From Dysgonomonas sp. PH5-45 (GTDB taxonomy: Bacteria; Bacteroidota; Bacteroidia; Bacteroidales; Dysgonomonadaceae), in NCBI RefSeq assembly GCF_029893235.1, contig NZ_JARXWE010000011.1:1-64000 (forward strand): DNA of 64,000 nt, in the 5' to 3' direction. Positions 1-64,000 of this stretch are shown here, one piece after another. Under the pieces are notes generated by a model. It searched no databases. It was not told where the DNA came from and was given only the letters and a program-made list of their open reading frames with translations. Position 1 is the first letter of the stretch. Each line of letters begins with the position of its first letter. Both the position numbers and the translations under genes were made by a program.

Positions 1-288
1 AAAAAGATAACAACAAGCATGACTAAAAGTTATGTTCCTTATGCTAATGCAATAGCTGAAAGGGTTAATGGTATACTTAAACAGGAGTTTTTATTGGAAG
101 ATTATCAGGTTGACATCAAGACAATGAAACTTTTGGTTAAAGATGCTGTCCGTATTTATAACACCAAAAGACCTCATTGGTCTTGTTATATGAAAACCCC
201 TGATCAAATGCATAAACAAAAAAATGTAGAGATCAGAACCTATAAAAGCAAAGATAGTTGTCGGGCTAGCCCGACAACTATCTCATAA
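1..288 (+). CDS. IS3-family transposase, C-terminal fragment (cut by window start)
   Basis: The frame is open from base 1, so the gene begins upstream of the window. The visible part is the end of an rve integrase core. The stretch 'NAIAERVNGILKQE' fits the last catalytic glutamate of the DDE triad with the basic residue about seven positions later, and 'YNTKRPHWS' with 'TPDQMHK' is the usual tail of IS3/IS150-type OrfB proteins. Such enzymes cut and join the ends of the element through a circular intermediate. The TAA stop lies just after a perfect 32-base palindrome inside the last codons. The element ends close to the 3' end of hutH on the other strand. Family assignment is good; subgroup and completeness cannot be judged. 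Confidence 0.85.
   Translation, partial: KKITTSMTKSYVPYANAIAERVNGILKQEFLLEDYQVDIKTMKLLVKDAVRIYNTKRPHWSCYMKTPDQMHKQKNVEIRTYKSKDSCRASPTTIS
252..283. repeat. Perfect 32-bp palindrome in the transposase 3' end
   Basis: AGATAGTTGTCGGGCT is followed directly by its exact reverse complement (16-base arms, no spacer). It lies in the last codons of the transposase and is followed by an AT-rich run. It could act as a bidirectional terminator that insulates the element. Function is inferred only from the symmetry. Confidence 0.7.
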
Positions 289-363
289 TTTATTAATATT
301 TTTGTCTAATAAAACCTGTAACGGCTTTTTAGGACTAGTCAAGAAAAGGTAGCGGACGGCTAT

Positions 364-1854
364 TTATACGGCAAGGTTATTCAAGAAATCGACTGTTTTT
401 TGTATTTCTTTATACATAACAACATCGTCGTCTACGAACTTCACTTCTTTCCGATAGTCGGCCAACACTTTCTCCAACACCGGAGAAGTTTTGAGCGGAC
501 GGCGGAATTCCACACCCTGCGCCGCATTCATCAACTCAACGGCAAATATATGGTTCAGGTTGTCGATAATCTTCAAGAGTTTTGTTGCCGCATTTGCTCC
601 CATGCTCACATGGTCTTCTTGTCCGTTAGACGAAACAATAGAGTCGCTCGATGCCGCATAGCAATACATCTTATTCTGGCTCACCATAGCTGCTGCCGCA
701 TACTGTGGAATCATAAATCCGGAATTGACACCGGGGTTAGCCACCAAGAATTCGGGCAATCCGCGGAATCCCATAATCAGTTGGGCAACACGGCGTTCCG
801 AAATATTTCCGAGTTCGGCAAGAGCGATAGCCAAAAAGTCGTATGTGATGGCCAAAGGCTGTCCGTGGAAGTTACCGCCCGATATAATCTTATCTTCGTC
901 GGGGAAGATGGTAGGATTGTCGGTCACGGAGTTTATCTCGGTCAGCAGTACCGAAGCCACATAGTTTATCGCATCCTTGCTCGCACCATGCACCTGAGGG
1001 ATACAACGGAACGAATATGGGTCTTGCACATGTGCTTTATGTTGAGCTACGATTTCGCTTCCTTCAAGTAGGTTGCGCATTGTTTTAGCGGTCTCTATCT
1101 GTCCGTTATGAGGACGCATCTGATGGATGCAGTCTTGGAAAGGATCGATACGCCCGTCGAAAGCTTCGAGCGAAATGGCAGCGATCAAATCCGCTTTTTT
1201 CGACAATTTGAATGCCTGCAACATAGCATAAACCCCATGCGAACTCATAAACTGTGTTCCATTGAGCAATGCCAAACCTTCCTTACTCATCAGGCGGATA
1301 GGCTCCCACCCCTTTTCTTTAAGTACGGCTTTTGCTTCGCATTTTTGTCCTTTATAATAAACTTCTCCTTCGCCGATAAGTGGCAGGAATAGGTTGGAAA
1401 GAGGAGCAAGGTCGCCCGACGCACCCAACGAACCACGATCGTAAACGATAGGCAGAATGTCGTTATTATAAAAATCCAGAATACGCTGTACGGTAACTAC
1501 CTGCACACCACTATATCCTAACGATAGGGCATGTGCTTTCAGCAGCAGCATGAGCTTAACTATAACAGGCGAAATTTCGGTACCTACGCTACAAGCGTGC
1601 GATTTTACCAAATTCTCCTGCAAGGTAGTAAGTTCGTCTTCCGAAATGCTTTTGTTGCAAAGCGAGCCAAAGCCTGTTGTGATACCATAAACAGGTGTCG
1701 ACTGCGATGCTATCTTCTTATCAAGATAATCGCGGCACTTCTGTATACGGGCAACAGCCTCTTCAGAGAGTTCAAGTTTAAGTCCGTTGTCTAATATTTG
1801 TTCAATTATCTGGAAGTCGAGTCTCCCCGACCCTATATGATATACTTGGCTCAT
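364..1854 (-). CDS. hutH: Histidine ammonia-lyase
   Basis: Removes ammonia from L-histidine to give urocanate, the first step of histidine breakdown, in the cytoplasm. At 496 residues it has the normal length. The Ala145-Ser146-Gly147 triplet in 'GSLGASGDLAPLS' is the motif that cyclises to the MIO electrophile, and 'GITTGFGS' near residue 57 and 'LLNGTQ' near 195 are conserved family segments. It is the last gene of the hut operon, three bases after the cyclodeaminase-like gene. Being last although it acts first is the usual arrangement in Bacteroidetes. The IS3 element ends 22 bases beyond the stop, and no obvious terminator is left between them. Confidence 0.97.
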   Translation of the reverse strand: MSQVYHIGSGRLDFQIIEQILDNGLKLELSEEAVARIQKCRDYLDKKIASQSTPVYGITTGFGSLCNKSISEDELTTLQENLVKSHACSVGTEISPVIVKLMLLLKAHALSLGYSGVQVVTVQRILDFYNNDILPIVYDRGSLGASGDLAPLSNLFLPLIGEGEVYYKGQKCEAKAVLKEKGWEPIRLMSKEGLALLNGTQFMSSHGVYAMLQAFKLSKKADLIAAISLEAFDGRIDPFQDCIHQMRPHNGQIETAKTMRNLLEGSEIVAQHKAHVQDPYSFRCIPQVHGASKDAINYVASVLLTEINSVTDNPTIFPDEDKIISGGNFHGQPLAITYDFLAIALAELGNISERRVAQLIMGFRGLPEFLVANPGVNSGFMIPQYAAAAMVSQNKMYCYAASSDSIVSSNGQEDHVSMGANAATKLLKIIDNLNHIFAVELMNAAQGVEFRRPLKTSPVLEKVLADYRKEVKFVDDDVVMYKEIQKTVDFLNNLAV

Positions 1855-1857
1855 AGG

Positions 1858-2481
1858 TTAAAATATTTTCTTCACTTCGGTTATCAGGCGTTGCTCTTTA
1901 GCAATGGCTTCGCTTTCCAAACGTTCAACTTCTTCTGTCAGGCGTTTCACATACTCTTCGTCTTTGATAGAAGTAAGGTTGATGCGAACGTTTAGTATTG
2001 CGCCCAAAACAGCAGTACGCGCAGTCATGATACCCACACATGCGTCTGTTATGGCATTTTGGTTGCCATCGGCAGCCACTTGCGCAATAATATCCATCAA
2101 GGCGCAGGCCTTGCGTGCCACTTCCAAAGGAATTTCGGCAGCAATTTTTGTTGCGTCCTGTATCTGCTGGCTGCGCACAGCTTTTTCTTCGTCTGTTTCT
2201 TTAGGCAATTTGAAGGCATCGAATACTTTGTTGTAAGCGTCCGAGTCGGCATCAATATCATTGATAAAACCTTTCTGATAGTTTGCAGCAGCAGCAGCAA
2301 TATCTTTCATGAGGGTTTCTTTGTCTTCGTATTTTTTACGGCCGATTGTAAGGTTTGCAACCATCTCTGTCAGAGCCGAAGCTATCGCTGCGCTCAAAGC
2401 CGCAACACTACCCCCTCCGGGAACGGGGTCACTGCCGGCTGTTTTATCTAAAAATCCTTTTACGGTTAAATCTACTAACAT
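1858..2481 (-). CDS. fchA: Cyclodeaminase/cyclohydrolase family protein (FTCD C-domain type)
   Basis: A 207-residue all-helical protein of the formiminotransferase-cyclodeaminase C-terminal family. The N-terminal 'PVPGGGSVAALSAAIASAL' is the folate-binding glycine-rich signature. In the pathway it would convert 5-formimino-tetrahydrofolate to 5,10-methenyl-tetrahydrofolate and ammonia, acting after the separate formimidoyltransferase at 3877-4773. Animals fuse these two activities; here they are separate genes in one operon. The family also contains methenyl-THF cyclohydrolases (FchA), so the exact reaction is inferred from context. Spacing to hutH is three bases. Confidence 0.9.
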   Translation of the reverse strand: MLVDLTVKGFLDKTAGSDPVPGGGSVAALSAAIASALTEMVANLTIGRKKYEDKETLMKDIAAAAANYQKGFINDIDADSDAYNKVFDAFKLPKETDEEKAVRSQQIQDATKIAAEIPLEVARKACALMDIIAQVAADGNQNAITDACVGIMTARTAVLGAILNVRINLTSIKDEEYVKRLTEEVERLESEAIAKEQRLITEVKKIF

Positions 2482-2511
2482 AATATTATTCTGTTTGTTT
2501 TATTTATTCTA

Positions 2512-3777
2512 TTACTTGTTTAAATCTGGCGAAACTACCACTTCGCCCCTTTTCACAACTGTTTCCACAATATTCATTCCTATATGATAAGGCAGGAATT
2601 TGTAAGAAGGGAATTCAAGGATAGCCAAGTCGCCCAACTTGCCTACGTCTATGCTACCCACCTTGTCGGCACGGCCTACGGCGGCGGCGGCATTGATTGT
2701 AAGCGCTGTAACGGCTTCTTCGGGCGAAAGCTTCATATAAATACATGCCAAAGCAAAAGTAAGCGGAATGGAGCAGGTAAAACTGCTTCCCGGATTGAGG
2801 TCGGTAGCCAAAGCAACGGCACAGCCGGCGTCAATCATTTCGCGTCCCCGGGCATAGTGTTCTTTCAGCGAGAATGCGGTACAAGGCAGCAGTGTTGCCA
2901 CCACATCATTGTCGCGCATATCGGCAATACCACGGTCGGATGCTTGCAGCAGATGGTCGGCCGAGAGTGCCCCCATTTCGGCAGCAAGTTCTGCTCCGCC
3001 AATGCAAACAATTTCGTCGGCATGAACTTTCAGTTTGAAGCCCATCTCTTTTGCGGCTGTCAGGTAACGGCGCGATTGCTCTATGTCGAACACGTTTTTC
3101 TCGCAGAATATGTCGCAGCATTCAGCAAGTCCTTTTTCCTTAACAAAAGGCATTACTTCGCGGATCATATAATCGATAAATTCGTCTTCTTTCCCCTTAT
3201 ATTCGGCAGGGGTGGCATGTGCGCCCATGAATGTACTTACTACATCAACCGGATGCTCAGCATTGAGGGTAGTCATTACTTCGAGCTGTTTCAGCTCGGT
3301 TTCTTTGTTCATCCCGTATCCGCTTTTGCCTTCAACGGTGGTAACACCCATAGTCAGCATTTTATCCAAACGCTTACGTGCTGTGTCTTTCAGGTCGCCA
3401 AACGATGCGTTGCGGGTAGCTGTCATTGTGTTGTGGATGCCTCCTCCGCGTTCCATGATCGACATATATGTGTCGCCACGCATACGCCACGAAAATTCCT
3501 CTTCGCGATATCCTCCAAAAACAAAGTGTGTATGCGAGTCTATAAAACCGGGCAACACAGTTTTGCCTTTAGCGTCTATCGTCCTGTAAAGAGAAAGATC
3601 CAGGGCGGGCATATCTTTGTCGTTACCAACAAAGGAGATTATCCCGTCGGTAACGACAACTGTTCCATTCTCAATCACATGCAAATCGTTCATGGCAGCA
3701 ACGCCTTTCTTGGCTGTCTTTCCGCTACATGTAACTACTTGCGACGCGTTTTTGATAATGATGTTTCCTTTCTTCAT
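2512..3777 (-). CDS. hutI: Imidazolonepropionase
   Basis: Hydrolyses 4-imidazolone-5-propionate to N-formimino-L-glutamate, step three of histidine degradation. The protein has 421 residues and an amidohydrolase fold. The metal-binding His82-x-His84 sits in 'DSHTHFVFGG', a later metal histidine in 'LKVHADE', and the catalytic aspartate in 'LATDLNPGS'. It lies between the formimidoyltransferase and the cyclodeaminase-like gene, with about 100 bases upstream and 30 downstream, so it is very likely on the common hut transcript. Confidence 0.96.
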   Translation of the reverse strand: MKKGNIIIKNASQVVTCSGKTAKKGVAAMNDLHVIENGTVVVTDGIISFVGNDKDMPALDLSLYRTIDAKGKTVLPGFIDSHTHFVFGGYREEEFSWRMRGDTYMSIMERGGGIHNTMTATRNASFGDLKDTARKRLDKMLTMGVTTVEGKSGYGMNKETELKQLEVMTTLNAEHPVDVVSTFMGAHATPAEYKGKEDEFIDYMIREVMPFVKEKGLAECCDIFCEKNVFDIEQSRRYLTAAKEMGFKLKVHADEIVCIGGAELAAEMGALSADHLLQASDRGIADMRDNDVVATLLPCTAFSLKEHYARGREMIDAGCAVALATDLNPGSSFTCSIPLTFALACIYMKLSPEEAVTALTINAAAAVGRADKVGSIDVGKLGDLAILEFPSYKFLPYHIGMNIVETVVKRGEVVVSPDLNK

Positions 3778-3876
3778 ATTGTAAGTACAAGATGATGGTT
3801 CAATAATTTGTTTCCGTAAGCAAGCTGCTTATTGCTATCACACTTACTGAAGCAGTAAAAAAGGTCTGCTACCTTA

Positions 3877-4773
3877 TTACTCCATCAAGTGGGTTTCAAG
3901 AATTTGTTTTGTTGAGAAATTTTCTATCCCAAGATAATATTCGGCCGTATCGACCAATGCTTGCATAGGTACAAGACCTACTATCTCACTGCCGGCAATG
4001 GTTACACCATAGCGTTGAGCTTCTATACGTGTAAGTTCATGCGCACGGTAAATAGCTGTTTTGGTATAGTCGGTCAGGTTCATAGATACCTGAACAATGC
4101 CACGGTCGGTAAGTTCTACGCCCATAGCTTTGCAAAAACGCAAACCGCCACCAATATGACGTATTTTCTTTGCAATAGCATCAGCAACATCCATACGGTT
4201 TGTATTCAAGTTGATGTTATACGCAACCAAAGGCATACGTGCACCTATAACCGTACCTCCGGCTGTTGGGTGAGGTTGAGCAGGGCCAAAATCGGCATGC
4301 CATTCGGCTTGAGTCATTTTTTCTTTCAAACCTTCGTACTCTCCTTTGCGGATAACGGCAAGATTCTCACGATAAGGCGCAGAAGCAGCTTTTTCGTATA
4401 GGAACATAGGTATTCCGTAGCGGTCGGCAACTTCTTTGGCTACATCTTTAGCCATTTGTACGGCTTCTTCCATAGTCACGTCTTTGATAGGGATAAAAGG
4501 CACAACATCAGTAGCACCCATACGTGGGTGCTGTCCTTGGTGTGTGTTCAGGTCTATCAATTCGGTTGCTGTTCCGATGGCAGCAATAACCGCTTTTTTC
4601 AATGCTTCGGGTTCGCCTACAACGGTTACCACCATACGGTTATGGTCTTGGTCGGTACTGTAGTCCAATAGCTTAACACCTTCTTTTGCACGGAAGTTAT
4701 CAACAATTTTTTCAATTTTGTTCAAGTCGCGTCCTTCGCTAAAATTAGGTACGCATTCAACGATTTTAGGCAT
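3877..4773 (-). CDS. ftcD: Glutamate formimidoyltransferase
   Basis: Transfers the formimino group from formiminoglutamate to tetrahydrofolate, yielding glutamate. The 298 residues correspond to the formiminotransferase N- and C-subdomains of animal FTCD without the cyclodeaminase part. 'ECVPNFSEGRD' at residues 6-16 is the family start, and 'NTHQGQHPRMGATD' holds His82, the position of the catalytic histidine in the animal enzyme. It is the fourth step of the hut operon and sits between an unknown secreted-protein gene and hutI. This pathway version recovers the one-carbon unit instead of releasing formamide. Confidence 0.95.
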   Translation of the reverse strand: MPKIVECVPNFSEGRDLNKIEKIVDNFRAKEGVKLLDYSTDQDHNRMVVTVVGEPEALKKAVIAAIGTATELIDLNTHQGQHPRMGATDVVPFIPIKDVTMEEAVQMAKDVAKEVADRYGIPMFLYEKAASAPYRENLAVIRKGEYEGLKEKMTQAEWHADFGPAQPHPTAGGTVIGARMPLVAYNINLNTNRMDVADAIAKKIRHIGGGLRFCKAMGVELTDRGIVQVSMNLTDYTKTAIYRAHELTRIEAQRYGVTIAGSEIVGLVPMQALVDTAEYYLGIENFSTKQILETHLME

Positions 4774-4787
4774 GATTGTTTATTATT

Positions 4788-5633
4788 TTAGTTTGATTTA
4801 TTTTTGTTAGATATCTTATTAAAAGCTTCGCGGGTTAAAACCGCAGCTTCATTATCCTTACAATCCCAAATTGTAACATAGTTTTCGGAGATTACATAAT
4901 ATTGCTCCCAATTTGTGTACTTTGAGTATAACATTAAAGTACATACATCTGTGGGTGTAATAAAATCGCCTGTTGTTGGGAGATGCGAATGCATACCTCC
5001 TACCAACTCTTTTCCATCCTCAGCCTCATACGAAGTAAAAATGATGTTGTTATGGATACTTTTTTTCTTTCGTAAATTATTCTTTTTATCGAAAGTTAGT
5101 AAATAATCATTCCCAAAAATAACGACTCCTGTTTCGATTGGCCCTGTAAGTATATAAACTTTTTTCTCTCCTTTGTAAACAAGTGGGATGAAATTGAGGT
5201 TTGTTTTTTTATAATACTTAAAAAGAGTATCCGTTTGAGCTTCCGCTAATGCTTTTTGCCGTATTATGTATAAAGAGTTTTCCTCTTCAGTAAATCCTCT
5301 TTCTCCAATATTAATAGTCGCTGAGTTTAAATTAAATGTTTTATCGAAAGTGATATTCCCTATTATCTTTGGAATATCTCCTTTTCCAAAAAACACACAC
5401 CTTGTAGAATCGGAAGTTGCCGGATAGGAAAAATATCCTTGAATATCATTCCTTTTATCTCCACAATGTTCAAGAAACAAATCTGTTCCATGCCACGATG
5501 CCATTTCCAAACGATATAAATACTCCCCTTCTTCTACTATAGAAATAACCTTTTTCTGAGCCTTACTTTGCCCATGAGACAATAACGAAGGTCCCAACAA
5601 AAGGAATAAAAACAACAACTTAATTAATCTCAT
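4788..5633 (-). CDS. Secreted protein of unknown function inside the hut operon
   Basis: I do not recognise this 281-residue protein. The N-terminus (Met-Arg, then a run of Leu/Phe to about residue 18, then 'SHGQS') is a Sec signal peptide ending near Gln22. The body is rich in charged residues and Asn with scattered aromatic residues, and there is no transmembrane segment afterwards. Its start codon overlaps the hutU stop (ATGA at 5630-5633), so translation is coupled, and the formimidoyltransferase gene follows 14 bases after its end. The coding sequence is visibly more AT-rich than the hut genes on either side, which may mean later acquisition. A link to histidine use is suggested by position only. 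Confidence 0.8.
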   Translation of the reverse strand: MRLIKLLFLFLLLGPSLLSHGQSKAQKKVISIVEEGEYLYRLEMASWHGTDLFLEHCGDKRNDIQGYFSYPATSDSTRCVFFGKGDIPKIIGNITFDKTFNLNSATINIGERGFTEEENSLYIIRQKALAEAQTDTLFKYYKKTNLNFIPLVYKGEKKVYILTGPIETGVVIFGNDYLLTFDKKNNLRKKKSIHNNIIFTSYEAEDGKELVGGMHSHLPTTGDFITPTDVCTLMLYSKYTNWEQYYVISENYVTIWDCKDNEAAVLTREAFNKISNKNKSN

Positions 5634-7615
5634 TTTTTCAACAATTCTTTTATATAATCCTCATCGGCAACAAAAGGCATGGTGATGTGATAACCATCGG
5701 CATGAGTCTGATTGAACGACTCGCATGTTTCGATGGCATTCTCGTTACGTGCCCACGAACGGCGGGCAACACCGCCCATCACGTCCCAAAGCATAGCCGA
5801 ACGGATAATATCATCAATGCGCTTGCTACCATCGCAAACAAGGCCGAAGCCGCCGTTTATCGACTTGCCGATACCCACACCTCCACCGTTGTGTAACGCA
5901 ATAAGGCTCATACCACGGGCTGCATTTCCGGCATAGCATTGCATAGCCATATCGGCCATGACGTTGCTACCGTCTTTGATGTTGGCTGTTTCGCGGAAAG
6001 GCGAATCTGTGCCGCTCACATCGTGGTGGTCGCGTCCCAACATGATAGGGCCAACTTCTCCATCGCGCACCAATTGGTTGAAACGGAGTGCTATATTCAT
6101 CCGGCCCAAAGCATCCTGATAGAGAATACGTGCTTGCGTACCCACCACCAATTGATTCTTTTCGGCATCACGTATCCAGTCGTAATTATCTTTATCCTGA
6201 CCACGGCGTGTAGGGTCTATACACTCCATCGCAGCTTTGTCGGTACGGATAAGGTCTTCGTGCTTACCGCTGAGGCAAACCCAACGGAACGGGCCGTAGC
6301 CATAGTCGAACAACTCTGGGCCCATAATATCCTCTACGTACGATGGCCAGATGAAGCCGTCTTTATCGTCAACTCCGTTGAACGATATTTCTTTCACGCC
6401 CGCATCGAAAATAGATTTCATGAAGGCATTACCATAATCGAAGAAATATGTTCCTTTTGCCACAAGTTTTTTGATAACTTCATAATGACGTTTCAGCGAT
6501 TGATCTACCAAACGGCAGAACTCGTCACGGTCTTCGGCAAGTAAGCGGGTACGCTCTTCGAACGAAATTCCGGCAGGGCAATATCCTCCGCTGTAAACCG
6601 CATGGCACGAAGTCTGATCGGATAGTAGTTCTATATGTATATTCTCTTTTTCGGCATACTCCAACAGGTCTATAATATTTCCGTGGAAAGCTATTGAGCA
6701 AGGAACTTTCTCGGCAATGGCTTTGCGGGCTATGCTGAAAGCTTCTTCCATGTTGGCCGTAGCATGTTGTACCCATCCTTGATTCAGGCGGGTTTCTATA
6801 CGCGAGTAGTCTACTTCGGCTATGATGGCAACTGCTCCGGCAATTTCCGCAGCTTTTGGCTGAGCGCCACTCATACCTCCCAATCCGGACGATATGAACA
6901 TGTGTCCCGCCAAGTTTTTATCTTGTGGAATACCCAATTTTTTGCGACCGGCATTCAGAAGGGTATTGAACGTTCCGTGAACAATTCCTTGCGGGCCAAT
7001 GTACATCCATCCACCGGCAGTCATCTGTCCGTAGTTGGCTACACCCATCTGGGCTGCAATTTCCCAATCCTTCTGATTGTCGAACTCGCCCACCATCATC
7101 GAGTTGGTGATGATTACACGGGGAGCTTCGGGTTTCGATTTAAATAATCCGAGCGGATGCCCCGATTCCACAACAAGCGTCTGCTCGTTGGTCATCACTT
7201 CCAGATACTTCATTATCAGCTTGTATTGCATCCAGTTCTGACACACCTGTCCCGTTTCGCCATAAGTAACCAGTTCGTAAGGATACAGAGCGATATCGAA
7301 ACACAGGTTATTGTCTATCATTACCTGAAAGGCTTTCCCTTCGATACAGTTTCCTTTGTATTCGTCGATAGGCTTCGCTTTCAAATCGCCTTGAGGGCGG
7401 TAGCGGTATCCATAAATACGTCCATAGGTTCTTAGCTCTTTCAGAAATTCGGGAGCAAGTGTTTCATGGAGTTCGTTAGGAATGTAACGCAAAGCGTTTT
7501 TCAGGGCTGTTACTGTTTGCTGTGGTGTTAGCTTGTATCCGCGGTCGGGAGCGCGGCGTATTCCTTCAACAAAAGAAGGATAGTCAGGAAGTAGATTATC
7601 TAATTTTATTTCCAT
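5630..7615 (-). CDS. hutU: Urocanate hydratase
   Basis: Adds water to urocanate with tightly bound NAD+ as electrophile, producing imidazolonepropionate. I start it at the ATG at 7613-7615 ('MEIKLDNLLPDYP', 661 residues). An in-frame upstream codon would add 27 residues with no family resemblance. Bacteroidetes enzymes are longer than the ~555-residue Pseudomonas/Bacillus type, and this length fits them. 'SSGLGGMSGAQPKAA' is the NAD-binding glycine-rich segment, and 'YSGGYCPAG' and 'ALHNGGGVGIG' are conserved. First gene of the hut operon. A near-match to the promoter -7 box (TAATTTCG) lies about 25 bases upstream. Confidence 0.96.
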   Translation of the reverse strand: MEIKLDNLLPDYPSFVEGIRRAPDRGYKLTPQQTVTALKNALRYIPNELHETLAPEFLKELRTYGRIYGYRYRPQGDLKAKPIDEYKGNCIEGKAFQVMIDNNLCFDIALYPYELVTYGETGQVCQNWMQYKLIMKYLEVMTNEQTLVVESGHPLGLFKSKPEAPRVIITNSMMVGEFDNQKDWEIAAQMGVANYGQMTAGGWMYIGPQGIVHGTFNTLLNAGRKKLGIPQDKNLAGHMFISSGLGGMSGAQPKAAEIAGAVAIIAEVDYSRIETRLNQGWVQHATANMEEAFSIARKAIAEKVPCSIAFHGNIIDLLEYAEKENIHIELLSDQTSCHAVYSGGYCPAGISFEERTRLLAEDRDEFCRLVDQSLKRHYEVIKKLVAKGTYFFDYGNAFMKSIFDAGVKEISFNGVDDKDGFIWPSYVEDIMGPELFDYGYGPFRWVCLSGKHEDLIRTDKAAMECIDPTRRGQDKDNYDWIRDAEKNQLVVGTQARILYQDALGRMNIALRFNQLVRDGEVGPIMLGRDHHDVSGTDSPFRETANIKDGSNVMADMAMQCYAGNAARGMSLIALHNGGGVGIGKSINGGFGLVCDGSKRIDDIIRSAMLWDVMGGVARRSWARNENAIETCESFNQTHADGYHITMPFVADEDYIKELLKK

Positions 7616-7848
7616 ATTATAAAGTATGTATTTTACTAATTTTGCGAAATTAAGCCATATATTCCGTTCGGGGAAAATATCCAATATGTTTTGCACTATA
7701 TTTCAAGGGGCGAAGATAGCCAAAATTATCAAAATGAAATCATAATTATCTTTGTCAAACCTGAAAGAAGATTTAAAATAACACAGAAAGTCTTATCCCA
7801 CCACACGCCCCTCTTCTTTTTGCCATACAAGTTTGCACAGACAAATAT

Positions 7849-9510
7849 TTATAATTTATCCGCCAAATTACGGGGCAGGTAAAAGGTATCGTTCTTGTCA
7901 ATATAAACTGTTACCGAACCCAACTCGAATTGTTTTCCATTCAGGAAGGCTATCGACTTAAATGCCGGAACAATCAACACGTTTTTTCCTTTTTTAACAA
8001 CAAGTTCAGGAAAACCCTTTGTCTTATTTATGCTGAAGTCCAAACCTTTAAAAACATCTCTATGCTTGGTAAAAATAGCGGCTGTCATATCTTCCAGAGG
8101 TTGAGTTAATCCTACGGCATCGAACAGGTATTGGTTTATCTCCACATTGGTGTTCATTCCCACCGGAATATCCCCTTCGGGATGGTAAGCGGCAAGAAAA
8201 ACCTCCTCGCCCGTATGCCCTCCTGTGGTGAAGCCAAAATAGGTGCGCGAGTTCATTATCTTAACTAATGTGGAACCCATGCTGACGCTACCGCTTGCTT
8301 CCATATAATTGGCAGCTTTTTTATAGTTTCGCGACCGAAGCAGAAGGCTGTATTCCTCCTCAGTCAAATCTATGTCGGTATATTGCTTAACAACGGTTTT
8401 TATATCTTCGGGGCTGGTTGTGAGTAAAATTTGCTCCAAGCCTTCGGAAGTTTTTTTGTATTGAGATACATTGGCAAACAATTCATCGAATGTCTTTTTA
8501 TCGTATCCGCTTGTGGAACGGTTATTCCCTATCGAAAAACCGCTATTGCCATGGTCGGGCAAGACGATAACGGTTGTTTCACCATTCTTTAGGGCAAAGT
8601 CCATGGCTACGCCTACGGCACGGTCGAAAGCCAGATATTCGGTGATACACCCCACCGCATCGTTGGCATGGGCAGCCCAATCAACTTTACTACCCTCAAC
8701 CATAAGGAAGAATCCGTTTTCGTTTCCCGACAGCAGATCAATAGCCTTTCCCGTCATTTCGGCAAGGGATGGGATTTGCGTTGTATCGCGGTCTAAATCG
8801 TAAGGATGTTCACGGTCGCAAAACAATGCCCAAGCCTTGCTGCCTTTTTCAATATCACGAAAATCCTTCAAGCTGTTTTGTACAAGTCTTGTGCCCGTTG
8901 TTTTGAGGCGTTGTTTAATATCGTTGGTCAGAATATTGTTTCCCCCGCCAAACATTACATCTAAGTCTTGATAGGCTATTTGCGATGCCAGATAATCGTA
9001 TTTCCCCCGGTTATAATAGTGCGCCGCACAATCGGCCGGCGTAGCATGAGGAAATTCAACGGTTGCGACCAATCCTGTGGCTTTATTCAACTGCCGGCGT
9101 GCCGCTTCGAGTATCGTTGCTAAGGGTTGATAGGCTTTTGCGGGATCGACAGTCACCAAATCGTTCCCGGGATCGGCCACCGGATAAATGGCTACATTGC
9201 TCGTCCGTTGAGGCATACCCGTCATATAGCAAGACGTTGTAGGTGCAGAATCGCCTATCGGGGCGTTCGACGAGAAAGTCTTTACCGTTCCGCACAGATA
9301 AGGGTCGATAGCTAAACGTTCACCCCCCTGTTTATTGTAAATCTGATACCACCGGGCAGCCGAAACAACCCCGATGGATGTTCCGTCGGGAATCATTACA
9401 ATCACATTTTTTGTCGGCTTAACAGGTCGGCGGTACTGCCCCTGTGCAAAAACAGATACCACCAACAACGAGATTGCCAAACTCAAAAAAAACTTTCTTG
9501 CAAATTCCAT
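7849..9510 (-). CDS. Alkaline phosphatase, exported
   Basis: A phosphate monoesterase of the PhoA/alkaline phosphatase superfamily, exported to the periplasm. I choose the start at 9508-9510 (MEFARKFFLSLA...), which gives a normal signal peptide ending near 'VFAQG' (residue 24). A longer frame adds 17 charged residues before it. 'MIPDGTS' (residues 39-45) carries the first metal aspartate, Asp87-Ser88-Ala89 the nucleophilic serine, 'VEGSKVDWAAHAND' further metal ligands, 'LPDHGNSG' the Asp-His pair, and 'TGGHTGEEV' the last metal histidine. Length 553. It stands alone between the hut operon and the tRNA genes. Phosphate control is likely for the family, but I see no operator. Confidence 0.93.
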   Translation of the reverse strand: MEFARKFFLSLAISLLVVSVFAQGQYRRPVKPTKNVIVMIPDGTSIGVVSAARWYQIYNKQGGERLAIDPYLCGTVKTFSSNAPIGDSAPTTSCYMTGMPQRTSNVAIYPVADPGNDLVTVDPAKAYQPLATILEAARRQLNKATGLVATVEFPHATPADCAAHYYNRGKYDYLASQIAYQDLDVMFGGGNNILTNDIKQRLKTTGTRLVQNSLKDFRDIEKGSKAWALFCDREHPYDLDRDTTQIPSLAEMTGKAIDLLSGNENGFFLMVEGSKVDWAAHANDAVGCITEYLAFDRAVGVAMDFALKNGETTVIVLPDHGNSGFSIGNNRSTSGYDKKTFDELFANVSQYKKTSEGLEQILLTTSPEDIKTVVKQYTDIDLTEEEYSLLLRSRNYKKAANYMEASGSVSMGSTLVKIMNSRTYFGFTTGGHTGEEVFLAAYHPEGDIPVGMNTNVEINQYLFDAVGLTQPLEDMTAAIFTKHRDVFKGLDFSINKTKGFPELVVKKGKNVLIVPAFKSIAFLNGKQFELGSVTVYIDKNDTFYLPRNLADKL

Positions 9511-9640
9511 CTTCGTCTTTATTTTAACCGGAAAAAGTGCACCCTTATTCATCGGACGCACTTTTCAGGATTTTTGTTATTTTGCAGCAAAATCAGTATT
9601 GCTCCTTGTTATAAATATTTTATTGCATTTGTCTTTCTGA

Positions 9641-9705
9641 ACAAAATGAAGAATCTCTATATTTTTTTATTCAAGATCCTTCGTTACACTCAGGATGACA
9701 AAATA
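9641..9705. repeat. Dispersed intergenic repeat ('GTCATCCTGA' type)
   Basis: The segment contains ATCCTTCGTTACACTCAGG followed by ATGACAAA; its reverse complement starts TTTGTCATCCTGA. The same TTTGTCATCCTGA core recurs at about 30037-30049 in another intergenic space. Sequences of this type (GTCATCCTGAG...GAAGGATCT) occur in many copies between genes in Bacteroidetes and other bacteria, from memory. Only two copies are visible here. Confidence 0.45.
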
Positions 9706-9859
9706 GATATATCTTATTTCTTAGATAATTAGCTTTTATTTTTTTAAACGCACTACAAGCCATATTATCTGTTTTCTTATCTTACAAAGATAAATCCTTT
9801 ACTCTGATTTTCAATCAATATAAAAACAAAAAAGGACTTCAATTTCTTGAAACCCTTTG

Positions 9860-9943
9860 TACACACGATGAGATTCGAACTCACACATCCTTGCGGACAC
9901 CACCCCCTCAAAGTGGCGTGTCTACCAATTCCACCACGTGTGT
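9860..9943 (-). tRNA. tRNA-Leu (anticodon GAG)
   Basis: A full cloverleaf reads on the minus strand. The acceptor stem is ACACACG/CGTGTGT with discriminator A; the D-arm contains AATTGGTAGACA; the anticodon stem CCACT/GGTGG encloses loop TTGAGGG. A variable arm follows (TGTCCGCAAGGAT region, class II tRNA), then the T-arm GTGAG-TTCGAAT-CTCAT. The 3' CCA is not encoded. It decodes CUU/CUC and lies downstream of, and probably on the same transcript as, tRNA-Gly. Confidence 0.95.
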
Positions 9944-9990
9944 AAAAATCTATATAGAAAAAAAAATGTGACCTCTTGTCACACATTCAG

Positions 9991-10063
<73 letters not shown>

Positions 10064-10074
10064 AATTACGGGCA

Positions 10075-10106
10075 CAAATATATAGTGTTTTTTTTTATAT
10101 CCCAAA
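10075..10106 (-). promoter_or_regulatory. Promoter of the tRNA-Gly/tRNA-Leu unit
   Basis: On the minus strand TTTG (10106-10103) is followed after exactly 20 bases by TATATTTG (10082-10075), 11 bases before the tRNA-Gly 5' end. Both boxes and the spacing match the Bacteroidetes primary sigma consensus (-33 TTTG, -7 TAnnTTTG). Confidence 0.8.
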
Positions 10107-10514
10107 TCTGGGGGAAGAAAATGTAGAACAAATACACGAAAATCCTTCTGGCTCTCCTAAAGCCATTATCTCTATGGATTAGGTTATATTCGCAAATAAT
10201 ATTATCTTCGCATCAAGATTACAAACAAAATAACTACTCCGATGAGAATATCTAAGTAAAAAAACGATGGTTACGTACCATCATTGTTTGCTGTTTGGGC
10301 AAGCACATTTTGGACGATAATTTCTTTTTTTAACTCTTCGCTTGCATTTCTTTTCTCAAAAGATATTGCATCGAAAAACTTAGATACAATCATGTAATCA
10401 AAAAAAATCAAGACTTCATTCCCTGTTTAATATAGGCATACACAACTTTTTTGTGTGCCTGCTACAAAACGTATTCTAATTTTTTTACAAATCTTATTTT
10501 TAAAAATAAATATT
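10107..10514. other. Non-coding region upstream of the ABC-F gene with two hairpins
   Basis: No gene is apparent. At 10265-10281 GATGGT-TACGT-ACCATC forms a short hairpin. At 10434-10460 AGGCATACACAA and TTGTGTGCCT can pair with a two-base bulge; this hairpin lies 54 bases before the ABC-F start codon and is followed by an AT-rich stretch with a T-run. ABC-F resistance genes in other bacteria are often controlled by leader attenuation, so the second hairpin may be regulatory, but no leader peptide was identified. Confidence 0.4.
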
Positions 10515-12107
10515 ATGAGTATCATAGTAAATGCTCTTTCGTATATACATCCCAACAAAGAAACTCTATTTTCAAACATCAACTTATCGATTGCCAAAGG
10601 ACAAAAAGCATCCCTGATCGGAAACAACGGGACGGGCAAATCTACCCTTCTGAAAATACTGGCAGGAGAACTGGAACAATCGGCGGGAAGTATTCTTCTT
10701 CCGGAGAAACCCTATTACGTGCCTCAACATCTGGGGCAATACGACAACCATACTCTGGCACAAGCTCTTGGTGTTGCCGATAAAGTAAATGCTTTGCACG
10801 CTATACTGGAAGGTGATGCTTCGGCCGAAAACTTTAAACTACTGGACGACGATTGGGATATAGAAGAACGCATAAACACAGCCTTGGCATTCTGGAAGAT
10901 ACAGCACCTACCCCTTTCGCAAACAATGGCTCAACTAAGCGGAGGAGAAAAAACAAAAGTATTCCTTGCAGGAATACTGATACATTTGCCCCAGATAATC
11001 CTGTTGGACGAGCCAACCAACCATTTAGACCACGAAAGCCGGACATTATTGTACCATTTCATCGGGAAAAGTAAAAGTACAATCCTCACCGTAAGTCACG
11101 ACCGGACATTGCTCAATCTGTTGGATATGACAATGGAACTTACCTCCAATTCGGTTGAAGTATATGGCGGAAACTACGATTTTTATAAAGAACAAAAAGA
11201 TGGCAAATTGCTGGCTCTGCAAAACCAGTTGAACGAGAAAGAGAAAACCATAAGGCAAGCCCGCCAAAATATGCGGGAGATAGCCCAGCAACGGCAAAAA
11301 CAAGAAGTACGGGGCAAAAAACAACAAGCCTCCGCAGGAATGGCACGTATCGTGGCTGGAGCCTTGGGAAGCAAAGCCGAAAACAGTTCTGCCAAGCTAA
11401 AGGACGTACACACCGATAAAATCAATGCCATTGCAGAAGATATGACGCAAATACGCCAGCAGATACAGACGCAAAAAACATTGAAAATAGATTTAAGGAA
11501 ATCGGAGCTTCACAAAGGGAAAATACTAATCGAGGCAAAAAACATAAACTTTGCTTATAATGAAAACCTTTTGTGGCAAAGTCCGCTAAACTTTCAGATA
11601 CAATCGGGCAGCAGGGTTCGGATTATAGGCAATAACGGTACAGGAAAAACAACCCTCGTTAAAATACTTACATCGACTTTGCATCCAACCGAAGGCCATA
11701 TATTCATCGCGGACTTCCGCCATCTGTATATAGACCAAGAATATTCCATCATAGATAACCGGCTTTCAGTTTTTGAACAAGTGCAGCAGTTTAACGACCG
11801 CCATCTGCCCGAACATGACCTGAAAATGCTGTTGCATTATCACCAATTCACCCAAGATGTTTGGGATCAGCAATGCGCGTCTTTGAGCGGAGGCGAAAAA
11901 ATGAAACTGATACTTTGCTGCATCGCCGTCAGCAACAACTCGCTCGATATGCTCATACTGGACGAGCCGACCAACAATCTGGATCTGTTCAGTCAGGATA
12001 TACTGACCGAGGCTATCAGCAACTTTGAAGGAACTCTTGTAGTTATATCGCACGACCGATATTTTGCAGAAGCCCTCAATATGGAGCAAGAAATTACTCT
12101 CTCCTAA
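10515..12107 (+). CDS. ABC-F family ATPase (two fused ATP-binding domains)
   Basis: A soluble protein of 530 residues with two ABC nucleotide-binding domains and no membrane segment. Domain 1 has Walker A 'GNNGTGKST', signature 'LSGGEKTK' and Walker B 'LLDEPTNHLDH'. Domain 2 has 'GNNGTGKTT', 'LSGGEKMK' and 'LILDEPTNNLD'. Between them lies a charged Gln/Lys/Arg-rich linker (about residues 230-330), which in ABC-F proteins reaches into the ribosomal E site. The family includes translation factors (EttA, Uup) and antibiotic-resistance proteins that displace macrolides, lincosamides or phenicols; the short length and compact linker suggest the latter, but this is inference. The start at 10515 (MSIIVNALSY) is preferred because an upstream alternative adds 20 hydrophobic residues foreign to the family. 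The export operon begins 160 bases downstream. Confidence 0.88.
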   Translation: MSIIVNALSYIHPNKETLFSNINLSIAKGQKASLIGNNGTGKSTLLKILAGELEQSAGSILLPEKPYYVPQHLGQYDNHTLAQALGVADKVNALHAILEGDASAENFKLLDDDWDIEERINTALAFWKIQHLPLSQTMAQLSGGEKTKVFLAGILIHLPQIILLDEPTNHLDHESRTLLYHFIGKSKSTILTVSHDRTLLNLLDMTMELTSNSVEVYGGNYDFYKEQKDGKLLALQNQLNEKEKTIRQARQNMREIAQQRQKQEVRGKKQQASAGMARIVAGALGSKAENSSAKLKDVHTDKINAIAEDMTQIRQQIQTQKTLKIDLRKSELHKGKILIEAKNINFAYNENLLWQSPLNFQIQSGSRVRIIGNNGTGKTTLVKILTSTLHPTEGHIFIADFRHLYIDQEYSIIDNRLSVFEQVQQFNDRHLPEHDLKMLLHYHQFTQDVWDQQCASLSGGEKMKLILCCIAVSNNSLDMLILDEPTNNLDLFSQDILTEAISNFEGTLVVISHDRYFAEALNMEQEITLS

Positions 12108-12266
12108 TATAAAGGTGCATTAAGATTAAAAATTCTGTTAAACTATTCTGTTTTAAATATTGTTATAGTCATAATAAGTAGTTGCACGATTAAAATAAAG
12201 TTTTTATTTTTGCATGGTTGCATAAACAACTATATGTTTAATCATTTATTTATTGCCTTAGAATTT

Positions 12267-13619
12267 ATGAGCAAGAAATATTTATATCTGAGTGTTTTCT
12301 TTATTTTGTTTTTGTCATTTTCGGGCCATTCGCAAGAGCTACTAAGTTTGGACGATTGCCGCAAGCTGGCAATAGAAAACAATAAAAACCTGAAAATAGC
12401 AACCGAGCAAGAAAGGGTGGCATATTATCAGAAAAAAGAAGCGTTTTCTAAATATCTGCCCGAATTCTCAGCTATGGGTGCTTATCTTAAACTTCAGCAT
12501 ACCATCAACCTATTGCCCGATGTGATTACCATTCCATCGATAGGCAGCCTACCCTCAATGACAATTCCTACCAATGGCATTGGCGAAGTAGATATCCGAA
12601 ATATATACATAGGCAGTCTATCGCTTACACAACCCATCTTTATGGGAGGGCGCATTGTGGCTTACAACGATGTTATGAAGAATGCCGAGTTGCTTGCAAA
12701 AACACAAAAAAACGCCCAACTACGCGATGTGATAGCCGAAACCGATGCCGCATACTGGCAAGTGGTGTCTTTGGCAAGCAAACTGAAATTGGCACAGTCG
12801 TATGTCGATTTATTGAAAAAAATGGATTCCGATATAAGCATCATGGAGCAGGAAGGAGTTGCCACCAAAGCCGATGTTTTGTCGGTACGGGTAAAACTCA
12901 ATGAAGGAGAAGTTGCCTTGGTTAAGGTAGAAAACGGGCTTAGCCTTTCGCGTATGTTTTTGAATCAGCTTTGTGGGTTGGATATCAGTAGGCAAAACAC
13001 GTTGGTCGACGAACAATCGGAATCTCTCAATATAAACGAAGATATTGCTATAATTCCCAACGTAGATGAAGCCTTGAGTAATCGTCCGGAAGTGAAAAGC
13101 CTCGAATATGCAACCAAGATATATAAAGGCAAAGAACGTATCGCCCGTGCGGAATTTCTCCCACAAATAGGTTTCAGAGCAGGATATATGTGGACAAATC
13201 CAAATAGCAGGCATGGTTTTGAAAAGAAATTCAATGGAGGGTGGAATCTTGGTTTGGTAGTAACCATTCCTTTTAGTTTTGGCAACACATCCAAACTTAA
13301 TGCGGCCAAAGCCCAAACCATAATTTCTGGCTTGCAACTTGCCGATTCAAAGGAAAAAATAACACTCGAAGTAAACCAGAATGCATACAAGCTTACCGAA
13401 GCCCAACGCAAGTTTACCATGAGTGAAAAAAACCTCGAAAAAGCCGATGAAAACCTCCGGTATGCAAACGTGGGTTTCGAAGAGGGTGTGATACCCACAT
13501 CCGATGTTTTGGCAGCACATACGGCATGGCTATCGGCGCATTCCGAAAAGATAGATGCACAGATAGATGTGAAACTATCGGCTATCTATCTGAAAAAATC
13601 GCTGGGTCGCGACTTTTAA
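12267..13619 (+). CDS. TolC-family outer-membrane efflux protein
   Basis: The outer-membrane channel of a tripartite exporter. Starting at the ATG at 12267 the protein has a signal peptide (residues 1-22, ending 'FSGHSQ') and 450 residues. It has the two-fold repeat of long amphipathic helices typical of TolC, rich in Ala/Glu/Lys heptads (for example 'LTEAQRKFTMSEKNLEKADENLRYA'), and 'LSLTQPIFMGGRI' for the first beta-strand hairpin. The upstream in-frame ATG at 12210 would spoil the signal peptide. First of four tightly spaced genes (TolC, HlyD, two permeases), so the substrate would be pumped directly out of the cell. Confidence 0.92.
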   Translation: MSKKYLYLSVFFILFLSFSGHSQELLSLDDCRKLAIENNKNLKIATEQERVAYYQKKEAFSKYLPEFSAMGAYLKLQHTINLLPDVITIPSIGSLPSMTIPTNGIGEVDIRNIYIGSLSLTQPIFMGGRIVAYNDVMKNAELLAKTQKNAQLRDVIAETDAAYWQVVSLASKLKLAQSYVDLLKKMDSDISIMEQEGVATKADVLSVRVKLNEGEVALVKVENGLSLSRMFLNQLCGLDISRQNTLVDEQSESLNINEDIAIIPNVDEALSNRPEVKSLEYATKIYKGKERIARAEFLPQIGFRAGYMWTNPNSRHGFEKKFNGGWNLGLVVTIPFSFGNTSKLNAAKAQTIISGLQLADSKEKITLEVNQNAYKLTEAQRKFTMSEKNLEKADENLRYANVGFEEGVIPTSDVLAAHTAWLSAHSEKIDAQIDVKLSAIYLKKSLGRDF

Positions 13620-13660
13620 GAGAAATTAAAAGATAAACAAATTTATATATACACACTGTT

Positions 13661-14653
13661 ATGAGTGCAGAAGCAAACAAAACAAAATCGAAGCTAATAC
13701 CTATCTTAGGTTTTGCAGCCATAATTGTAGGGGTAGGCCTCTATGGTTTCTTTTTTTTGAATAGGGAAGATAAAACTATTCAGGGCGAAGCCGAAATAAC
13801 CGAAGTACGCATATCGAGCAAAGTACCGGGGCGCATTGCCCATTTTTTTGTAAAGGAAGGCGATATTGTGAAAAAAGGCGATACTTTAGCTATTCTAAGC
13901 GCCCCCGATGTTGAGGCAAAATACCGTCAGGCCACCGCAGCCGAAGAAGGGGCAGCCGCGCAAAACGAAAAAGCAATTACAGGTACACGCAAGGAAGAAG
14001 TGCGGGCTGCTTACGAAATGTGGCAAAAAGCCCAAGTTGGCACAGACATAGCAAAAAAATCGTACAACCGTGTGCAAAACCTGTACGACAAAGGCGTCAC
14101 AACCGCCCAGAAGAGAGACGAAGCCGAAGCCAACTACAACGCATCGGTGGCAACCGAGAGGGCAGCCAAATCGCAATACGATATGGCTGTAAACGGAGCA
14201 CAGCGCGAAGACAAGATGGCAGCATCGGCCATGCTAAGCAGGGCAAAAGGAGCGGTTGCCGAAGTAGGTTCGTACATTGCCGAAACTTATCTTATATCGC
14301 CGCTCAACGGGGAGGTATCGGAAATATTCCCCAATCAGGGCGAACTGGTAGGGGCAGGCGCACCTGTTATGAATGTTATGGATATGAACGACAAATGGGG
14401 AGCCTTTAATGTGCGCGAAGACCGCTTGCAGAACATAAAGATGGGCACAAAGCTCAACGCCTATGTCCCTGCACTTGGCCGTGATGTACAGATGGAAGTA
14501 TATTATATAAAGGATTTAGGGTCGTACGCAGCTTGGAAAGCTACGAAAACAACCGGTGGATACGACCGTAAAACGTTCGAAGTAAGGGCTCGCTTTGCCG
14601 AAAACCTACCCGATGTACGCCCCGGAATGTCGCTGATTATTAAAGAAAAATAG
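13661..14653 (+). CDS. HlyD-family membrane fusion protein
   Basis: The periplasmic adaptor that links the inner-membrane permeases to the TolC channel. It has 330 residues: a single N-terminal membrane anchor (about residues 13-34), a biotinyl-lipoyl-like half motif 'ISSKVPGRIAHFFVKEGDIVKKGDTLA', an alpha-helical hairpin (about 85-190, with 'YNRVQNLYDKGVTTAQKRDEAEANY'), then the second lipoyl half and a beta-barrel with 'LISPLNGEVSEIFPNQGELV'. It resembles the EmrA/YbhG group. It lies 41 bases after the TolC gene and 12 before the first permease gene. Confidence 0.93.
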   Translation: MSAEANKTKSKLIPILGFAAIIVGVGLYGFFFLNREDKTIQGEAEITEVRISSKVPGRIAHFFVKEGDIVKKGDTLAILSAPDVEAKYRQATAAEEGAAAQNEKAITGTRKEEVRAAYEMWQKAQVGTDIAKKSYNRVQNLYDKGVTTAQKRDEAEANYNASVATERAAKSQYDMAVNGAQREDKMAASAMLSRAKGAVAEVGSYIAETYLISPLNGEVSEIFPNQGELVGAGAPVMNVMDMNDKWGAFNVREDRLQNIKMGTKLNAYVPALGRDVQMEVYYIKDLGSYAAWKATKTTGGYDRKTFEVRARFAENLPDVRPGMSLIIKEK

Positions 14654-14665
14654 CTGATCGCTGAA

Positions 14666-15835
14666 ATGAATACCAAAACCGGGATATGGGCAATTGCCAA
14701 ACGGGAATTCCGTCGTATGGCTTCCTCTAAGATTTGCATCTGGGGGATAGTTTTTGCGCCTATATTTTCGTTGTGCCTACTCATTTATATGATGAACGCA
14801 GGCTTACCCACAAAAATACCTATCGCGGTGGTCGATCTGGACAATTCGTCCACATCACGGGCTTTGGCCAGGCAGTTGGATGCTTTTGCAAAAACGGATA
14901 TCGCCTTCAAAAGCCTCTCTTTTCGTGAAGCCCGCGAACAAATGGAACGTTGGGAAGTATATGCCGTTCTGACTATACCCCGCGATTTCTCGAAAGATGC
15001 CACTTCGGGCGCACAACCCAAACTGGTGTTTTATACCAACAATGCCTTTCTTATTTCGGGTAGCCTCTTGTTTCAAGACCTGAAAACGGCCTGTGTATTG
15101 GCCTCAGCTTCGGTAGGGCTCAAAACGGCGGAAGCAAAAGGGATAACCGAAAGCCAGATTATGCCCGTTCTACAGCCAATAACGGTGGAATCGCACGCTC
15201 TGTCGAATCCTTGGTTAAACTATTCGTTGTACCTCAATAACATGGTTCTTCCGGGAATATTACAACTGATAGTGCTGATGTTTACCGTTTCGGCACTGGG
15301 TTGCGAAGTAAAAGCCGGCGAAGGTAGCAAGCTGATGAATATGGGGGGAAATTCCATATGGAAAGTCATGTGTGGAAAATTGTTGCCTTATACTGCCGTC
15401 TACATGCTCATTGCGCTGTTGTTCATGTCGATTCTGTATTTTTACAATCATTTCCCGCTGAACAATGGTTTCGTGCCAATGCTGGCAGGCTATTTCGCAC
15501 TGATTATAGCAACACAAGCCCTGGGCGTGATATTACTGGGAATTTTTCCTAACTATCGGCTTGCTTTGAGTACGGCAAGCTTGATTGGGATACTCACGTT
15601 TTCGTTAACAGGGTTTTCGTTCCCCATTCAAGCCATGGATTCGTGCCTGTATGCCATAAGCCATTTGTTGCCGCTACGTCATTTTTTCAGGATATACGTA
15701 GACCAAGCCTTAAACGGATTGACCATAGGATACTCGGCATATAGTTATGCTATTTTGCTGTGCTTTGTATTGCTGTCTTTCCTGTTTTACGGAAGAATAA
15801 AAGATTTTTTATCTGAAAACAAATATGAAGAATGA
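14666..15835 (+). CDS. ABC-2 type permease, first of pair
   Basis: A 389-residue inner-membrane protein. One membrane helix near the N-terminus (about 23-45) is followed by a large periplasmic domain ('PIAVVDLDNSSTSRALARQLDAF' begins it) and five or six C-terminal helices. The architecture is that of ABC-2 transporter permeases such as YhhJ/YbhS. It overlaps the next permease by ATGA, so the two are translated together and probably form a heterodimer. No ATP-binding subunit is encoded in the operon. Confidence 0.9.
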   Translation: MNTKTGIWAIAKREFRRMASSKICIWGIVFAPIFSLCLLIYMMNAGLPTKIPIAVVDLDNSSTSRALARQLDAFAKTDIAFKSLSFREAREQMERWEVYAVLTIPRDFSKDATSGAQPKLVFYTNNAFLISGSLLFQDLKTACVLASASVGLKTAEAKGITESQIMPVLQPITVESHALSNPWLNYSLYLNNMVLPGILQLIVLMFTVSALGCEVKAGEGSKLMNMGGNSIWKVMCGKLLPYTAVYMLIALLFMSILYFYNHFPLNNGFVPMLAGYFALIIATQALGVILLGIFPNYRLALSTASLIGILTFSLTGFSFPIQAMDSCLYAISHLLPLRHFFRIYVDQALNGLTIGYSAYSYAILLCFVLLSFLFYGRIKDFLSENKYEE

Positions 15836-17034
15836 AAAAATTCTTTGTCGACATATACTATGTTTGGTGGAACGAACTGAAAGTAGTTTTTAAAGACCCT
15901 GCCGTCATTCTGCTATTTTTTATAGTTCCTTTGGCTTACCCGTTGATTTATGCTTATATCTATAACAACGAGGTGGCTCAGCATGTACCTATTGTTGCTG
16001 TCGACGATTCGAGGTCGGCAAAAGGGCGCGAATTTATCCGCATGGTCGATGCTTCGCCCGATGTAAATGTTGTGGCACGCGCAGCAAATATGGAAGAAGC
16101 CCGTGAAATGTTGAGGCGCGAAGAAGTTTATTCCATCCTGTATTTACCAAACGATTTCAGTAAACGTATAGGTCGCACGGAGCAGGTTCCTGTTTTTGTG
16201 TATGCTGACATGAGCAGTATGCTTTTCTATAAAGCATCTGTGTTGTCGGTAACGGAAGCCTCGCTCAAGATGGGCGCGGATATCCGCGTCAGCGAAATGG
16301 AGCATGGCACTCAGGCGCAAGACGAAGCCTCGATGCAAGCCGTCAAATACGAGTGGATTCCGTTCTATAATACACCAAACGGTTTTGCCAGCTTTTTTGT
16401 TCCGGCCGTACTTATCCTTATTATACAGCAAACCCTTGTGCTTGGTATAAGCACTTTGGTGGGTACGCACAACGACCGCAAAACCTTTACCGTAGCATCG
16501 CTTGTGGCCTACGGGAAAAACGTCAATGCCGTTGGGCTGACCATCGGTAAGGCGTTTTGCTATTCGTCGCTCTATCTGATTGTTTCGGTTTGGATACTAC
16601 GGGTTATACCCTACATATTCAATCTGCCCCAGATAGGTGACCCGGTCACGATAATGGCATTCGTTTTCCCATATCTGCTTGCTGCAACATTTTTTTCTAT
16701 GACCATATCGTACTTCGCCTCCCAACGCGAATTTTCTATGTTATTGTTTACCTTCACCAGCGTTCTGCTGATCTTCCTGACGGGTATTTCCTGGCCTTGG
16801 ACGGCAATGCCGGGCGCGTTGAAAGCAATAGCATATATTTTCCCCTCAACACCGGGGGTACACGCCTTTGTAAAGATAAACACAATGGGAGCCACACTCT
16901 ATGATGTGGGGTTTGAAATCACCGTTTTGTGGATACAAACACTTTTCTATTGTGTTTTAGCCTCGTTGATGTACCGCTGGTGGATAAGAAATTATGATCC
17001 CCGCTTCAAGGGGCAGTTGGTTCCGGGCAAATAA
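15832..17034 (+). CDS. ABC-2 type permease, second of pair
   Basis: A 400-residue paralogue of the preceding permease with the same plan: N-terminal helix (about 23-43), periplasmic domain starting 'VPIVAVDDSRSAKGREF', and a C-terminal bundle containing 'LIFLTGISWPWTAMPGALKAIAYIFPSTPG', the conserved ABC-2 loop with Pro and aromatic residues. Its start overlaps the stop of the previous gene. Likely partner in a drug or lipid exporter with the TolC and HlyD proteins. It ends 15 bases before the convergent glycosyltransferase gene. Confidence 0.9.
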   Translation: MKKFFVDIYYVWWNELKVVFKDPAVILLFFIVPLAYPLIYAYIYNNEVAQHVPIVAVDDSRSAKGREFIRMVDASPDVNVVARAANMEEAREMLRREEVYSILYLPNDFSKRIGRTEQVPVFVYADMSSMLFYKASVLSVTEASLKMGADIRVSEMEHGTQAQDEASMQAVKYEWIPFYNTPNGFASFFVPAVLILIIQQTLVLGISTLVGTHNDRKTFTVASLVAYGKNVNAVGLTIGKAFCYSSLYLIVSVWILRVIPYIFNLPQIGDPVTIMAFVFPYLLAATFFSMTISYFASQREFSMLLFTFTSVLLIFLTGISWPWTAMPGALKAIAYIFPSTPGVHAFVKINTMGATLYDVGFEITVLWIQTLFYCVLASLMYRWWIRNYDPRFKGQLVPGK

Positions 17035-17087
17035 AAAAAAGCAGGGTTTCATTTAGTTTTGAAATACAGCATTCTGATTAACCCTGC
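17035..17087 (-). terminator. Terminator at the end of the glycan operon, overlapping the last gene
   Basis: GCAGGGTT (17041-17048) pairs with AACCCTGC (17080-17087) across a 31-base loop. On the minus strand the stem is followed directly by eight T residues (17040-17033). One arm lies inside the last codons of the glycosyltransferase, so terminator and coding end overlap. Confidence 0.6.
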
Positions 17088-18038
17088 ACAGCTTTTCGCT
17101 GATAACGAAACGGGAAGCCTTAGCATTGACATGCGTTCTTTTCGTTCATTGCAGGCAAATATCCATCTGAAGCAAAGGGTAGCACGGAAAGTACTGCTGT
17201 TGTACACCTTATATTTTTTATTTGCTTCGGCCAATTTGACGAGCCACGCCCTCAAAGCTTTCAGATACTCCTTATTCCCCATTCCATCGGGATTTTCTTT
17301 AGAACTGATTACCGAATGTATAACCAGCTCAGCATCCGAAGGGTATATCTGCAACCCGGCAAACTCACGCTTATATATCCGGTTTACACAACTATTCATC
17401 AATTCTTTCTTTGCTTGGCTTATATTTGTGTAGTGCCACCGATAAAGTGTAAGGCAGGATGGGAGGTTGGCCAACTTATATATTTCAGATAAACGTGAAA
17501 ACAGGTCATAATCTTCAGCCAGCGGAAAGTCGGCAGCATACGGATGTTGCCTCAACACATCCCCCCTGACCATGATGCTCGACTGTATAAAGGTATTTGT
17601 AAAAAGCAGCGTACAGCGTATATCTTCACACCTATCGCTCAAATTCATTTTTCGCAAATACCTTCCATCCGAATCTATCATTCGCCCCCATGTGCCACAG
17701 AGAGCATAATCAATATTTTTATCCAAAAAATTGACCTGTCGGGCTAACCGCTCAGGTAAGGAAACATCATCACTATCAAGAAAAGCCAGATATTCGCCTG
17801 TAGCCTCATCAATAAGCCTGTTCCGGGTATATATCAATCCCCGGTTCTTATCGTTGCATAGGCATCGTATACGGGGGTCGGTATACTTCCGGGCAACATC
17901 GCCGCTACCATCGGTCGACCCATCGTTTATAATGACAAGTTCCCAGTCTGTAAAGGTCTGAGCGATAATGCTGTCGATAGCCTCGCCAAGATATTCCCCG
18001 GCATTATAAACAGGCATCAGAACAGAAACTTTAGGCAT
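17049..18038 (-). CDS. Family 2 glycosyltransferase
   Basis: A GT-A fold glycosyltransferase of 329 residues. The N-terminal 'VSVLMPVYNAGEYLGEAIDSI' and 'LVIINDGSTDGS' form the nucleotide-sugar binding half. Asp88-Ser-Asp-Asp91 in 'LAFLDSDDVSLPERL' is the metal-binding DXD equivalent. It would transfer a sugar from a nucleotide donor to a growing lipid-linked or surface glycan at the inner face of the cytoplasmic membrane. Its start overlaps the end of the next upstream gene by eight bases. Donor and acceptor cannot be told from the sequence. Confidence 0.93.
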   Translation of the reverse strand: MPKVSVLMPVYNAGEYLGEAIDSIIAQTFTDWELVIINDGSTDGSGDVARKYTDPRIRCLCNDKNRGLIYTRNRLIDEATGEYLAFLDSDDVSLPERLARQVNFLDKNIDYALCGTWGRMIDSDGRYLRKMNLSDRCEDIRCTLLFTNTFIQSSIMVRGDVLRQHPYAADFPLAEDYDLFSRLSEIYKLANLPSCLTLYRWHYTNISQAKKELMNSCVNRIYKREFAGLQIYPSDAELVIHSVISSKENPDGMGNKEYLKALRAWLVKLAEANKKYKVYNSSTFRATLCFRWIFACNERKERMSMLRLPVSLSAKSCAGLIRMLYFKTK

Positions 18039-18978
18039 CTCGGTAGTTTATTTTTTTTAGTATTGAAACAATCTTGTTGTTCAGCCCCTCAGGCGTGATA
18101 CTTTTTATAATCATTTTCAGGTAAAATCTATCGCCGGTCATCCTATAACATTTCCACCACGAAGGAATTGTTTTTATCCGATATCCGTACGCTTCGTAAT
18201 AATACCGTAAGGCAGTCATTGTAATAAAACGGGCTTGGGCTTTATTCCAATTCTCGTCAGTAAAGCGATTTCTGTGCTTTTCGAGGTACGCTCGGAAAAA
18301 TGCTACCATAGTTTCTGTTTTTTCAAAATCCTGTAAGGTTACGCGGGCATGTGGTTGCTCATTAAAAAGATATAAGGGACGTTCGTCGGCATATACCTTA
18401 TAGTTTGCCTCCAAAAGCTCCAAAACAAGAAAATAATCTTCGTTCTGCGGAACATTCTTAAATCCGCCAACACTGATAATAGCCTCCTTTTTTATACAAA
18501 GCATAGGCGTATAGCTGTTTCCATTGATAGCAAAATGCTGAAAGTCGCCTATCACCGGAATACTGTCGGCTTTGGTTTTCCCTCTGTTTCGCATTATCTG
18601 GTATCCTACGGCATGCCCGTCGTAACCGGGGTTTTGCTCAAGAAAAGATACTTGATAAGAAACTTTCCGGGGCAGGAAAATATCATCATCATCAAGAAAC
18701 AATATATATTTGCCCGAAGCCGCATTTATTCCATTATTACGGGTTTGACTCACCCTGCTATTTTTTTCGTTGGCAAGATAAACGATTCGTTTTTCATCAA
18801 TTAAATCGGACAACACTTTCCGGGTTTCGATCTGAAAGTCGGAACCTTGCCCGTTATCGTCAACAACAATTATTTCAAGATTACCGTAGTCTTGTGCCAA
18901 GCAACTTTCTACCGAAGCCCTGACCGTATCCGGGCGGTGATAAGTAGCTATAATAACCGATGCTTTTGCCCGATTCAT
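18031..18978 (-). CDS. Family 2 glycosyltransferase
   Basis: A 315-residue GT-A protein. 'ASVIIATYHRPDTVRASVES' and 'EIIVVDDNGQGSD' open the domain, 'RNNGINAASGKYILFLDDDD' carries four aspartates at 96-99 for metal and donor binding, and 'NEDYFLVLELLEA' is the typical acceptor-side ED motif. A Lys/Arg-rich C-terminus may touch the membrane. It overlaps both neighbours by a few bases, showing one transcript with translational coupling. Confidence 0.93.
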   Translation of the reverse strand: MNRAKASVIIATYHRPDTVRASVESCLAQDYGNLEIIVVDDNGQGSDFQIETRKVLSDLIDEKRIVYLANEKNSRVSQTRNNGINAASGKYILFLDDDDIFLPRKVSYQVSFLEQNPGYDGHAVGYQIMRNRGKTKADSIPVIGDFQHFAINGNSYTPMLCIKKEAIISVGGFKNVPQNEDYFLVLELLEANYKVYADERPLYLFNEQPHARVTLQDFEKTETMVAFFRAYLEKHRNRFTDENWNKAQARFITMTALRYYYEAYGYRIKTIPSWWKCYRMTGDRFYLKMIIKSITPEGLNNKIVSILKKINYRDA

Positions 18979-19859
18979 TCTTTATTCATTTTTTCAATTA
19001 TTTCATCAATCAGATGGTCGGAAGCATCATCGCCACGCCAATGCGAAGCATTAGAACTGTGTAGCCAACGCTTACCATCTATAAACTCGATGGTCGAGTT
19101 ATTATCGAAACCCATCCCGGCAAGAGGTACCAGTTTGAAAGACGCAAACTGTATTTTCCCCCTATCCAGAGTAGAATACACTCCTTTCCACAAAGAACCT
19201 CCCGTATCTAAATACACGTTATCATATACACAGGGCATAAAGTTAACCTTATAATCCGATATGAAGCTATATCTGAAAAACAGCAGCCCCGGCCACAAAA
19301 ACCAAGGCCCATCGGCTTCGCCGCGCCTGTATCCGTAAAAACCCTGTGCTTTGGTGAGAGCCTCTATACTTAAGGGGCATGTAGGGAAAACATCATGGTC
19401 GAGCAAAGCAAAGTATGCAGGTTTACGCTTAGAGATGTAGTTATAGTATATCCAATTTATGGCTGTTGCATGCGAGTAGCTACCCCTGCGTTTCAGCCAT
19501 TCTTTCTCGAAGCGCGGTAGCTGGATATAACCTATACCTTCTTCTTTACACAAGCGTTGTATAAGAGATTGTTTTTCAGAATTATTAGAATTATCGGCTA
19601 CCAAAAAAGTGTATTTCTGGTCTGTTATATTTTCGCGGATATATTTTATCTGAAGCTTTATGACATGTTCGTTGTTGAAGGCTACCGTAACGATATCTAC
19701 CTGATTATTTGCCGGGGGGAGGGTATTATTGTTGCATCCAAAGTGAAAACAACGGTCAAAAGGGGTGTTCACCAACCTGTTTACATAACGGTACATCGCT
19801 TTCAGATAAAAATACCTTTTCAACGAAAGTTTATTATCGACTGGCTTTAGTTTCATCAC
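18975..19859 (-). CDS. Probable GT-A-fold glycosyltransferase, divergent
   Basis: A 294-residue protein with a weak glycosyltransferase signature: 'VDIVTVAFNNEHVIKLQIKYI' near residue 54, 'TFLVADNSNN' near 84, and Asp154-His-Asp156 in 'YFALLDHDVFP' in the place of the DXD motif. Later there is a 'GGSLWKG' loop. The N-terminal 50 residues are basic and may bind membrane. It overlaps the flippase stop by four bases and the next glycosyltransferase start by four. Sugar specificity is unknown, and this is the least typical of the three transferases. Confidence 0.75.
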   Translation of the reverse strand: MMKLKPVDNKLSLKRYFYLKAMYRYVNRLVNTPFDRCFHFGCNNNTLPPANNQVDIVTVAFNNEHVIKLQIKYIRENITDQKYTFLVADNSNNSEKQSLIQRLCKEEGIGYIQLPRFEKEWLKRRGSYSHATAINWIYYNYISKRKPAYFALLDHDVFPTCPLSIEALTKAQGFYGYRRGEADGPWFLWPGLLFFRYSFISDYKVNFMPCVYDNVYLDTGGSLWKGVYSTLDRGKIQFASFKLVPLAGMGFDNNSTIEFIDGKRWLHSSNASHWRGDDASDHLIDEIIEKMNKE

Positions 19860-21307
19860 GCATTATTCTTCTTTAGCAAAGAAAGTAATTCTTTTATTAT
19901 TTTAGACCCTGTAAGGTAAGTTATCATAAAATAAATAGCGGCAACTACAACAACTTCCGATATAAAAAGCATCAACAGATTGTCTATAACGAACCTCAGC
20001 AGGAAACCCACGGCTATCGACACACTTGCTATGCCAAAATACGGAAGAATGTCTTTCAGGTGTTCACCAATGGTATAGTTTATAAGCCGCCCGGCAGCAA
20101 GCAAATTAATAACATAACCTGCTACGTTGGCAGCAAGCACACCAAGGGTAATGCTGTATATATCCCAACGCAAAACAACGGCTAAAACAAGTGTAAGGGC
20201 TATTATGGAAGTAAACACTATTTCGGCTATCAGTATGTAGGACGATTTTCCTTTTACTTTCAACACATTAGAGCAGAGCATGTTTAGAGAGTAAAAAATT
20301 CCGCCTATTGCTAATACTTGTAAAATGGGAACCGACACTATCCATTTTTCGTCAATTACTCCCACCAAAAAAGGGCGGGCAACCAATGCCATGCCCATAA
20401 AGAAAGGAAAAATAAGGAAAGAGGTAGCCCTCATTATCTTACGGAAAACACGCTTTAGGTTTTCGTCGCCCCCTTCCACTTTCGACAGCACGGGGAAGGA
20501 TACCCCCAACAGGGTTCCCGAAATAAAATCCGCACCACTCGTATATTGGCGGTTACCATAATCGTAAATACCTGTTGCCGTATTGCCCAAATTAGCGGAA
20601 ATTACACTCGGTGTTATCCGCGAACTTACAGTATCCAATATACTCTTCAAGAGCAGATTACTGCCAAAGGCAAACAACTCCCTAAACGATTGCCACGAAA
20701 ACAGTAGTTTGGGCCGCCACGAACTTACTACCCAAAAAAGTAAGGTACGAACAGCCACCGCCGAAACCATCTGCACAGCCAGCGCCCACGGACCATACCC
20801 CTGATAAGCCAATATCAATGCCAAAGAATAGGAAACAAATATCGCCGTTATCCCTATTTTCGTGTTCTGTTTGTATGATAGTGACTTTATCATCTGCACA
20901 GATTGCACCGAACCTAAAGCGCTAAACAAAAAAGTCAGGAATATGAATCTCGACAGGGGGATAAGTTCGGGACTGGGTTCTTCTGGAATACGGCTAATAA
21001 GTGGCGCGCAAAAAAACAAAACGACGTAAAGTACAACCGCTACCACCAGATTGAAATAGAAAACCGTATTGTAATCGGCTTCCGTTACATTCTTTTTGCG
21101 AATCAATGCCGCGGGGAATCCGCTGTCTTGCAAGGCATTGGCAATATAAGTAAAAATAGATATTGCGGCAACCAACCCAAAATCGGTTTGTGTCAGCATC
21201 TTTCCTAACCAAATACCCGAAGCCAAAACGAACAACTGCTGAAAAATCTTTTCAATGCTGCTCCATTTCAGTCCCGATATGGTTTTATCTTTTAGCGATT
21301 CTGACAT
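19856..21307 (-). CDS. Polysaccharide/oligosaccharide flippase (Wzx-like, MOP superfamily)
   Basis: A 483-residue inner-membrane protein with about 12-14 predicted helices. The N-terminal 'SLKDKTISGLKWSSIEKIFQQ' and the following 'LGKMLTQTDFGLVAAI' are typical of lipopolysaccharide-biosynthesis flippases of the WzxC/AmsL type. It would move undecaprenyl-linked glycan units to the periplasmic face. It lies 49 bases after ispD and overlaps the next transferase gene by four bases. A second flippase of a different subtype is at 30116-31591. Confidence 0.92.
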   Translation of the reverse strand: MSESLKDKTISGLKWSSIEKIFQQLFVLASGIWLGKMLTQTDFGLVAAISIFTYIANALQDSGFPAALIRKKNVTEADYNTVFYFNLVVAVVLYVVLFFCAPLISRIPEEPSPELIPLSRFIFLTFLFSALGSVQSVQMIKSLSYKQNTKIGITAIFVSYSLALILAYQGYGPWALAVQMVSAVAVRTLLFWVVSSWRPKLLFSWQSFRELFAFGSNLLLKSILDTVSSRITPSVISANLGNTATGIYDYGNRQYTSGADFISGTLLGVSFPVLSKVEGGDENLKRVFRKIMRATSFLIFPFFMGMALVARPFLVGVIDEKWIVSVPILQVLAIGGIFYSLNMLCSNVLKVKGKSSYILIAEIVFTSIIALTLVLAVVLRWDIYSITLGVLAANVAGYVINLLAAGRLINYTIGEHLKDILPYFGIASVSIAVGFLLRFVIDNLLMLFISEVVVVAAIYFMITYLTGSKIIKELLSLLKKNNA

Positions 21308-21356
21308 ATATCTATTTGTTTTTCATCTGGTTTGATATAGCAAAAACATTAAGTTA

Positions 21357-22040
21357 TTACTTATCTCCTTTATTTGCCAACAGTAGTTTTGCCACTTCAA
21401 GATCAAGAGGAGTGGTTATTTTAATATTCGTAGGTTCACCTTCCACCAAACAAACGTTTATGCCTATCGCTTCCACAACCGAGGCATCGTCAGTGAAAGC
21501 AGGGTTATAATCGGTTTTGTATGCTTCCTTCAGAATATCAGCAAGAAATACCTGCGGAGTTTGCACCATTCTTATGCTACCGCGGTCTATGATGTGGCTA
21601 TTGCCATCGTTCTGAACTTCACGAAGGCTGTCGACGGCCGCTATGGCGGGGATTATGGCTTTTTTCTCCTTAATCCTACCGAAACACCTGCCGATAAGCT
21701 CCTCCGACACGAACGGACGGGCAGCATCATGCACGGCAATAACCTGGCCTGTGGCCAGCTGCAAACCATTTTTAACGGAATGGTAGCGAGTCTCTCCTCC
21801 GGTAGTGATAACATGCGGAATGTCAAAAGCATATTCATCACAAAGTTTTTGCCAATAACCTACATAATCGGGTGCAAGAACAAGAACAATCTGCATTGAA
21901 TTGTCGTAACCGTAAAAAGCATCAATCGTATGCATCAATACAGGCTTACCGCCAATGGCGATAAACTGTTTAGGCAAATCGTGCCCCATGCGTAATCCCT
22001 TGCCTCCGGCAACTATAATAACACTGTTTTGTTGCTCCAT
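21357..22040 (-). CDS. ispD: 2-C-methyl-D-erythritol 4-phosphate cytidylyltransferase
   Basis: Makes CDP-methylerythritol from MEP and CTP in the non-mevalonate isoprenoid pathway. The protein has 227 residues. 'VIIVAGGKGLRMGHDLPKQF' is the CTP-binding glycine-rich loop with its conserved Arg and Lys, and 'AVHDAARPFVS' and 'DDASVVEA' are IspD signatures. IspD resembles the ribitol-5-phosphate cytidylyltransferases used in glycan synthesis, and its place at the head of a glycan cluster makes that alternative worth keeping in mind. The motifs fit IspD well. Confidence 0.88.
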   Translation of the reverse strand: MEQQNSVIIVAGGKGLRMGHDLPKQFIAIGGKPVLMHTIDAFYGYDNSMQIVLVLAPDYVGYWQKLCDEYAFDIPHVITTGGETRYHSVKNGLQLATGQVIAVHDAARPFVSEELIGRCFGRIKEKKAIIPAIAAVDSLREVQNDGNSHIIDRGSIRMVQTPQVFLADILKEAYKTDYNPAFTDDASVVEAIGINVCLVEGEPTNIKITTPLDLEVAKLLLANKGDK

Positions 22041-22068
22041 TTCCGGATTCTTTCATTTTTTAGATTTA

Positions 22069-22076
22069 CAAAGATA
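22069..22076 (-). promoter_or_regulatory. -7 box before ispD
   Basis: TATCTTTG on the minus strand matches TAnnTTTG and lies 29 bases before the ispD start. No clear TTTG is found at the -33 distance. It would drive ispD and the four glycan genes behind it. Confidence 0.5.
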
Positions 22077-22185
22077 ATCATTCTGTTCATTGCCTTGCGC
22101 CATACCCATAAAGTAAATGTCGGCTTGAATACACAACAAAAATATTTAATAAGCATTAAAGCTTATTTTCCGAGCTTGCTAATAC

Positions 22186-22216
22186 AAGGTAGATTTGTTC
22201 AAAATTAGTACCTTTG
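22186..22216 (+). promoter_or_regulatory. uvrA promoter
   Basis: TTG (22186-22188), 20 bases, then TACCTTTG (22209-22216), which matches the Bacteroidetes -33/-7 consensus. It lies 24 bases before the uvrA start codon. I see no LexA-like operator over it. Confidence 0.65.
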
Positions 22217-22240
22217 CACTCATTTTTAGATAGAAGGAAT

Positions 22241-25030
22241 ATGTCTGAAGAAAAAAATATAATCATAAAGGGGGCACGGGTCAATAACCTGAAAAATATT
22301 GATGTTGAAATCCCCCGCAACAAATTCATTGTTGTAACAGGCCTCTCGGGTTCGGGCAAGTCTTCGCTCGCTTTCGATACTTTGTACGCCGAAGGTCAAA
22401 GACGTTATGTGGAAAGCCTATCGGCCTATGCCCGCCAGTTTTTGGGGCGCATGCACAAACCCGAATGCGACTATATAAAAGGGATTCCGCCGGCAATAGC
22501 CATCGAGCAAAAAGTTAGTTCACGCAATCCCCGTTCAACAGTGGGAACTTCCACCGAAATTTACGAATACCTCCGCCTATTGTATGCCCGCATCGGAAAA
22601 ACAATTTCGCCTGTTTCGGGCAATGTGGTAAAGAAACATCAGGTAAGCGATATTGTAGACAAAATGCTGGCGTACGAAAACGGAACACGTTTAGTCATAC
22701 TTACCCGAATTATTCTGCGCGAAAACAGAACGGTTGAACAACAGTTAGATATCCTCTATAAAGAAGGTTTCTCAAGAGTAGAATATAAAGGGAAATTTGA
22801 ACGGATAGACGATTTACTGGCCGAAGAAGAAAAGCTCGACCTATCAAAACTATATCTGGTAATAGACCGCTTGCAATCCGACCACGACAATGCCATAATC
22901 AGCCGCTTCTCACAGTCGGTCGAAACAGCCTTTTTTGAAGGAGAAGGCGAATGCATCATTCGTTTTTATCGGGAAAAAGAGATAGAAACTTTCGATTTTT
23001 CCAAAAAATTCGAAGCCGATGGCATTCAGTTTGAAGAACCGTCCGACATGATGTTCAACTTCAACAATCCGGTGGGAGCCTGCCCCCGGTGCGAAGGGTT
23101 CGGACGAGTCATAGGCATAGACGAAAATCTGGTTATTCCCAACAAATCGTTATCGCTCTACGAAGATGCTGTTGTTTGTTGGCGAGGCGAAAAAATGGGC
23201 GAATGGAAAGATGAATTCATAAAAACATCTCACCTATACGATTTTCCCATTCACCGTCCTTATTTTGAACTGACGGACGCCCAACGAGACTTACTTTGGC
23301 ATGGAGCCGAAGGAGTGGCGGGCCTTGACGATTTCTTCAAGATGCTCGAAGAAAACCAATACAAAATACAATACCGTGTCATGCTTGCCCGCTATCGTGG
23401 CAAAACCACTTGTCCCGAATGTAAAGGTTCGCGTTTAAAAAAGCAGGCATTGTATGTTAAGGTAGGAGATAAATCTATTGCCGAACTGGTGAATCTGCCT
23501 ATATCGGAATTGAAAGAGTTTTTCTCTAACTTGCAACTCTCAGACACCGATGCTTCAGTGGGCAAACGCCTTTTTACCGAGATAAACAACCGAATACAAT
23601 TCCTGATAAATGTAGGTTTGGGATATCTGACTCTGAACCGCCTGTCGAATTCGCTTTCGGGTGGCGAAAGCCAACGTATAAACTTAGCCACATCGTTGGG
23701 AAGCAGCTTGGTGGGGTCGCTCTATATTCTGGACGAACCGAGTATAGGCTTGCACTCGCGCGATACTGAACTACTGATAAAAGTATTACGAGATCTGCGA
23801 AACCTCGGAAACACGGTTATCGTGGTGGAACACGACGAAGAAATTATCCGCGCCGCCGACTATATTATCGACATCGGCCCAAAGGCAGGCCGTCTGGGTG
23901 GTGAAGTAGTTTATCAGGGAGATATTACAGGCTTAGAAAAGAACACAAAGAGCTATACGGTACGCTATCTGAATGGAGAAGAAAAAATAGAAGTCCCCGC
24001 CACAAGGCGTAAGTGGAACAACTACATAGAGGTTTTAGGTGCGCGCCAAAATAACCTGAAAAACATCAATGTGAAATTCCCACTCAACGTTATGACCGTT
24101 GTTACAGGTGTGAGCGGTTCGGGAAAATCATCGCTCGTGACCGATGTTTTTTACAATGCACTTCGCCGTTATTATAAAGAAACAAGCGATGAAATCGTTG
24201 AATTTTCAGGCTTGGCAGGCGACTTAAGCCTTGCAAAGAATGTTGAAATGGTTGACCAAAATCCGATAGGGCGTTCATCGCGCTCCAATCCGGCAACCTA
24301 CATAAAAGTATATGATGAAATTCGCAAACTCTTTGCCGAACAGCCTTTAGCCAAACAATTGCACTTTACACCCGCATTTTTCTCTTTCAACGTAGAAGGC
24401 GGACGGTGCGAAGAATGCAAAGGCGAAGGCACGATTACGGTCGAAATGCAATTCATGGCCGATATCACGCTCGAATGCGAAGAATGTAAAGGACGCCGGT
24501 TCAAACAAGACGTGCTCGATGTTGAGTACAGAGGTAAAAGCATTTACGATATTCTGGATATGACCATCGAGCAGGCTATCGAGTTTTTCAGCACAGGCAA
24601 AGGCAGCTTTGAGAAAAAAATACTGAAACGCCTCAATACCCTGCAAGAAGTAGGGCTGGGCTACATAAAAATGGGGCAATCGTCTTCTACCCTTTCGGGT
24701 GGCGAAAATCAGCGGTTAAAGCTGGCCTACTATTTAGGAGAAGAAAAAACCGAACCCACAATTTTTATTTTTGACGAACCCACAACAGGACTTCACTTTC
24801 ACGACATCAAAACCTTGCTCAAAGCTTTCGATTCGCTGATAAGCCGGGGTCACACCGTTATAATCATCGAACACAATATGGACGTCATTAAATGTGCCGA
24901 CTATATTATTGATATCGGCCCTGAGGGAGGGAAACAAGGAGGTAACATCGTTTGCACGGGAACTCCCGAAAACATTGCCGGGAGCGAAGAATCTTACACG
25001 GGAAGATACCTGTCGGGGTACTTGTTGTAG
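22241..25030 (+). CDS. uvrA: Excinuclease ABC subunit A
   Basis: The DNA-damage sensor of nucleotide excision repair. It dimerises, loads UvrB on distorted DNA and hydrolyses ATP. Starting at 22241 ([16 protein letters not shown]) it has 929 residues, normal for the family. There are two ABC domains: Walker A '[10 protein letters not shown]' (about 32-41) and '[10 protein letters not shown]' (about 625), signatures 'LSGGESQR' and 'LSGGENQR', and Walker B with 'LDEPSIGLH' and 'FDEPTTGLH'. Zinc-binding CxxC pairs occur at 'CPRCEG', 'CPECKG' and 'CEECKG' (twice). The gene has its own promoter, and leuS follows after about 90 bases. Confidence 0.98.
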
Positions 25031-25080
25031 GGGTTATGTATTTATGCCTTGCTGTTACTAATTTAATTCAAAGAAATATT

Positions 25081-25088
25081 TACCTTTG
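25081..25088 (+). promoter_or_regulatory. -7 box before leuS
   Basis: TACCTTTG, a match to TAnnTTTG, lies 30 bases before the leuS ATG at 25119. No good -33 box at standard spacing. Its position argues against the in-frame TTG at 25086 as a start, since that codon lies within the box. Confidence 0.5.
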
Positions 25089-25118
25089 TCCCATCAAAAA
25101 AATATAGCGAAAAGGACT

Positions 25119-28100
25119 ATGGAATACAATTTTAAAGAGATCGAAGAGCGATGGCACAAGTATTGGTCTGAAAACAATATCTACAAAGTAACAGAAGATA
25201 AAAACAGACCTAAATATTATGTGCTCGATATGTTTCCTTACCCCTCGGGGGCAGGCTTGCACGTAGGTCATCCGTTGGGATACATTGCATCCGATATCTT
25301 TACCCGCCACAAGCGCCTCAAAGGGTTTAACGTTTTGCACCCTATGGGATACGATGCTTATGGGCTTCCCGCCGAGCAGTATGCCATACAAACAGGGCAA
25401 CACCCTGCCATTACAACAGCTCAAAACATTATCCGATATAAAGAACAGCTCGACAAGATAGGTTTTTCGTTCGACTGGAGCCGCGAAATACGCACCAGCG
25501 AGCCTATCTACTATAAATGGACACAATGGGCTTTCGTCCGGATGTTCAATTCGTATTTTTGCAACGACGAACAACAGGCACGGCCAATAGAAGAACTTGT
25601 CAGCGCTTTTGAAACCAGTGGAACAGAAGGCTTGAACGTTGCCTGCGGCGAAGAACTTACTTTCAGTGCCGACCAGTGGAAAGCAAAAACTGAAAAACAA
25701 AAGCAAGAAACACTCCTCAACTACCGTATCGCTTATCTGGGCGAAACGATGGTTAACTGGTGTCCTGCCTTAGGCACTGTATTGGCTAACGATGAAGTCA
25801 TTAACGGCCTATCGGAACGGGGAGGATATCCCGTTGAACAGCGCAAGATGCGTCAATGGTGTTTGCGTGTTTCGGCCTATGCTCAACGCCTGTTGAACGG
25901 CTTGGAAGAAATAGACTGGACAGAATCTATAAAAGAAACCCAGCGCAATTGGATTGGTCGCTCAGAAGGAGCAGAAATGCGATTTAAGATACACCGCCCC
26001 CTAACCCCCTCCAAAGGTGGGGGAACTGCAGGCTACGTCACCACAAACAAGTTAGACTGGCATGCCAATATAGATAATGCCAAAGAAATGAGAAAAACTC
26101 CCACTGAAACTGAGAATATTATGTGGGAGGCATTGCGTAACCGAAATGTGGGAGGTTACAAATTTCGTCGTCAACATTTGATAGACAGTTTTATTGTCGA
26201 TTTTGTTTGTCTTGAAAAAAGTGTTGTTGTAGAAATTGATGGAGGATATCACAACGACCCCACTCAAAAGCAAGCAGACCAAGCGAAAACAGAAAGACTC
26301 GAAGAATTAGGATACCACGTAATACGATTTTCAAACGAAGAAGTTATTGGCAGTCTGGATGAAGTTTTAGAAAAAATTAAAACCTACTGCCAACAGCAAG
26401 TCTCCTCCTCTGGAGGAGATTTAGAGGAGGTGGAAATCTTCACCACGCGTGCCGACACGGTTTTCGGGGTTACCTTCATGGTGCTTGCTCCCGAGAGCGA
26501 ATATGTTGTCGCATTGACAACCCCCGAACAAAAAGCCGAAGTGGATGCTTATCTGGCTGCAACAAAAAAACGTACCGAACGCGAACGCATCACCGACCGC
26601 AAAGTATCGGGAGTGTTCTCCGGCTCGTATGCCATCAATCCGCTTAACGGAAAGGAAATACCCGTTTATATATCGGACTACGTTCTTGCCGGATACGGAA
26701 CAGGAGCCATCATGGCTGTACCTGCTCACGATAGCCGCGACTATGCTTTTGCAAAACATTTCGGGTTGGATATAATCCCGCTTGTGGAAGGATGCGATGT
26801 AAGCGAAGAAAGCTACGACGCCAAAGAAGGCACAGTAATAAATTCCGACTTTTTGAACGGGCTGTCTGTAAAAGAAGCTATTGAACGGACAAAACAATAT
26901 ATAGCCGAAAAAGAGATAGGACGTGTAAAAGTGAATTACCGTTTGCGTGATGCCACTTTTTCCCGCCAGCGTTATTGGGGCGAACCCTTCCCTGTATATT
27001 ACAAGGACGATATCCCCTATATGATTCCCGAACAATATCTGCCGCTGGAATTGCCCGAAGTAGATAAATTCTTGCCCACCGAAACGGGCGAACCTCCTTT
27101 GGGAAATGCCAGGATGTGGGCGTGGGACACTGTGGGCAACAAAATTGTTGATAAATCACTCATAAACAATACGACCATATTCCCACTCGAATTGAACACA
27201 ATGCCCGGATTTGCCGGATCGTCGGCCTACTATCTGCGCTACATGGATCCTCACAACGAAAAAGCTTTGGTAAACAGGGATATTGTTGAATATTGGCGTA
27301 ATGTAGACCTATATATAGGTGGAACCGAACATGCCACAGGGCATTTGATTTATAGTCGTTTTTGGAACAAATTTCTATACGATATAGAAGTGGCATGCGA
27401 AGACGAGCCTTTCAGGAAACTGATTAACCAAGGAATGATTCAGGGGCGGAGCAACTTTGTTTACCGTATAAATGGCACAACCAAGTTTGTTTCCTTCGGT
27501 TTGAAAGAACAGTACGAAACCACCCCCTTGCATGTGGATGTGAATATCGTGAACAATGATATTCTGGATTTAGAGGCTTTCCGCGCATGGCGTCCGGAGT
27601 TTGCCGAGGCTGAATTTATTCTGGAGGACGGCAAGTACATCTGCGGATGGGCTGTCGAAAAAATGTCGAAATCGTACCACAATGTGGTGAATCCCGATGA
27701 TATAGTTGAAAAATACGGAGCCGACACCCTGCGCCTGTATGAAATGTTCTTAGGTCCCCTTGAGCAGTCTAAACCGTGGGACACAAACGGGATAGACGGA
27801 GTTCACCGTTTCTTGCGTAAGTTTTGGAATCTGTTCTATCAAGGCGATAGTTTTAATGTATCGGACGAAACTCCTACAAAAGAGGAGCTCAAATCGTTGC
27901 ATAAGATGATAAAGAAAGTAAGTGCCGATATTGAGAATTTCTCGTTCAATACATCGGTTGCTGCATTCATGATCTGCACAAACGAGCTTTCGGCTCTCAA
28001 ATGCAACAAGAGAGCCATTCTGCACGACTTTATCATCACCCTTGCGCCCTTTGCTCCGTTCATCACCGAAGAGTTGTGGCATAGCATGGGTAACGAAACA

Positions 28101-28340
28101 AGCGTTTTCAACGCCGAGTGGCCCGTTTTCAACGAAGAATATCTGAAAGAAGATTCCTTCAAGTATGGCGTGGCCTTTAACGGTAAAGTGAGGTTCGAGG
28201 TAGAGTTCCCTGCCGATGTAACGGCAAAAGAAGTTGAAGAAACAGTTTTGAAACACGATCTGGCACAGAAATGGCTGGATGGAAAAACACCGAAAAAAGT
28301 AATCTTTGTACCTAAAAAAATGATAAATGTGGTTTTATAA
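25119..28340 (+). CDS. leuS: Leucyl-tRNA synthetase with an in-frame DUF559 endonuclease-like insertion
   Basis: Charges tRNA-Leu with leucine and edits mischarged products. The class I signature HVGH is at residues 48-51 ('[12 protein letters not shown]') and Lys848-Met-Ser-Lys-Ser852 is the KMSKS loop. The editing (CP1) domain resumes with '[11 protein letters not shown]' at 440-450. The protein has 1073 residues, against about 940 for Bacteroidales LeuRS from memory. The excess is one block, residues ~293-437, between 'GAEMRFKI' and '[10 protein letters not shown]'. This block is a DUF559/Vsr-like nuclease domain flanked by Pro/Gly/Ser-rich linkers ('[10 protein letters not shown]', 'SSSGGDLEE'). 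The frame is kept throughout and all synthetase motifs are present, so the enzyme is probably active. I see no intein splice-site residues at the borders, so the insert should stay in the protein. yitT follows after five bases. Confidence 0.96.
25997..26027. repeat. Left terminal inverted repeat/hairpin of the leuS insertion
   Basis: Starting CTAA at 26001, the stretch CCCCCTCC-AAA-GGTGGGGG (26005-26023) can fold on itself with one mismatch. By hand alignment with one or two gaps, roughly three quarters of the bases from CTAA to ACT agree with the reverse complement of the right end. Confidence 0.65.
26398..26430. repeat. Right terminal inverted repeat/hairpin of the leuS insertion
   Basis: TCTCCTCC-TCT-GGAGGAGA (26401-26419) is a perfect 8-bp hairpin, followed by TTTAGAGGAGG. 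Read on the minus strand the end begins CCTCCTCTAAATCTCCTCC, matching the left end's CCCCTAACCCCCTCC pattern. Confidence 0.65.
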
Positions 28341-28345
28341 AAGCT

Positions 28346-29224
28346 ATGGAGAAAAATAAATATTTAAAAGATTTTTACTGGAAGGACTATATGACCATAA
28401 CCATAGGTCTGGTTCTTTATGCTGTCGGTCTGATAGGGTTTGTTGTACCCGGAGACATTGTTACCGGAGGTTTGGCAGGTATAGCCCTGTTGATAGAATA
28501 TGCAACCAACAAGGCTGTGCCCTTGCAGGTGTCGTATTTCGTTATTAACGTTGCCCTGTTGAGCATCTCGCTCAAGATTTTGGGACTGAAGTTCCTGGTG
28601 AAAACAATCTACGGCGTTGTCATGCTGACTTCCCTGTTGTTTGTTGCCCGTATGGTTATCCCTGCCGAAGGGCTTATCGACAACGAGCCTCTGCTGGCCG
28701 GTCTTATCGGCGGTTTGATTTGCGGCACAGGTATCGGTTTGGTTTTCAGCGCAAACGGTAGCGCAGGCGGTACTGATATTATAGTTGCCGTTGTGAACAA
28801 GTACAAAAACCTTGCTTTCGGGAGAGGGATGTTGCTGTGCGATTTCTGTATAATAAGCTGTTCGTATTTCATATTCGGCGATACTAAAATTGTAGTGGCC
28901 AGTCTTATCGTGATGGTGGTAATGACCTATATGATCGATATTGTTATCAACGGTTCCCGCCAATCGGTGCAGTTCCTTATCTTCTCGGACAAGTACGATG
29001 TTATTGCCGATGCTATCAATAAAGAAATGCATCGTGGATGTACAATACTGGACGGCACAGGCTGGTACAGCAAAAAACCTACAAAAGTTATTCTTATGAT
29101 GGCAAAACGAAGCGAATCGGTAAGCATCTTCCGGATGATAAAAAGTATCGATGAAAAGGCGTTCATATCGCAATCGACCGTTAGGGGCGTTTATGGGCAA
29201 GGCTTCGATGCTATAAAGAAATGA
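28346..29224 (+). CDS. YitT family membrane protein
   Basis: A 292-residue protein with about five to six N-terminal membrane helices ('GLVLYAVGLIGFVVPGDIVTGGLAGIALL' is the first conserved YitT stretch; 'GTGIGLVFSANGSAGGTDIIVAVVNKY' a second). A soluble C-terminal DUF2179 domain follows (about 215-290, 'RGCTILDGTGWYSKKPTKVILMMAKRSE'). The function of the family is unknown; DUF2179 domains may bind small ligands. It starts five bases after the leuS stop, so it is co-transcribed. The next gene begins six bases after its end. Confidence 0.92.
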   Translation: MEKNKYLKDFYWKDYMTITIGLVLYAVGLIGFVVPGDIVTGGLAGIALLIEYATNKAVPLQVSYFVINVALLSISLKILGLKFLVKTIYGVVMLTSLLFVARMVIPAEGLIDNEPLLAGLIGGLICGTGIGLVFSANGSAGGTDIIVAVVNKYKNLAFGRGMLLCDFCIISCSYFIFGDTKIVVASLIVMVVMTYMIDIVINGSRQSVQFLIFSDKYDVIADAINKEMHRGCTILDGTGWYSKKPTKVILMMAKRSESVSIFRMIKSIDEKAFISQSTVRGVYGQGFDAIKK

Positions 29225-29230
29225 CGGAGA

Positions 29231-29998
29231 ATGAATCTTACCAATAAAAAGATAATAGTAACAGGAGCTTCTTCCGGCATAGGGAAGGAGCTTTTGTTTT
29301 TATTGGCCGCATACCAAGGGGTGCGGATTATAGCCGTAGCCCGTGGTGTGGAACAAATAGACACTTTTTGGGGGAAAGTTATCCCTTTTGCATGCGATGT
29401 ATCATCGCCCGAGGGAATAGACGCTCTGTTCACTTTTGCGCAACAAACTTTTGGCAATACCGACCTTTTTATAGCCAATGCCGGTTTTGCTTATATTGAA
29501 AAACTGGATGAGGCCGATTGGAAACATATCGAAGATATTTTTTCGTTGAATACATTTTCGCCCATCTACACATTGCAGAAGTTAATACAGGAGGGTAATT
29601 CCGAAAAAAACTTTGTTTGCACCGTTTCGGCAGCGGCAATAGTTTCTCTACCCGCTTATGCTCTCTACTGCTCTTCGAAATCCGCTTTACGCCATTTTAT
29701 AAATACTTACCGTTACGAAAAACCTGCCAACCTGCACATCACAACAGTTTATCCGGTGGCAACAAGAACCGGTTTTTTTGATAAAGCAACGGGCAAGAAA
29801 GCTACTCCCCTGCCCTTTCCGGCACAAAACGTACAAATTGTAGCCAAAGCCATAATAAAAGGAATAGAAAAAAATAAGAAACAGGTTTTTCCTTCGTTTA
29901 TATTCAGGGTGGCATATCCTTTAGGACGGGCATTTCCTTTTCTTTTTACGATATACTCCTTGCTCGAAAAAAGAAAAATGAGCCGATGGTTGAAATAA
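29231..29998 (+). CDS. Short-chain dehydrogenase/reductase (SDR)
   Basis: A 255-residue classical SDR. 'TGASSGIGKE' at 11-20 is the NAD(P)-binding loop, 'IANAGFA' the NAG motif, a serine in 'CTVSAAA' is the catalytic Ser, and Tyr146-x3-Lys150 ('YCSSK') completes the active site. The C-terminus is basic and hydrophobic ('FPFLFTIYSLLEKRKMSRW'), suggesting membrane association as in SDRs acting on lipids or sterol-like substrates. It follows yitT after six bases. Substrate unknown. Confidence 0.9.
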   Translation: MNLTNKKIIVTGASSGIGKELLFLLAAYQGVRIIAVARGVEQIDTFWGKVIPFACDVSSPEGIDALFTFAQQTFGNTDLFIANAGFAYIEKLDEADWKHIEDIFSLNTFSPIYTLQKLIQEGNSEKNFVCTVSAAAIVSLPAYALYCSSKSALRHFINTYRYEKPANLHITTVYPVATRTGFFDKATGKKATPLPFPAQNVQIVAKAIIKGIEKNKKQVFPSFIFRVAYPLGRAFPFLFTIYSLLEKRKMSRWLK

Positions 29999-30035
29999 AA
30001 TTATACTTTTACAGATAAAAATAATTATGACATTC

Positions 30036-30060
30036 GCTTTGTCATCCTGACCGTAGTTAC
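30036..30060. repeat. Second copy of the 'GTCATCCTGA' intergenic repeat core
   Basis: TTTGTCATCCTGACCGTAG matches in its first 13 bases the reverse complement of the element at 9641-9705. It lies between the SDR gene and the flippase gene. Confidence 0.35.
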
Positions 30061-30115
30061 GTTCAACATAGCAAGAGAAAAACACATCCTAATATTGTTT
30101 TATAGCTAAAACGTT

Positions 30116-31591
30116 TTGAGCAAACAGAACTCGTCATATAAGCAGATTGTGAAGTCTACCGGAATATTCGGGGGATCGCAAGTCGTGAACATTATTATCG
30201 GTTTTGTGCGGAACAAGATTGTTGCCCTGCTGCTTGGCAAAGCCGGGATAGGGTTAATCGGGAACTATCAGTCGGTGGTAGATATGGTTCGCTCTGTGTC
30301 GGGCTTAGGGTTCGACGTAAGCGGTATGCGCGAGGTGTCGGCAGCAGCCGCCAGCAACGATCGCCGTAAGTTGGAACAAGCCGTCAGCATCTTGAGATGG
30401 TGGATACAAGGCACAGCTATGTTGGGAGCATTGGTCTGCCTGGTTTTTTGCTATCCGATAAGTATAAATACTTTCGAAACAGGTAGCTACGCCATTCCTG
30501 TGGCTCTGTTATCGATCTGTGTGTTTTTCTCCACTCTGTCGGTGGGTAATACGATGGTAATACAAGGCATGCGGCAGATAACCTCCCTTGTAAAAGTCAA
30601 TGTATATGCCAACTTCGGGGCGTTGGTAGTATCAATCCCCATTTATTTCTGGTTAGGAATGAAGGGGTTGGTATTGTCGCTTATCTTGGGTAGTTTGGTT
30701 ACATTCCTGTTCAGCTATCACTATTTTCGTAAATTGAAGTTGAATACGATAAAAATACCTGCCAAGATTGCTCTAAAAGAAGGCAAAAAAACCTTGCAAT
30801 TAGGTACGTACATTGTTTTGGCTACAATAGCCAATGCATCGACCATGTACCTGATACGCGCATCCATCACCTCCGATTTGGGGTTAGACGCCGCAGGCTT
30901 ATTCCAAGCCGTTTGGACAATTACGGGTATATATTTGGGGCTGATACTCCGCTCTATGGGTACGGACTTTTATCCTCGCCTGTGCGCCATTGCCGGCAAA
31001 AACGCAGGAGTACGCAAGCTGGTAAACGAGCAAACGTATATCGTTTTGATCATTGCCTCACCAATGATAATAGCCATGATTCTGTTGGCGAAGGTCGCCC
31101 TGTCGGTACTTTATTCATCCGATTTCCAAGCGGCAAACACACTGCTGCAATGGCAGGTATTGGGGTCTTTCCTGAAAGTGCTGTCGTGGCCTATGGGGTT
31201 CATAATTCTGGCTAAAGGAAAAGGGCCGTTCTATCTCATATCCGAAGTGTTGTTCTTTGTCGTTTATTTACTCAGCGCACACCTCTTGTTCCCAACAATG
31301 GGTATAGATGCCGCAGGGTTGGGCTACCTGATAGCTTACGGTGTTTATCTGGTTTGGATGTTTGTCGTTTCGGCTCGTTTATGCCGTTTCAGATGGCGCA
31401 GGGATGTGGTGGCTATGATGTTTTTTAATACACTGCTGATTGTTGCTACATTTGTGTGTATGCAAAAGATAGAAAGCTTTTGGGCATATGCTGTCTGTGG
31501 AGCGATTCTTTTGTTTTCAGTCATTTATTCGCTCGTCAAATTGAACAAGACTGTGGATATACGCTCTTTCTTGAAGAAGAAAAAGGAATAA
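30116..31591 (+). CDS. O-antigen translocase / flippase (Wzx-type)
   Basis: A 491-residue membrane protein of the MOP superfamily with about 12 helices. 'YKQIVKSTGIFGGSQVVNIIIGFVRNKIVALLLGKAGIGLIGNYQS' (residues about 7-52) is typical of O-antigen translocases of the WzxE/RfbX type in Bacteroidetes. The start codon is TTG at 30116-30118 (TTG AGC AAA CAG); no in-frame ATG upstream makes sense. It should flip undecaprenyl-pyrophosphate glycans. The gene stands apart from the glycosyltransferase cluster. The convergent flavoprotein gene ends 12 bases beyond it. Confidence 0.9.
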   Translation: MSKQNSSYKQIVKSTGIFGGSQVVNIIIGFVRNKIVALLLGKAGIGLIGNYQSVVDMVRSVSGLGFDVSGMREVSAAAASNDRRKLEQAVSILRWWIQGTAMLGALVCLVFCYPISINTFETGSYAIPVALLSICVFFSTLSVGNTMVIQGMRQITSLVKVNVYANFGALVVSIPIYFWLGMKGLVLSLILGSLVTFLFSYHYFRKLKLNTIKIPAKIALKEGKKTLQLGTYIVLATIANASTMYLIRASITSDLGLDAAGLFQAVWTITGIYLGLILRSMGTDFYPRLCAIAGKNAGVRKLVNEQTYIVLIIASPMIIAMILLAKVALSVLYSSDFQAANTLLQWQVLGSFLKVLSWPMGFIILAKGKGPFYLISEVLFFVVYLLSAHLLFPTMGIDAAGLGYLIAYGVYLVWMFVVSARLCRFRWRRDVVAMMFFNTLLIVATFVCMQKIESFWAYAVCGAILLFSVIYSLVKLNKTVDIRSFLKKKKE

Positions 31592-31603
31592 TGCGCAAAT
31601 ACC

Positions 31604-32107
31604 CTAAAATTCTTCCGAATCTTTATAGTTACGCGAATTGGGGTTAGGCGCACCAAAGCGTTTGCTGGTCATGCTCGCCACTTCTACTTTCCACACCTTC
31701 ACGTTGCGAAGCGCAGGCTCCGAATATTTAAACTGGCGGTCAGAATACTGGCGCATAATAATGTTTAAAGCTTTTGCCTTTTCATCGAGATTTTCTTCGA
31801 ACGTAACCTTACCCCGGCACATAACACTGCTACCCTTTATTCCATAGCTACAAGCCACATCCTGATGCTGATAGCGCAGAACGGCATCCGTACAAAAGAC
31901 GATACAAACTTCAGGATTCTTTTCCAAGGCTTCTATACTACTGCCTTCGGGAGCAGAATGGAGGTAAATAATCTCCTCTTCGTATCCAAAATTCATGGGA
32001 ATGACATAAGGCAAGCCTTCTGTGTCGATCATCGCTACATGACAGGTCTGTGCCGAGCGAATAATTTTTTCTATAATCTGTTTTTCTTCTATCGCTATTG
32101 TAACCAT
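31604..32107 (-). CDS. Pyridoxamine 5'-phosphate oxidase-like flavin-binding protein
   Basis: A 167-residue split-barrel FMN-binding protein. 'TCHVAMIDTEGLPYVIPMNFGYEEEIIYLHSA' (about 21-52) is the conserved front of the family that also contains the nitroimidazole-resistance protein Nim, with 'NPEVCIVF' and 'SVMCRGKVTF' following. The usual histidine region of Nim proteins is not clearly matched, so I name only the family. It probably uses FMN or F420-like cofactors for small reductions. Last gene of a minus-strand run, 22 bases after ybeY. Confidence 0.85.
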   Translation of the reverse strand: MVTIAIEEKQIIEKIIRSAQTCHVAMIDTEGLPYVIPMNFGYEEEIIYLHSAPEGSSIEALEKNPEVCIVFCTDAVLRYQHQDVACSYGIKGSSVMCRGKVTFEENLDEKAKALNIIMRQYSDRQFKYSEPALRNVKVWKVEVASMTSKRFGAPNPNSRNYKDSEEF

Positions 32108-32129
32108 AACAGAGTGTATCGGTTTAAAA

Positions 32130-32552
32130 TTATTGTTGGGGGAGAATGGCTAATGCCTCGTTTTCGCACCGGGTCATATTTTCGCGTTCGGACGGAGATT
32201 TATCGTTGATGCCACAAAGATGCAGAATGCCGTGAATGATGATGCGGTGAACTTCTTCATGGTAATCGGTATGGAACTGTTCGGAGTTCGACTTCACGGT
32301 ATCGAGGCCTACGAATATATCGCCCGAAATAACGTTTCCTTCGGTATAATCGAATGTTATGATATCGGTATAATAATCGTGTTGGAGATACTGCTTGTTT
32401 ATTTCCAATATTTTCTCGTCCGAACAGAATATATAAGCCACATCGCCCACCTTTTTACCATACAAGGTTGCGACGGCTTTTATCCAACGGCTTACCTCTC
32501 GCCGTTTTATGTTGGGCAGCTTTACCCCTTCCGTCTGATAGGTTATAGCCAT
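32130..32552 (-). CDS. ybeY: Endoribonuclease YbeY (16S rRNA maturation)
   Basis: A single-strand-specific zinc endoribonuclease for 16S rRNA 3'-end processing and ribosome quality control. At 140 residues it has normal size. The zinc motif reads 'HGILHLCGINDK': the first two histidines (H-G-x-L-H) are present, but the usual third (D-H) is Lys, as I remember for other Bacteroidetes YbeY proteins. 'DIITFDY' and 'GDIFV' are typical. It lies 24 bases after the rRNA methyltransferase gene, which fits a ribosome-biogenesis grouping. Confidence 0.92.
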   Translation of the reverse strand: MAITYQTEGVKLPNIKRREVSRWIKAVATLYGKKVGDVAYIFCSDEKILEINKQYLQHDYYTDIITFDYTEGNVISGDIFVGLDTVKSNSEQFHTDYHEEVHRIIIHGILHLCGINDKSPSERENMTRCENEALAILPQQ

Positions 32553-32576
32553 GATATTACAATATTATTCCGATGG

Positions 32577-33779
32577 TTATTCTACATACAGCACCAAGCC
32601 TTTCAGGTACTCGCCCTCGGGATGGTAAATATTAATAGGATGGTCGGCAGGTTGCGTCAGCTGGTGCAGTATCTTAACACTGCGCCCCGATTGCGCGGCT
32701 GCACTGAACACAGCCAAGCGGAAAGCTTCCTTGCTGATAACCTGCGAACACGAAAACGTGAACAGTATGCCACCCTTGGCAATCTTATCAAAAGCAACGG
32801 CATTCAACCGCTTATACCCTTGCAGGGCGTTACGTATAGCCCCACGATGTTTTGCAAAAGCAGGGGGGTCGAGCACAATCAAATCGTAATCGCCTTCGTT
32901 TATTTTCCCTAAGAATTTAAACGCATCTTCGGCATAAGATTCGTGCCGGGGATCGTTTCCAAAATTGAGCTCCACATTGTTTTCGGTAAGCATAATAGCT
33001 TTAGCCGAACTGTCTACCGAACAAACACGCTTGGCTCCACCACGCATGGCATAGAACGAAAACCCTCCGGTGTAGCAAAACATGTTCAGTACAGAACGGC
33101 CGGACGAATATTTCTCAATCAGAGCACGATTGTCGCGCTGATCTACAAAGAAGCCCGTTTTTTGCCCTTTCAACCAGTCGGGACGGAACTTTAAGCCGTT
33201 TTCAACGGCTATTTCGTCAACTTCGTCTGCGTGTCCTCCCCACAAATAGCCGTCTTCTTGTCCTAAATCGGCTTTGTAGGGCAGCGTAGTTTCAGACTTA
33301 TAGTAAATATTCTTGAGAGTGCCTCGAAGCACTTCTTTCAGAGCTTCGCAAATATACATACGGTCAATGTGCATCCCTGCCGAGTGCGATTGTATGACCG
33401 CCGTATTGCCATAAACATCAATGATAAGTCCGGGCAGATTGTCACCTTCGCCATGCACAAGGCGGTAGGCGTTATTGTGTTCGGATACTACGCCTATTTT
33501 TTTACGTAAATCGTAAGCAACCGACAGGCGTTTCACCCAGAAATCGTGGGTTATAGCCTCGTCCCGAAAAGTCAGTACACGCACCTCGATACTGCCTATC
33601 TGGTAATGCCCGGTAGCAATATAATTGCCCGCGGCTGTATAAACTCTGACGGTTTCGCCCTCAACAAGACCTTCGTCCTTTGTGGCAACGGCTCCCGAAA
33701 ATACCCAAGGATGAAAACGCAACAAGGCGTCTTCTTTTTTAGGACGTAACGTTATTCTTTTATAGTTCGCTTCACTCAT
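32577..33779 (-). CDS. Class I rRNA (cytosine-C5) methyltransferase, RlmI-like
   Basis: A 400-residue protein: N-terminal PUA domain (about 8-85; 'FHPWVFSGAV', 'GSIEVRVL'), an EEHEE-like central region, and a Rossmann SAM-binding domain ('VLNMFCYTGGFSFYAMRGGAKRVCSVD', about 222-250, motif I; 'DLIVLDPPAFAKHR', motif IV; 'FSCSQ', catalytic-cysteine region). RlmI methylates C1962 of 23S rRNA; the same target is likely but not proven. It begins one base after the end of the exonuclease gene. Confidence 0.93.
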   Translation of the reverse strand: MSEANYKRITLRPKKEDALLRFHPWVFSGAVATKDEGLVEGETVRVYTAAGNYIATGHYQIGSIEVRVLTFRDEAITHDFWVKRLSVAYDLRKKIGVVSEHNNAYRLVHGEGDNLPGLIIDVYGNTAVIQSHSAGMHIDRMYICEALKEVLRGTLKNIYYKSETTLPYKADLGQEDGYLWGGHADEVDEIAVENGLKFRPDWLKGQKTGFFVDQRDNRALIEKYSSGRSVLNMFCYTGGFSFYAMRGGAKRVCSVDSSAKAIMLTENNVELNFGNDPRHESYAEDAFKFLGKINEGDYDLIVLDPPAFAKHRGAIRNALQGYKRLNAVAFDKIAKGGILFTFSCSQVISKEAFRLAVFSAAAQSGRSVKILHQLTQPADHPINIYHPEGEYLKGLVLYVE

Positions 33780-34361
33780 TCAATTTATAGGTGTTTCGTT
33801 CAGTTTTTCATATATCTTAAGGCATGCCCAAGCATCGACCGAAGCATACATCTTTTGCGCATCGGTCAGCACATCAGCCTCCCAGTTCGACAACCGTTGT
33901 GTTTTGGTAATACGTTTGCTGAATAGGATGGCGTATATACGTTGCAGGCCCAACTCCTTTATCCCCACCTTTTTTACAAATGCTTGCAGTTCTATAAAAT
34001 TTTGAGGAGCAAAAGTTTTGACGCGCTTACGTATGGCCGCAAAATCATCTTTCAAGGATAATCCTATTTTCTGAACTTCCGGATCGTCCAAAAGCTCCGC
34101 CAAGCAAGGGGGAAAGTCTATCAAGTTGAGGCGGAACAGGAAACAAGTGTCGCGTGTGGCAAGTTGTATGAGGCTCACTTTATACGATTTGCCCCGTTGA
34201 AAACTGGGTTTGGTTTCGGAATCGAACCCAATTATTTTGGTTTGCCTAAGATATTGAACGGCCTGCAAGGCTTTTTCTGCGGTATCAATCACAATGATAC
34301 GACCCGGAAAAACCTCAACAGGAAGTTCTGATACTTGTTCTTTCGATATATTTTCTACCAC
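33780..34361 (-). CDS. 3'-5' exonuclease domain protein (DEDDy)
   Basis: A 193-residue single-domain protein with the RNase D/WRN-type exonuclease fold. Motif ExoI is 'IGFDSETKPSF' (Asp-x-Glu), ExoII sits in 'GLSLKDDFAAI', and ExoIII in 'YASVDAWACLKIY' (Tyr-x3-Asp). It has no HRDC domain, so it is not full RNase D; it could trim RNA or DNA ends. Position with an rRNA methyltransferase and ybeY hints at RNA. It overlaps the DUF5063 gene by seven bases. Confidence 0.9.
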   Translation of the reverse strand: MVENISKEQVSELPVEVFPGRIIVIDTAEKALQAVQYLRQTKIIGFDSETKPSFQRGKSYKVSLIQLATRDTCFLFRLNLIDFPPCLAELLDDPEVQKIGLSLKDDFAAIRKRVKTFAPQNFIELQAFVKKVGIKELGLQRIYAILFSKRITKTQRLSNWEADVLTDAQKMYASVDAWACLKIYEKLNETPIN

Positions 34362-34930
34362 AACCCGTTATCGTTTTGAAGCGTGTCACCGTCATCTTCG
34401 GTATCTATTTCAGGCGAATATTTCAGTACATGCAGCGCACGCAATACATTGACAAGTTTTTGCCCCCAATATAAGCAGAAGTTTTCGTGACATATACAGA
34501 GTGCATCGTTCATATGCTCAACCACCCCTCTTTCGTATATGGTAATAAAGTTCTTTAAATCCTGATAAATGTCGGTCAGGTCTTCCGATATACTTGCCAC
34601 GATGGGTGTGTCGCTATACTTCATATCTTGTAGAAATACTTCCAGATAGCTATCATCATTTGCATAAACAGCGTACAGGCGAGACGAGATGTGGTTATAT
34701 AAATCTTCTGTTACGGCTACTTCCTGCTCTTCGTCCTCTTCCAGAAACTGGCTTTCGGGCAAAAGGGATGCTTTCAGATAAAGCAAAGGCAACAGTTTTG
34801 TCAGTTTATCCGTCAGGAAAGGTTTTCCTTCATCCTCAAAACTTTCTAAAAACCGACAATATTGCACAGCCACAGTAACAAACTCGACTGTACTTGGCGC
34901 ATAAACAATGCTCTTCTCTTTTTCACCCAT
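34355..34930 (-). CDS. DUF5063 domain protein
   Basis: A 191-residue acidic, probably all-helical cytoplasmic protein of unknown function. 'SPEIDTEDDGDTLQNDNG' forms an acidic tail. Members of this family sit in Bacteroidetes genomes next to the same exonuclease and methyltransferase, from memory. First gene of the five-gene run ending at 31604. Confidence 0.8.
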   Translation of the reverse strand: MGEKEKSIVYAPSTVEFVTVAVQYCRFLESFEDEGKPFLTDKLTKLLPLLYLKASLLPESQFLEEDEEQEVAVTEDLYNHISSRLYAVYANDDSYLEVFLQDMKYSDTPIVASISEDLTDIYQDLKNFITIYERGVVEHMNDALCICHENFCLYWGQKLVNVLRALHVLKYSPEIDTEDDGDTLQNDNGLW

Positions 34931-34963
34931 TATCTTTCAGACTATCGCTAAATAACTTGCTCA

Positions 34964-34971
34964 CAAAATTA
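34964..34971 (-). promoter_or_regulatory. -7 box before the DUF5063 gene
   Basis: TAATTTTG on the minus strand matches TAnnTTTG, 34 bases before the start codon. It would drive the DUF5063-exonuclease-methyltransferase-ybeY-flavoprotein run. Confidence 0.4.
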
Positions 34972-34992
34972 CATAAAATATAAATCAAATCG

Positions 34993-35688
34993 TTACAGAT
35001 ATTTTAATAAATTACGTAATTCGCTAACCCCCTCACCAGCACCTTTACGGATAAAGTGAATACCTTGCCTTGGAGCTTTCACTTCTTGAGGGTCTATCAG
35101 GAAGATGGGAACGCCGGGTTTTGCATAATTTACCAATCCGGCTGCCGGATAAACATTGAGCGATGTGCCGATAATGACCAAGGCATCGGCTTTTTCTACA
35201 ACCCCGATAGCCTCTTCTATGGCTGGAACCGCCTCTCCAAACCACACTATATGCGGGCGTAGTTGTGCCCCATCTTCTCCCTTATCACCTACATGGATAT
35301 CCGGTTTTTCTTCCGTTAGGGTATAAATTAGGTTAGGGTTGGCAACAGATTGAACCTTGACCAACTCCCCATGCAGATGCAAAACCTTTGTACTTCCAGC
35401 CTTTTCGTGCAGATTATCTACGTTTTGCGTTATGATTTCAACATCGAAGTCTTGTTCCATTTGGGCCAATCCTACGTGTCCGGCATTAGATTTTGCCTTA
35501 AACGATTCGCGCCGGCGTTTATTATAGAACTCTAAAACCAATTCGGGGTTACGTCTGAAACCTTCGGGTGTAGCAACATCCTCCACGTTATACTGTTCCC
35601 ACAGTCCGCCCGAATCCCTAAAGGTGGATATTCCGCTTTCGGCACTCATGCCTGCACCTGTCAATACAACAATCTTTTTTTTGCTCAT
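34993..35688 (-). CDS. cobB: NAD-dependent protein deacylase (sirtuin), SIRT5/CobB-like
   Basis: Removes acyl groups from lysines with NAD+. Starting at 35688 (MSKKKIVVLTGAG) it has 231 residues. 'GAGMSAESGIST' binds NAD, 'TQNVDNLHEKAG' is conserved, His in 'LHLHGEL' is the catalytic base, and 'IGTSLNVYPAAG' completes the Rossmann part. 'EFYNKRRRE' contains the Tyr-x-x-Arg pair that reads negatively charged acyl groups in SIRT5-type enzymes, which suggests desuccinylase activity. The zinc-binding four cysteines normally found after the catalytic His are absent. An ATG three codons upstream is also possible. Confidence 0.93.
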   Translation of the reverse strand: MSKKKIVVLTGAGMSAESGISTFRDSGGLWEQYNVEDVATPEGFRRNPELVLEFYNKRRRESFKAKSNAGHVGLAQMEQDFDVEIITQNVDNLHEKAGSTKVLHLHGELVKVQSVANPNLIYTLTEEKPDIHVGDKGEDGAQLRPHIVWFGEAVPAIEEAIGVVEKADALVIIGTSLNVYPAAGLVNYAKPGVPIFLIDPQEVKAPRQGIHFIRKGAGEGVSELRNLLKYL

Positions 35689-35713
35689 AACACACATGTT
35701 TACTGTTCTGTTA

Positions 35714-35721
35714 CAAAATTA
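35714..35721 (-). promoter_or_regulatory. -7 box before the sirtuin gene
   Basis: TAATTTTG on the minus strand, 26 bases before the chosen start, matches TAnnTTTG. No clear -33 box. Confidence 0.4.
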
Positions 35722-35756
35722 AGAAAAACAGCGAACAATATTTTGTTTCATATGCA

Positions 35757-35793
35757 AAAAAGCCGTATTGCTTTTTCTCAGCAATACGGCTTT
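35757..35793 (-). terminator. Rho-independent terminator after the T9SS cargo gene
   Basis: AAAGCCGTATTGC and GCAATACGGCTTT form a 13-bp stem with a 9-base loop. On the minus strand a run of T follows. It separates the T9SS gene from the sirtuin gene. Confidence 0.9.
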
Positions 35794-35825
35794 AATTTTA
35801 TACTAACAAGGGTTGTTTTCTCCGT

Positions 35826-37082
35826 TTAATTCATAACTTTTCTTGACCAACCCGAAGCTCCTTTTACAAGGAGAATTCCTTGAGGCAGTTCTTTGGCATT
35901 AATATTGAACTCCCCTTTTGGTTTTTCGGCCGAATATATCCGCATACCCAAAACGTTGTATATCGAAACTGTTTCTGCAACCGGAGTGTTTATGCTAAGG
36001 CTTCCGTTCACGAGAGAGACATCGCCCTCAGTAATTGCCGCCAATACATCATTAGATGCTAAACTTTCGTTTGCGCTATAATGATAAACAACGTATTGGT
36101 TAAGCACAGGTATCTGTGTCCCTCCATAAGTTTGATATCCAAATGTTTCTACTTTCACTACATTATCATCAGCAGATTTAGACTTGCTGCGGGAAGCAAT
36201 TTCATTGTCGCCCGATTGCCCCTGTTTTCCATTATATATGGTTACTTCACGTCCTTGGGTAAACCACTCTCCGCTTTCTTCGTTCCATTTATACAATTCC
36301 CAAAGAATTATATTAGAATTTTCGTCAAGTTTATACACTTCCTTACAATATTTATTCCAGTTGCTCCACACATTTTCTTTATCCATCCTACGCAGGTATT
36401 CAATATAGGATACAAGTCCGGTTTCATCTGTAGAACATTCTGCTTTAAGCTCTTCGGTCAAAAGCCACTTGCTATCATTGCCAATTGTATAATATTTTAT
36501 CAGATTGATGTAACCATCCTCGTTATAAGAAATATTTTCCATATGGTCTTTGGCGGAAGTGTCATTTTCCAGAGAATAGCTTTCTATTTGGTTAATCAGG
36601 CCGGCTTCGTTATAAGTATAAAATACTTCTTTGTAGGCCGTGGCTATCTCTTCATTACCTTCTTGCCGCAAAATATATTCTTTAGAGTGAATTATACGCC
36701 CGGTATGGTCGGTAGTGATAACAGTTCTTTCGCCCAAATGATTTGTTTCACTATTCTGATATCTATTCTCTATAATAGTTGTATTGTCAGATTCTTTCTG
36801 GAAAGTTCTTACACTTTTCTTTGTACTATCCGCATTATAAACAACAGCACTATCGACGACTGTCGTTCCCGAAGGTTTTTCACCCGACCGAAGTGTACCA
36901 TTATCCAAATTATCATCAGCGACCGAAGGTTGACCATTTTGAAGCAGAAGAATATCAATAATAGATAAATTCTTAGAAATGGTGTCGTTGCTTGGTTTAT
37001 CTTTATTGCCCGACTGTCCGAACAAACTCGTTGTCAGAAACATTGCAACTGACAAGATAAGTAAAAAGTAATTTTTTTTCAT
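35826..37082 (-). CDS. Secreted T9SS cargo protein of unknown function
   Basis: A 418-residue exported protein. The signal peptide is residues 1-23 ('LILSVAMFLTTSLFGQ'). The C-terminal ~75 residues are a type A T9SS sorting domain: 'VSIYNVLGMRIYSAEKPKGEF', 'ELPQGILLVK', ending 'WSRKVMN'. It should leave the cell through the type IX secretion system and be attached to the surface. The middle has many Tyr/Asn/Glu-rich strands resembling 'YNEAGLINQIESYS' and 'YNEDGYINLIKYY', a degenerate repeat like RHS/YD-type beta repeats. The start is the ATG at 37082; an in-frame TTG two codons earlier is ignored. Flanked by a strong terminator. Confidence 0.88.
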   Translation of the reverse strand: MKKNYFLLILSVAMFLTTSLFGQSGNKDKPSNDTISKNLSIIDILLLQNGQPSVADDNLDNGTLRSGEKPSGTTVVDSAVVYNADSTKKSVRTFQKESDNTTIIENRYQNSETNHLGERTVITTDHTGRIIHSKEYILRQEGNEEIATAYKEVFYTYNEAGLINQIESYSLENDTSAKDHMENISYNEDGYINLIKYYTIGNDSKWLLTEELKAECSTDETGLVSYIEYLRRMDKENVWSNWNKYCKEVYKLDENSNIILWELYKWNEESGEWFTQGREVTIYNGKQGQSGDNEIASRSKSKSADDNVVKVETFGYQTYGGTQIPVLNQYVVYHYSANESLASNDVLAAITEGDVSLVNGSLSINTPVAETVSIYNVLGMRIYSAEKPKGEFNINAKELPQGILLVKGASGWSRKVMN

Positions 37083-37088
37083 AAACAA

Positions 37089-37444
37089 AATTGAGGTTAA
37101 AAAATAAAAGAAATTATTGTAGTACTACAGAGACATAACTCCCTTGTTAAAAAGAAGTTATTAGTTCTAATATACATAAAAAATATGAATTTTCCAATCT
37201 TTTTGTCTTAACGGTTTCGTGTTTTCCCGCTTTATTAACAAATAATAAAGAAAAATGTTTGTCTTAAATTGTGATTAAAACATTTTTTCTACGACTTATA
37301 GTAGTACAATATAGTTTTCGTTTTCGGCCCAATGGTTATATAAATCTGTCTATTTTATAGAACATCAGATATTTGGAGTAAGAAAAAGAGGAAGATTGTT
37401 TTATTTTTTTTAATTTTGCTGTTCGCAGCTAAAACGGTAACGAC
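37089..37444. other. AT-rich intergenic region between the T9SS gene and sppA
   Basis: No gene seen. It holds a perfect 12-bp palindrome TGTAGTACTACA (37118-37129) in the presumed leader of the T9SS gene and an 8-bp inverted repeat CTTTATTA-N5-TAATAAAG (37230-37250). TAATTTTG (37411-37418), 27 bases before the sppA start, is a match to the -7 consensus. Confidence 0.5.
37411..37418 (+). promoter_or_regulatory. -7 box before sppA
   Basis: TAATTTTG matches TAnnTTTG and would start the sppA-lpxK-pnp-thiL transcript. No convincing -33 box at 19-21 bases. Confidence 0.4.
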
Positions 37445-39214
37445 ATGAAAGGTTTTTTTAAAAGTGTTTTAGCAACGATTGTTGCTCTATTTATTGTAGG
37501 AATCATCACCTTTGTTTTAAGCTTAGGTATCTTCGGGCTGATACTAAGCAGCTCGTCCGAAACATATGTTCTGAAAGACAATACTGTTTTTGAATTGAAG
37601 CTCGAAGGCACTCTCAAAGACAGGGCTCCCGCAAAAAATCCTCTATACGAATATTTAGGAGTAAGTCAAGCATCCAATATAGGATTGGACGATATTCTTA
37701 GCGGTATTCAAAAAGCAAAAGAAAACGAGAAGATAAAAGGTATCTACATTCATGCCGGAATGCTTTTCGGGTCGACAGCCTCCTTGCAAGAGATAAGAAA
37801 TGCCCTAACCGATTTTAAAAAGAGTGGCAAATTTGTTGTAGCCTATGGCGATACATATTCGCAAGGATGCTATTATCTGGCATCGGTAGCCGATAAGATT
37901 GTGTTAAATCCACAAGGAATGGTTGACCTGCATGGTTTGTCGGCATCGCCAATGTTCTACAAAGGGCTATTAGACAAACTGGGTATCGAGATGCAGATAT
38001 TTAAGGTTGGAACTTATAAATCGGCCGTAGAGCCATACATAAACGAAAAAATGAGCGATGCCAACCGTGAGCAAGTGGCTTCGTTCCTGAATGATACGTG
38101 GAGTTCGGTGCTTGCAGATATTTCGGCTTCACGAAAGATATCGGTCGAAAACCTGAATTCTCTTGCCGATACCTGCCTGATGATGAAAGATCCTAAATAT
38201 CTGGCTACCAACAAAGTTATCGACACCCTGCTTTACGAAACCGAAATGAAAGATTATCTGAAATCGCTCGTTAAGGTAGATAAAGACGACGACCTTTCTC
38301 TTGCCAGCGTCAGTAACCTTATCACTGTTCCCCTAAAAGAAAAAAATACAGCGGAAGATAAGATTGCGGTCCTTTATGCCGAAGGAGGTATTTACAGCGG
38401 ACAGAAACCCGACCCTAACGGAGAAGACATTCTTGACGGACCTCTTATCAAGGAAATAGAAAAACTAAGAAAAGACGATAAAGTGAAGGCTGTTGTATTT
38501 CGTGTGAATTCGCCCGGAGGAAGCGCCTATGCCTCGGAACAGATATGGAAAGCTATAACAGACCTTAAAGCAAAAAAACCGGTTGTGGTTTCGATGGGCG
38601 ACTATGCCGCATCGGGAGGTTATTACATTTCGTGCAACGCCTCTAAAATCATAGCACAACCAACCACACTTACCGGTTCTATCGGAGTATTCGGACTATT
38701 CCCAAATGCCGAAGGCTTGACAAAGAAAATAGGCTTATCGTTCGACAATGTGAAAACAAACCAGCGGAGCGACTTTGGTGAAATAACCCGCCCGATGCGT
38801 GCCGACGAGAAAGCAATGTTGCAACGTTATATCAACAATGGATACGACCTATTCTTGACCCGTTGCGCCGATGGCCGTAAGATGGAAAAAGACTCGCTTG
38901 CAAAAATTGCCGAAGGACGTGTCTGGACAGGGAAACAAGCCCTTGCCATAGGGTTGGTTGACGGACTTGGAGGAATAGACGTAGCCATAAAAGAAGCTGC
39001 GAAACTGGCCAAGCTGAAAGATTATTCCTTGCAGAATTATCCGAAGAAAACAAGCTTCTTTGACCTTTTGCTCTCATCGAGCAAAGACGATATGGCAGCC
39101 AAAGCTATGAAAGAATATCTGGGAGCCGATTATAAAGCTATAAAATCGATTAAAGAACTTCAGTCTACCGACTATGTTCAAGCCCGTTTGCCGTACGATA
39201 TACAAATGAAATAA
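37445..39214 (+). CDS. sppA: Signal peptide peptidase SppA, 67 kDa type
   Basis: A membrane-anchored serine protease that cleaves left-over signal peptides in the cytoplasmic membrane. It has 589 residues: one N-terminal helix (about 7-33) and two tandem ClpP-like domains as in E. coli SppA. The catalytic dyad is split across domains: Lys192 in 'GTYKSAVEP' (first half) and Ser390 in 'GDYAASGGYY' (second half). First gene of a four-gene run (sppA, lpxK, pnp, thiL) with gaps of a few bases or overlaps. Confidence 0.95.
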   Translation: MKGFFKSVLATIVALFIVGIITFVLSLGIFGLILSSSSETYVLKDNTVFELKLEGTLKDRAPAKNPLYEYLGVSQASNIGLDDILSGIQKAKENEKIKGIYIHAGMLFGSTASLQEIRNALTDFKKSGKFVVAYGDTYSQGCYYLASVADKIVLNPQGMVDLHGLSASPMFYKGLLDKLGIEMQIFKVGTYKSAVEPYINEKMSDANREQVASFLNDTWSSVLADISASRKISVENLNSLADTCLMMKDPKYLATNKVIDTLLYETEMKDYLKSLVKVDKDDDLSLASVSNLITVPLKEKNTAEDKIAVLYAEGGIYSGQKPDPNGEDILDGPLIKEIEKLRKDDKVKAVVFRVNSPGGSAYASEQIWKAITDLKAKKPVVVSMGDYAASGGYYISCNASKIIAQPTTLTGSIGVFGLFPNAEGLTKKIGLSFDNVKTNQRSDFGEITRPMRADEKAMLQRYINNGYDLFLTRCADGRKMEKDSLAKIAEGRVWTGKQALAIGLVDGLGGIDVAIKEAAKLAKLKDYSLQNYPKKTSFFDLLLSSSKDDMAAKAMKEYLGADYKAIKSIKELQSTDYVQARLPYDIQMK

Positions 39215-39226
39215 TTAGATCATACT

Positions 39227-40336
39227 TTGAGAAACAACAAGCCTGTACATATCAATAAATGGTTGCTACCTTTTTCTTGGTTGTATGGGCTTATTGTTTT
39301 TTTCCGCAACAAGTTTTTCGATTGGGGGATACTCAAACGTAAGTCGTACAACGTTCCTGTGATATGTGTAGGCAACATCACGGTAGGCGGAACAGGAAAA
39401 ACACCACACATAGAGTACCTGATCCGGTTGCTTAAAAAAGATTATAGGGTTGCCGTGCTGAGCAGGGGCTATAAACGCCAAACCAAAGGCTTTGTCCTTG
39501 CAAATCAGAATTCAACAGCCAGAGAGATAGGCGACGAGCCATTGCAGATAAAAACCAGTTTTCAGGACATTCTGGTTGCCGTAGATACCAACCGTTGCAG
39601 GGGGATTGAGAGGCTTTTGGCTTTGGATGAAGAAATGCGTCCGGAAGTGATCCTGCTGGACGATGCTTTTCAGCACCGTTACGTAAAACCGTCCTTCTCT
39701 ATCCTGCTCACAGACTTCAACCGCCCAATGTCGGAAGATTGCCTGCTGCCCGCCGGACGGCTCAGAGAGCCTGTTGGCCATGCCAGTGCCGCAAACATGA
39801 TTGTCATTACCAAATGCCCCCAAAGCGCGAAGCCTATCGACTTGAGGATATCAACCTACAATGTGAATACTTTTCCTTATCAGGACTTATTGTTTACAAC
39901 ACTTACTTACGGCTCTTTATTCCCTTTATTCGCTGCCGCATCTCCTTCTGCCAAGCTCACAGAACTGAAAGACAAGAATGTTCTGCTCGTTGCGGGAATA
40001 GCGAACCCCGATTTACTCATTGGCAAGCTGAAAAAGGCAAGTAAAACCTTAGAAACAATTATCTTTGCCGATCATCACAATTTTTCAGGAATCGATATCC
40101 GAAAAATAAACGAAGTTTTTGACCGGATGCCTGCCCCTAAGATGATTGTGATTACAACCAAGGATGCGGCCCGTCTGCGCAATGTTAAAGGCTTGAGCGA
40201 ACAGGCAAAAGAGGCAATGTACGTCCTTCCGGTAGAAGTTTCGTTCCTGAATAAGGACGATGAGGCAAAATTTAATGCAAAAATATCAGACCATGTTAAA
40301 AAGAATACAAGAAACAGCCGACTTCATAAAAAGTAA
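39227..40336 (+). CDS. lpxK: Tetraacyldisaccharide 4'-kinase
   Basis: Phosphorylates the 4' position of the lipid A disaccharide at the inner membrane. It has 369 residues. The N-terminal hydrophobic segment (about 12-27) anchors it. The P-loop is 'VGNITVGGTGKTPH' (48-61), 'VLSRGYKR' binds substrate and 'ILLDDAFQHR' is the Walker-B-like motif with the catalytic Asp-Asp. The start is TTG at 39227, because an in-frame stop lies just upstream and no nearby ATG preserves the N-terminus. The last 44 bases overlap the beginning of the pnp gene. Confidence 0.94.
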   Translation: MRNNKPVHINKWLLPFSWLYGLIVFFRNKFFDWGILKRKSYNVPVICVGNITVGGTGKTPHIEYLIRLLKKDYRVAVLSRGYKRQTKGFVLANQNSTAREIGDEPLQIKTSFQDILVAVDTNRCRGIERLLALDEEMRPEVILLDDAFQHRYVKPSFSILLTDFNRPMSEDCLLPAGRLREPVGHASAANMIVITKCPQSAKPIDLRISTYNVNTFPYQDLLFTTLTYGSLFPLFAAASPSAKLTELKDKNVLLVAGIANPDLLIGKLKKASKTLETIIFADHHNFSGIDIRKINEVFDRMPAPKMIVITTKDAARLRNVKGLSEQAKEAMYVLPVEVSFLNKDDEAKFNAKISDHVKKNTRNSRLHKK

Positions 40337-41108
40337 ATTCACCGATATTCCCAACTACGCTATCATCTTAGGTACAGGTTTAGGCGATTTGGTGAACAGC
40401 ATAACCAACAAGCAAGAACTTCCATACACAGAAATACCCAACTTTCCTATATCGACAGTAGAAGGACATAGCGGAAAGCTTATTGTGGGGCAGTTGGGCA
40501 ATAAAACCGTGCTTGCCATGCAAGGGCGTTTCCACTATTACGAGGGATACGATATGAGACAAGTAACTTTCCCTGTACGTGTATTCCGTGCTTTAGGTAT
40601 AAAATACCTGTTCGTATCGAATGCGGCAGGAGGAATGAACAGTAGCTTTGAGTTGGGCGATATAATGCTGATAAACGACCACATCAACCTCTTTCCCGAA
40701 CATCCGCTAAGAGGCAGGAACGACGACAGTCTGGGTGTTCGTTTCCCCGACATGACCAATGCTTACGACAAAGACCTGCGGCTGTTAGCAACCGATATTG
40801 CCAAAAAAAACAACATAAAACTGCAACACGGAGTGTACGTTGGCACGCAAGGCCCTACTTTCGAAACACCGGCCGAATATAATTTTTTCCGCATAATAGG
40901 GGGCGATGCGGTAGGCATGTCTACCGTGCCGGAAGTAATCGTGGCCAACCATGCCGGTATGAAAGTAATGGCTTTCTCCATCATTACCAATATCTGTGTG
41001 ATTGGGCAAATAGCCGAAACCACACATCAGGATGTGCAACTCGCAGCCAAAGACGCCCAGCCAAAAATGGCTTTAATAATCAGCGAAGTTATCAGCAAAC
41101 TAAAGTAA
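40293..41108 (+). CDS. Purine nucleoside phosphorylase
   Basis: Splits purine nucleosides with phosphate to base and ribose-1-phosphate in purine salvage. Starting at 40293 (MLKRIQETADFIKSK) the protein has 271 residues and matches the trimeric PNP type. 'AIILGTGLGDLV' is the phosphate-binding loop, 'QGRFHYYEGY' is conserved, 'SNAAGGMN' and 'GPTFETPAEY' form the base and ribose pocket, and 'GMSTVPEVI' contains the Met/Thr signature. Trimeric type fits guanosine/inosine preference. Its first 44 bases overlap the lpxK end in another frame. Confidence 0.94.
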   Translation: MLKRIQETADFIKSKFTDIPNYAIILGTGLGDLVNSITNKQELPYTEIPNFPISTVEGHSGKLIVGQLGNKTVLAMQGRFHYYEGYDMRQVTFPVRVFRALGIKYLFVSNAAGGMNSSFELGDIMLINDHINLFPEHPLRGRNDDSLGVRFPDMTNAYDKDLRLLATDIAKKNNIKLQHGVYVGTQGPTFETPAEYNFFRIIGGDAVGMSTVPEVIVANHAGMKVMAFSIITNICVIGQIAETTHQDVQLAAKDAQPKMALIISEVISKLK

Positions 41109-41114
41109 AAGAAA

Positions 41115-42143
41115 ATGCAACATACCCAAATATCAAGCCTTGGTGAGTTCGGCCTCATCAGGCATCTCACCGAAAATATCAAGTTAAAGAATCGAAGTTC
41201 GGAAAAAGGCGTGGGCGATGATGCCGCCGTACTCGACTATACAAACAAAAAAGTGCTGGTCACAACCGATCTGTTGCTGGAAGGGATTCATTTTGACCTG
41301 ACCTATGTCCCAATGAAACATCTGGGCTATAAGGCAGCCGTTGTGAATTTTTCAGATATCTATGCCATGAACGGACAGCCCAAGCAGATAACCGTATCAC
41401 TAGGTATATCAAAACGTTTTTCGGTCGAAGACCTTGACAGCTTTTATTCGGGTCTTCGTTTGGCATGCGAGCAGTATGGCGTAGATATTGTGGGGGGCGA
41501 TACTTCGGCTTCGCTCACAGGATTTTCTATCAGCATTACCTGTATCGGGGAAGGCGAACAAGGCAAAATAGTGTATCGCAACGGGGCAAAAAATACAGAT
41601 CTTCTCTGTGTATCGGGCAATTTGGGAGCTTCGTTCATGGGACTTCAACTTCTGGAACGCGAAAAATCTGTTTATCAGGGAGAGAAAGACTTCACACCCG
41701 ATTTTTCAGGAAAAGAATATCTGCTCGAAAGACAGTTAAAACCCGAAGCAAGAATAGATATTGTGGAACAACTGGCAAAAGAGGGGATCGTTCCTACTGC
41801 CATGATAGATGTTTCGGATGGACTCTCGTCCGAGATTCTGCACATCTGTAAGCAAAGCAATACGGGTTGCCGTTTGTTTGAAGAAAGAATCCCTATCGAC
41901 TACCAAACCGCCGTAATGGCCGAAGAGTTCAATATGAATGTAACAACGGTTGCGCTCAGCGGAGGAGAGGATTACGAACTGCTTTTCACCGTTCCCCTGC
42001 ACACGCACGACAAGGTTTCGGCCATGAAAGACATTCACGTTGTAGGCCACATAACCGACCCCTCTTTGGGTGCATGCCTGCTAACCCGCGACGGAGCCGA
42101 AATAGAACTGACCGCTCAAGGGTGGAACCCATTGAAGGAATGA
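41115..42143 (+). CDS. thiL: Thiamine-monophosphate kinase
   Basis: Phosphorylates thiamine monophosphate to thiamine diphosphate with ATP. It has 342 residues and the PurM/ThiL fold. 'LGEFGLIRHLT' opens the protein, 'GVGDDAAVLDY' is the metal/ATP-binding Asp cluster, 'TTDLLLEGIHFDL' and 'VGGDTSAS' are ThiL signatures, 'MIDVSDGLSSE' is conserved, and 'GGEDYELLFTV' lies near the C-terminus. Six bases follow pnp. I see no TPP riboswitch in front of this run. Confidence 0.95.
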   Translation: MQHTQISSLGEFGLIRHLTENIKLKNRSSEKGVGDDAAVLDYTNKKVLVTTDLLLEGIHFDLTYVPMKHLGYKAAVVNFSDIYAMNGQPKQITVSLGISKRFSVEDLDSFYSGLRLACEQYGVDIVGGDTSASLTGFSISITCIGEGEQGKIVYRNGAKNTDLLCVSGNLGASFMGLQLLEREKSVYQGEKDFTPDFSGKEYLLERQLKPEARIDIVEQLAKEGIVPTAMIDVSDGLSSEILHICKQSNTGCRLFEERIPIDYQTAVMAEEFNMNVTTVALSGGEDYELLFTVPLHTHDKVSAMKDIHVVGHITDPSLGACLLTRDGAEIELTAQGWNPLKE

Positions 42144-42211
42144 CGGATTACACAAAAGGGAAATTATTAATATCTATATAATCAAAATGATTCTTTAAAT
42201 TTATTATTATT

Positions 42212-42766
42212 ATGGAAAAGAAAAAAAGTATTTTCATGTTGCTCTTTGCATCATTTATGTTGATTTCGTGCGCAGTAACTGCCCAAACATCATTCACATT
42301 GAACAAAGAAGGTGTAGGTTGTTTGAAAAAAGGAATGCTCTTTTCTAAGATTCCTGCAAAATGCGCCGGATTGTACGACCGCTTTGAGAAAAAAGTGATT
42401 GAAGACGAAATGGACGGAGATTACACTCTTTACGTTTTCTATTCAGGAAAAACGAAAGTAGCCGAAATCACAGATTACGGATACGAAAAAACGGTGGCTG
42501 GCATCACGGTTTTTGCCTCAAACATATCTACCCCCGATGGTGTTTCTCCGGGAATGACCGTCAGAAAACTTTTATTAAAAAAAGGTGTAAAAGGCCAATA
42601 CAGGGATGGTATGGAACTATCTCTTAACGGATACACTATCGGTTTTGACGGTATGACCGATTATGGATACAAGGTTTTTAACAATGCTTATGCCAAAGGT
42701 ACTGATGTAAAACTAACCAATGCTTGCTTCAAGGCCGATGCCAAAGTAGTATCGATAAGCCGTTAA
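42212..42766 (+). CDS. Small lipoprotein of unknown function
   Basis: A 184-residue protein that I do not recognise. The lipobox 'LMLISC' gives lipidation at Cys20. The mature part is basic and glycine/tyrosine-rich, with 'GVGCLKKGMLFSKIP' near residue 32 and 'VSPGMTVRKLLLKKG' near 117, which look like two copies of a small 'G-M-x(4-5)-[IL]' motif common in periplasmic BLIP/SmpA-like folds. Monocistronic, with a strong terminator after it. Confidence 0.75.
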   Translation: MEKKKSIFMLLFASFMLISCAVTAQTSFTLNKEGVGCLKKGMLFSKIPAKCAGLYDRFEKKVIEDEMDGDYTLYVFYSGKTKVAEITDYGYEKTVAGITVFASNISTPDGVSPGMTVRKLLLKKGVKGQYRDGMELSLNGYTIGFDGMTDYGYKVFNNAYAKGTDVKLTNACFKADAKVVSISR

Positions 42767-42800
42767 AACAGGATTTTACATTCTTGGGGTTATATACAAA

Positions 42801-42842
42801 AAACTTCATCCGAAAACGAAAAAATCGGATGAAGTTTTTTTT
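42801..42842 (+). terminator. Rho-independent terminator after the small lipoprotein gene
   Basis: AAACTTCATCCGA (42801-42813) and TCGGATGAAGTTT (42825-42837) form a perfect 13-bp stem with an 11-base A-rich loop, followed by T residues. The A-run before it means it may also work for the convergent sufB transcript. Confidence 0.9.
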
Positions 42843-42872
42843 ATTCTGAAAAAGCCAAAAATTCGGCTATTT

Positions 42873-44330
42873 TTATCCTACACTGCCCTCCAAGCTTATC
42901 TGGAGTAGCTTCTGGGCTTCTACGGCAAACTCCATCGGGAGCTTCTGCATCACTTCTTTGGCATAACCGTTCACGATAAGGCCTACCGCTTCTTCGGTTC
43001 CTATGCCGCGTTGGTTGCAATAAAATATCTGGTCTTCGCTTATTTTTGAAGTCGTTGCTTCGTGTTCTATAATTGCCGTTTCGTTTGCTATGTCCGAATA
43101 CGGGAAAGTATGTGCCCCGCATTTATCGCCCAGCAATAAACTGTCGCATTGCGAGTGGTTACGTGCGCCTTCGGCTTTGGGCGATACCTTTACTAACCCA
43201 CGGTATGAGTTTTGGCTGAATCCGGCCGAGATACCCTTCGATACAATACGGCTTTTTGTATTTTTGCCTATATGAACCATCTTTGTGCCTGTATCGGCCT
43301 GCTGATGATTGTTTGTTACGGCCACTGAATAAAACTCGCCTATCGAATTATCGCCCGACAGGATACATGAGGGGTACTTCCATGTGATGGCCGAACCTGT
43401 TTCGACCTGAGTCCACGATATTTTTGAGCTTACACCCTTACAAACTCCCCGCTTGGTTACAAAATTATAAATACCTCCATTGCCGTCCTTATCGCCCGGA
43501 TACCAGTTCTGGACGGTCGAATATTTCACTTCGGCCCTGTCCATTGCCACAATCTCCACGATAGCGGCATGCAGTTGGTTTTCATCGCGCATGGGTGCTG
43601 TGCAACCTTCCAGATAGCTTACGTACGAGTCGTCGTCGGCAACAATCAGTGTACGTTCAAACTGACCGGTATTAGCGGCATTGATACGGAAATATGTGGA
43701 TAGCTCCATAGGGCAGCGAACACCCTTAGGGATATACACAAACGATCCATCGCTGAATACTGCCGAATTTAGCGCGGCAAAAAAATTGTCGCGATACGGA
43801 ACCACCGACCCCAGATATTTCTTAACCAAATCGGGATGCTCCTTCACAGCCTCGCTAAAGGAACAGAAAATTATCCCTTTTTCGGCTAACGTACTTTTGA
43901 AAGTTGTTTTCACCGAAACGCTGTCAACAACGGCATCGACAGCCATCGACGAAACTCCGGCAAGCTGTTCACGCTCGTGCAAAGGGATTCCCAATTTATC
44001 GAATGTTTTTATCAACTCAGGGTCTACCTCATCCATACTTTTGGGCCCGTCTTTCTTTTTAGGGGCAGCATAATAGCTTATAGACTGATAATCTATTTCG
44101 GGTATGTCGAGATGCGCCCACCGGGGCATATCGAGCGTAAGCCAATACCTGTATGCTTTGAGCCGGAACTCAAGCATCCATTCGGGCTCTTCTTTTTTTG
44201 CCGAAATGAGGCGTATCACTTCTTCGGAAAGCCCAATTGGAATTACTTCTGTATCTATATCCGTAACGAAGCCGTATTTATATTCGCCACTTGTTACTTC
44301 TTCTAATATTTTATCTTGATTGTCAGCCAT
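42873..44330 (-). CDS. sufB: Fe-S cluster assembly scaffold SufB
   Basis: The scaffold subunit of the SUF iron-sulfur assembly machine, which normally works as SufBC2D. It has 485 residues and standard length. '[25 protein letters not shown]' and the long beta-helix with '[23 protein letters not shown]' and 'NRGVCKG'-like segments are typical, and the C-terminal '[19 protein letters not shown]' is diagnostic. SufC and SufD genes are usually next to it; here the gene downstream is convergent and unrelated, so they must be elsewhere or absent. Confidence 0.95.
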
Positions 44331-44421
44331 TTCTGATTTATGTATAGAGTTTCCCTTATATTAAAACAAACAAAGCACGGTCAAGGTTTTGCTTTGCCTT
44401 ACTTGCTTGTTTTATAATATA

Positions 44422-44429
44422 CAAAGTTA
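44422..44429 (-). promoter_or_regulatory. -7 box before sufB
   Basis: TAACTTTG on the minus strand matches TAnnTTTG, 92 bases before the sufB start. The rather long leader may hold regulation, but I could not identify an element in it. Confidence 0.4.
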
Positions 44430-44532
44430 CATAAACAAATTCTATTTCTTACGAAGATTATCGGCTATTCCCCATATATCAATTATGGATATTTTCTATA
44501 ATCATAACCCGAAGGCAAAGCGGCATATTGTG

Positions 44533-45646
44533 TTATGCCTCACCTCCAAATTCCATCAGGTAAGCCTTGATAAACTCGTCGATATCGCCATCCATAACTC
44601 CGTTTACATCAGATGTTTGGTAGTTGGTACGGTGATCTTTTACCCGGCGGTCGTCAAAAACATAACTGCGGATTTGTGATCCCCATTCTATTTTTTTCTT
44701 TCCGGCTTCGACCTGCGACTGCAAGCTACGGCGTTTTTCGAGCTCCATCTCGTACAGTTGCGATTTCAGCAAACGCATAGCGTTGTCCTTGTTTCCAAAC
44801 TGCGAACGGCTCTCGGTATTTTCTATCACTATTTCCTTTTCTTCGCCGGTTTCTTCGTCCTTATATTTATAGTGCAAACGAACTCCGGTTTCAACCTTGT
44901 TCACGTTCTGGCCACCGGCTCCGCTCGAACGGAAGGTATCCCACGTAACATCGGCCGGATTGACTTCTATTTCTATCGAATCGTCGACCAAAGGCACAAC
45001 AAAAACCGAGGCGAAAGACGTCATTCGTTTTCCTTGCGCATTGTAAGGTGAAACACGTACCAAGCGGTGAACCCCGTTTTCGGACTTCAGGTAACCGTAA
45101 GCAAAATCGCCTTCAACCTGCATTGTGGCTGTTTTGATTCCGGCCTCATCGCCGTCTTGCCAGTTAGTGACCGTCACCTTATATCCTTTCGATTCGCACC
45201 AACGCTGATACATACGGAACAACATGGAAGCCCAGTCTTGACCTTCGGTACCTCCTGCCCCACTGTTTACCTTAAGAACCGCGCCCAGCTTATCTTCTTC
45301 GCGGCGGAGCATGTTTTTCAGTTCCAGATTTTCGATCAAACGGATTGCCGTCTGATATGCCGTGTCTACTTCGTCTTCGGTAGTGATGCCTTCTTTCTGG
45401 AAGTCAAAAGCGAGTTGAAGTTCTTCGGCAGCATTCCGCACTTCGTTATATCCTTCAATCCAAGCCTTTATGGCTCTGATTTTTTTCATTTGTTCTTCAG
45501 CCGTTTTGTTGTCGTTCCAAAACGCCGGATCTTGGGTTCGGATTTCTTCTTCTTCTAATTGGATTTTCTTTGCATCGACGTCAAAGATACCCCCTCAGCG
45601 CAGACTCGCGCTCCAACACTTCTTTTAGTTGGTCTATAGTTATCAT
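44533..45646 (-). CDS. prfB: Peptide chain release factor 2, expressed by programmed +1 frameshift
   Basis: Recognises UGA and UAA stop codons and releases the peptide. The gene starts at the ATG 45644-45646 (MITIDQLKEVLERESALRGYL), meets an in-frame TGA at 45581-45583, and continues in the +1 frame (DVDAKKIQLEEEE...). The total is 370 residues. The slip site AGG-GGG-TAT-CTT-TGA-C contains the internal Shine-Dalgarno-like AGGGGG and the CTT slip codon, the same arrangement as in E. coli prfB. The GGQ motif is at residues 244-246 ('SSGAGGQNVNK'). The stop-reading tripeptide is Ser-Pro-Tyr at 199-201 in place of the usual SPF. The UGA makes RF2 level self-controlling. Confidence 0.95.
45576..45600 (-). 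promoter_or_regulatory. prfB programmed frameshift site
   Basis: On the minus strand AGGGGGTATCTTTGAC: a Shine-Dalgarno-like purine run three bases before the CTT slip codon, then the UGA stop and C. Slippage by +1 is favoured when RF2 is scarce. Confidence 0.9.
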
Positions 45647-45691
45647 GTGATTTTTATTTTATTTATTGGTATTTTTCAACTTTTGAGACTG

Positions 45692-45699
45692 CAAAAGTA
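45692..45699 (-). promoter_or_regulatory. -7 box before prfB
   Basis: TACTTTTG on the minus strand matches TAnnTTTG, 46 bases before the prfB start codon. No -33 box at good spacing. Confidence 0.4.
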
Positions 45700-45769
45700 A
45701 CTAAAAAAACGGACTTTATACCATGGTAAGGAAAAGCCCGCTTCGTCACAGAACCAGTATATCATCTAA

Positions 45770-46210
45770 TTATTGCCCGCGCAACAAGTTTTCTTCTATC
45801 AGCCGGGCGCAATAACGCACATACTCTTGGCATGGCTTTTTCTTTTTCCCTTCTGCCAAACCCGGCTCAAGGCCCAAAAGCCGTTTACATAGAATGCTTC
45901 CGTTTTCTTCCTCAAACTTTTGGGCAAGCATCTGCACGGTTTTATAATTGCGCTGCTTGTCTTCTTTCCGGTTGGCGTTGGCCATACCCGTTGCCAAACC
46001 TGCAATCATAGACATGCCCGAAACCGCTCCGCAAACCTCACGCAAACCACCAAGACCGCCCCCAAAAGAGCACGACAGCTTTGCTATCGTTTCGGTATCT
46101 ACTCCAAATAAATCAGCATAAGCCATTGCAACGGCTTGCGCGCAATTGTATCCGCTTTTGTGCAGCTCTACGGCTTTTTCAACTCTATCTTCCACCAATT
46201 TATCTTTCAT
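45770..46210 (-). CDS. C_GCAxxG_C_C family protein
   Basis: A 146-residue putative redox protein of a family defined by conserved cysteines. 'GYNCAQAVAMAYADLFG' carries the first Cys, 'LSCSFGGGLGGLREVCGAVSGMSM' the GC-A-x-x-G block, and 'SILCKRLLG' plus 'KPCQEYVRYCARLIEE' the last cysteines. The cysteines may bind a metal or Fe-S cluster. Its function is unknown. It starts 22 bases after the end of the gene upstream on the same strand (46232-46882). Confidence 0.88.
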   Translation of the reverse strand: MKDKLVEDRVEKAVELHKSGYNCAQAVAMAYADLFGVDTETIAKLSCSFGGGLGGLREVCGAVSGMSMIAGLATGMANANRKEDKQRNYKTVQMLAQKFEEENGSILCKRLLGLEPGLAEGKKKKPCQEYVRYCARLIEENLLRGQ

Positions 46211-46231
46211 TTATTTAAACAAGGATTAACT

Positions 46232-46882
46232 CTAAAAGAACAGGAACTTCATCCCTAAAGAGAGTTTTATATAATCGGTAGGTTTCAGGTAACTGTTTCC
46301 GGCAGCGCTTATTATGTACAATTCGTTCGTTCCCAACTCGTAAAAAAGAGTTACTGTTTCGGCAAAGAAACGTTTTTGAGACGGTATTTTGTAGGTAAGG
46401 CGTTGCCCCACATAAAGGTTGAAACGTAATTTTGAAGAAAACGAATAATAGTCGTTAGGATACTTGTCGGGTTCGGATGTCCAAAAATCGTCGTTCAGTA
46501 TAGTGGTTACATACATGCCACATGCAAGGGGATCGACCGATAAGTTATGCCCCAAGGGTTTTTTCCATGGAATAAAATTTTGCTTCAGGGTAAATGTCAC
46601 TTTAAAATCGGAGGTAGAATATTTGGGCAGGAAACCCATAAAAACATCCGTCTCCCACTGGTTGTTTTTTCCATAGTCCCACCCCGTGCCAAACGACAAC
46701 AAACCCATTCCGCCGGCATATTGTATCTTAGAGTATGCCGGAATCAGTTTTTCCCATTGCGAACGGTACTTCTCTATGCGTCTTTCGTAGCCGTTTTGGG
46801 CTTGTACATTATTAACCAACAGACCGATTATGACCAACGCCAGATAATATTTAAGATCAGAAAGAAACCACTTCATATTCAT
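46232..46882 (-). CDS. Exported, probably outer-membrane beta-barrel protein of unknown function
   Basis: I start it at an ATG at 46880-46882 or 46874-46876 (MKWFLSDLKYYLALVIIG...), which gives a signal peptide ending 'NNVQAQ'. The remaining ~190 residues alternate aromatic and polar residues ('GMGLLSFGTGWDYGKNNQWETDVFMGFLP', 'SKLRFNLYVGQRLTYKIP'), and the protein ends in Leu-Phe-Phe, all features of a small outer-membrane barrel. It resembles outer-membrane proteins of the acyloxyacyl-hydrolase type only in general shape. Its start overlaps the 3' end of the phosphoesterase gene, so the two are coupled. Confidence 0.75.
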   Translation of the reverse strand: MNMKWFLSDLKYYLALVIIGLLVNNVQAQNGYERRIEKYRSQWEKLIPAYSKIQYAGGMGLLSFGTGWDYGKNNQWETDVFMGFLPKYSTSDFKVTFTLKQNFIPWKKPLGHNLSVDPLACGMYVTTILNDDFWTSEPDKYPNDYYSFSSKLRFNLYVGQRLTYKIPSQKRFFAETVTLFYELGTNELYIISAAGNSYLKPTDYIKLSLGMKFLFF

Positions 46883-47663
46883 ATTTGTCGTTGGGGAGTA
46901 TCGTGAAAAGTAAATATTTTCTTTTTGCCACATTGGGCGATCCGTAATAGATAATGCCATCGTCAAACAAATCGTCGGCCGTTACCTGATGGTCGTGCGC
47001 ATTAAGGCAAAACTGCAACTTGGGAAACTCTTTTATATTGCGCTGAAAAACACGCGCCACATTGTTATTAAACTGCTCGGAATAGGGACGGGCGTGCATA
47101 ACGAACACGGTTTTTTCGTGTCCTTCGCGTTTTTCGTTATACTGGTCTTCTATGAACGTGAAATCGGGAATAGGCCTGTCGTAGCTATACTCCAAAGCAT
47201 TGGTATTGAGGCACACAAACTTTACATTTCCGGCCATAAACGAAAAATTTTCCTTTCCCCATATTTTCCGGTATATCTCTTCGCCATTCCCTAAGCAATC
47301 GTGGTTACCGATAACGGCAACGTAGGGCACTTTCAGTTTACCCATTATATCGCGCATCCAAAGGAACTCTTTTGTTAATCCGAAGTCGGCAAGGTCGCCC
47401 CCATGTATCACAAAGTCGATATCAGTGCGCCGGTTAATGTTTTTGACCATGGCTTCCGTTTCGTCATACCAGCGTTGAGTATCGCCCGTCATAACAAAAC
47501 GTATAGTGTCTTTGTCCTTACACGCAGCCTCTATACGAGTTATGTTCTTTGCATTAATATTCTTTTCGCCTGTAATACGCCCATCGTAAGGATGGTACTC
47601 AAAGGCATCGCATCCACTGAATATTAATACGCTTGCTATCAGTATTAATATGTTTCTTGCCAT
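46857..47663 (-). CDS. Calcineurin-like metallophosphoesterase, lipoprotein
   Basis: A 268-residue exported phosphoesterase. The lipobox 'LIFSGC' gives Cys18. Metal-binding motifs in order: 'VMTGDTQRW', 'VIHGGDLADFG', 'VIGNHDCLG', 'VFVMHARPY' and 'NAHDHQ', i.e. the Asp-x-(His/Gln), Gly-Asp, Gly-Asn-His-Asp, His and Gly/Ala-His-x-His blocks. Substrate unknown. Likely co-transcribed with the barrel protein behind it; together they might act on a surface phosphate or lipid, which is inference from neighbourhood only. Confidence 0.9.
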   Translation of the reverse strand: MARNILILIASVLIFSGCDAFEYHPYDGRITGEKNINAKNITRIEAACKDKDTIRFVMTGDTQRWYDETEAMVKNINRRTDIDFVIHGGDLADFGLTKEFLWMRDIMGKLKVPYVAVIGNHDCLGNGEEIYRKIWGKENFSFMAGNVKFVCLNTNALEYSYDRPIPDFTFIEDQYNEKREGHEKTVFVMHARPYSEQFNNNVARVFQRNIKEFPKLQFCLNAHDHQVTADDLFDDGIIYYGSPNVAKRKYLLFTILPNDKYEYEVVSF

Positions 47664-47706
47664 AAATAAAAAAATCTTTTAAAATCTTAACCGATCCTCC
47701 CCTGTT

Positions 47707-47752
47707 AAAACAAAGCAAGCAAACCTTTTTTCAGATTTGCTTGTGTTTTATT
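47707..47752 (-). terminator. Terminator after the phosphate transporter gene
   Basis: CAAGCAAA (47716-47723) pairs with TTTGCTTG (47736-47743), extended by AAAACA/TGTTTT with a three-base bulge. On the minus strand the stem is followed by CTTTGTTTT. It ends the DUF47-PiT transcript. Confidence 0.6.
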
Positions 47753-47776
47753 TATTTTCAATATTTTAGAACAAAC

Positions 47777-48811
47777 CTATATAAAAAAATCAAGAATAAC
47801 AAATACTATCATTGCCAAAATAGCACTGACCGGTATTGTGAGTATCCAAGCCCACAGGAGGTCTTTTGTTATACCCCAACGTACGGCCGAAAGTCTTTTT
47901 ACGGAGCCTACCCCTATTATACTACCTGTAATAACATGCGTGGTACTTACCGGCACATGGAGTATTTCGGTAATAAACAGCGTCAGCGCTCCTGCCGTTT
48001 GAGCACAGAACCCTTCAACAGGCGTTATTTTGGTTATTTTGTTGCCCATCGTTTTCATGATTTTCCATCCTCCGCAAACCGTACCCAAGGCTATCGCCGT
48101 GAAACAGGCCAAAGGAACCCAGTCGTGCATGTCGTTCATCGATTCCATCCAAAGCCAAGGATGTATGTCCGGATTTTCGTGCGTTGTAGCAATCAAGGCA
48201 GCAGCAATGATACCCATTACTTTTTGCGAGTCGTTAAGCCCATGCCCTATACTCAAACCGGCCGATGATATTAGCTGAAGACGTTTAAACCATCTATCGG
48301 CTGTACGAGGTTTTACCTTCTTCACAGCATGCAGGGTTGCAATAGATATTATATTACCGCCAACCATACCGATAAGGGGAGCCACAACAATGAAGAGTGC
48401 TATAATCCCAATCACGCCCGCATGCACCGCTGCAAATCCTGCTGCCGCGATACCCGCTCCGGCAAAACCACCAATCAACGTATGCGACGACGACGAAGGA
48501 ATACCCAATTTCCAGGTTATCAGATTCCAGGTGATAGCCGCCACAAGCCCCGCTATAATAACCAGCGAAGGATTGGATATGAACGACATATCAACAGTTT
48601 TAGAAACCGTATCGGCAATACCAAAACCGCCTATTATAAACTTAGCGATGAAATATGCAATGAAATTGAAGAATGCCGCCCAGATAACGGCTTGTGTAGG
48701 AGATAAGACTTTTGTGGTAACTACTGTTGCTATGGAGTTAGCCGCATCGTGAAAACCATTGATAAAGTCGAAGATTATAGCTAAAACAATAATTATAATT
48801 AATAGCGTCAT
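47777..48811 (-). CDS. PiT-family inorganic phosphate transporter
   Basis: Low-affinity proton- or sodium-coupled phosphate uptake at the inner membrane. It has 344 residues and about ten helices. The two inverted PiT repeats are visible: 'FDFINGFHDAANSIATVVTTKVLSP' (N-terminal signature) and 'ITEILHVPVSTTHVITGSIIGVG' (C-terminal). 'GIPSSSSHTLIGGFAGAG' is also conserved. The gene follows a DUF47 gene by 10 bases, a pairing widespread in bacteria. Confidence 0.95.
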   Translation of the reverse strand: MTLLIIIIVLAIIFDFINGFHDAANSIATVVTTKVLSPTQAVIWAAFFNFIAYFIAKFIIGGFGIADTVSKTVDMSFISNPSLVIIAGLVAAITWNLITWKLGIPSSSSHTLIGGFAGAGIAAAGFAAVHAGVIGIIALFIVVAPLIGMVGGNIISIATLHAVKKVKPRTADRWFKRLQLISSAGLSIGHGLNDSQKVMGIIAAALIATTHENPDIHPWLWMESMNDMHDWVPLACFTAIALGTVCGGWKIMKTMGNKITKITPVEGFCAQTAGALTLFITEILHVPVSTTHVITGSIIGVGSVKRLSAVRWGITKDLLWAWILTIPVSAILAMIVFVILDFFI

Positions 48812-48821
48812 TGTAGTTCTG

Positions 48822-49469
48822 TTATGCGTATTTGACGATTATTGTTTTTATGATTTTGCCTACTGATTCTGCCGCATCGGTAGCTCTTTCCAATTCATGG
48901 AGAATATCTTTCAGTTTAATAACCTCGAAGGGGTCTTTCTCGTGGTCGAACAGGTCGATAAGGAAATGCTCGTAAACATCGTCGGCCTTATGCTCTATTA
49001 CGGCCAGTTCGGAACAATATTCCCTGATGACTTCGGGTTTCTTTTTCAATATTATCAATTCGGCGATAGCTTTCCGTAAACAATCGGCCGACTCACGCAC
49101 CAATTCCGCCAATTTTATTGCGCTTTCGGGCATTTTTTTGGGCTTATAAAGCGTTATGCGCTTGGCACTGCTGTTTATAAAATCGGTAACATCATCCAGC
49201 ATGAGCGACAAGTCGTTTATGTCTTCCCTGTCGAAAGGTGTTATGAATGTGTTGTTTAGTTCTTCAAAGATTTTGGATTGTAATTTGTCTCCCCGGCGTT
49301 CCTCCTCTTTTATTTTACGGAAGCTTTCAACTGCTTCCTCATGTGTTTTAACTTGTACGCACTCTACCATGTAATCGGCTGCGGTGTAAATGACGTCTGC
49401 CATTTCGCGGAGAAGGGGAAAAAATTTGTTTTCGTTTGGGGTGAATCTGTCAAAAAGATTATTCTTCAT
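48822..49469 (-). CDS. DUF47 family protein (PhoU-like regulator of the PiT transporter)
   Basis: I start it at the ATG 49467-49469 (MKNNLFDRFTPNENKFF), 215 residues. A longer open frame adds 51 residues that read like untranslated leader and lie over the promoter. Helical bundles of the PhoU fold bind iron or magnesium and modulate the linked Pit transporter. 'FREREDINDL'-like 'PFDREDINDLSLMLDDVTDFI' is the conserved metal-site stretch. It is the first gene of a two-gene operon with the transporter. Confidence 0.9.
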   Translation of the reverse strand: MKNNLFDRFTPNENKFFPLLREMADVIYTAADYMVECVQVKTHEEAVESFRKIKEEERRGDKLQSKIFEELNNTFITPFDREDINDLSLMLDDVTDFINSSAKRITLYKPKKMPESAIKLAELVRESADCLRKAIAELIILKKKPEVIREYCSELAVIEHKADDVYEHFLIDLFDHEKDPFEVIKLKDILHELERATDAAESVGKIIKTIIVKYA

Positions 49470-49548
49470 ATAATTTAAATAGTATATAATGTCTTTGAGC
49501 GGAGTACCAGCTTTTCGAGTAAGACATTTCTCGAAAGCTAATCGCACA

Positions 49549-49556
49549 CAAAGATA
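49549..49556 (-). promoter_or_regulatory. -7 box before the DUF47-PiT operon
   Basis: TATCTTTG on the minus strand, 80 bases before the DUF47 start codon, matches TAnnTTTG. Its position supports the shorter start for the gene. Confidence 0.45.
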
Positions 49557-49718
49557 AAATAAAAAACTACTTTTTAAAGGATAATTCGCCTTAAAAATAA
49601 ACAACACTATTAATCTTAACAAAAAGAGTTATACTATTAAGATACAATAATATACGGACATAAAACTCTTAACTAAAAAAACAAAAAAAAGGGATAACCC
49701 ACATTTTTTCCCGGAGAT

Positions 49719-50624
49719 TCACTCCGGTGTGTTGTTTCTCTTTTTCCAGATTTGGTAAGAGTTTATAACATTTTGCCAAAGAACATATGCTCCGGGGCCT
49801 ATCGAAGATATCGGATTCAGGTATGTCTGTGCCATCCAGATAGCCAGAATTGTGTTTTTCTGTCCAAAGGCCTGCCCTCCCGCTATACGGTCGTTGTAGC
49901 GGCTGCCTATTGTCTTCCCCACAAGAAACTGACAAACGCAAAGAACAAGGGCTACAAAGGCTATAACCGCCTCTATGTAATAATTGTTATCGTCTTGCTC
50001 CGAGATAAACTGAATGGTGCGTGCCGTTACAATAATCAGTGCCAGATTCCATAGATAGAATGACACCGACTGCGACCGGCTGATGAAAAAATGTACCCGT
50101 TTAAAGAAACGTTTAATTATAATATCGAGCACAAGGGGCAACAAAAGAAGCAGGAAAATATTTTTTGATATAACCGTTACGGCTTCAAGAAAAGGTATGC
50201 TGCTATCCGGTTCAACAACCGCAAATATTATTGGCGCACAAACAGCCACCGCCATATTACAGAGAAGAGTGTAGGCCGTCAGACCGGCTACATTTCCGCC
50301 CAGCATGCTTGTTATCACAACCGCCGAGGTTGCCGTTGGGGTAAGTATGCAAATCAACGCACCTTGAGCAACAACAGGATTGAAAAAACTAACTATCCAA
50401 TAAACCGCTACCGAACCCACCAGCTGAAGAACCAATAACCACCAGTGCATCCTGCTCGGTTTTATTTCCTTCAGCCTCATATTGCTGTATGTGATGAGCA
50501 ACATACAGAAAATAAGGTATGGCGTCAGGAACGAAAGATGCTGAAGCAGTGGATAAAACAAAGCGCCTATACACATAGATACAGGCATCATATACGATTT
50601 TAGTTTCTTCACCGACAATCCCAC
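49719..50624 (-). CDS. Bile acid:sodium symporter family (BASS) transporter
   Basis: A 301-residue inner-membrane protein with about nine to ten helices. It has the SBF-type pattern: 'NPVVAQGALICILTPTATSAVVITSMLGGNVAGLTAYTLLCNMAVAV' covers the crossed-helix region with the conserved Pro-Thr and Gly-Gly-Asn. Substrates of bacterial members include bile acids, pantoate and other organic anions; none can be assigned here. It lies 22 bases after the dihydroorotase gene on the same strand. Confidence 0.87.
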   Translation of the reverse strand: MGLSVKKLKSYMMPVSMCIGALFYPLLQHLSFLTPYLIFCMLLITYSNMRLKEIKPSRMHWWLLVLQLVGSVAVYWIVSFFNPVVAQGALICILTPTATSAVVITSMLGGNVAGLTAYTLLCNMAVAVCAPIIFAVVEPDSSIPFLEAVTVISKNIFLLLLLPLVLDIIIKRFFKRVHFFISRSQSVSFYLWNLALIIVTARTIQFISEQDDNNYYIEAVIAFVALVLCVCQFLVGKTIGSRYNDRIAGGQAFGQKNTILAIWMAQTYLNPISSIGPGAYVLWQNVINSYQIWKKRNNTPE

Positions 50625-50646
50625 AGCAACAGTTTTTCTATAAAAT

Positions 50647-51984
50647 TCAATAGTCGAACACTAAGGCTTCGCCTTTTACATCATTGAGTACCCCCGCATC
50701 GAAGGCCAACCGGCCGTTCAGGAAAGTTTTTTCGATGGTTGTAGACAAGGTTTGCCCTTCCACGGGCGACCATCCGCATTTATACAAAATATTATCTTTC
50801 TGTATTGTATAATTCTTATTAGGGTCGACCAGAACCATATCGGCATAATACCCCTGACGCAGATAACCCCTCTTGTGTACACGGAAAAGGGTGGCAGGCG
50901 CATGGCACATTTTGTCAACAACCTGCTCTTTGGTTAATCTCCCCTGTTTTGCCAGCTCAAGCATCATTTGCAGGGAATGCTGTACCAAAGGCCCTCCCGA
51001 CGCAGCTTGCAGGCAGTCGCCCTGTTTTTCTTCGGGCAAGTGTGGGGCATGGTCGGTTGCCACAACATCCAATCGTCCGTTCAGCAAGCCTTGCAACAGA
51101 GCATCCCTATCGTTTTTTGTCTTAATGGCAGGATTCCACTTGATGCGTGTTCCGTATTTCGCGTAATCCTCGTCCGAGAACCAAAGGTGATGCACACAAA
51201 CTTCGCCCGTAATTTTCTTTTGGGCAAGGGGCGTTGCATCAAACAGAGTTACTTCCTTGGCCGTAGACAAGTGCAATATATGAAGCCTCGCTCCATATTT
51301 ATCGGCCAATTCTACGGCTTTTGCCGAAGACCGATAGCAAGCCTCTTCGCTACGAATGAGCGGATGGTATTGCACCGGAATACTATCGCCGAATTTTGCC
51401 TTATAGTACTCTATATTCTTTTTTATTATCTCTTCTTCCTCGCAATGGGTTGCTATGAGCATATCTATTTCGGCAAAAACAGATGAGAGCGTCTTCTGGT
51501 TATCGACCAACATATTTCCGGTCGACGAGCCCATAAAAACCTTTATCCCACAAATATGCTTCTTGTCCGCTTTTTTCAGCTCTGCCAGATTATCGTTGGT
51601 TGCACCCAGATAGAACGAATAGTTTGCGTACGATTTCTCTTCGGCAGCCTCAAACTTAGCATCCAAAGCTTCGATGGTGGTTGTTTGTGGTTTTGTGTTA
51701 GGCATTTCCATGAAAGAGGTTACCCCTCCGGCTATTGCCGCACGGCTTTCGGTACGCAGATCACCTTTATGAGTCAGACCCGGGTCGCGGAAATGTACCT
51801 GATCGTCTATCACTCCCGGAAGAAGCCATAACCCCGAAGCATCAATAACCTCGGCTTGCGATAGTATGCCTTCGGGCACTTCGCCCGGAACAAATATGTC
51901 TTTAATTATTTTTCCCTCTATCAGTACTGAACCTACAAACGAACGTCCTTCGTTTACGATGGTGGCATTGTGGATAAGAATCAT
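50647..51984 (-). CDS. pyrC: Dihydroorotase (amidohydrolase)
   Basis: Closes carbamoyl-aspartate to dihydroorotate in pyrimidine synthesis. It has 445 residues and an amidohydrolase TIM barrel. '[34 protein letters not shown]' (about 63-96) and '[16 protein letters not shown]' are dihydroorotase signatures. The first metal residue of the HxH pair is Gln ('[10 protein letters not shown]'); as I remember this is common in Bacteroidetes enzymes. 'GIKVFMGSS' provides the bridging Lys. A related role (hydantoinase-like) is possible but less likely. Confidence 0.9.
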
Positions 51985-52056
51985 GTTTTTATTTTTTTCT
52001 CAGAAAAGTTTTATAAATCTGAACCTGAACAAAGATACATAAAAGTTCAAGTAAAC

Positions 52057-52683
52057 TTATTTTCGCAACGAAGGGATTGTCCGGAACGAATAGCCTTGTT
52101 CCAGCAACCACTCTATGGCTTTGGGCAAAGCCTCCTTCATGTTTCTTTCGGCTTTGAGCGAATCGTGAAAAACAATGACAGACCCATTGCGGGTATATTT
52201 CTGTACATTCTTCAATACCGAATGGGGAGTCATGTATTTACTGTAATCGCGGGTAACAACATCCCACAATATAATTTTATAGTGTTTCCTTAATCTAAGG
52301 AACTGAGGGATACGCATGTGCCCGTGAGGAGGGCGAAACAGGTCGGAGTTGATATACTCTGATGCCTTTTTTGTGTTTTCCACATATCTGCCCGACCAAG
52401 AACGAACACCTTGCAGGTGGTTGTATGTATGATTACCTACCTTATGCCCCCGGTCTAAAATATCTTTATATATTTCCGGATGTTTGCGGACATTATCTCC
52501 CACACAAAAAAAGGTAGCTTTAATCTTATACTTATCCAGAACGTCCAAAACCCACGTTGTGATTTCGGGCACCGGCCCATCGTCGAAGGTCAGGTAAACA
52601 ACCTTTTCTCCATCAACCGGTATTCGCCAATACCCGCCGGGAAAAAACATTCTGTATATAAAAGGAGGTTGCTCTATTAACAT
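52057..52683 (-). CDS. Polysaccharide deacetylase family protein
   Basis: A 208-residue NodB-type deacetylase. I start it at 52683 (MLIEQPPFIYRMFFPG) because the longer open frame runs into the terminator hairpin of the preceding gene. 'VYLTFDDGPVPEIT' holds the catalytic Asp pair, 'GNHTYNHLQG' the metal-binding His-x3-His, and 'FRPPHGHM' the Arg-x-Pro motif; 'VFHDS' follows. No signal peptide, so it may act on a cytoplasmic or membrane-linked sugar. It probably removes acetyl groups from GlcNAc-like residues. Confidence 0.9.
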   Translation of the reverse strand: MLIEQPPFIYRMFFPGGYWRIPVDGEKVVYLTFDDGPVPEITTWVLDVLDKYKIKATFFCVGDNVRKHPEIYKDILDRGHKVGNHTYNHLQGVRSWSGRYVENTKKASEYINSDLFRPPHGHMRIPQFLRLRKHYKIILWDVVTRDYSKYMTPHSVLKNVQKYTRNGSVIVFHDSLKAERNMKEALPKAIEWLLEQGYSFRTIPSLRK

Positions 52684-52705
52684 TACGTATGTCCGAAACC
52701 GAAAA

Positions 52706-52750
52706 ACAAAAGATTGCGAATCAATGGGGATTCGCAATCTTTTGTTACAT
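52706..52750 (-). terminator. Strong terminator after the DUF2723 gene
   Basis: ACAAAAGATTGCGAATC (52706-52722) and its exact complement (52729-52745) form a 17-bp stem with a six-base loop. On the minus strand T-rich TTTTGTTTTT follows. It lies between the DUF2723 stop and the deacetylase start. Confidence 0.9.
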
Positions 52751-52756
52751 ATTAGT

Positions 52757-55700
52757 TTATTTTTGGAATTCCTGTAATAATGCAGGATTGTATTTCTGCA
52801 TCATACCCATAGATTTTTCCAAAATCTTGTTCTCGAAAGCAGCAATAGCCGTATCACCCTGACTGCGGTAATAATTAGATATTGCATTGTTTGTTATATT
52901 CTTCAAGGTGAAGTCAGCTAAATCGATCATCCCGTTCGAGTAATAAATCTGGGAATAAGTAATCAGTTTACTTACCAACTCTTCGTACGTTTTTTGCTCT
53001 CCATTCCGCTGGTAAGCACTGCTCAGCATCAGCATCACGTTGATATATTCGCCAATATCAGACGAGCACTTGTTCATATGGCTCTGTTTTAAACCATGAT
53101 ACCAGCCTAAAGTTGAGTACACCCTATCGGTAATTGATTTGGCAACAGCATTGGCCTTCGCTTTCTGTCCTAAATGCAGGTAAGAGTCAACAAATGTAAC
53201 AGACTCGTAACCCATCGGAACGGTAGATGCCGGCACAACTTCCATTATCTTATCCAACGCCTTCAGAGCCTTATCGTTCTTACCTTCCTCTATGAGGGCT
53301 GTGATAAGCTGCGCAAACATCAGACGGTAAGTCTTGCAGGTACGCATATTGGTTTCGTCGATATATACTTTCGGATTGTTGATTCCCGTATAACGGAACT
53401 TGTTCATCATATTGTTGTACGTAACATCGGTATTCACTCCGCCTTGCACTCCGTTTTGAGGAATCTGCCCCGGAACAACACGATAGGTAAGCCCCTGCAA
53501 CATAAAGTTTTCTTTTTGCAGCCCCATATACATATCGTTGCCCACAGTAACAGCAAAATAGACAGGGCGTTTCCAGTTGTCGGCATTGATATTTTTCAAC
53601 ATGTCAAGAATCATAAGTTCGCTACGGTAAATAGCCGAACCCTCGCGCCCTATGTTGACAACCATATCCCGTTTTGGTTGAGTTCCCAAGTTTGCCCAGT
53701 TTACCTTACCCTCGTTCACATTCATGTACAAAGCCGATCCCGGAATAACAGGAGCATCTGTTATGAAAGGGTTTTGAGGAGTATAAAATATTTCGGCATC
53801 TCTTAGGTTATCCATCACTTCGTCGAGCAATACCGAGTCTTTAAACACCGATGTATCGTAATACTTCGTGAAGTCTACCGCCTGCATAGCCGACATAGGG
53901 TTATTGGGGTCGATACCCATTTGGTTTTGAAGTGTTTTTTCAATAAAGTTTTTCGACATCACAAACGCGTACCGTCCTTTTTCGGTTGCATAATGTTTCT
54001 CTTCCCAGTCGATAGGCAACGGTTTTGAGTTGTATGCCTGACGGCGCATCTGATCTACATACCAATCGGTTTGCAGATAACTCAGGTTACATACACGCAC
54101 ATCTGTACGGTATCCCTCAACTTCTTGTATATACCACAACGGGAAGGTATCATTATCTCCGTTGGTAAATATTATCCCTTGTTCCTCGCAACTATCCAGA
54201 TAGTTCATAGCCGCATCGTGCATGATGTATCTGCCCGAACGGTCGTGGTCGTCCCATGTTTGCGAAACCATTTGTACGGGAATCAATAGTGTCAGCACCG
54301 AAATAATGATTGCAACGGCAGGTGTTTCACTCTTCAGATATTTCTTAATCAGAGTCCACACGCCAGCCACGCCAAGACCTATCCAGATTGAAAAAGCGTA
54401 GAACGACCCGGCATAAGCATAATCGCGTTCGCGCGGCTCAAATGGTTTTTGGTTCAGATAAATCACAATGGCTATACCTGTCATGAAAAACAACATGAAG
54501 GTTACCCATAACTGTTGCGATCCTTTTTTGCCGCTCATCAGCTGGAAGGCTATACCCAATATACCCAAAATCAGAGGCAGCATATAGAATTTATTGTGCC
54601 CTTTATTGTTTGCGATATCGGGCGGCAGGTTATCTTGCGACCCCAAACCGAGAATATGCTCGTCGATGAAGCCTATACCCGTTATCCAGTTTCCGTTCGA
54701 AATTCCTCCCATCGATTGAATATCGTTCTGGCGACCGGAAAAATTCCACATAAAATAACGGAAATACATGAAATTCAGTTGATACGAGAAAAAGAACTGC
54801 AAATTCTGGAAGAATGTTGGTGTAACACTGGGGCTTGTTACCCCTCCCCAACTTGCGTAACCGCGCATATAGCGGTCGTAGCCGGGTTGGTCTTTCGAGG
54901 CATGCATACGAGGGAACAACATAGCGTTTGTGTACTCATAGTCGCCCGAAGTTTCGGTAACCACGTAGCGGTCTTTCTCGGCAGGCGACGTTTTCACCAC
55001 CCTGCCATATTTATCCTTAACATTAGTTTGCTTAGCTACTCCGTTTTCGCGAACCACTTCCGATGCGTATGTACGACCATAGAACAACGGCGTATCGCCA
55101 TACTGCTCGCGGTTCTGATAACTACCCAACGAGAATACATCTTCGGGCGAGTTCTGATCCATCGGGGTATTTGCCGCCGAACGGATAGGAATCAACGCAA
55201 AAGAAGAGTATCCTATCATTATCACAAACAAACACAAAACAGAAGTGTTAAGTAAACGGAAAGTAACACCTTTATATTTGTATAAGAACACGATAAGCCC
55301 TGCAAGTAGTACCAGCCAGAACAGAACGCTCGATCCTATAAATATCGTACCCGACAGAACCGCACAAAGCAAGAAAGCTATTTTTGCCCTGCTCATGCTA
55401 CCTTTCGCCGAGAATGTTTCGAAACCTGCCCAAGCCAAAGTGACAAACAACAGAATCAGATATGCAAAAGCTCCCGAATTGTACGAGAAGCCTAAAGAGT
55501 TTACAAAGAATAGTTCGAACCATCCTCCCAATTTAGAAAATCCGGGAATGATGCCATACATCAATACAACAATCAACCCGAAAGAACCTAATAGCGAAAG
55601 GAGAATCCCTTTGGTGCTGACCGCGTTCGATTTCTTGAAATAATAAACCAACACAATTGCGGGGATACACAGCAAGTTCAACAAGTGAACCCCGATAGAA

Positions 55701-56260
55701 AGCCCCATTGCATAGGCAATCAGCACAAGCCATTTATCGGCACCCGGCTTGCCTGCCCGGTTTTCCCATTTCAGAATCAGCCAGAAAACCAAAGCCGTAA
55801 ACATAGAAGAGTAGGCGTAAACCTCACCCTCTACGGCCGAAAACCAGAATGTATCTGAAAACGTATAAACCAAAGCTCCAACCAAGCCACTACCCATAAT
55901 GATTATGAGTTGTGCCAAAGACATTTCTTTGTTATTATCCTGACAAACAAGCTTCTTTGCCAGATGGGTTATTGTCCAAAACAAGAAGAGGATAGTCAGC
56001 GCACTCAACAATGCCGACATGATGTTTACCATTGCTGCCACCTGACTGGGGTCGGATGCGAACAAAGAGAAAAACTTACCGGTCAACATAAAAAACGGAG
56101 CACCCGGCGGGTGACCCACTTCCAACTTATAGGCAGAAGTTATAAACTCGCCGCAATCCCAGAAGCTGGCACTGGGCTCTATCGTCATACAGTAAACTAC
56201 TGCTGCAATGGCAAAACTTAGCCATCCAAAAATGTTGTTAATCAGGTTATATTTCTTCAT
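52757..56260 (-). CDS. DUF2723 (TMEM260/PMT-like) membrane protein
   Basis: An 1167-residue membrane protein. The N-terminal half has about a dozen helices, beginning 'NLINNIFGWLSFAIAAVVYCMTIEPSASFWDCGEFI' (residues 4-39), with the acidic 'DCGE' after the first helix as in protein O-mannosyltransferase-like GT-C enzymes. The C-terminal half is periplasmic and TPR-like ('KALKALDKIMEVVPAS'). The family is linked to O-glycosylation in animals (TMEM260); in Bacteroidetes it is widespread and its role is not settled. It stands alone with its own promoter box and terminator. Confidence 0.92.
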   Translation of the reverse strand: MKKYNLINNIFGWLSFAIAAVVYCMTIEPSASFWDCGEFITSAYKLEVGHPPGAPFFMLTGKFFSLFASDPSQVAAMVNIMSALLSALTILFLFWTITHLAKKLVCQDNNKEMSLAQLIIIMGSGLVGALVYTFSDTFWFSAVEGEVYAYSSMFTALVFWLILKWENRAGKPGADKWLVLIAYAMGLSIGVHLLNLLCIPAIVLVYYFKKSNAVSTKGILLSLLGSFGLIVVLMYGIIPGFSKLGGWFELFFVNSLGFSYNSGAFAYLILLFVTLAWAGFETFSAKGSMSRAKIAFLLCAVLSGTIFIGSSVLFWLVLLAGLIVFLYKYKGVTFRLLNTSVLCLFVIMIGYSSFALIPIRSAANTPMDQNSPEDVFSLGSYQNREQYGDTPLFYGRTYASEVVRENGVAKQTNVKDKYGRVVKTSPAEKDRYVVTETSGDYEYTNAMLFPRMHASKDQPGYDRYMRGYASWGGVTSPSVTPTFFQNLQFFFSYQLNFMYFRYFMWNFSGRQNDIQSMGGISNGNWITGIGFIDEHILGLGSQDNLPPDIANNKGHNKFYMLPLILGILGIAFQLMSGKKGSQQLWVTFMLFFMTGIAIVIYLNQKPFEPRERDYAYAGSFYAFSIWIGLGVAGVWTLIKKYLKSETPAVAIIISVLTLLIPVQMVSQTWDDHDRSGRYIMHDAAMNYLDSCEEQGIIFTNGDNDTFPLWYIQEVEGYRTDVRVCNLSYLQTDWYVDQMRRQAYNSKPLPIDWEEKHYATEKGRYAFVMSKNFIEKTLQNQMGIDPNNPMSAMQAVDFTKYYDTSVFKDSVLLDEVMDNLRDAEIFYTPQNPFITDAPVIPGSALYMNVNEGKVNWANLGTQPKRDMVVNIGREGSAIYRSELMILDMLKNINADNWKRPVYFAVTVGNDMYMGLQKENFMLQGLTYRVVPGQIPQNGVQGGVNTDVTYNNMMNKFRYTGINNPKVYIDETNMRTCKTYRLMFAQLITALIEEGKNDKALKALDKIMEVVPASTVPMGYESVTFVDSYLHLGQKAKANAVAKSITDRVYSTLGWYHGLKQSHMNKCSSDIGEYINVMLMLSSAYQRNGEQKTYEELVSKLITYSQIYYSNGMIDLADFTLKNITNNAISNYYRSQGDTAIAAFENKILEKSMGMMQKYNPALLQEFQK

Positions 56261-56320
56261 CCTTCTCCAGAATAAGTATTTTGAATTATCTTCTTATTGT
56301 ACTCTCCATAAGATTCGCTG

Positions 56321-56328
56321 CAAAGATA
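56321..56328 (-). promoter_or_regulatory. -7 box before the DUF2723 gene
   Basis: TATCTTTG on the minus strand, 61 bases before the start codon, matches TAnnTTTG. No clear -33 box. Confidence 0.45.
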
Positions 56329-57423
56329 AACAAATAGGTGAAAGATTTTTTAATTTAAATGCCTGTTTTTCGGTCTTATGTATAAAAACCATCATATTAA
56401 ATCTTAAAAGACATTTAATTTAGTAAAACAAAAAAACGGAAATCCTATATCAAAAATCGCCCGATATAAGGATTGCCGAACAAGGGTGCAGAAACAAGAA
56501 ATACTGACTTATGCTCCATCGAAAAAACGGATAAAAAAATGTGTAAATTCCGATAATGGTTAAGATTAAGACCAAACAATACAAACTCTAAAGTAACCAA
56601 TTATGGAATTTACACACGAACAAATTACAGAAATCACGAATTTAAAACATCAGATAAATTAAAGACCAAACACTTCTTTAATATACTGAAATGAAACAAA
56701 CGACTTTTAACGTCTAAAATCAACACACACTAACTAAAACTTTAATCGTAAGAAAAAATAAACTTACGTTATACGTATATCCCATCACTACATTATCGCC
56801 TTTTGGGCTATTCCGAAAAAATTGTGGAGAAAAAAGGATAAAAGTTGAAAGAATCTAATTTCAGGTGTAAAATAAGATTACAAACGATTAAAACTCAATC
56901 ATATTCAAAAAACACAACATTCATCCAAATTATAATTATTCGATTTGAGAGACTTATCTTTAACTCCACAATCTTTCGGAATAATTCTGAATAGAATCAG
57001 AATTGAATAAATAATGAAATAGGGTTATTTTAATGCTAATTCACTTGATTAAACTGTATCTGATAACAAATTGTTATCTTTGACCTAAAGATAATAGCAC
57101 TCTATCATCTATTTGTTTTTGTAAGCCAATGCAAAGTAAAAGCCCCGAGGCAAAAAAAACAATAAAAAAAAAGAGTATAAATTCACCCGTTTTCAACTTT
57201 GTGACAACAAACTGTTTCACTTTTTAAAAAAATGAGACTTTTGAGCCCGTTTTCTATCCTCAAACACCTCGTTTTGCTTCAACTTATCGGATTTATATAG
57301 ATAAAATGAAACTAATTATCATATTTTTCTTACAAAAAACAATCAACCCCTTTTATTTGTTACAATATATATCGGTTAACAACTATTTATAATTGAATTC
57401 TGTTATATTGAAGAAAATAGTAG
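56329..57423. other. 1.1-kb AT-rich region without a convincing gene
   Basis: No open frame with coding character. Contents: an imperfect hairpin AATCCTATATC...GATATAAGGATT (56441-56474) followed on the minus strand by a T-rich run, terminator-like although no minus-strand gene leads into it; TATCTTTG (57075-57082), a good -7 box on the plus strand; and a 22-codon frame at 57232-57300 (MRLLSPFSILKHLVLLQLIGFI) without a visible ribosome site. It may hold a long leader or a small RNA for the HTH genes that follow, or be remains of lost genes. Confidence 0.4.
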
Positions 57424-57431
57424 TAGCTTTG
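57424..57431 (+). promoter_or_regulatory. -7 box before the HTH gene pair
   Basis: TAGCTTTG matches TAnnTTTG, 38 bases before the start codon at 57470. A TCTG sits at about the -33 distance. Confidence 0.5.
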
Positions 57432-57469
57432 TGTCACAAATACAATATACAATTACTGTATCATAATTT

Positions 57470-58465
57470 ATGAATCAAATATTAAAAAAAGGCATCATTA
57501 ACAACATTTTAGCTAAAATACCGGCTCACCTAAATCCTGTCGATTTTTTACAAGACGCACTCAATCTCAGCAAAGAATCAGTATATAGACGCATCAAAGG
57601 CGAAGTCTCCTTCAGCCTAACAGATATCATCAAACTATCCTCTGTGTTGTCCTTTACTTTGGAAGAAATAATAACCGATAACGATGAAGCATCAGATCCG
57701 CCACCGGTTACATTCAATTTCCGGTCGAATGAAATGCTTGAACCTCAAAAAACTTTTTCGGAAATATTGTTGGCATATGTAACTGATAAAGAAAAACTAA
57801 CCAAAGCAAAGAATGTAGAAGTTACAGTAGCCTCAAACCGGTTGATGATATTAACGTCGGTATATTTTGACCATCTGTTCAAATTCTATTATTACAAATG
57901 GACACAGCAAACACAACAGGTTTCATTAAATTTTTCATTATCAGACATTGTTCTGCCTCAAGACATTATCGAACTCCGCGAAAAACTCAAAACGGTCAGT
58001 ACAGTAGGCTTACACACATATATATTGGATATAAATTTTCTGAAAAGCACTATCCAAGCAATAGAATACTATTACAAAAGGAAGCTCATATCCGAAGACG
58101 AAGTAGTGTTACTGCAAAAAGACCTCTATGCCTTTATTGACATAATGGAGTATACTATAAAGCAAAAAACAGACTTCGGGAATGTCACCAATATTTATCT
58201 GTCTACCGCCCAGATAGAATCGTCGGGATTGTATTGCAAATGCGATGACGAAGAAAAAATAAGCCTGTGGATATCTTTTGGCGTGACCATTAGCTCAAAA
58301 AGCCCCGAAATATGCAAAACCTATAAATCGTGGCTCAACTCATTGAAAAAATATTCGAGCCTCATAACCGGATGCAACGAAGCTCTGCAAACCGAATTTA
58401 TTGATCAACAACGAAACTTTATAAAAAACATCACAACAGACAATAGCCATGCAGCAAATGAATGA
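57470..58465 (+). CDS. HTH-domain protein of unknown role, first of a paralogous pair
   Basis: A 331-residue protein. The N-terminal ~65 residues look like a phage-repressor/BetR-type helix-turn-helix: 'VDFLQDALNLSKESVYRRIKGEVSFSLTDIIKLSSVLSFTLEEII' has the helix, turn, recognition helix and following pair. The remaining ~260 residues are helical with many Tyr/Lys and a conserved end ('KSWLNSLKKYSSLITGCNEALQTEFIDQQRNFI'), probably a sensing or dimer domain of unknown type. There is no signal peptide or membrane helix. The second paralogue overlaps by 17 bases. Function as a transcription regulator is inferred from the HTH. It is AT-rich and follows a long non-coding region. Confidence 0.75.
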   Translation: MNQILKKGIINNILAKIPAHLNPVDFLQDALNLSKESVYRRIKGEVSFSLTDIIKLSSVLSFTLEEIITDNDEASDPPPVTFNFRSNEMLEPQKTFSEILLAYVTDKEKLTKAKNVEVTVASNRLMILTSVYFDHLFKFYYYKWTQQTQQVSLNFSLSDIVLPQDIIELREKLKTVSTVGLHTYILDINFLKSTIQAIEYYYKRKLISEDEVVLLQKDLYAFIDIMEYTIKQKTDFGNVTNIYLSTAQIESSGLYCKCDDEEKISLWISFGVTISSKSPEICKTYKSWLNSLKKYSSLITGCNEALQTEFIDQQRNFIKNITTDNSHAANE

Positions 58466-59414
58466 CGACATAAAAGTCTCAATAATAAACCGGATATTAA
58501 AGTTAATACCTCCCCACGTAAAACCCGTTAACTATCTGGCCGAAACGCTCGATATCGGTAAAGAATCGGCCTATCGCCGGCTGCGGGGAGAAATGTCTTT
58601 TTCCTTTACCGAAATGATTAAGCTATCGCAGGATTTGAAATTCTCTCTGGACGAAATCGTGGGTCTGACAAAGGATACGCCCAAGGCCGTGATAGACTTA
58701 AAAATAGACAAAGACCCTAAGCAAACATTTCTGGAAAAGTTCCGGAAATACAAAGAGGAAATAGACCTTCGTCTTCAGGACGAAACATCGTCCACAACAA
58801 TGGCGCTGAACTGCATGCCTGCCGAATTTTGTGTTCATTTCAAAGATATATTCAAATTCTTTTATTTCGCTTGGTTGCACCGCAAACATACGGGCTTGTC
58901 TAAACTATACTATTCCGATATTGAGATTACCCCCGAATTAGAACTCCTGCGAAGTAAATTAAATGTCAGCAGTTTAGAAGTCAACAACAATACATACATC
59001 ATGGACCCCAATGTATTTTTAGGCCCATTGAGGGAGGTTTGCTATTTCCGTAAACTGAAGCTGATGAACGATGACGACTTTTTGTTGATAAAGAAGAATT
59101 TTCATGATATGATAGATTTTGTTGAAAAAATGGTGCGTACAGGCGGCTCCGAAAAAGGAGCGAAACATCTCTTTTATCTATCGAACTTCAATATCGACGG
59201 CAACAGCAGTTACAGTATATGCGACGGGAATGTGAGATCTTCGTTCAACTTCCACTTTTACAACCGGGTAATAATAACCAATCCGGAGATATGCGAGATT
59301 CATAAAGAATGGTTAGATTCACTGAAAAAATATTCTACACTGATAACCACATCGAACGAGATTGTTCAGGCCAATTACTTCGAAAAACAAAGGGAATATA
59401 TAGACCGTTTGTAG
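58449..59414 (+). CDS. HTH-domain protein of unknown role, second of a paralogous pair
   Basis: A 321-residue protein built like the one before: 'VNYLAETLDIGKESAYRRLRGEMSFSFTEMIKLSQDLKFSLDEIV' for the HTH and 'KEWLDSLKKYSTLITTSNEIVQANYFEKQREYI' at the C-terminus. Clear similarity runs the full length, with closest agreement in the recognition helix (KES-YRR-GE-SFS) and in the C-terminal block, while the middle has diverged. It may start at the ATG at 58449 or 58458. Tandem duplication with overlap suggests a heterodimer or two regulators of related targets. Confidence 0.75.
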   Translation: MQQMNDDIKVSIINRILKLIPPHVKPVNYLAETLDIGKESAYRRLRGEMSFSFTEMIKLSQDLKFSLDEIVGLTKDTPKAVIDLKIDKDPKQTFLEKFRKYKEEIDLRLQDETSSTTMALNCMPAEFCVHFKDIFKFFYFAWLHRKHTGLSKLYYSDIEITPELELLRSKLNVSSLEVNNNTYIMDPNVFLGPLREVCYFRKLKLMNDDDFLLIKKNFHDMIDFVEKMVRTGGSEKGAKHLFYLSNFNIDGNSSYSICDGNVRSSFNFHFYNRVIITNPEICEIHKEWLDSLKKYSTLITTSNEIVQANYFEKQREYIDRL

Positions 59415-59504
59415 CTATCGTTAAGCAATTCACATATTATTGATAATTTTAATTTGATTTGCTAATTTTTTGAATAAAAATGTTACCGGACAAGATAAAA
59501 TATT

Positions 59505-59512
59505 TACTTTTG
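59505..59512 (+). promoter_or_regulatory. -7 box before aspS
   Basis: TACTTTTG matches TAnnTTTG, 46 bases before the aspS start. No clear -33 box. Confidence 0.45.
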
Positions 59513-59557
59513 TATCCTCAAAAAAACAAATAATCAAATTTAGTCAGTTTAAGAACC

Positions 59558-61312
59558 ATGTACAGAACAAAGACCTGTGGCGAGCTTCGCCTTACTGATG
59601 TAAATGAGGTAGTTACCCTTGCCGGATGGGTACAGAAATCCCGAAAGCTTGGGGGCGGAATCACTTTTGTTGATCTGCGCGACCGTTATGGCATCACCCA
59701 ATTAGCTTTCTATAACGATGTGGATGCGCATCTTTATGAAGAAGCCAATAAACTGGGACGCGAGTGGGTGCTTCAGGTTACAGGTAAAGTACAGGAGCGT
59801 TCGAGCAAAAACGATAAACTACCCACAGGGGAGATTGAAATAGTACCATCGAAAGTAGTGATACTCAACAAATCGGAAGTTCCGCCCTTCACTATCGAAG
59901 ACGAAACGGACGGAGGTGACGATATCCGCATGAAGTATCGTTATCTTGATTTGAGGAGAAACACTGTTCGCCGGAATCTTGAACTACGCCACAAAATAGC
60001 TTTCGAAACACGCAGCTATCTTGACAAACAAAATTTCTTGGAAGTAGAAACCCCCGTTCTTGTGGGGTCAACCCCCGAGGGCGCGCGCGATTTTATCGTT
60101 CCCTCTCGCATGAACCCCGGTGAGTTTTATGCCCTGCCACAGTCGCCACAGCTGTTTAAACAATTGCTGATGGTTTCGGGTTTCGACCGTTACTTCCAGA
60201 TTGTTAAATGTTTTCGGGACGAAGACCTCCGTGCCGATCGCCAACCCGAGTTTACACAGATAGACTGCGAAATGTCGTTCGTTGGTCAGGAAGACATACT
60301 CCAAACATTCGAAGGGCTTGTTAAAGGCTTATTCAAAAAAATAAAAGGTATCGACATCCCCGATTTTCCGCGTATGACTTATGCCGATGCGATGAAGTAC
60401 TACGGGTCGGACAAACCCGATACCCGCTTCGAGATGAAGTTCACCGAGCTGAAAGATCTTACCACAGGCCGAGACTTTGTTGTGTTCGATAGTTCGGAAT
60501 ACGTTGGGGCAATTTGTGCAAAAGGAGCAGCGGCTTATACAAGAAAACAACTGGACGAACTTACTAATTTTGTGAAACGTCCCCAGATAGGTGCCAAGGG
60601 GCTGGTTTACGTCCGTTACGATGTTGACGGAACATTGAAGTCATCGGTAGACAAGTTTTATACTGCCGACGATTTGCAGCGATGGGCCGAACGTTGCGGT
60701 GCCGAACCCGGCGACCTTATCCTTATCATCTGCGGAGAAACCGAAAAAGCTCAAAAACAGCTTTGCGAACTCCGCTTGGAAATGGGCGAACGCTTGGGTT
60801 TACGGAACAAAGAACAATTTAGCCCTCTTTGGGTGGTCGACTTTCCGCTTCTGGAAGAGGACGAAGAACTGGGACGCTATTTTGCCAAGCATCACCCCTT
60901 CACCAGTCCTAAGGAAGAAGATATCGACTTGCTCGATACCAATCCGGGAGCCGTCAGGGCAAATGCCTACGATATGGTCATAAACGGAGTTGAAGTGGGA
61001 GGCGGTTCTATCCGTATATATAATAGCGATTTGCAACAAAAGATGTTCCAAGCACTCGGCTTTACTCCCGAAAAAGCACAAGCTCAGTTTGGATTTCTGA
61101 TGAATGCCTTTAAATATGGAGCCCCGCCACATGCCGGAATTGCCTTTGGGCTGGATAGGTTGGTTTCGTTATTTGCCGGTCTGGACTCTATCCGCGACTG
61201 TATCGCTTTCCCGAAAAACAACTCCGGACGCGACGTAATGATGGACGCGCCTTCGGCAATAGACCAAGAACAACTCGACGAATTAAATCTGAAAATAGAA
61301 CTACCCGAATAG
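59558..61312 (+). CDS. aspS: Aspartyl-tRNA synthetase
   Basis: A class II synthetase of 584 residues, the normal bacterial length. The N-terminal OB-fold anticodon domain is about 1-105 ('[25 protein letters not shown]'). Class II motifs: motif 2 '[23 protein letters not shown]', motif 3 '[17 protein letters not shown]'. The bacterial GAD insertion lies about 285-420. Monocistronic, with its own -7 box and a terminator. Confidence 0.98.
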
Positions 61313-61335
61313 ACTATTAAAAAAATAAAAGATTT

Positions 61336-61370
61336 AAAATAGCCGAGCGTAACAACCTCGGCTATTTTTG
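61336..61370 (+). terminator. Rho-independent terminator after aspS
   Basis: AAAATAGCCGAG (61336-61347) pairs with CTCGGCTATTTT (61357-61368) across a nine-base loop and is followed by T residues. Confidence 0.9.
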
Positions 61371-61449
61371 TTAATTATCAAGATATTGTGTTAATCTATC
61401 GCATAAAAAAACGTTAAATGTAGTTTTATATATTTAAATAAGCACTCAC

Positions 61450-61474
61450 ATAATAAGCACACTTATTATATTTG
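61450..61474 (+). promoter_or_regulatory. marR promoter -7 box with overlapping palindromic operator
   Basis: TATATTTG (61467-61474) matches TAnnTTTG. The inverted repeat ATAATAAG-CACA-CTTATTAT (61450-61469) overlaps its first bases, the size and placement expected for an autoregulatory MarR site. A second, smaller symmetric element CGCTT-T-AAGCG lies at 61505-61515. Confidence 0.6.
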
Positions 61475-61537
61475 CAGACTTATTTATAAATAAACATGCA
61501 TAAGGCGCTTTAAGCGTTGTTTATACATTTAACTAAT

Positions 61538-62005
61538 ATGCGAAAAACAATGGAATCAGAATGTCAAAAAGAATTCTCCGTCGAAAGAGTTTCTTATCAA
61601 ATTTGGCAAATAAGTAAATTTTGGCAAAGAGGTAAGCACAAATTATTGGAGAGCTTTGGTATCACAGCCTCGCAGATGGAGATATTGGGAGCAACTTTCC
61701 ATCTGAATGAATCAATGGACGAAGTCACCCAAATTGTTCTGGCACAAGAAGCAAATATTGATCCGATGACAACATCGACCATTCTCCGTAATCTGGAGAA
61801 AAAAGGATTGGTGCAAAGAAGCGAAAGTAAAACAGACACCAGAGCCCGTAAGGTGGAGATGACACAGGTAGGTAAAAAGTTGTTTTTGGAAGCTATCGAA
61901 AAAGTAAAGAAATCGCAAAGGGAAATATTTAAAAATGTAGATATAGTCACCCTAAGCACACAATTAGACATCTTACTTGAAGAGCTAAACAAAAGAAGTG
62001 AATAA
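61538..62005 (+). CDS. MarR-family transcriptional regulator
   Basis: A winged-helix repressor, probably controlling the RND pump genes that follow. From the ATG at 61538 (MRKTMESECQ) it has 155 residues; the ATG at 61550 is also possible. 'ESFGITASQMEILGATFHL', 'IVLAQEANIDPMTTSTILRNLEKKGLVQRSESKTDTRARKVEMTQVGKKLF' is the winged HTH with the wing 'SKTDTRARKV'. MarR proteins bind as dimers and release DNA on binding phenolic or other small ligands. It lies 32 bases before the adaptor gene. Confidence 0.92.
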   Translation: MRKTMESECQKEFSVERVSYQIWQISKFWQRGKHKLLESFGITASQMEILGATFHLNESMDEVTQIVLAQEANIDPMTTSTILRNLEKKGLVQRSESKTDTRARKVEMTQVGKKLFLEAIEKVKKSQREIFKNVDIVTLSTQLDILLEELNKRSE

Positions 62006-62037
62006 AAAAAAGTAATAAATATCTAAAATTAATTGTT

Positions 62038-63183
62038 ATGAATTTGAAAAGATTAAGTGTAGGTTCATTATCTCTATCCATCTTGCTGCTTGCATCGTGC
62101 GGTGGCAAACAGGATACGAATACACAATCGGCCCCCGAGGCGTACGAGACAGCCGTCCTTGCCGAACAGTCGGCTCAGTTGGAAGTTTCGTTCCCAGCCA
62201 CTATCAAGGGACAGGAGGATATCGAAATCCGCCCACGGATAGACGGTTTCATCGAAGGGATTTATGTAGACGAAGGTTCGGTTGTACGCAAAGGGCAAGT
62301 ACTTTTCAGGATAAACTCTCCATCGGCACAGCAGGAGCTTACAACAGCCAGAGCCGCAGTAAACAGTGCGCAGGCACAGGTGAACACCGCGAAACTGAAT
62401 GTTGACAGATATAGGCCACTGGCGGCCGAAGGCATCATAAGCAACGTACAGTTAGAAACCGCCCAAAACAGCTACGAAACCGCGCTTGCTGCGCTTGCAC
62501 AGGCTAAGGCTTCTGTTGCAAATGCACAGGCTAAAGTGTCGTGGACAGAGGTTTCGAGTCCGGTTGACGGTATTGTCGGTTCAATTCCCTACCGTATAGG
62601 TAGCCTTGTAGACAAAGCAAACGTACTGACCACAGTGGCCAATACAAACAACGTGTTTGCTTATTTCTCGCTGAACGAAAAAGACCTTATGTCTCTTCTT
62701 CAAAGCCTTGAAGGTAAAACTCAAGCCGAAAAAATCAAGAATCTGCCAAACGTGAAACTTATTTTAGCCGACAAATCGGAATATTCCGAACCCGGCAGAA
62801 TAGAAACAATCTCCGGGGTGGTAAATGTATCGACCGGTTCGGTAAGCTTCCGTGCCGAGTTTCCTAACAAACAAGGAATGTTGCGTAGTGGAACAAGCGG
62901 CCGTGTGGTAATACCAACTTCGCTCGAAAACACACTTGTTATCCCTCAAAAAGCAACGTTCTCTATACAGGATAAGGTGCTTGTGTTTAAAGTACAGGGC
63001 GACTCTGTTGTGCAAACCGTGATTAAGGCAACGAGCATGCCCGGCGGAAAATCGTATGCCATTACAGAAGGGTTGAAAGCTGGCGACAGAATTGTGACTT
63101 CCGGTGTGGCAACTCTTAACAACGGAAAGAAAATAGCCGTGAAAGACGCTCCCGTGGCAACAGAACCCCAAAAGGCAGAATAA
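62038..63183 (+). CDS. RND efflux periplasmic adaptor (AcrA/MexA type), lipoprotein
   Basis: Couples the inner-membrane RND pump to an outer-membrane channel. It has 381 residues. The lipobox 'LLLASCGGK' gives lipid attachment at Cys21. Lipoyl halves ('IRPRIDGFIEGIYVDEGSVVRKGQVLFRI' and 'VSSPVDGIVGSIPYRIGSLV') flank a helical hairpin (about 100-160). A beta-barrel and membrane-proximal domain follow ('VVIPTSLENTLVIPQKATF'). The RND permease gene follows 105 bases later; an outer-membrane factor is expected beyond the window. Confidence 0.95.
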   Translation: MNLKRLSVGSLSLSILLLASCGGKQDTNTQSAPEAYETAVLAEQSAQLEVSFPATIKGQEDIEIRPRIDGFIEGIYVDEGSVVRKGQVLFRINSPSAQQELTTARAAVNSAQAQVNTAKLNVDRYRPLAAEGIISNVQLETAQNSYETALAALAQAKASVANAQAKVSWTEVSSPVDGIVGSIPYRIGSLVDKANVLTTVANTNNVFAYFSLNEKDLMSLLQSLEGKTQAEKIKNLPNVKLILADKSEYSEPGRIETISGVVNVSTGSVSFRAEFPNKQGMLRSGTSGRVVIPTSLENTLVIPQKATFSIQDKVLVFKVQGDSVVQTVIKATSMPGGKSYAITEGLKAGDRIVTSGVATLNNGKKIAVKDAPVATEPQKAE

Positions 63184-63288
63184 TTAAAGAGTAAAATTAA
63201 TCGCTTTTCACAATTTTTTCTTAACGAAAGCAATACATAATTTCTTTTTTAGAGAGAAGGTTGATAGAATATATAAAACAAAATAAAT

Positions 63289-64000
63289 ATGTTAAAAACA
63301 TTTATAGAAAGACCCGTACTTTCCACCGTTATATCAATTCTTATTGTTGTATTGGGGGTTATCGGTCTGGCAACACTGCCTGTAGAGCAATACCCTGATA
63401 TTGCTCCCCCTACGGTACAGGTAGAAGCTTCGTATCCGGGAGCTAATGCCGATGTAGTAATGAACAGTGTTGTTATTCCATTAGAAGAACAGATAAACGG
63501 GGTTGAGGGGATGACCTATATGACGTCTTCGGCTTCGAATAGTGGTTCGGCCAACATCACCGTGTTTTTCGAAACAGGAGTAAACCCCGACATCGCGGCT
63601 GTAAACGTACAAAACCTTGCCGCCCGCGCAAACCCGCTATTGCCTTCGGAGGTTACCAAAACAGGGGTTACCGTCAGAAAACAACAGAGTAGTACCATCA
63701 TGATGATTTCGCTTACTTGCGATAATCCCGACTACGATTCCCGCTTTGTACAGAACTATGCCAACATCAACATCCTTCCGCAGATAAAGCGTGTATATGG
63801 GGTTGGAGATGCCAATGTGTATGGAGCCAAAGACTATTCGATGCGTGTATGGTTCAAGCCCGATGTAATGGCTTCGTACCAAATAAACCCTACGGAAGTT
63901 GTTGCCGCCCTGAGCGAACAAAACATCGAAGCTGCTCCCGGTGAGTTGGGACAAAACAGCGACCAGTCGTTCCAATATACTATGAAGTATACCGGACGTC
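63289..64000 (+). CDS. RND efflux transporter permease (AcrB/HAE1 type), 5' part, cut by window end
   Basis: The frame opens at the ATG 63289 (MLKTFIERPVLSTVISILIVVLGV) and runs to the window edge for 237 codons of an expected ~1040. First membrane helix about 10-28; 'LPVEQYPDIAPPTVQVEASYPGANADVV' and 'PLEEQINGVEGMTYMTSSASNSG' are typical HAE1-family porter-domain sequence. It uses the proton gradient to expel amphiphilic drugs, forming a trimer. In one operon with the MarR and adaptor genes. Confidence 0.97.
   Translation, partial: MLKTFIERPVLSTVISILIVVLGVIGLATLPVEQYPDIAPPTVQVEASYPGANADVVMNSVVIPLEEQINGVEGMTYMTSSASNSGSANITVFFETGVNPDIAAVNVQNLAARANPLLPSEVTKTGVTVRKQQSSTIMMISLTCDNPDYDSRFVQNYANINILPQIKRVYGVGDANVYGAKDYSMRVWFKPDVMASYQINPTEVVAALSEQNIEAAPGELGQNSDQSFQYTMKYTGR

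Follow-up and report, generated by a model that had tools for sequence, protein, structure and literature searches.

A nuclease domain of the DUF559 family lies in frame inside leuS, the leucyl-tRNA synthetase (LeuRS) gene of Dysgonomonas sp. PH5-45, where its reading frame has neither a start nor a stop codon of its own and is set between two inverted palindromic DNA ends. Judging from sequence comparisons, this arrangement is quite probably a selfish mobile element of small size: ribosomes would read straight through it when making the host protein, an open reading frame would replace splicing, and the element would spread by homing-type DNA cutting. The window analyzed is the 64,000-nucleotide stretch formed by positions 1 to 64,000 of contig NZ_JARXWE010000011.1, and its relevant features are collected in Table 1.

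Table 1. Features of leuS and its in-frame insert, given as window positions.
Feature	Position	Strand	Evidence
leuS, leucyl-tRNA synthetase with in-frame insert, 1073 aa	25119..28340 (including stop)	+	ORF, Pfam, NCBIfam
Host codons 5' of the element, 11 aa, residues 281-291, first strand at the editing-domain root	25959..25991	+	strand 281-291 in the LeuRS model
Whole element: palindromic end, nuclease, palindromic end; about 10 host codons replaced	25992..26433	+	natural empty sites; joints of LeuRS relatives
Left palindromic end, C-rich, 11 aa in frame	25992..26023	+	consensus pattern with 2 mismatches; reversed control 0 in own genome
DUF559 / Vsr-fold / I-Bth0305I-like nuclease domain, LeuRS residues 319-424, D361 E372 D374 H378	26073..26390	+	Pfam, alignment, structure and profile matches
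Right palindromic end, inverted copy of the left, 10 aa in frame	26402..26433	-	22/33 aligned positions identical to the reverse complement of the left; 11-nt hairpin arms
Host codons 3' of the element, EIFTTRADT, second strand, including TTRxDT coding DNA	26434..26459	+	strand 436-442 in the LeuRS model

The leuS frame is unbroken from its ATG at 25119 to the stop codon at 28338-28340, and across the inserted block the used frame contains no stops while the other two contain 11 and 8. Pfam places LeuRS domains on both sides of DUF559 (PF04480), which matches residues 319-424 with an E value of 6.8e-34 and 116.5 bits, well above the curated cut-off of 20.6, and the product as a whole matches the bacterial LeuRS model TIGR00396 of NCBIfam at 887.8 bits (cut-off 548.4). 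The sequence-only reading had proposed that a DUF559 domain with an intact acidic core is inserted in frame at the root of the LeuRS editing domain. The continuous 1073-residue frame and the strong profile match agree with this proposal, as does an AlphaFold model of the protein, which is closest to LeuRS structures (2bte, E 1.3e-58). There the block forms a separate region of helices and strands (residues 311-426) held by two low-confidence linkers between strands 281-291 and 436-442, in a model based on 19 sequences (pTM 0.63) whose domain placement is unreliable. The leuS copy is the only DUF559 found in the 2.65-Mb genome, and a LeuRS query of that genome gave one LeuRS-level match, with the next listed match at E 3.3e-10. 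The insert-bearing gene therefore seems to be the sole LeuRS of this organism, and because no other was found, the enzyme presumably works.

The acidic core is indeed intact. Residues D361, E372, D374 and H378 (D64, E75, D77 and H81 of alignment A4, from which the ruined copies in G010 and G022 discussed below are left out) are invariant in 81 of 81 aligned sequences and, by analogy, are putative catalytic residues. No other Pfam domain is present in the block, and its AlphaFold model (pLDDT 81, pTM 0.75) is one compact domain with loose ends. The best fold matches in the PDB are NGO0050 (3hrl, E 3.8e-7) and the catalytic domain of I-Bth0305I (3r3p, E 6e-5, TM 0.79), with the Vsr structures 1cw0 and 1vsr matching weakly (E 0.1-0.2). 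Profile searches with the nuclease likewise recover 3hrl (E 2.5e-31) and 3r3p (E 6e-7). Fold similarity, profile similarity and the conserved acidic and histidine core all place the domain in the EDxHD/Vsr-fold group.

Comparison with natural empty sites refines the boundaries of the insert. Most insert-free relatives have a 24-residue stretch or something similar across the site, and carriers read GAE(M/I)...PLAPSKRGG...nuclease...PSFGGDLGEV...FTTR. The block had been described as an addition spanning 25995-26430; the insertion stands, but the better bounds are 25992-26433 (442 bp), and about 10 host codons have been replaced, which a simple addition would not do. Similarly, the Pro/Gly-rich joints seen earlier are present, but they are better described as translated palindromic DNA ends that are mutually inverted and, in this copy, eroded. 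Only 22 of 33 positions agree between the two ends in the window, and 21 of 500 simple shuffles match equally well, whereas several relatives have near-perfect inverted repeats at their ends.

The ends were assessed across 136 distinct elements, drawn from 161 matches after dropping those below 45 bits or near locus ends. As inverted repeats, they exceeded all 50 shuffles in 61 of 101 embedded copies and in 17 of 35 free copies, and did not do so in 40 of the 101. Each left end fits its own right end better than those of other elements (0 of 2000 permutations). A consensus end is present in 12 of 17 chosen genomes and its reversed control in 0 of 17, although the count in carriers is partly by construction because the pattern was drawn from the elements. 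The five genomes lacking it are three without a nuclease-bearing insert (G007, G335 and G332) and two with ruined inserts. We rejected the notion of high-copy palindromes in the Dysgonomonas sp. PH5-45 genome itself, since a loose pattern gave 14 matches and its reversed control 10. Palindromic DNA that lies in frame within a gene, and is presumably translated, fits the RPE-type protein-coding palindromic elements; these are short and have no protein domain, a description that suits the nuclease-less mini-copies described below but not the full, nuclease-carrying element.

Relatives of this nuclease are commonly found inside other proteins. Named species genomes were scanned with 24 embedded domains (A1), and among the best 80 of 562 confirmed loci, selected irrespective of frame, 73 have the nuclease in frame within a larger ORF and seven are free copies. 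Here "embedded" denotes an open frame of at least 260 residues; in L148 and L182, both counted among the 73, the domain is at one terminus of the host. The proportion holds for this nuclease lineage rather than for DUF559 at large. The embedded copies occupy the LeuRS editing root (22), a second site in IleRS (12), RecG (11), ValRS (6), a UvrD-like helicase (5), MetH (3) and the IleRS editing root (2), with the remaining 12 in Lhr, MazG, DegT (two), Gmk, HutU, a second LeuRS site, AroC, RecJ, a helicase, a third IleRS site and a GATase protein; for L174, L179 and L191, which a contig end or stop interrupts, the site was re-assigned from the flanks. About twenty kinds of host protein carry such a nuclease, and among these best 80 loci the LeuRS, IleRS, ValRS and RecG positions are occupied recurrently.

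Broader surveys give a similar picture. Among the matches listed from 295 genomes of the order, 26 DUF559 rows lie in open frames of 311-1459 residues, whose hosts, identified by Pfam and flanking motifs, are LeuRS, IleRS (two sites), ValRS, HsdM, HsdR, Mod-type and Eco57I-type methylases, type ISP enzymes, a capsule-type enzyme, an aminotransferase and an acetyltransferase. Long DUF559-bearing frames are also present in G325, G334 and G336, where those of 1018-1038 residues were taken as ValRS by their length. A separate draw of 395 genomes from the phylum places 27 of its 28 best rows, the window's own included, in frames of 425-1402 residues, and the lower-scoring rows among the matches listed are mostly in short frames. 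Restriction-modification hosts (HsdM, HsdR, methylases and type ISP) are frequent, as at L080, L082, L091, L092, L094, L095, L096 and L097. Separately, Pedobacter sandarakinus (L186) has a tandem array of three free DUF559 genes that are nearly identical and spaced 561 bp apart.

Trees of the nuclease domain, which are built from 113-114 columns and have few well-supported branches, group the inserts by host site. On a tree of 139 domains, host-site labels require 28 changes, compared with 85.7 when shuffled, and the LeuRS and ValRS inserts of a single genome (G021) each group with inserts at the same site in other organisms. Such site-wise grouping is the pattern that allelic homing with rare jumps would give. 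On the same tree, 29 of 35 free copies fall together and six fall among the embedded copies, so embedded and free domains do not separate cleanly into two clades. In a smaller tree, of 65 domains, 26 free copies, six restriction-modification copies and a single acetyltransferase copy lie on one side of a branch with support 100/98, and the synthetase inserts with four other domains lie on the other. Six of the eight restriction-modification copies side with free DUF559 and not with the synthetase inserts, which could mean that in-frame insertion evolved on more than one occasion. We also observed that a RecG insert from a record titled Limnohabitans sp. MAG20 (L152) groups inside the RecG inserts of Flavobacteriaceae, possibly on a mis-binned contig.

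Some copies consist of the palindromic ends without the nuclease. Mini-inserts of this kind lie in frame in a ValRS-type synthetase (L225, G011) and in a carbamoyl-phosphate-synthase-like CarA/CarB-like protein (L237, G351), with both hosts named by eye. The LeuRS of G011 holds a full element and two mini-copies, in a ValRS (L085) a mini-copy follows a full element, and the LeuRS of G350 has a mini-copy at the same second site that holds a full element in Ilyomonas (L208). Extra palindrome copies in carriers, apparently intergenic, are found at L219, L230 and L232. Paired inverted palindromes with dispersed copies, as seen here, are a REPIN feature, and RAYT proteins are Y1 tyrosine transposases. 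One might therefore view the palindromic ends as the mobile unit and DUF559 as its transposition nuclease, with selection sparing the copies that land in frame and recurrent sites being hot spots rather than homing targets. The nuclease-less pairs, both intergenic and in frame, accord with this explanation, as do the inverted-repeat ends on 17 of 35 free DUF559 copies and the co-variation of left and right ends. We nevertheless consider it unlikely, because inserts cluster by host site across genera, the same LeuRS, IleRS, ValRS and RecG positions recur, and the fold is of the homing/Vsr type.

The distribution of the element among close relatives is patchy. The Dysgonomonas family was represented by 101 genomes, of which 94 gave a matched LeuRS; the block is present in 14 (12 with intact nuclease motifs and two ruined) and was not seen in 80, some of which are partial sequences. 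An alignment of relatives, which the sequence-only reading had recommended as a check, accordingly reveals that they differ at this site. Presence was mapped on a LeuRS tree from which the block had been removed, using 55 rows of 59 loci (21 with the block, 33 without and one scar; L101 was left out as a duplicate, L102 and L103 as split genes and L130 as partial). It needs 17 changes, at least 13 of which are forced by well-supported branches, and the mean for shuffled labels is 17.1. Filled and empty alleles can be close neighbors: of the 16 hundred-base blocks closest to the site, 15 show 90-97% identity between filled G323 and empty G335, with 75-88% further right, and the flanks of filled G341 and empty G007 are 82-94% identical, with G343 likewise lacking the block. 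The empty alleles retain KVKDSD-type codons, which simple excision of the element could not bring back.

A series of decayed forms accompanies this scatter. The nuclease is ruined in the LeuRS inserts L022 and L023 (G010 and G022), where core motifs are lost without a frameshift (in G010, FVDF has become a FAPF-type sequence and EIDG has become DIES), and in a second, degraded DUF559 copy at another LeuRS site in G099 (L087/L170, residues ~804-898, 24.5 bits). G332 retains the left palindrome alone at the site as PLTPQKRGES, and the mini-copies noted above (G011, G350, L085, L225 and L237) extend the series. Three other irregular LeuRS genes were observed. In L179, a stop codon immediately follows the nuclease and the remainder of LeuRS continues in the same frame, which may reflect a broken gene, a sequence error or readthrough. 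L102 (G005:C22:288500-295500) and L103 (G003:C115:34500-40800) are each split into two ORFs before YPLEL(S/N)TMPGFAGSS, the second LeuRS site used by mini and full elements, and ~2-2.6 kb with other ORFs lies between the halves (by eye RhuM-like, and in L102 perhaps also Mrr-like); these are naturally fractured LeuRS in two genera. Finally, one genome with an insert-bearing LeuRS has a second, partial one (G001:C42:1-1557, 69% identity) that may be contamination.

Intact inserts evolve under constraint. Their pN values of 0.12-0.28 are well under their pS values of 0.56-0.83, and thus insert residues are under purifying selection; these are proportions with synonymous sites near saturation, and so do not yield an exact dN/dS. 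Insert pS is lower than host pS in 34 of 36 pairs, which are not independent of each other. Even the ruined copies in G010 and G022 have a pN of 0.198 and a pS of 0.657 (0.078 and 0.763 for the host part), a hint that the nuclease fold matters to the host protein too. Both forms of constraint would suit a domesticated domain whose nuclease is kept for host benefit, such as a DNA damage response, phage defence or control of editing, and PMC12907096 reports that a Vsr-like DUF559 protein of Caulobacter causes a DNA damage response. Domestication is nonetheless improbable given the patchy presence among close relatives, the existence of ruined copies, the roughly twenty types of host protein that carry such a nuclease and the ends typical of mobile DNA.

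The histories of insert and host are also discordant. For nine related inserts, host data reject the insert topology with DNA (p=0.0009) and protein (2e-9), and insert data reject the host topology with protein (p=0.010), although not significantly with DNA (p=0.053).

Splicing-type devices accompany other homing nucleases. By this precedent, illustrated by the introns and inteins described in PMC3943268, RNA splicing, protein splicing or ribosome bypass could keep the block out of the final product. We regard such removal as very improbable. No intein splicing (Hint) domain was found in the leuS product among Pfam matches to E 0.1 or NCBIfam matches to E 0.01, no Rfam group I or group II intron family matches positions 24500-29000 at E<=1, and the nuclease follows the host frame in 73 of the best 80 of 562 loci. 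Furthermore, excision would leave a gap in the product because host codons have been replaced. Even less credible is an ancestral LeuRS part lost many times, which would account for the finding that several families within the phylum have inserts here but conflicts with the short turn shared by empty alleles across the LeuRS tree, the disagreement of insert and host trees and the same nuclease lineage in unrelated proteins. An assembly artefact or contamination was rejected, since such blocks occur in isolate records (e.g. Dysgonomonas sp. 521 and PF1-14) and type strains and the insertion is thus real; phage or plasmid cargo was also rejected, the domain occurring in 39 plasmid records, all below 60% identity, and in three weak phage records.

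We therefore return to a translated-through homing element, for which we infer nuclease activity and mobility from sequence. The nuclease, made as part of LeuRS, would cut leuS alleles that lack the insert, close to the conserved codons for TTRxDT. The break would then be repaired from a horizontally acquired copy that has the insert, and the element would thereby enter the cut allele. TTRxDT/TTRPET codons lie directly 3' of the insertion in LeuRS and ValRS alike, and the enzyme might aim at them. Rare moves to a new gene could be aided by the palindromic ends. Tolerance may stem from the position of the element, which occupies a turn joining two strands and is attached by flexible linkers, and from palindromes that are open in the used frame, so that the host protein would be made as a fusion that still works. 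Translation through the insert would thereby fill the role that splicing has in inteins and introns.

Scattered presence, tree conflict and site clustering are indirect signs of spread of the homing type. The earlier proposal of a selfish insert that is translated through, resembling an intein without splicing, draws further support from the inverted-repeat ends, mini-copies, ruined copies and many unrelated host genes. Several observations count against homing. The EDxHD homing enzymes described in PMC3943268 carry extra DNA-binding regions, a typical though perhaps not a defining trait, and none is visible in the block. The eroded ends in the window, the 40 of 101 embedded copies with unremarkable ends and the insert-side DNA test weigh in the same direction, as do the stop codon of L179, the constraint in the ruined copies and the small, poorly supported domain trees. 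Regardless, we lean towards a new class of mobile element: translated-through homing elements without an encoded splicing device, whose stop-free palindromes would serve both as mobility signals and as protein linkers. Their hosts would be the conserved cores of synthetases, helicases and metabolic and restriction enzymes across Bacteroidota, and autonomous copies, REPIN-like mini-copies and a decay cycle would complete the class. The titles and abstracts searched, a partial coverage of the literature that does not imply absence from print, contain no description of DUF559 as an in-frame element.

In the textbook case, a homing element conceals itself in an essential gene by being spliced out; this DUF559 family appears to conceal itself by staying in. 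If true, these elements allow one to ask directly if parasites of essential genes require splicing at all, and they supply a natural map of insertion-tolerant sites in LeuRS, IleRS, ValRS, RecG and other proteins. They would also provide a route for new domains into conserved enzymes and explain the fusions of DUF559 into synthetases.

Inteins place a nuclease in frame within conserved genes, are patchily distributed, recur at the same sites and leave ruined copies. The LeuRS element is like inteins with homing endonucleases in each of these respects (PMC3943268), but no splicing domain was found in it, and it has palindromic inverted-repeat ends and nuclease-less mini-copies. Its catalytic domain resembles the EDxHD homing endonuclease I-Bth0305I (3r3p) in fold and profile. 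That enzyme is phage-derived, has extra DNA-binding parts and recognizes a target of nearly 60 bp, as described in PMC3943268, whereas here a bare domain of ~105 residues resides inside a host protein. Another parallel is offered by intragenic REPs and the palindromic elements of Rickettsia, in which palindromic DNA is likewise inserted in genes and translated. Those described in PMC3733652 encode about 20-82 residues and bring no nuclease, whereas the comparable ends of the LeuRS element flank a conserved one. REPIN/RAYT systems share the paired inverted palindromes and the existence of copies with and without a nuclease, but the LeuRS element has a DUF559/Vsr fold rather than a Y1 (HuH) tyrosine transposase, and many of its copies are inside genes. 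Finally, Vsr and free-standing DUF559 proteins, such as VsrA of Caulobacter and NGO0050 (3hrl), belong to the same domain family; VsrA and NGO0050 are encoded by stand-alone genes, whereas the LeuRS nuclease is embedded in its host protein.
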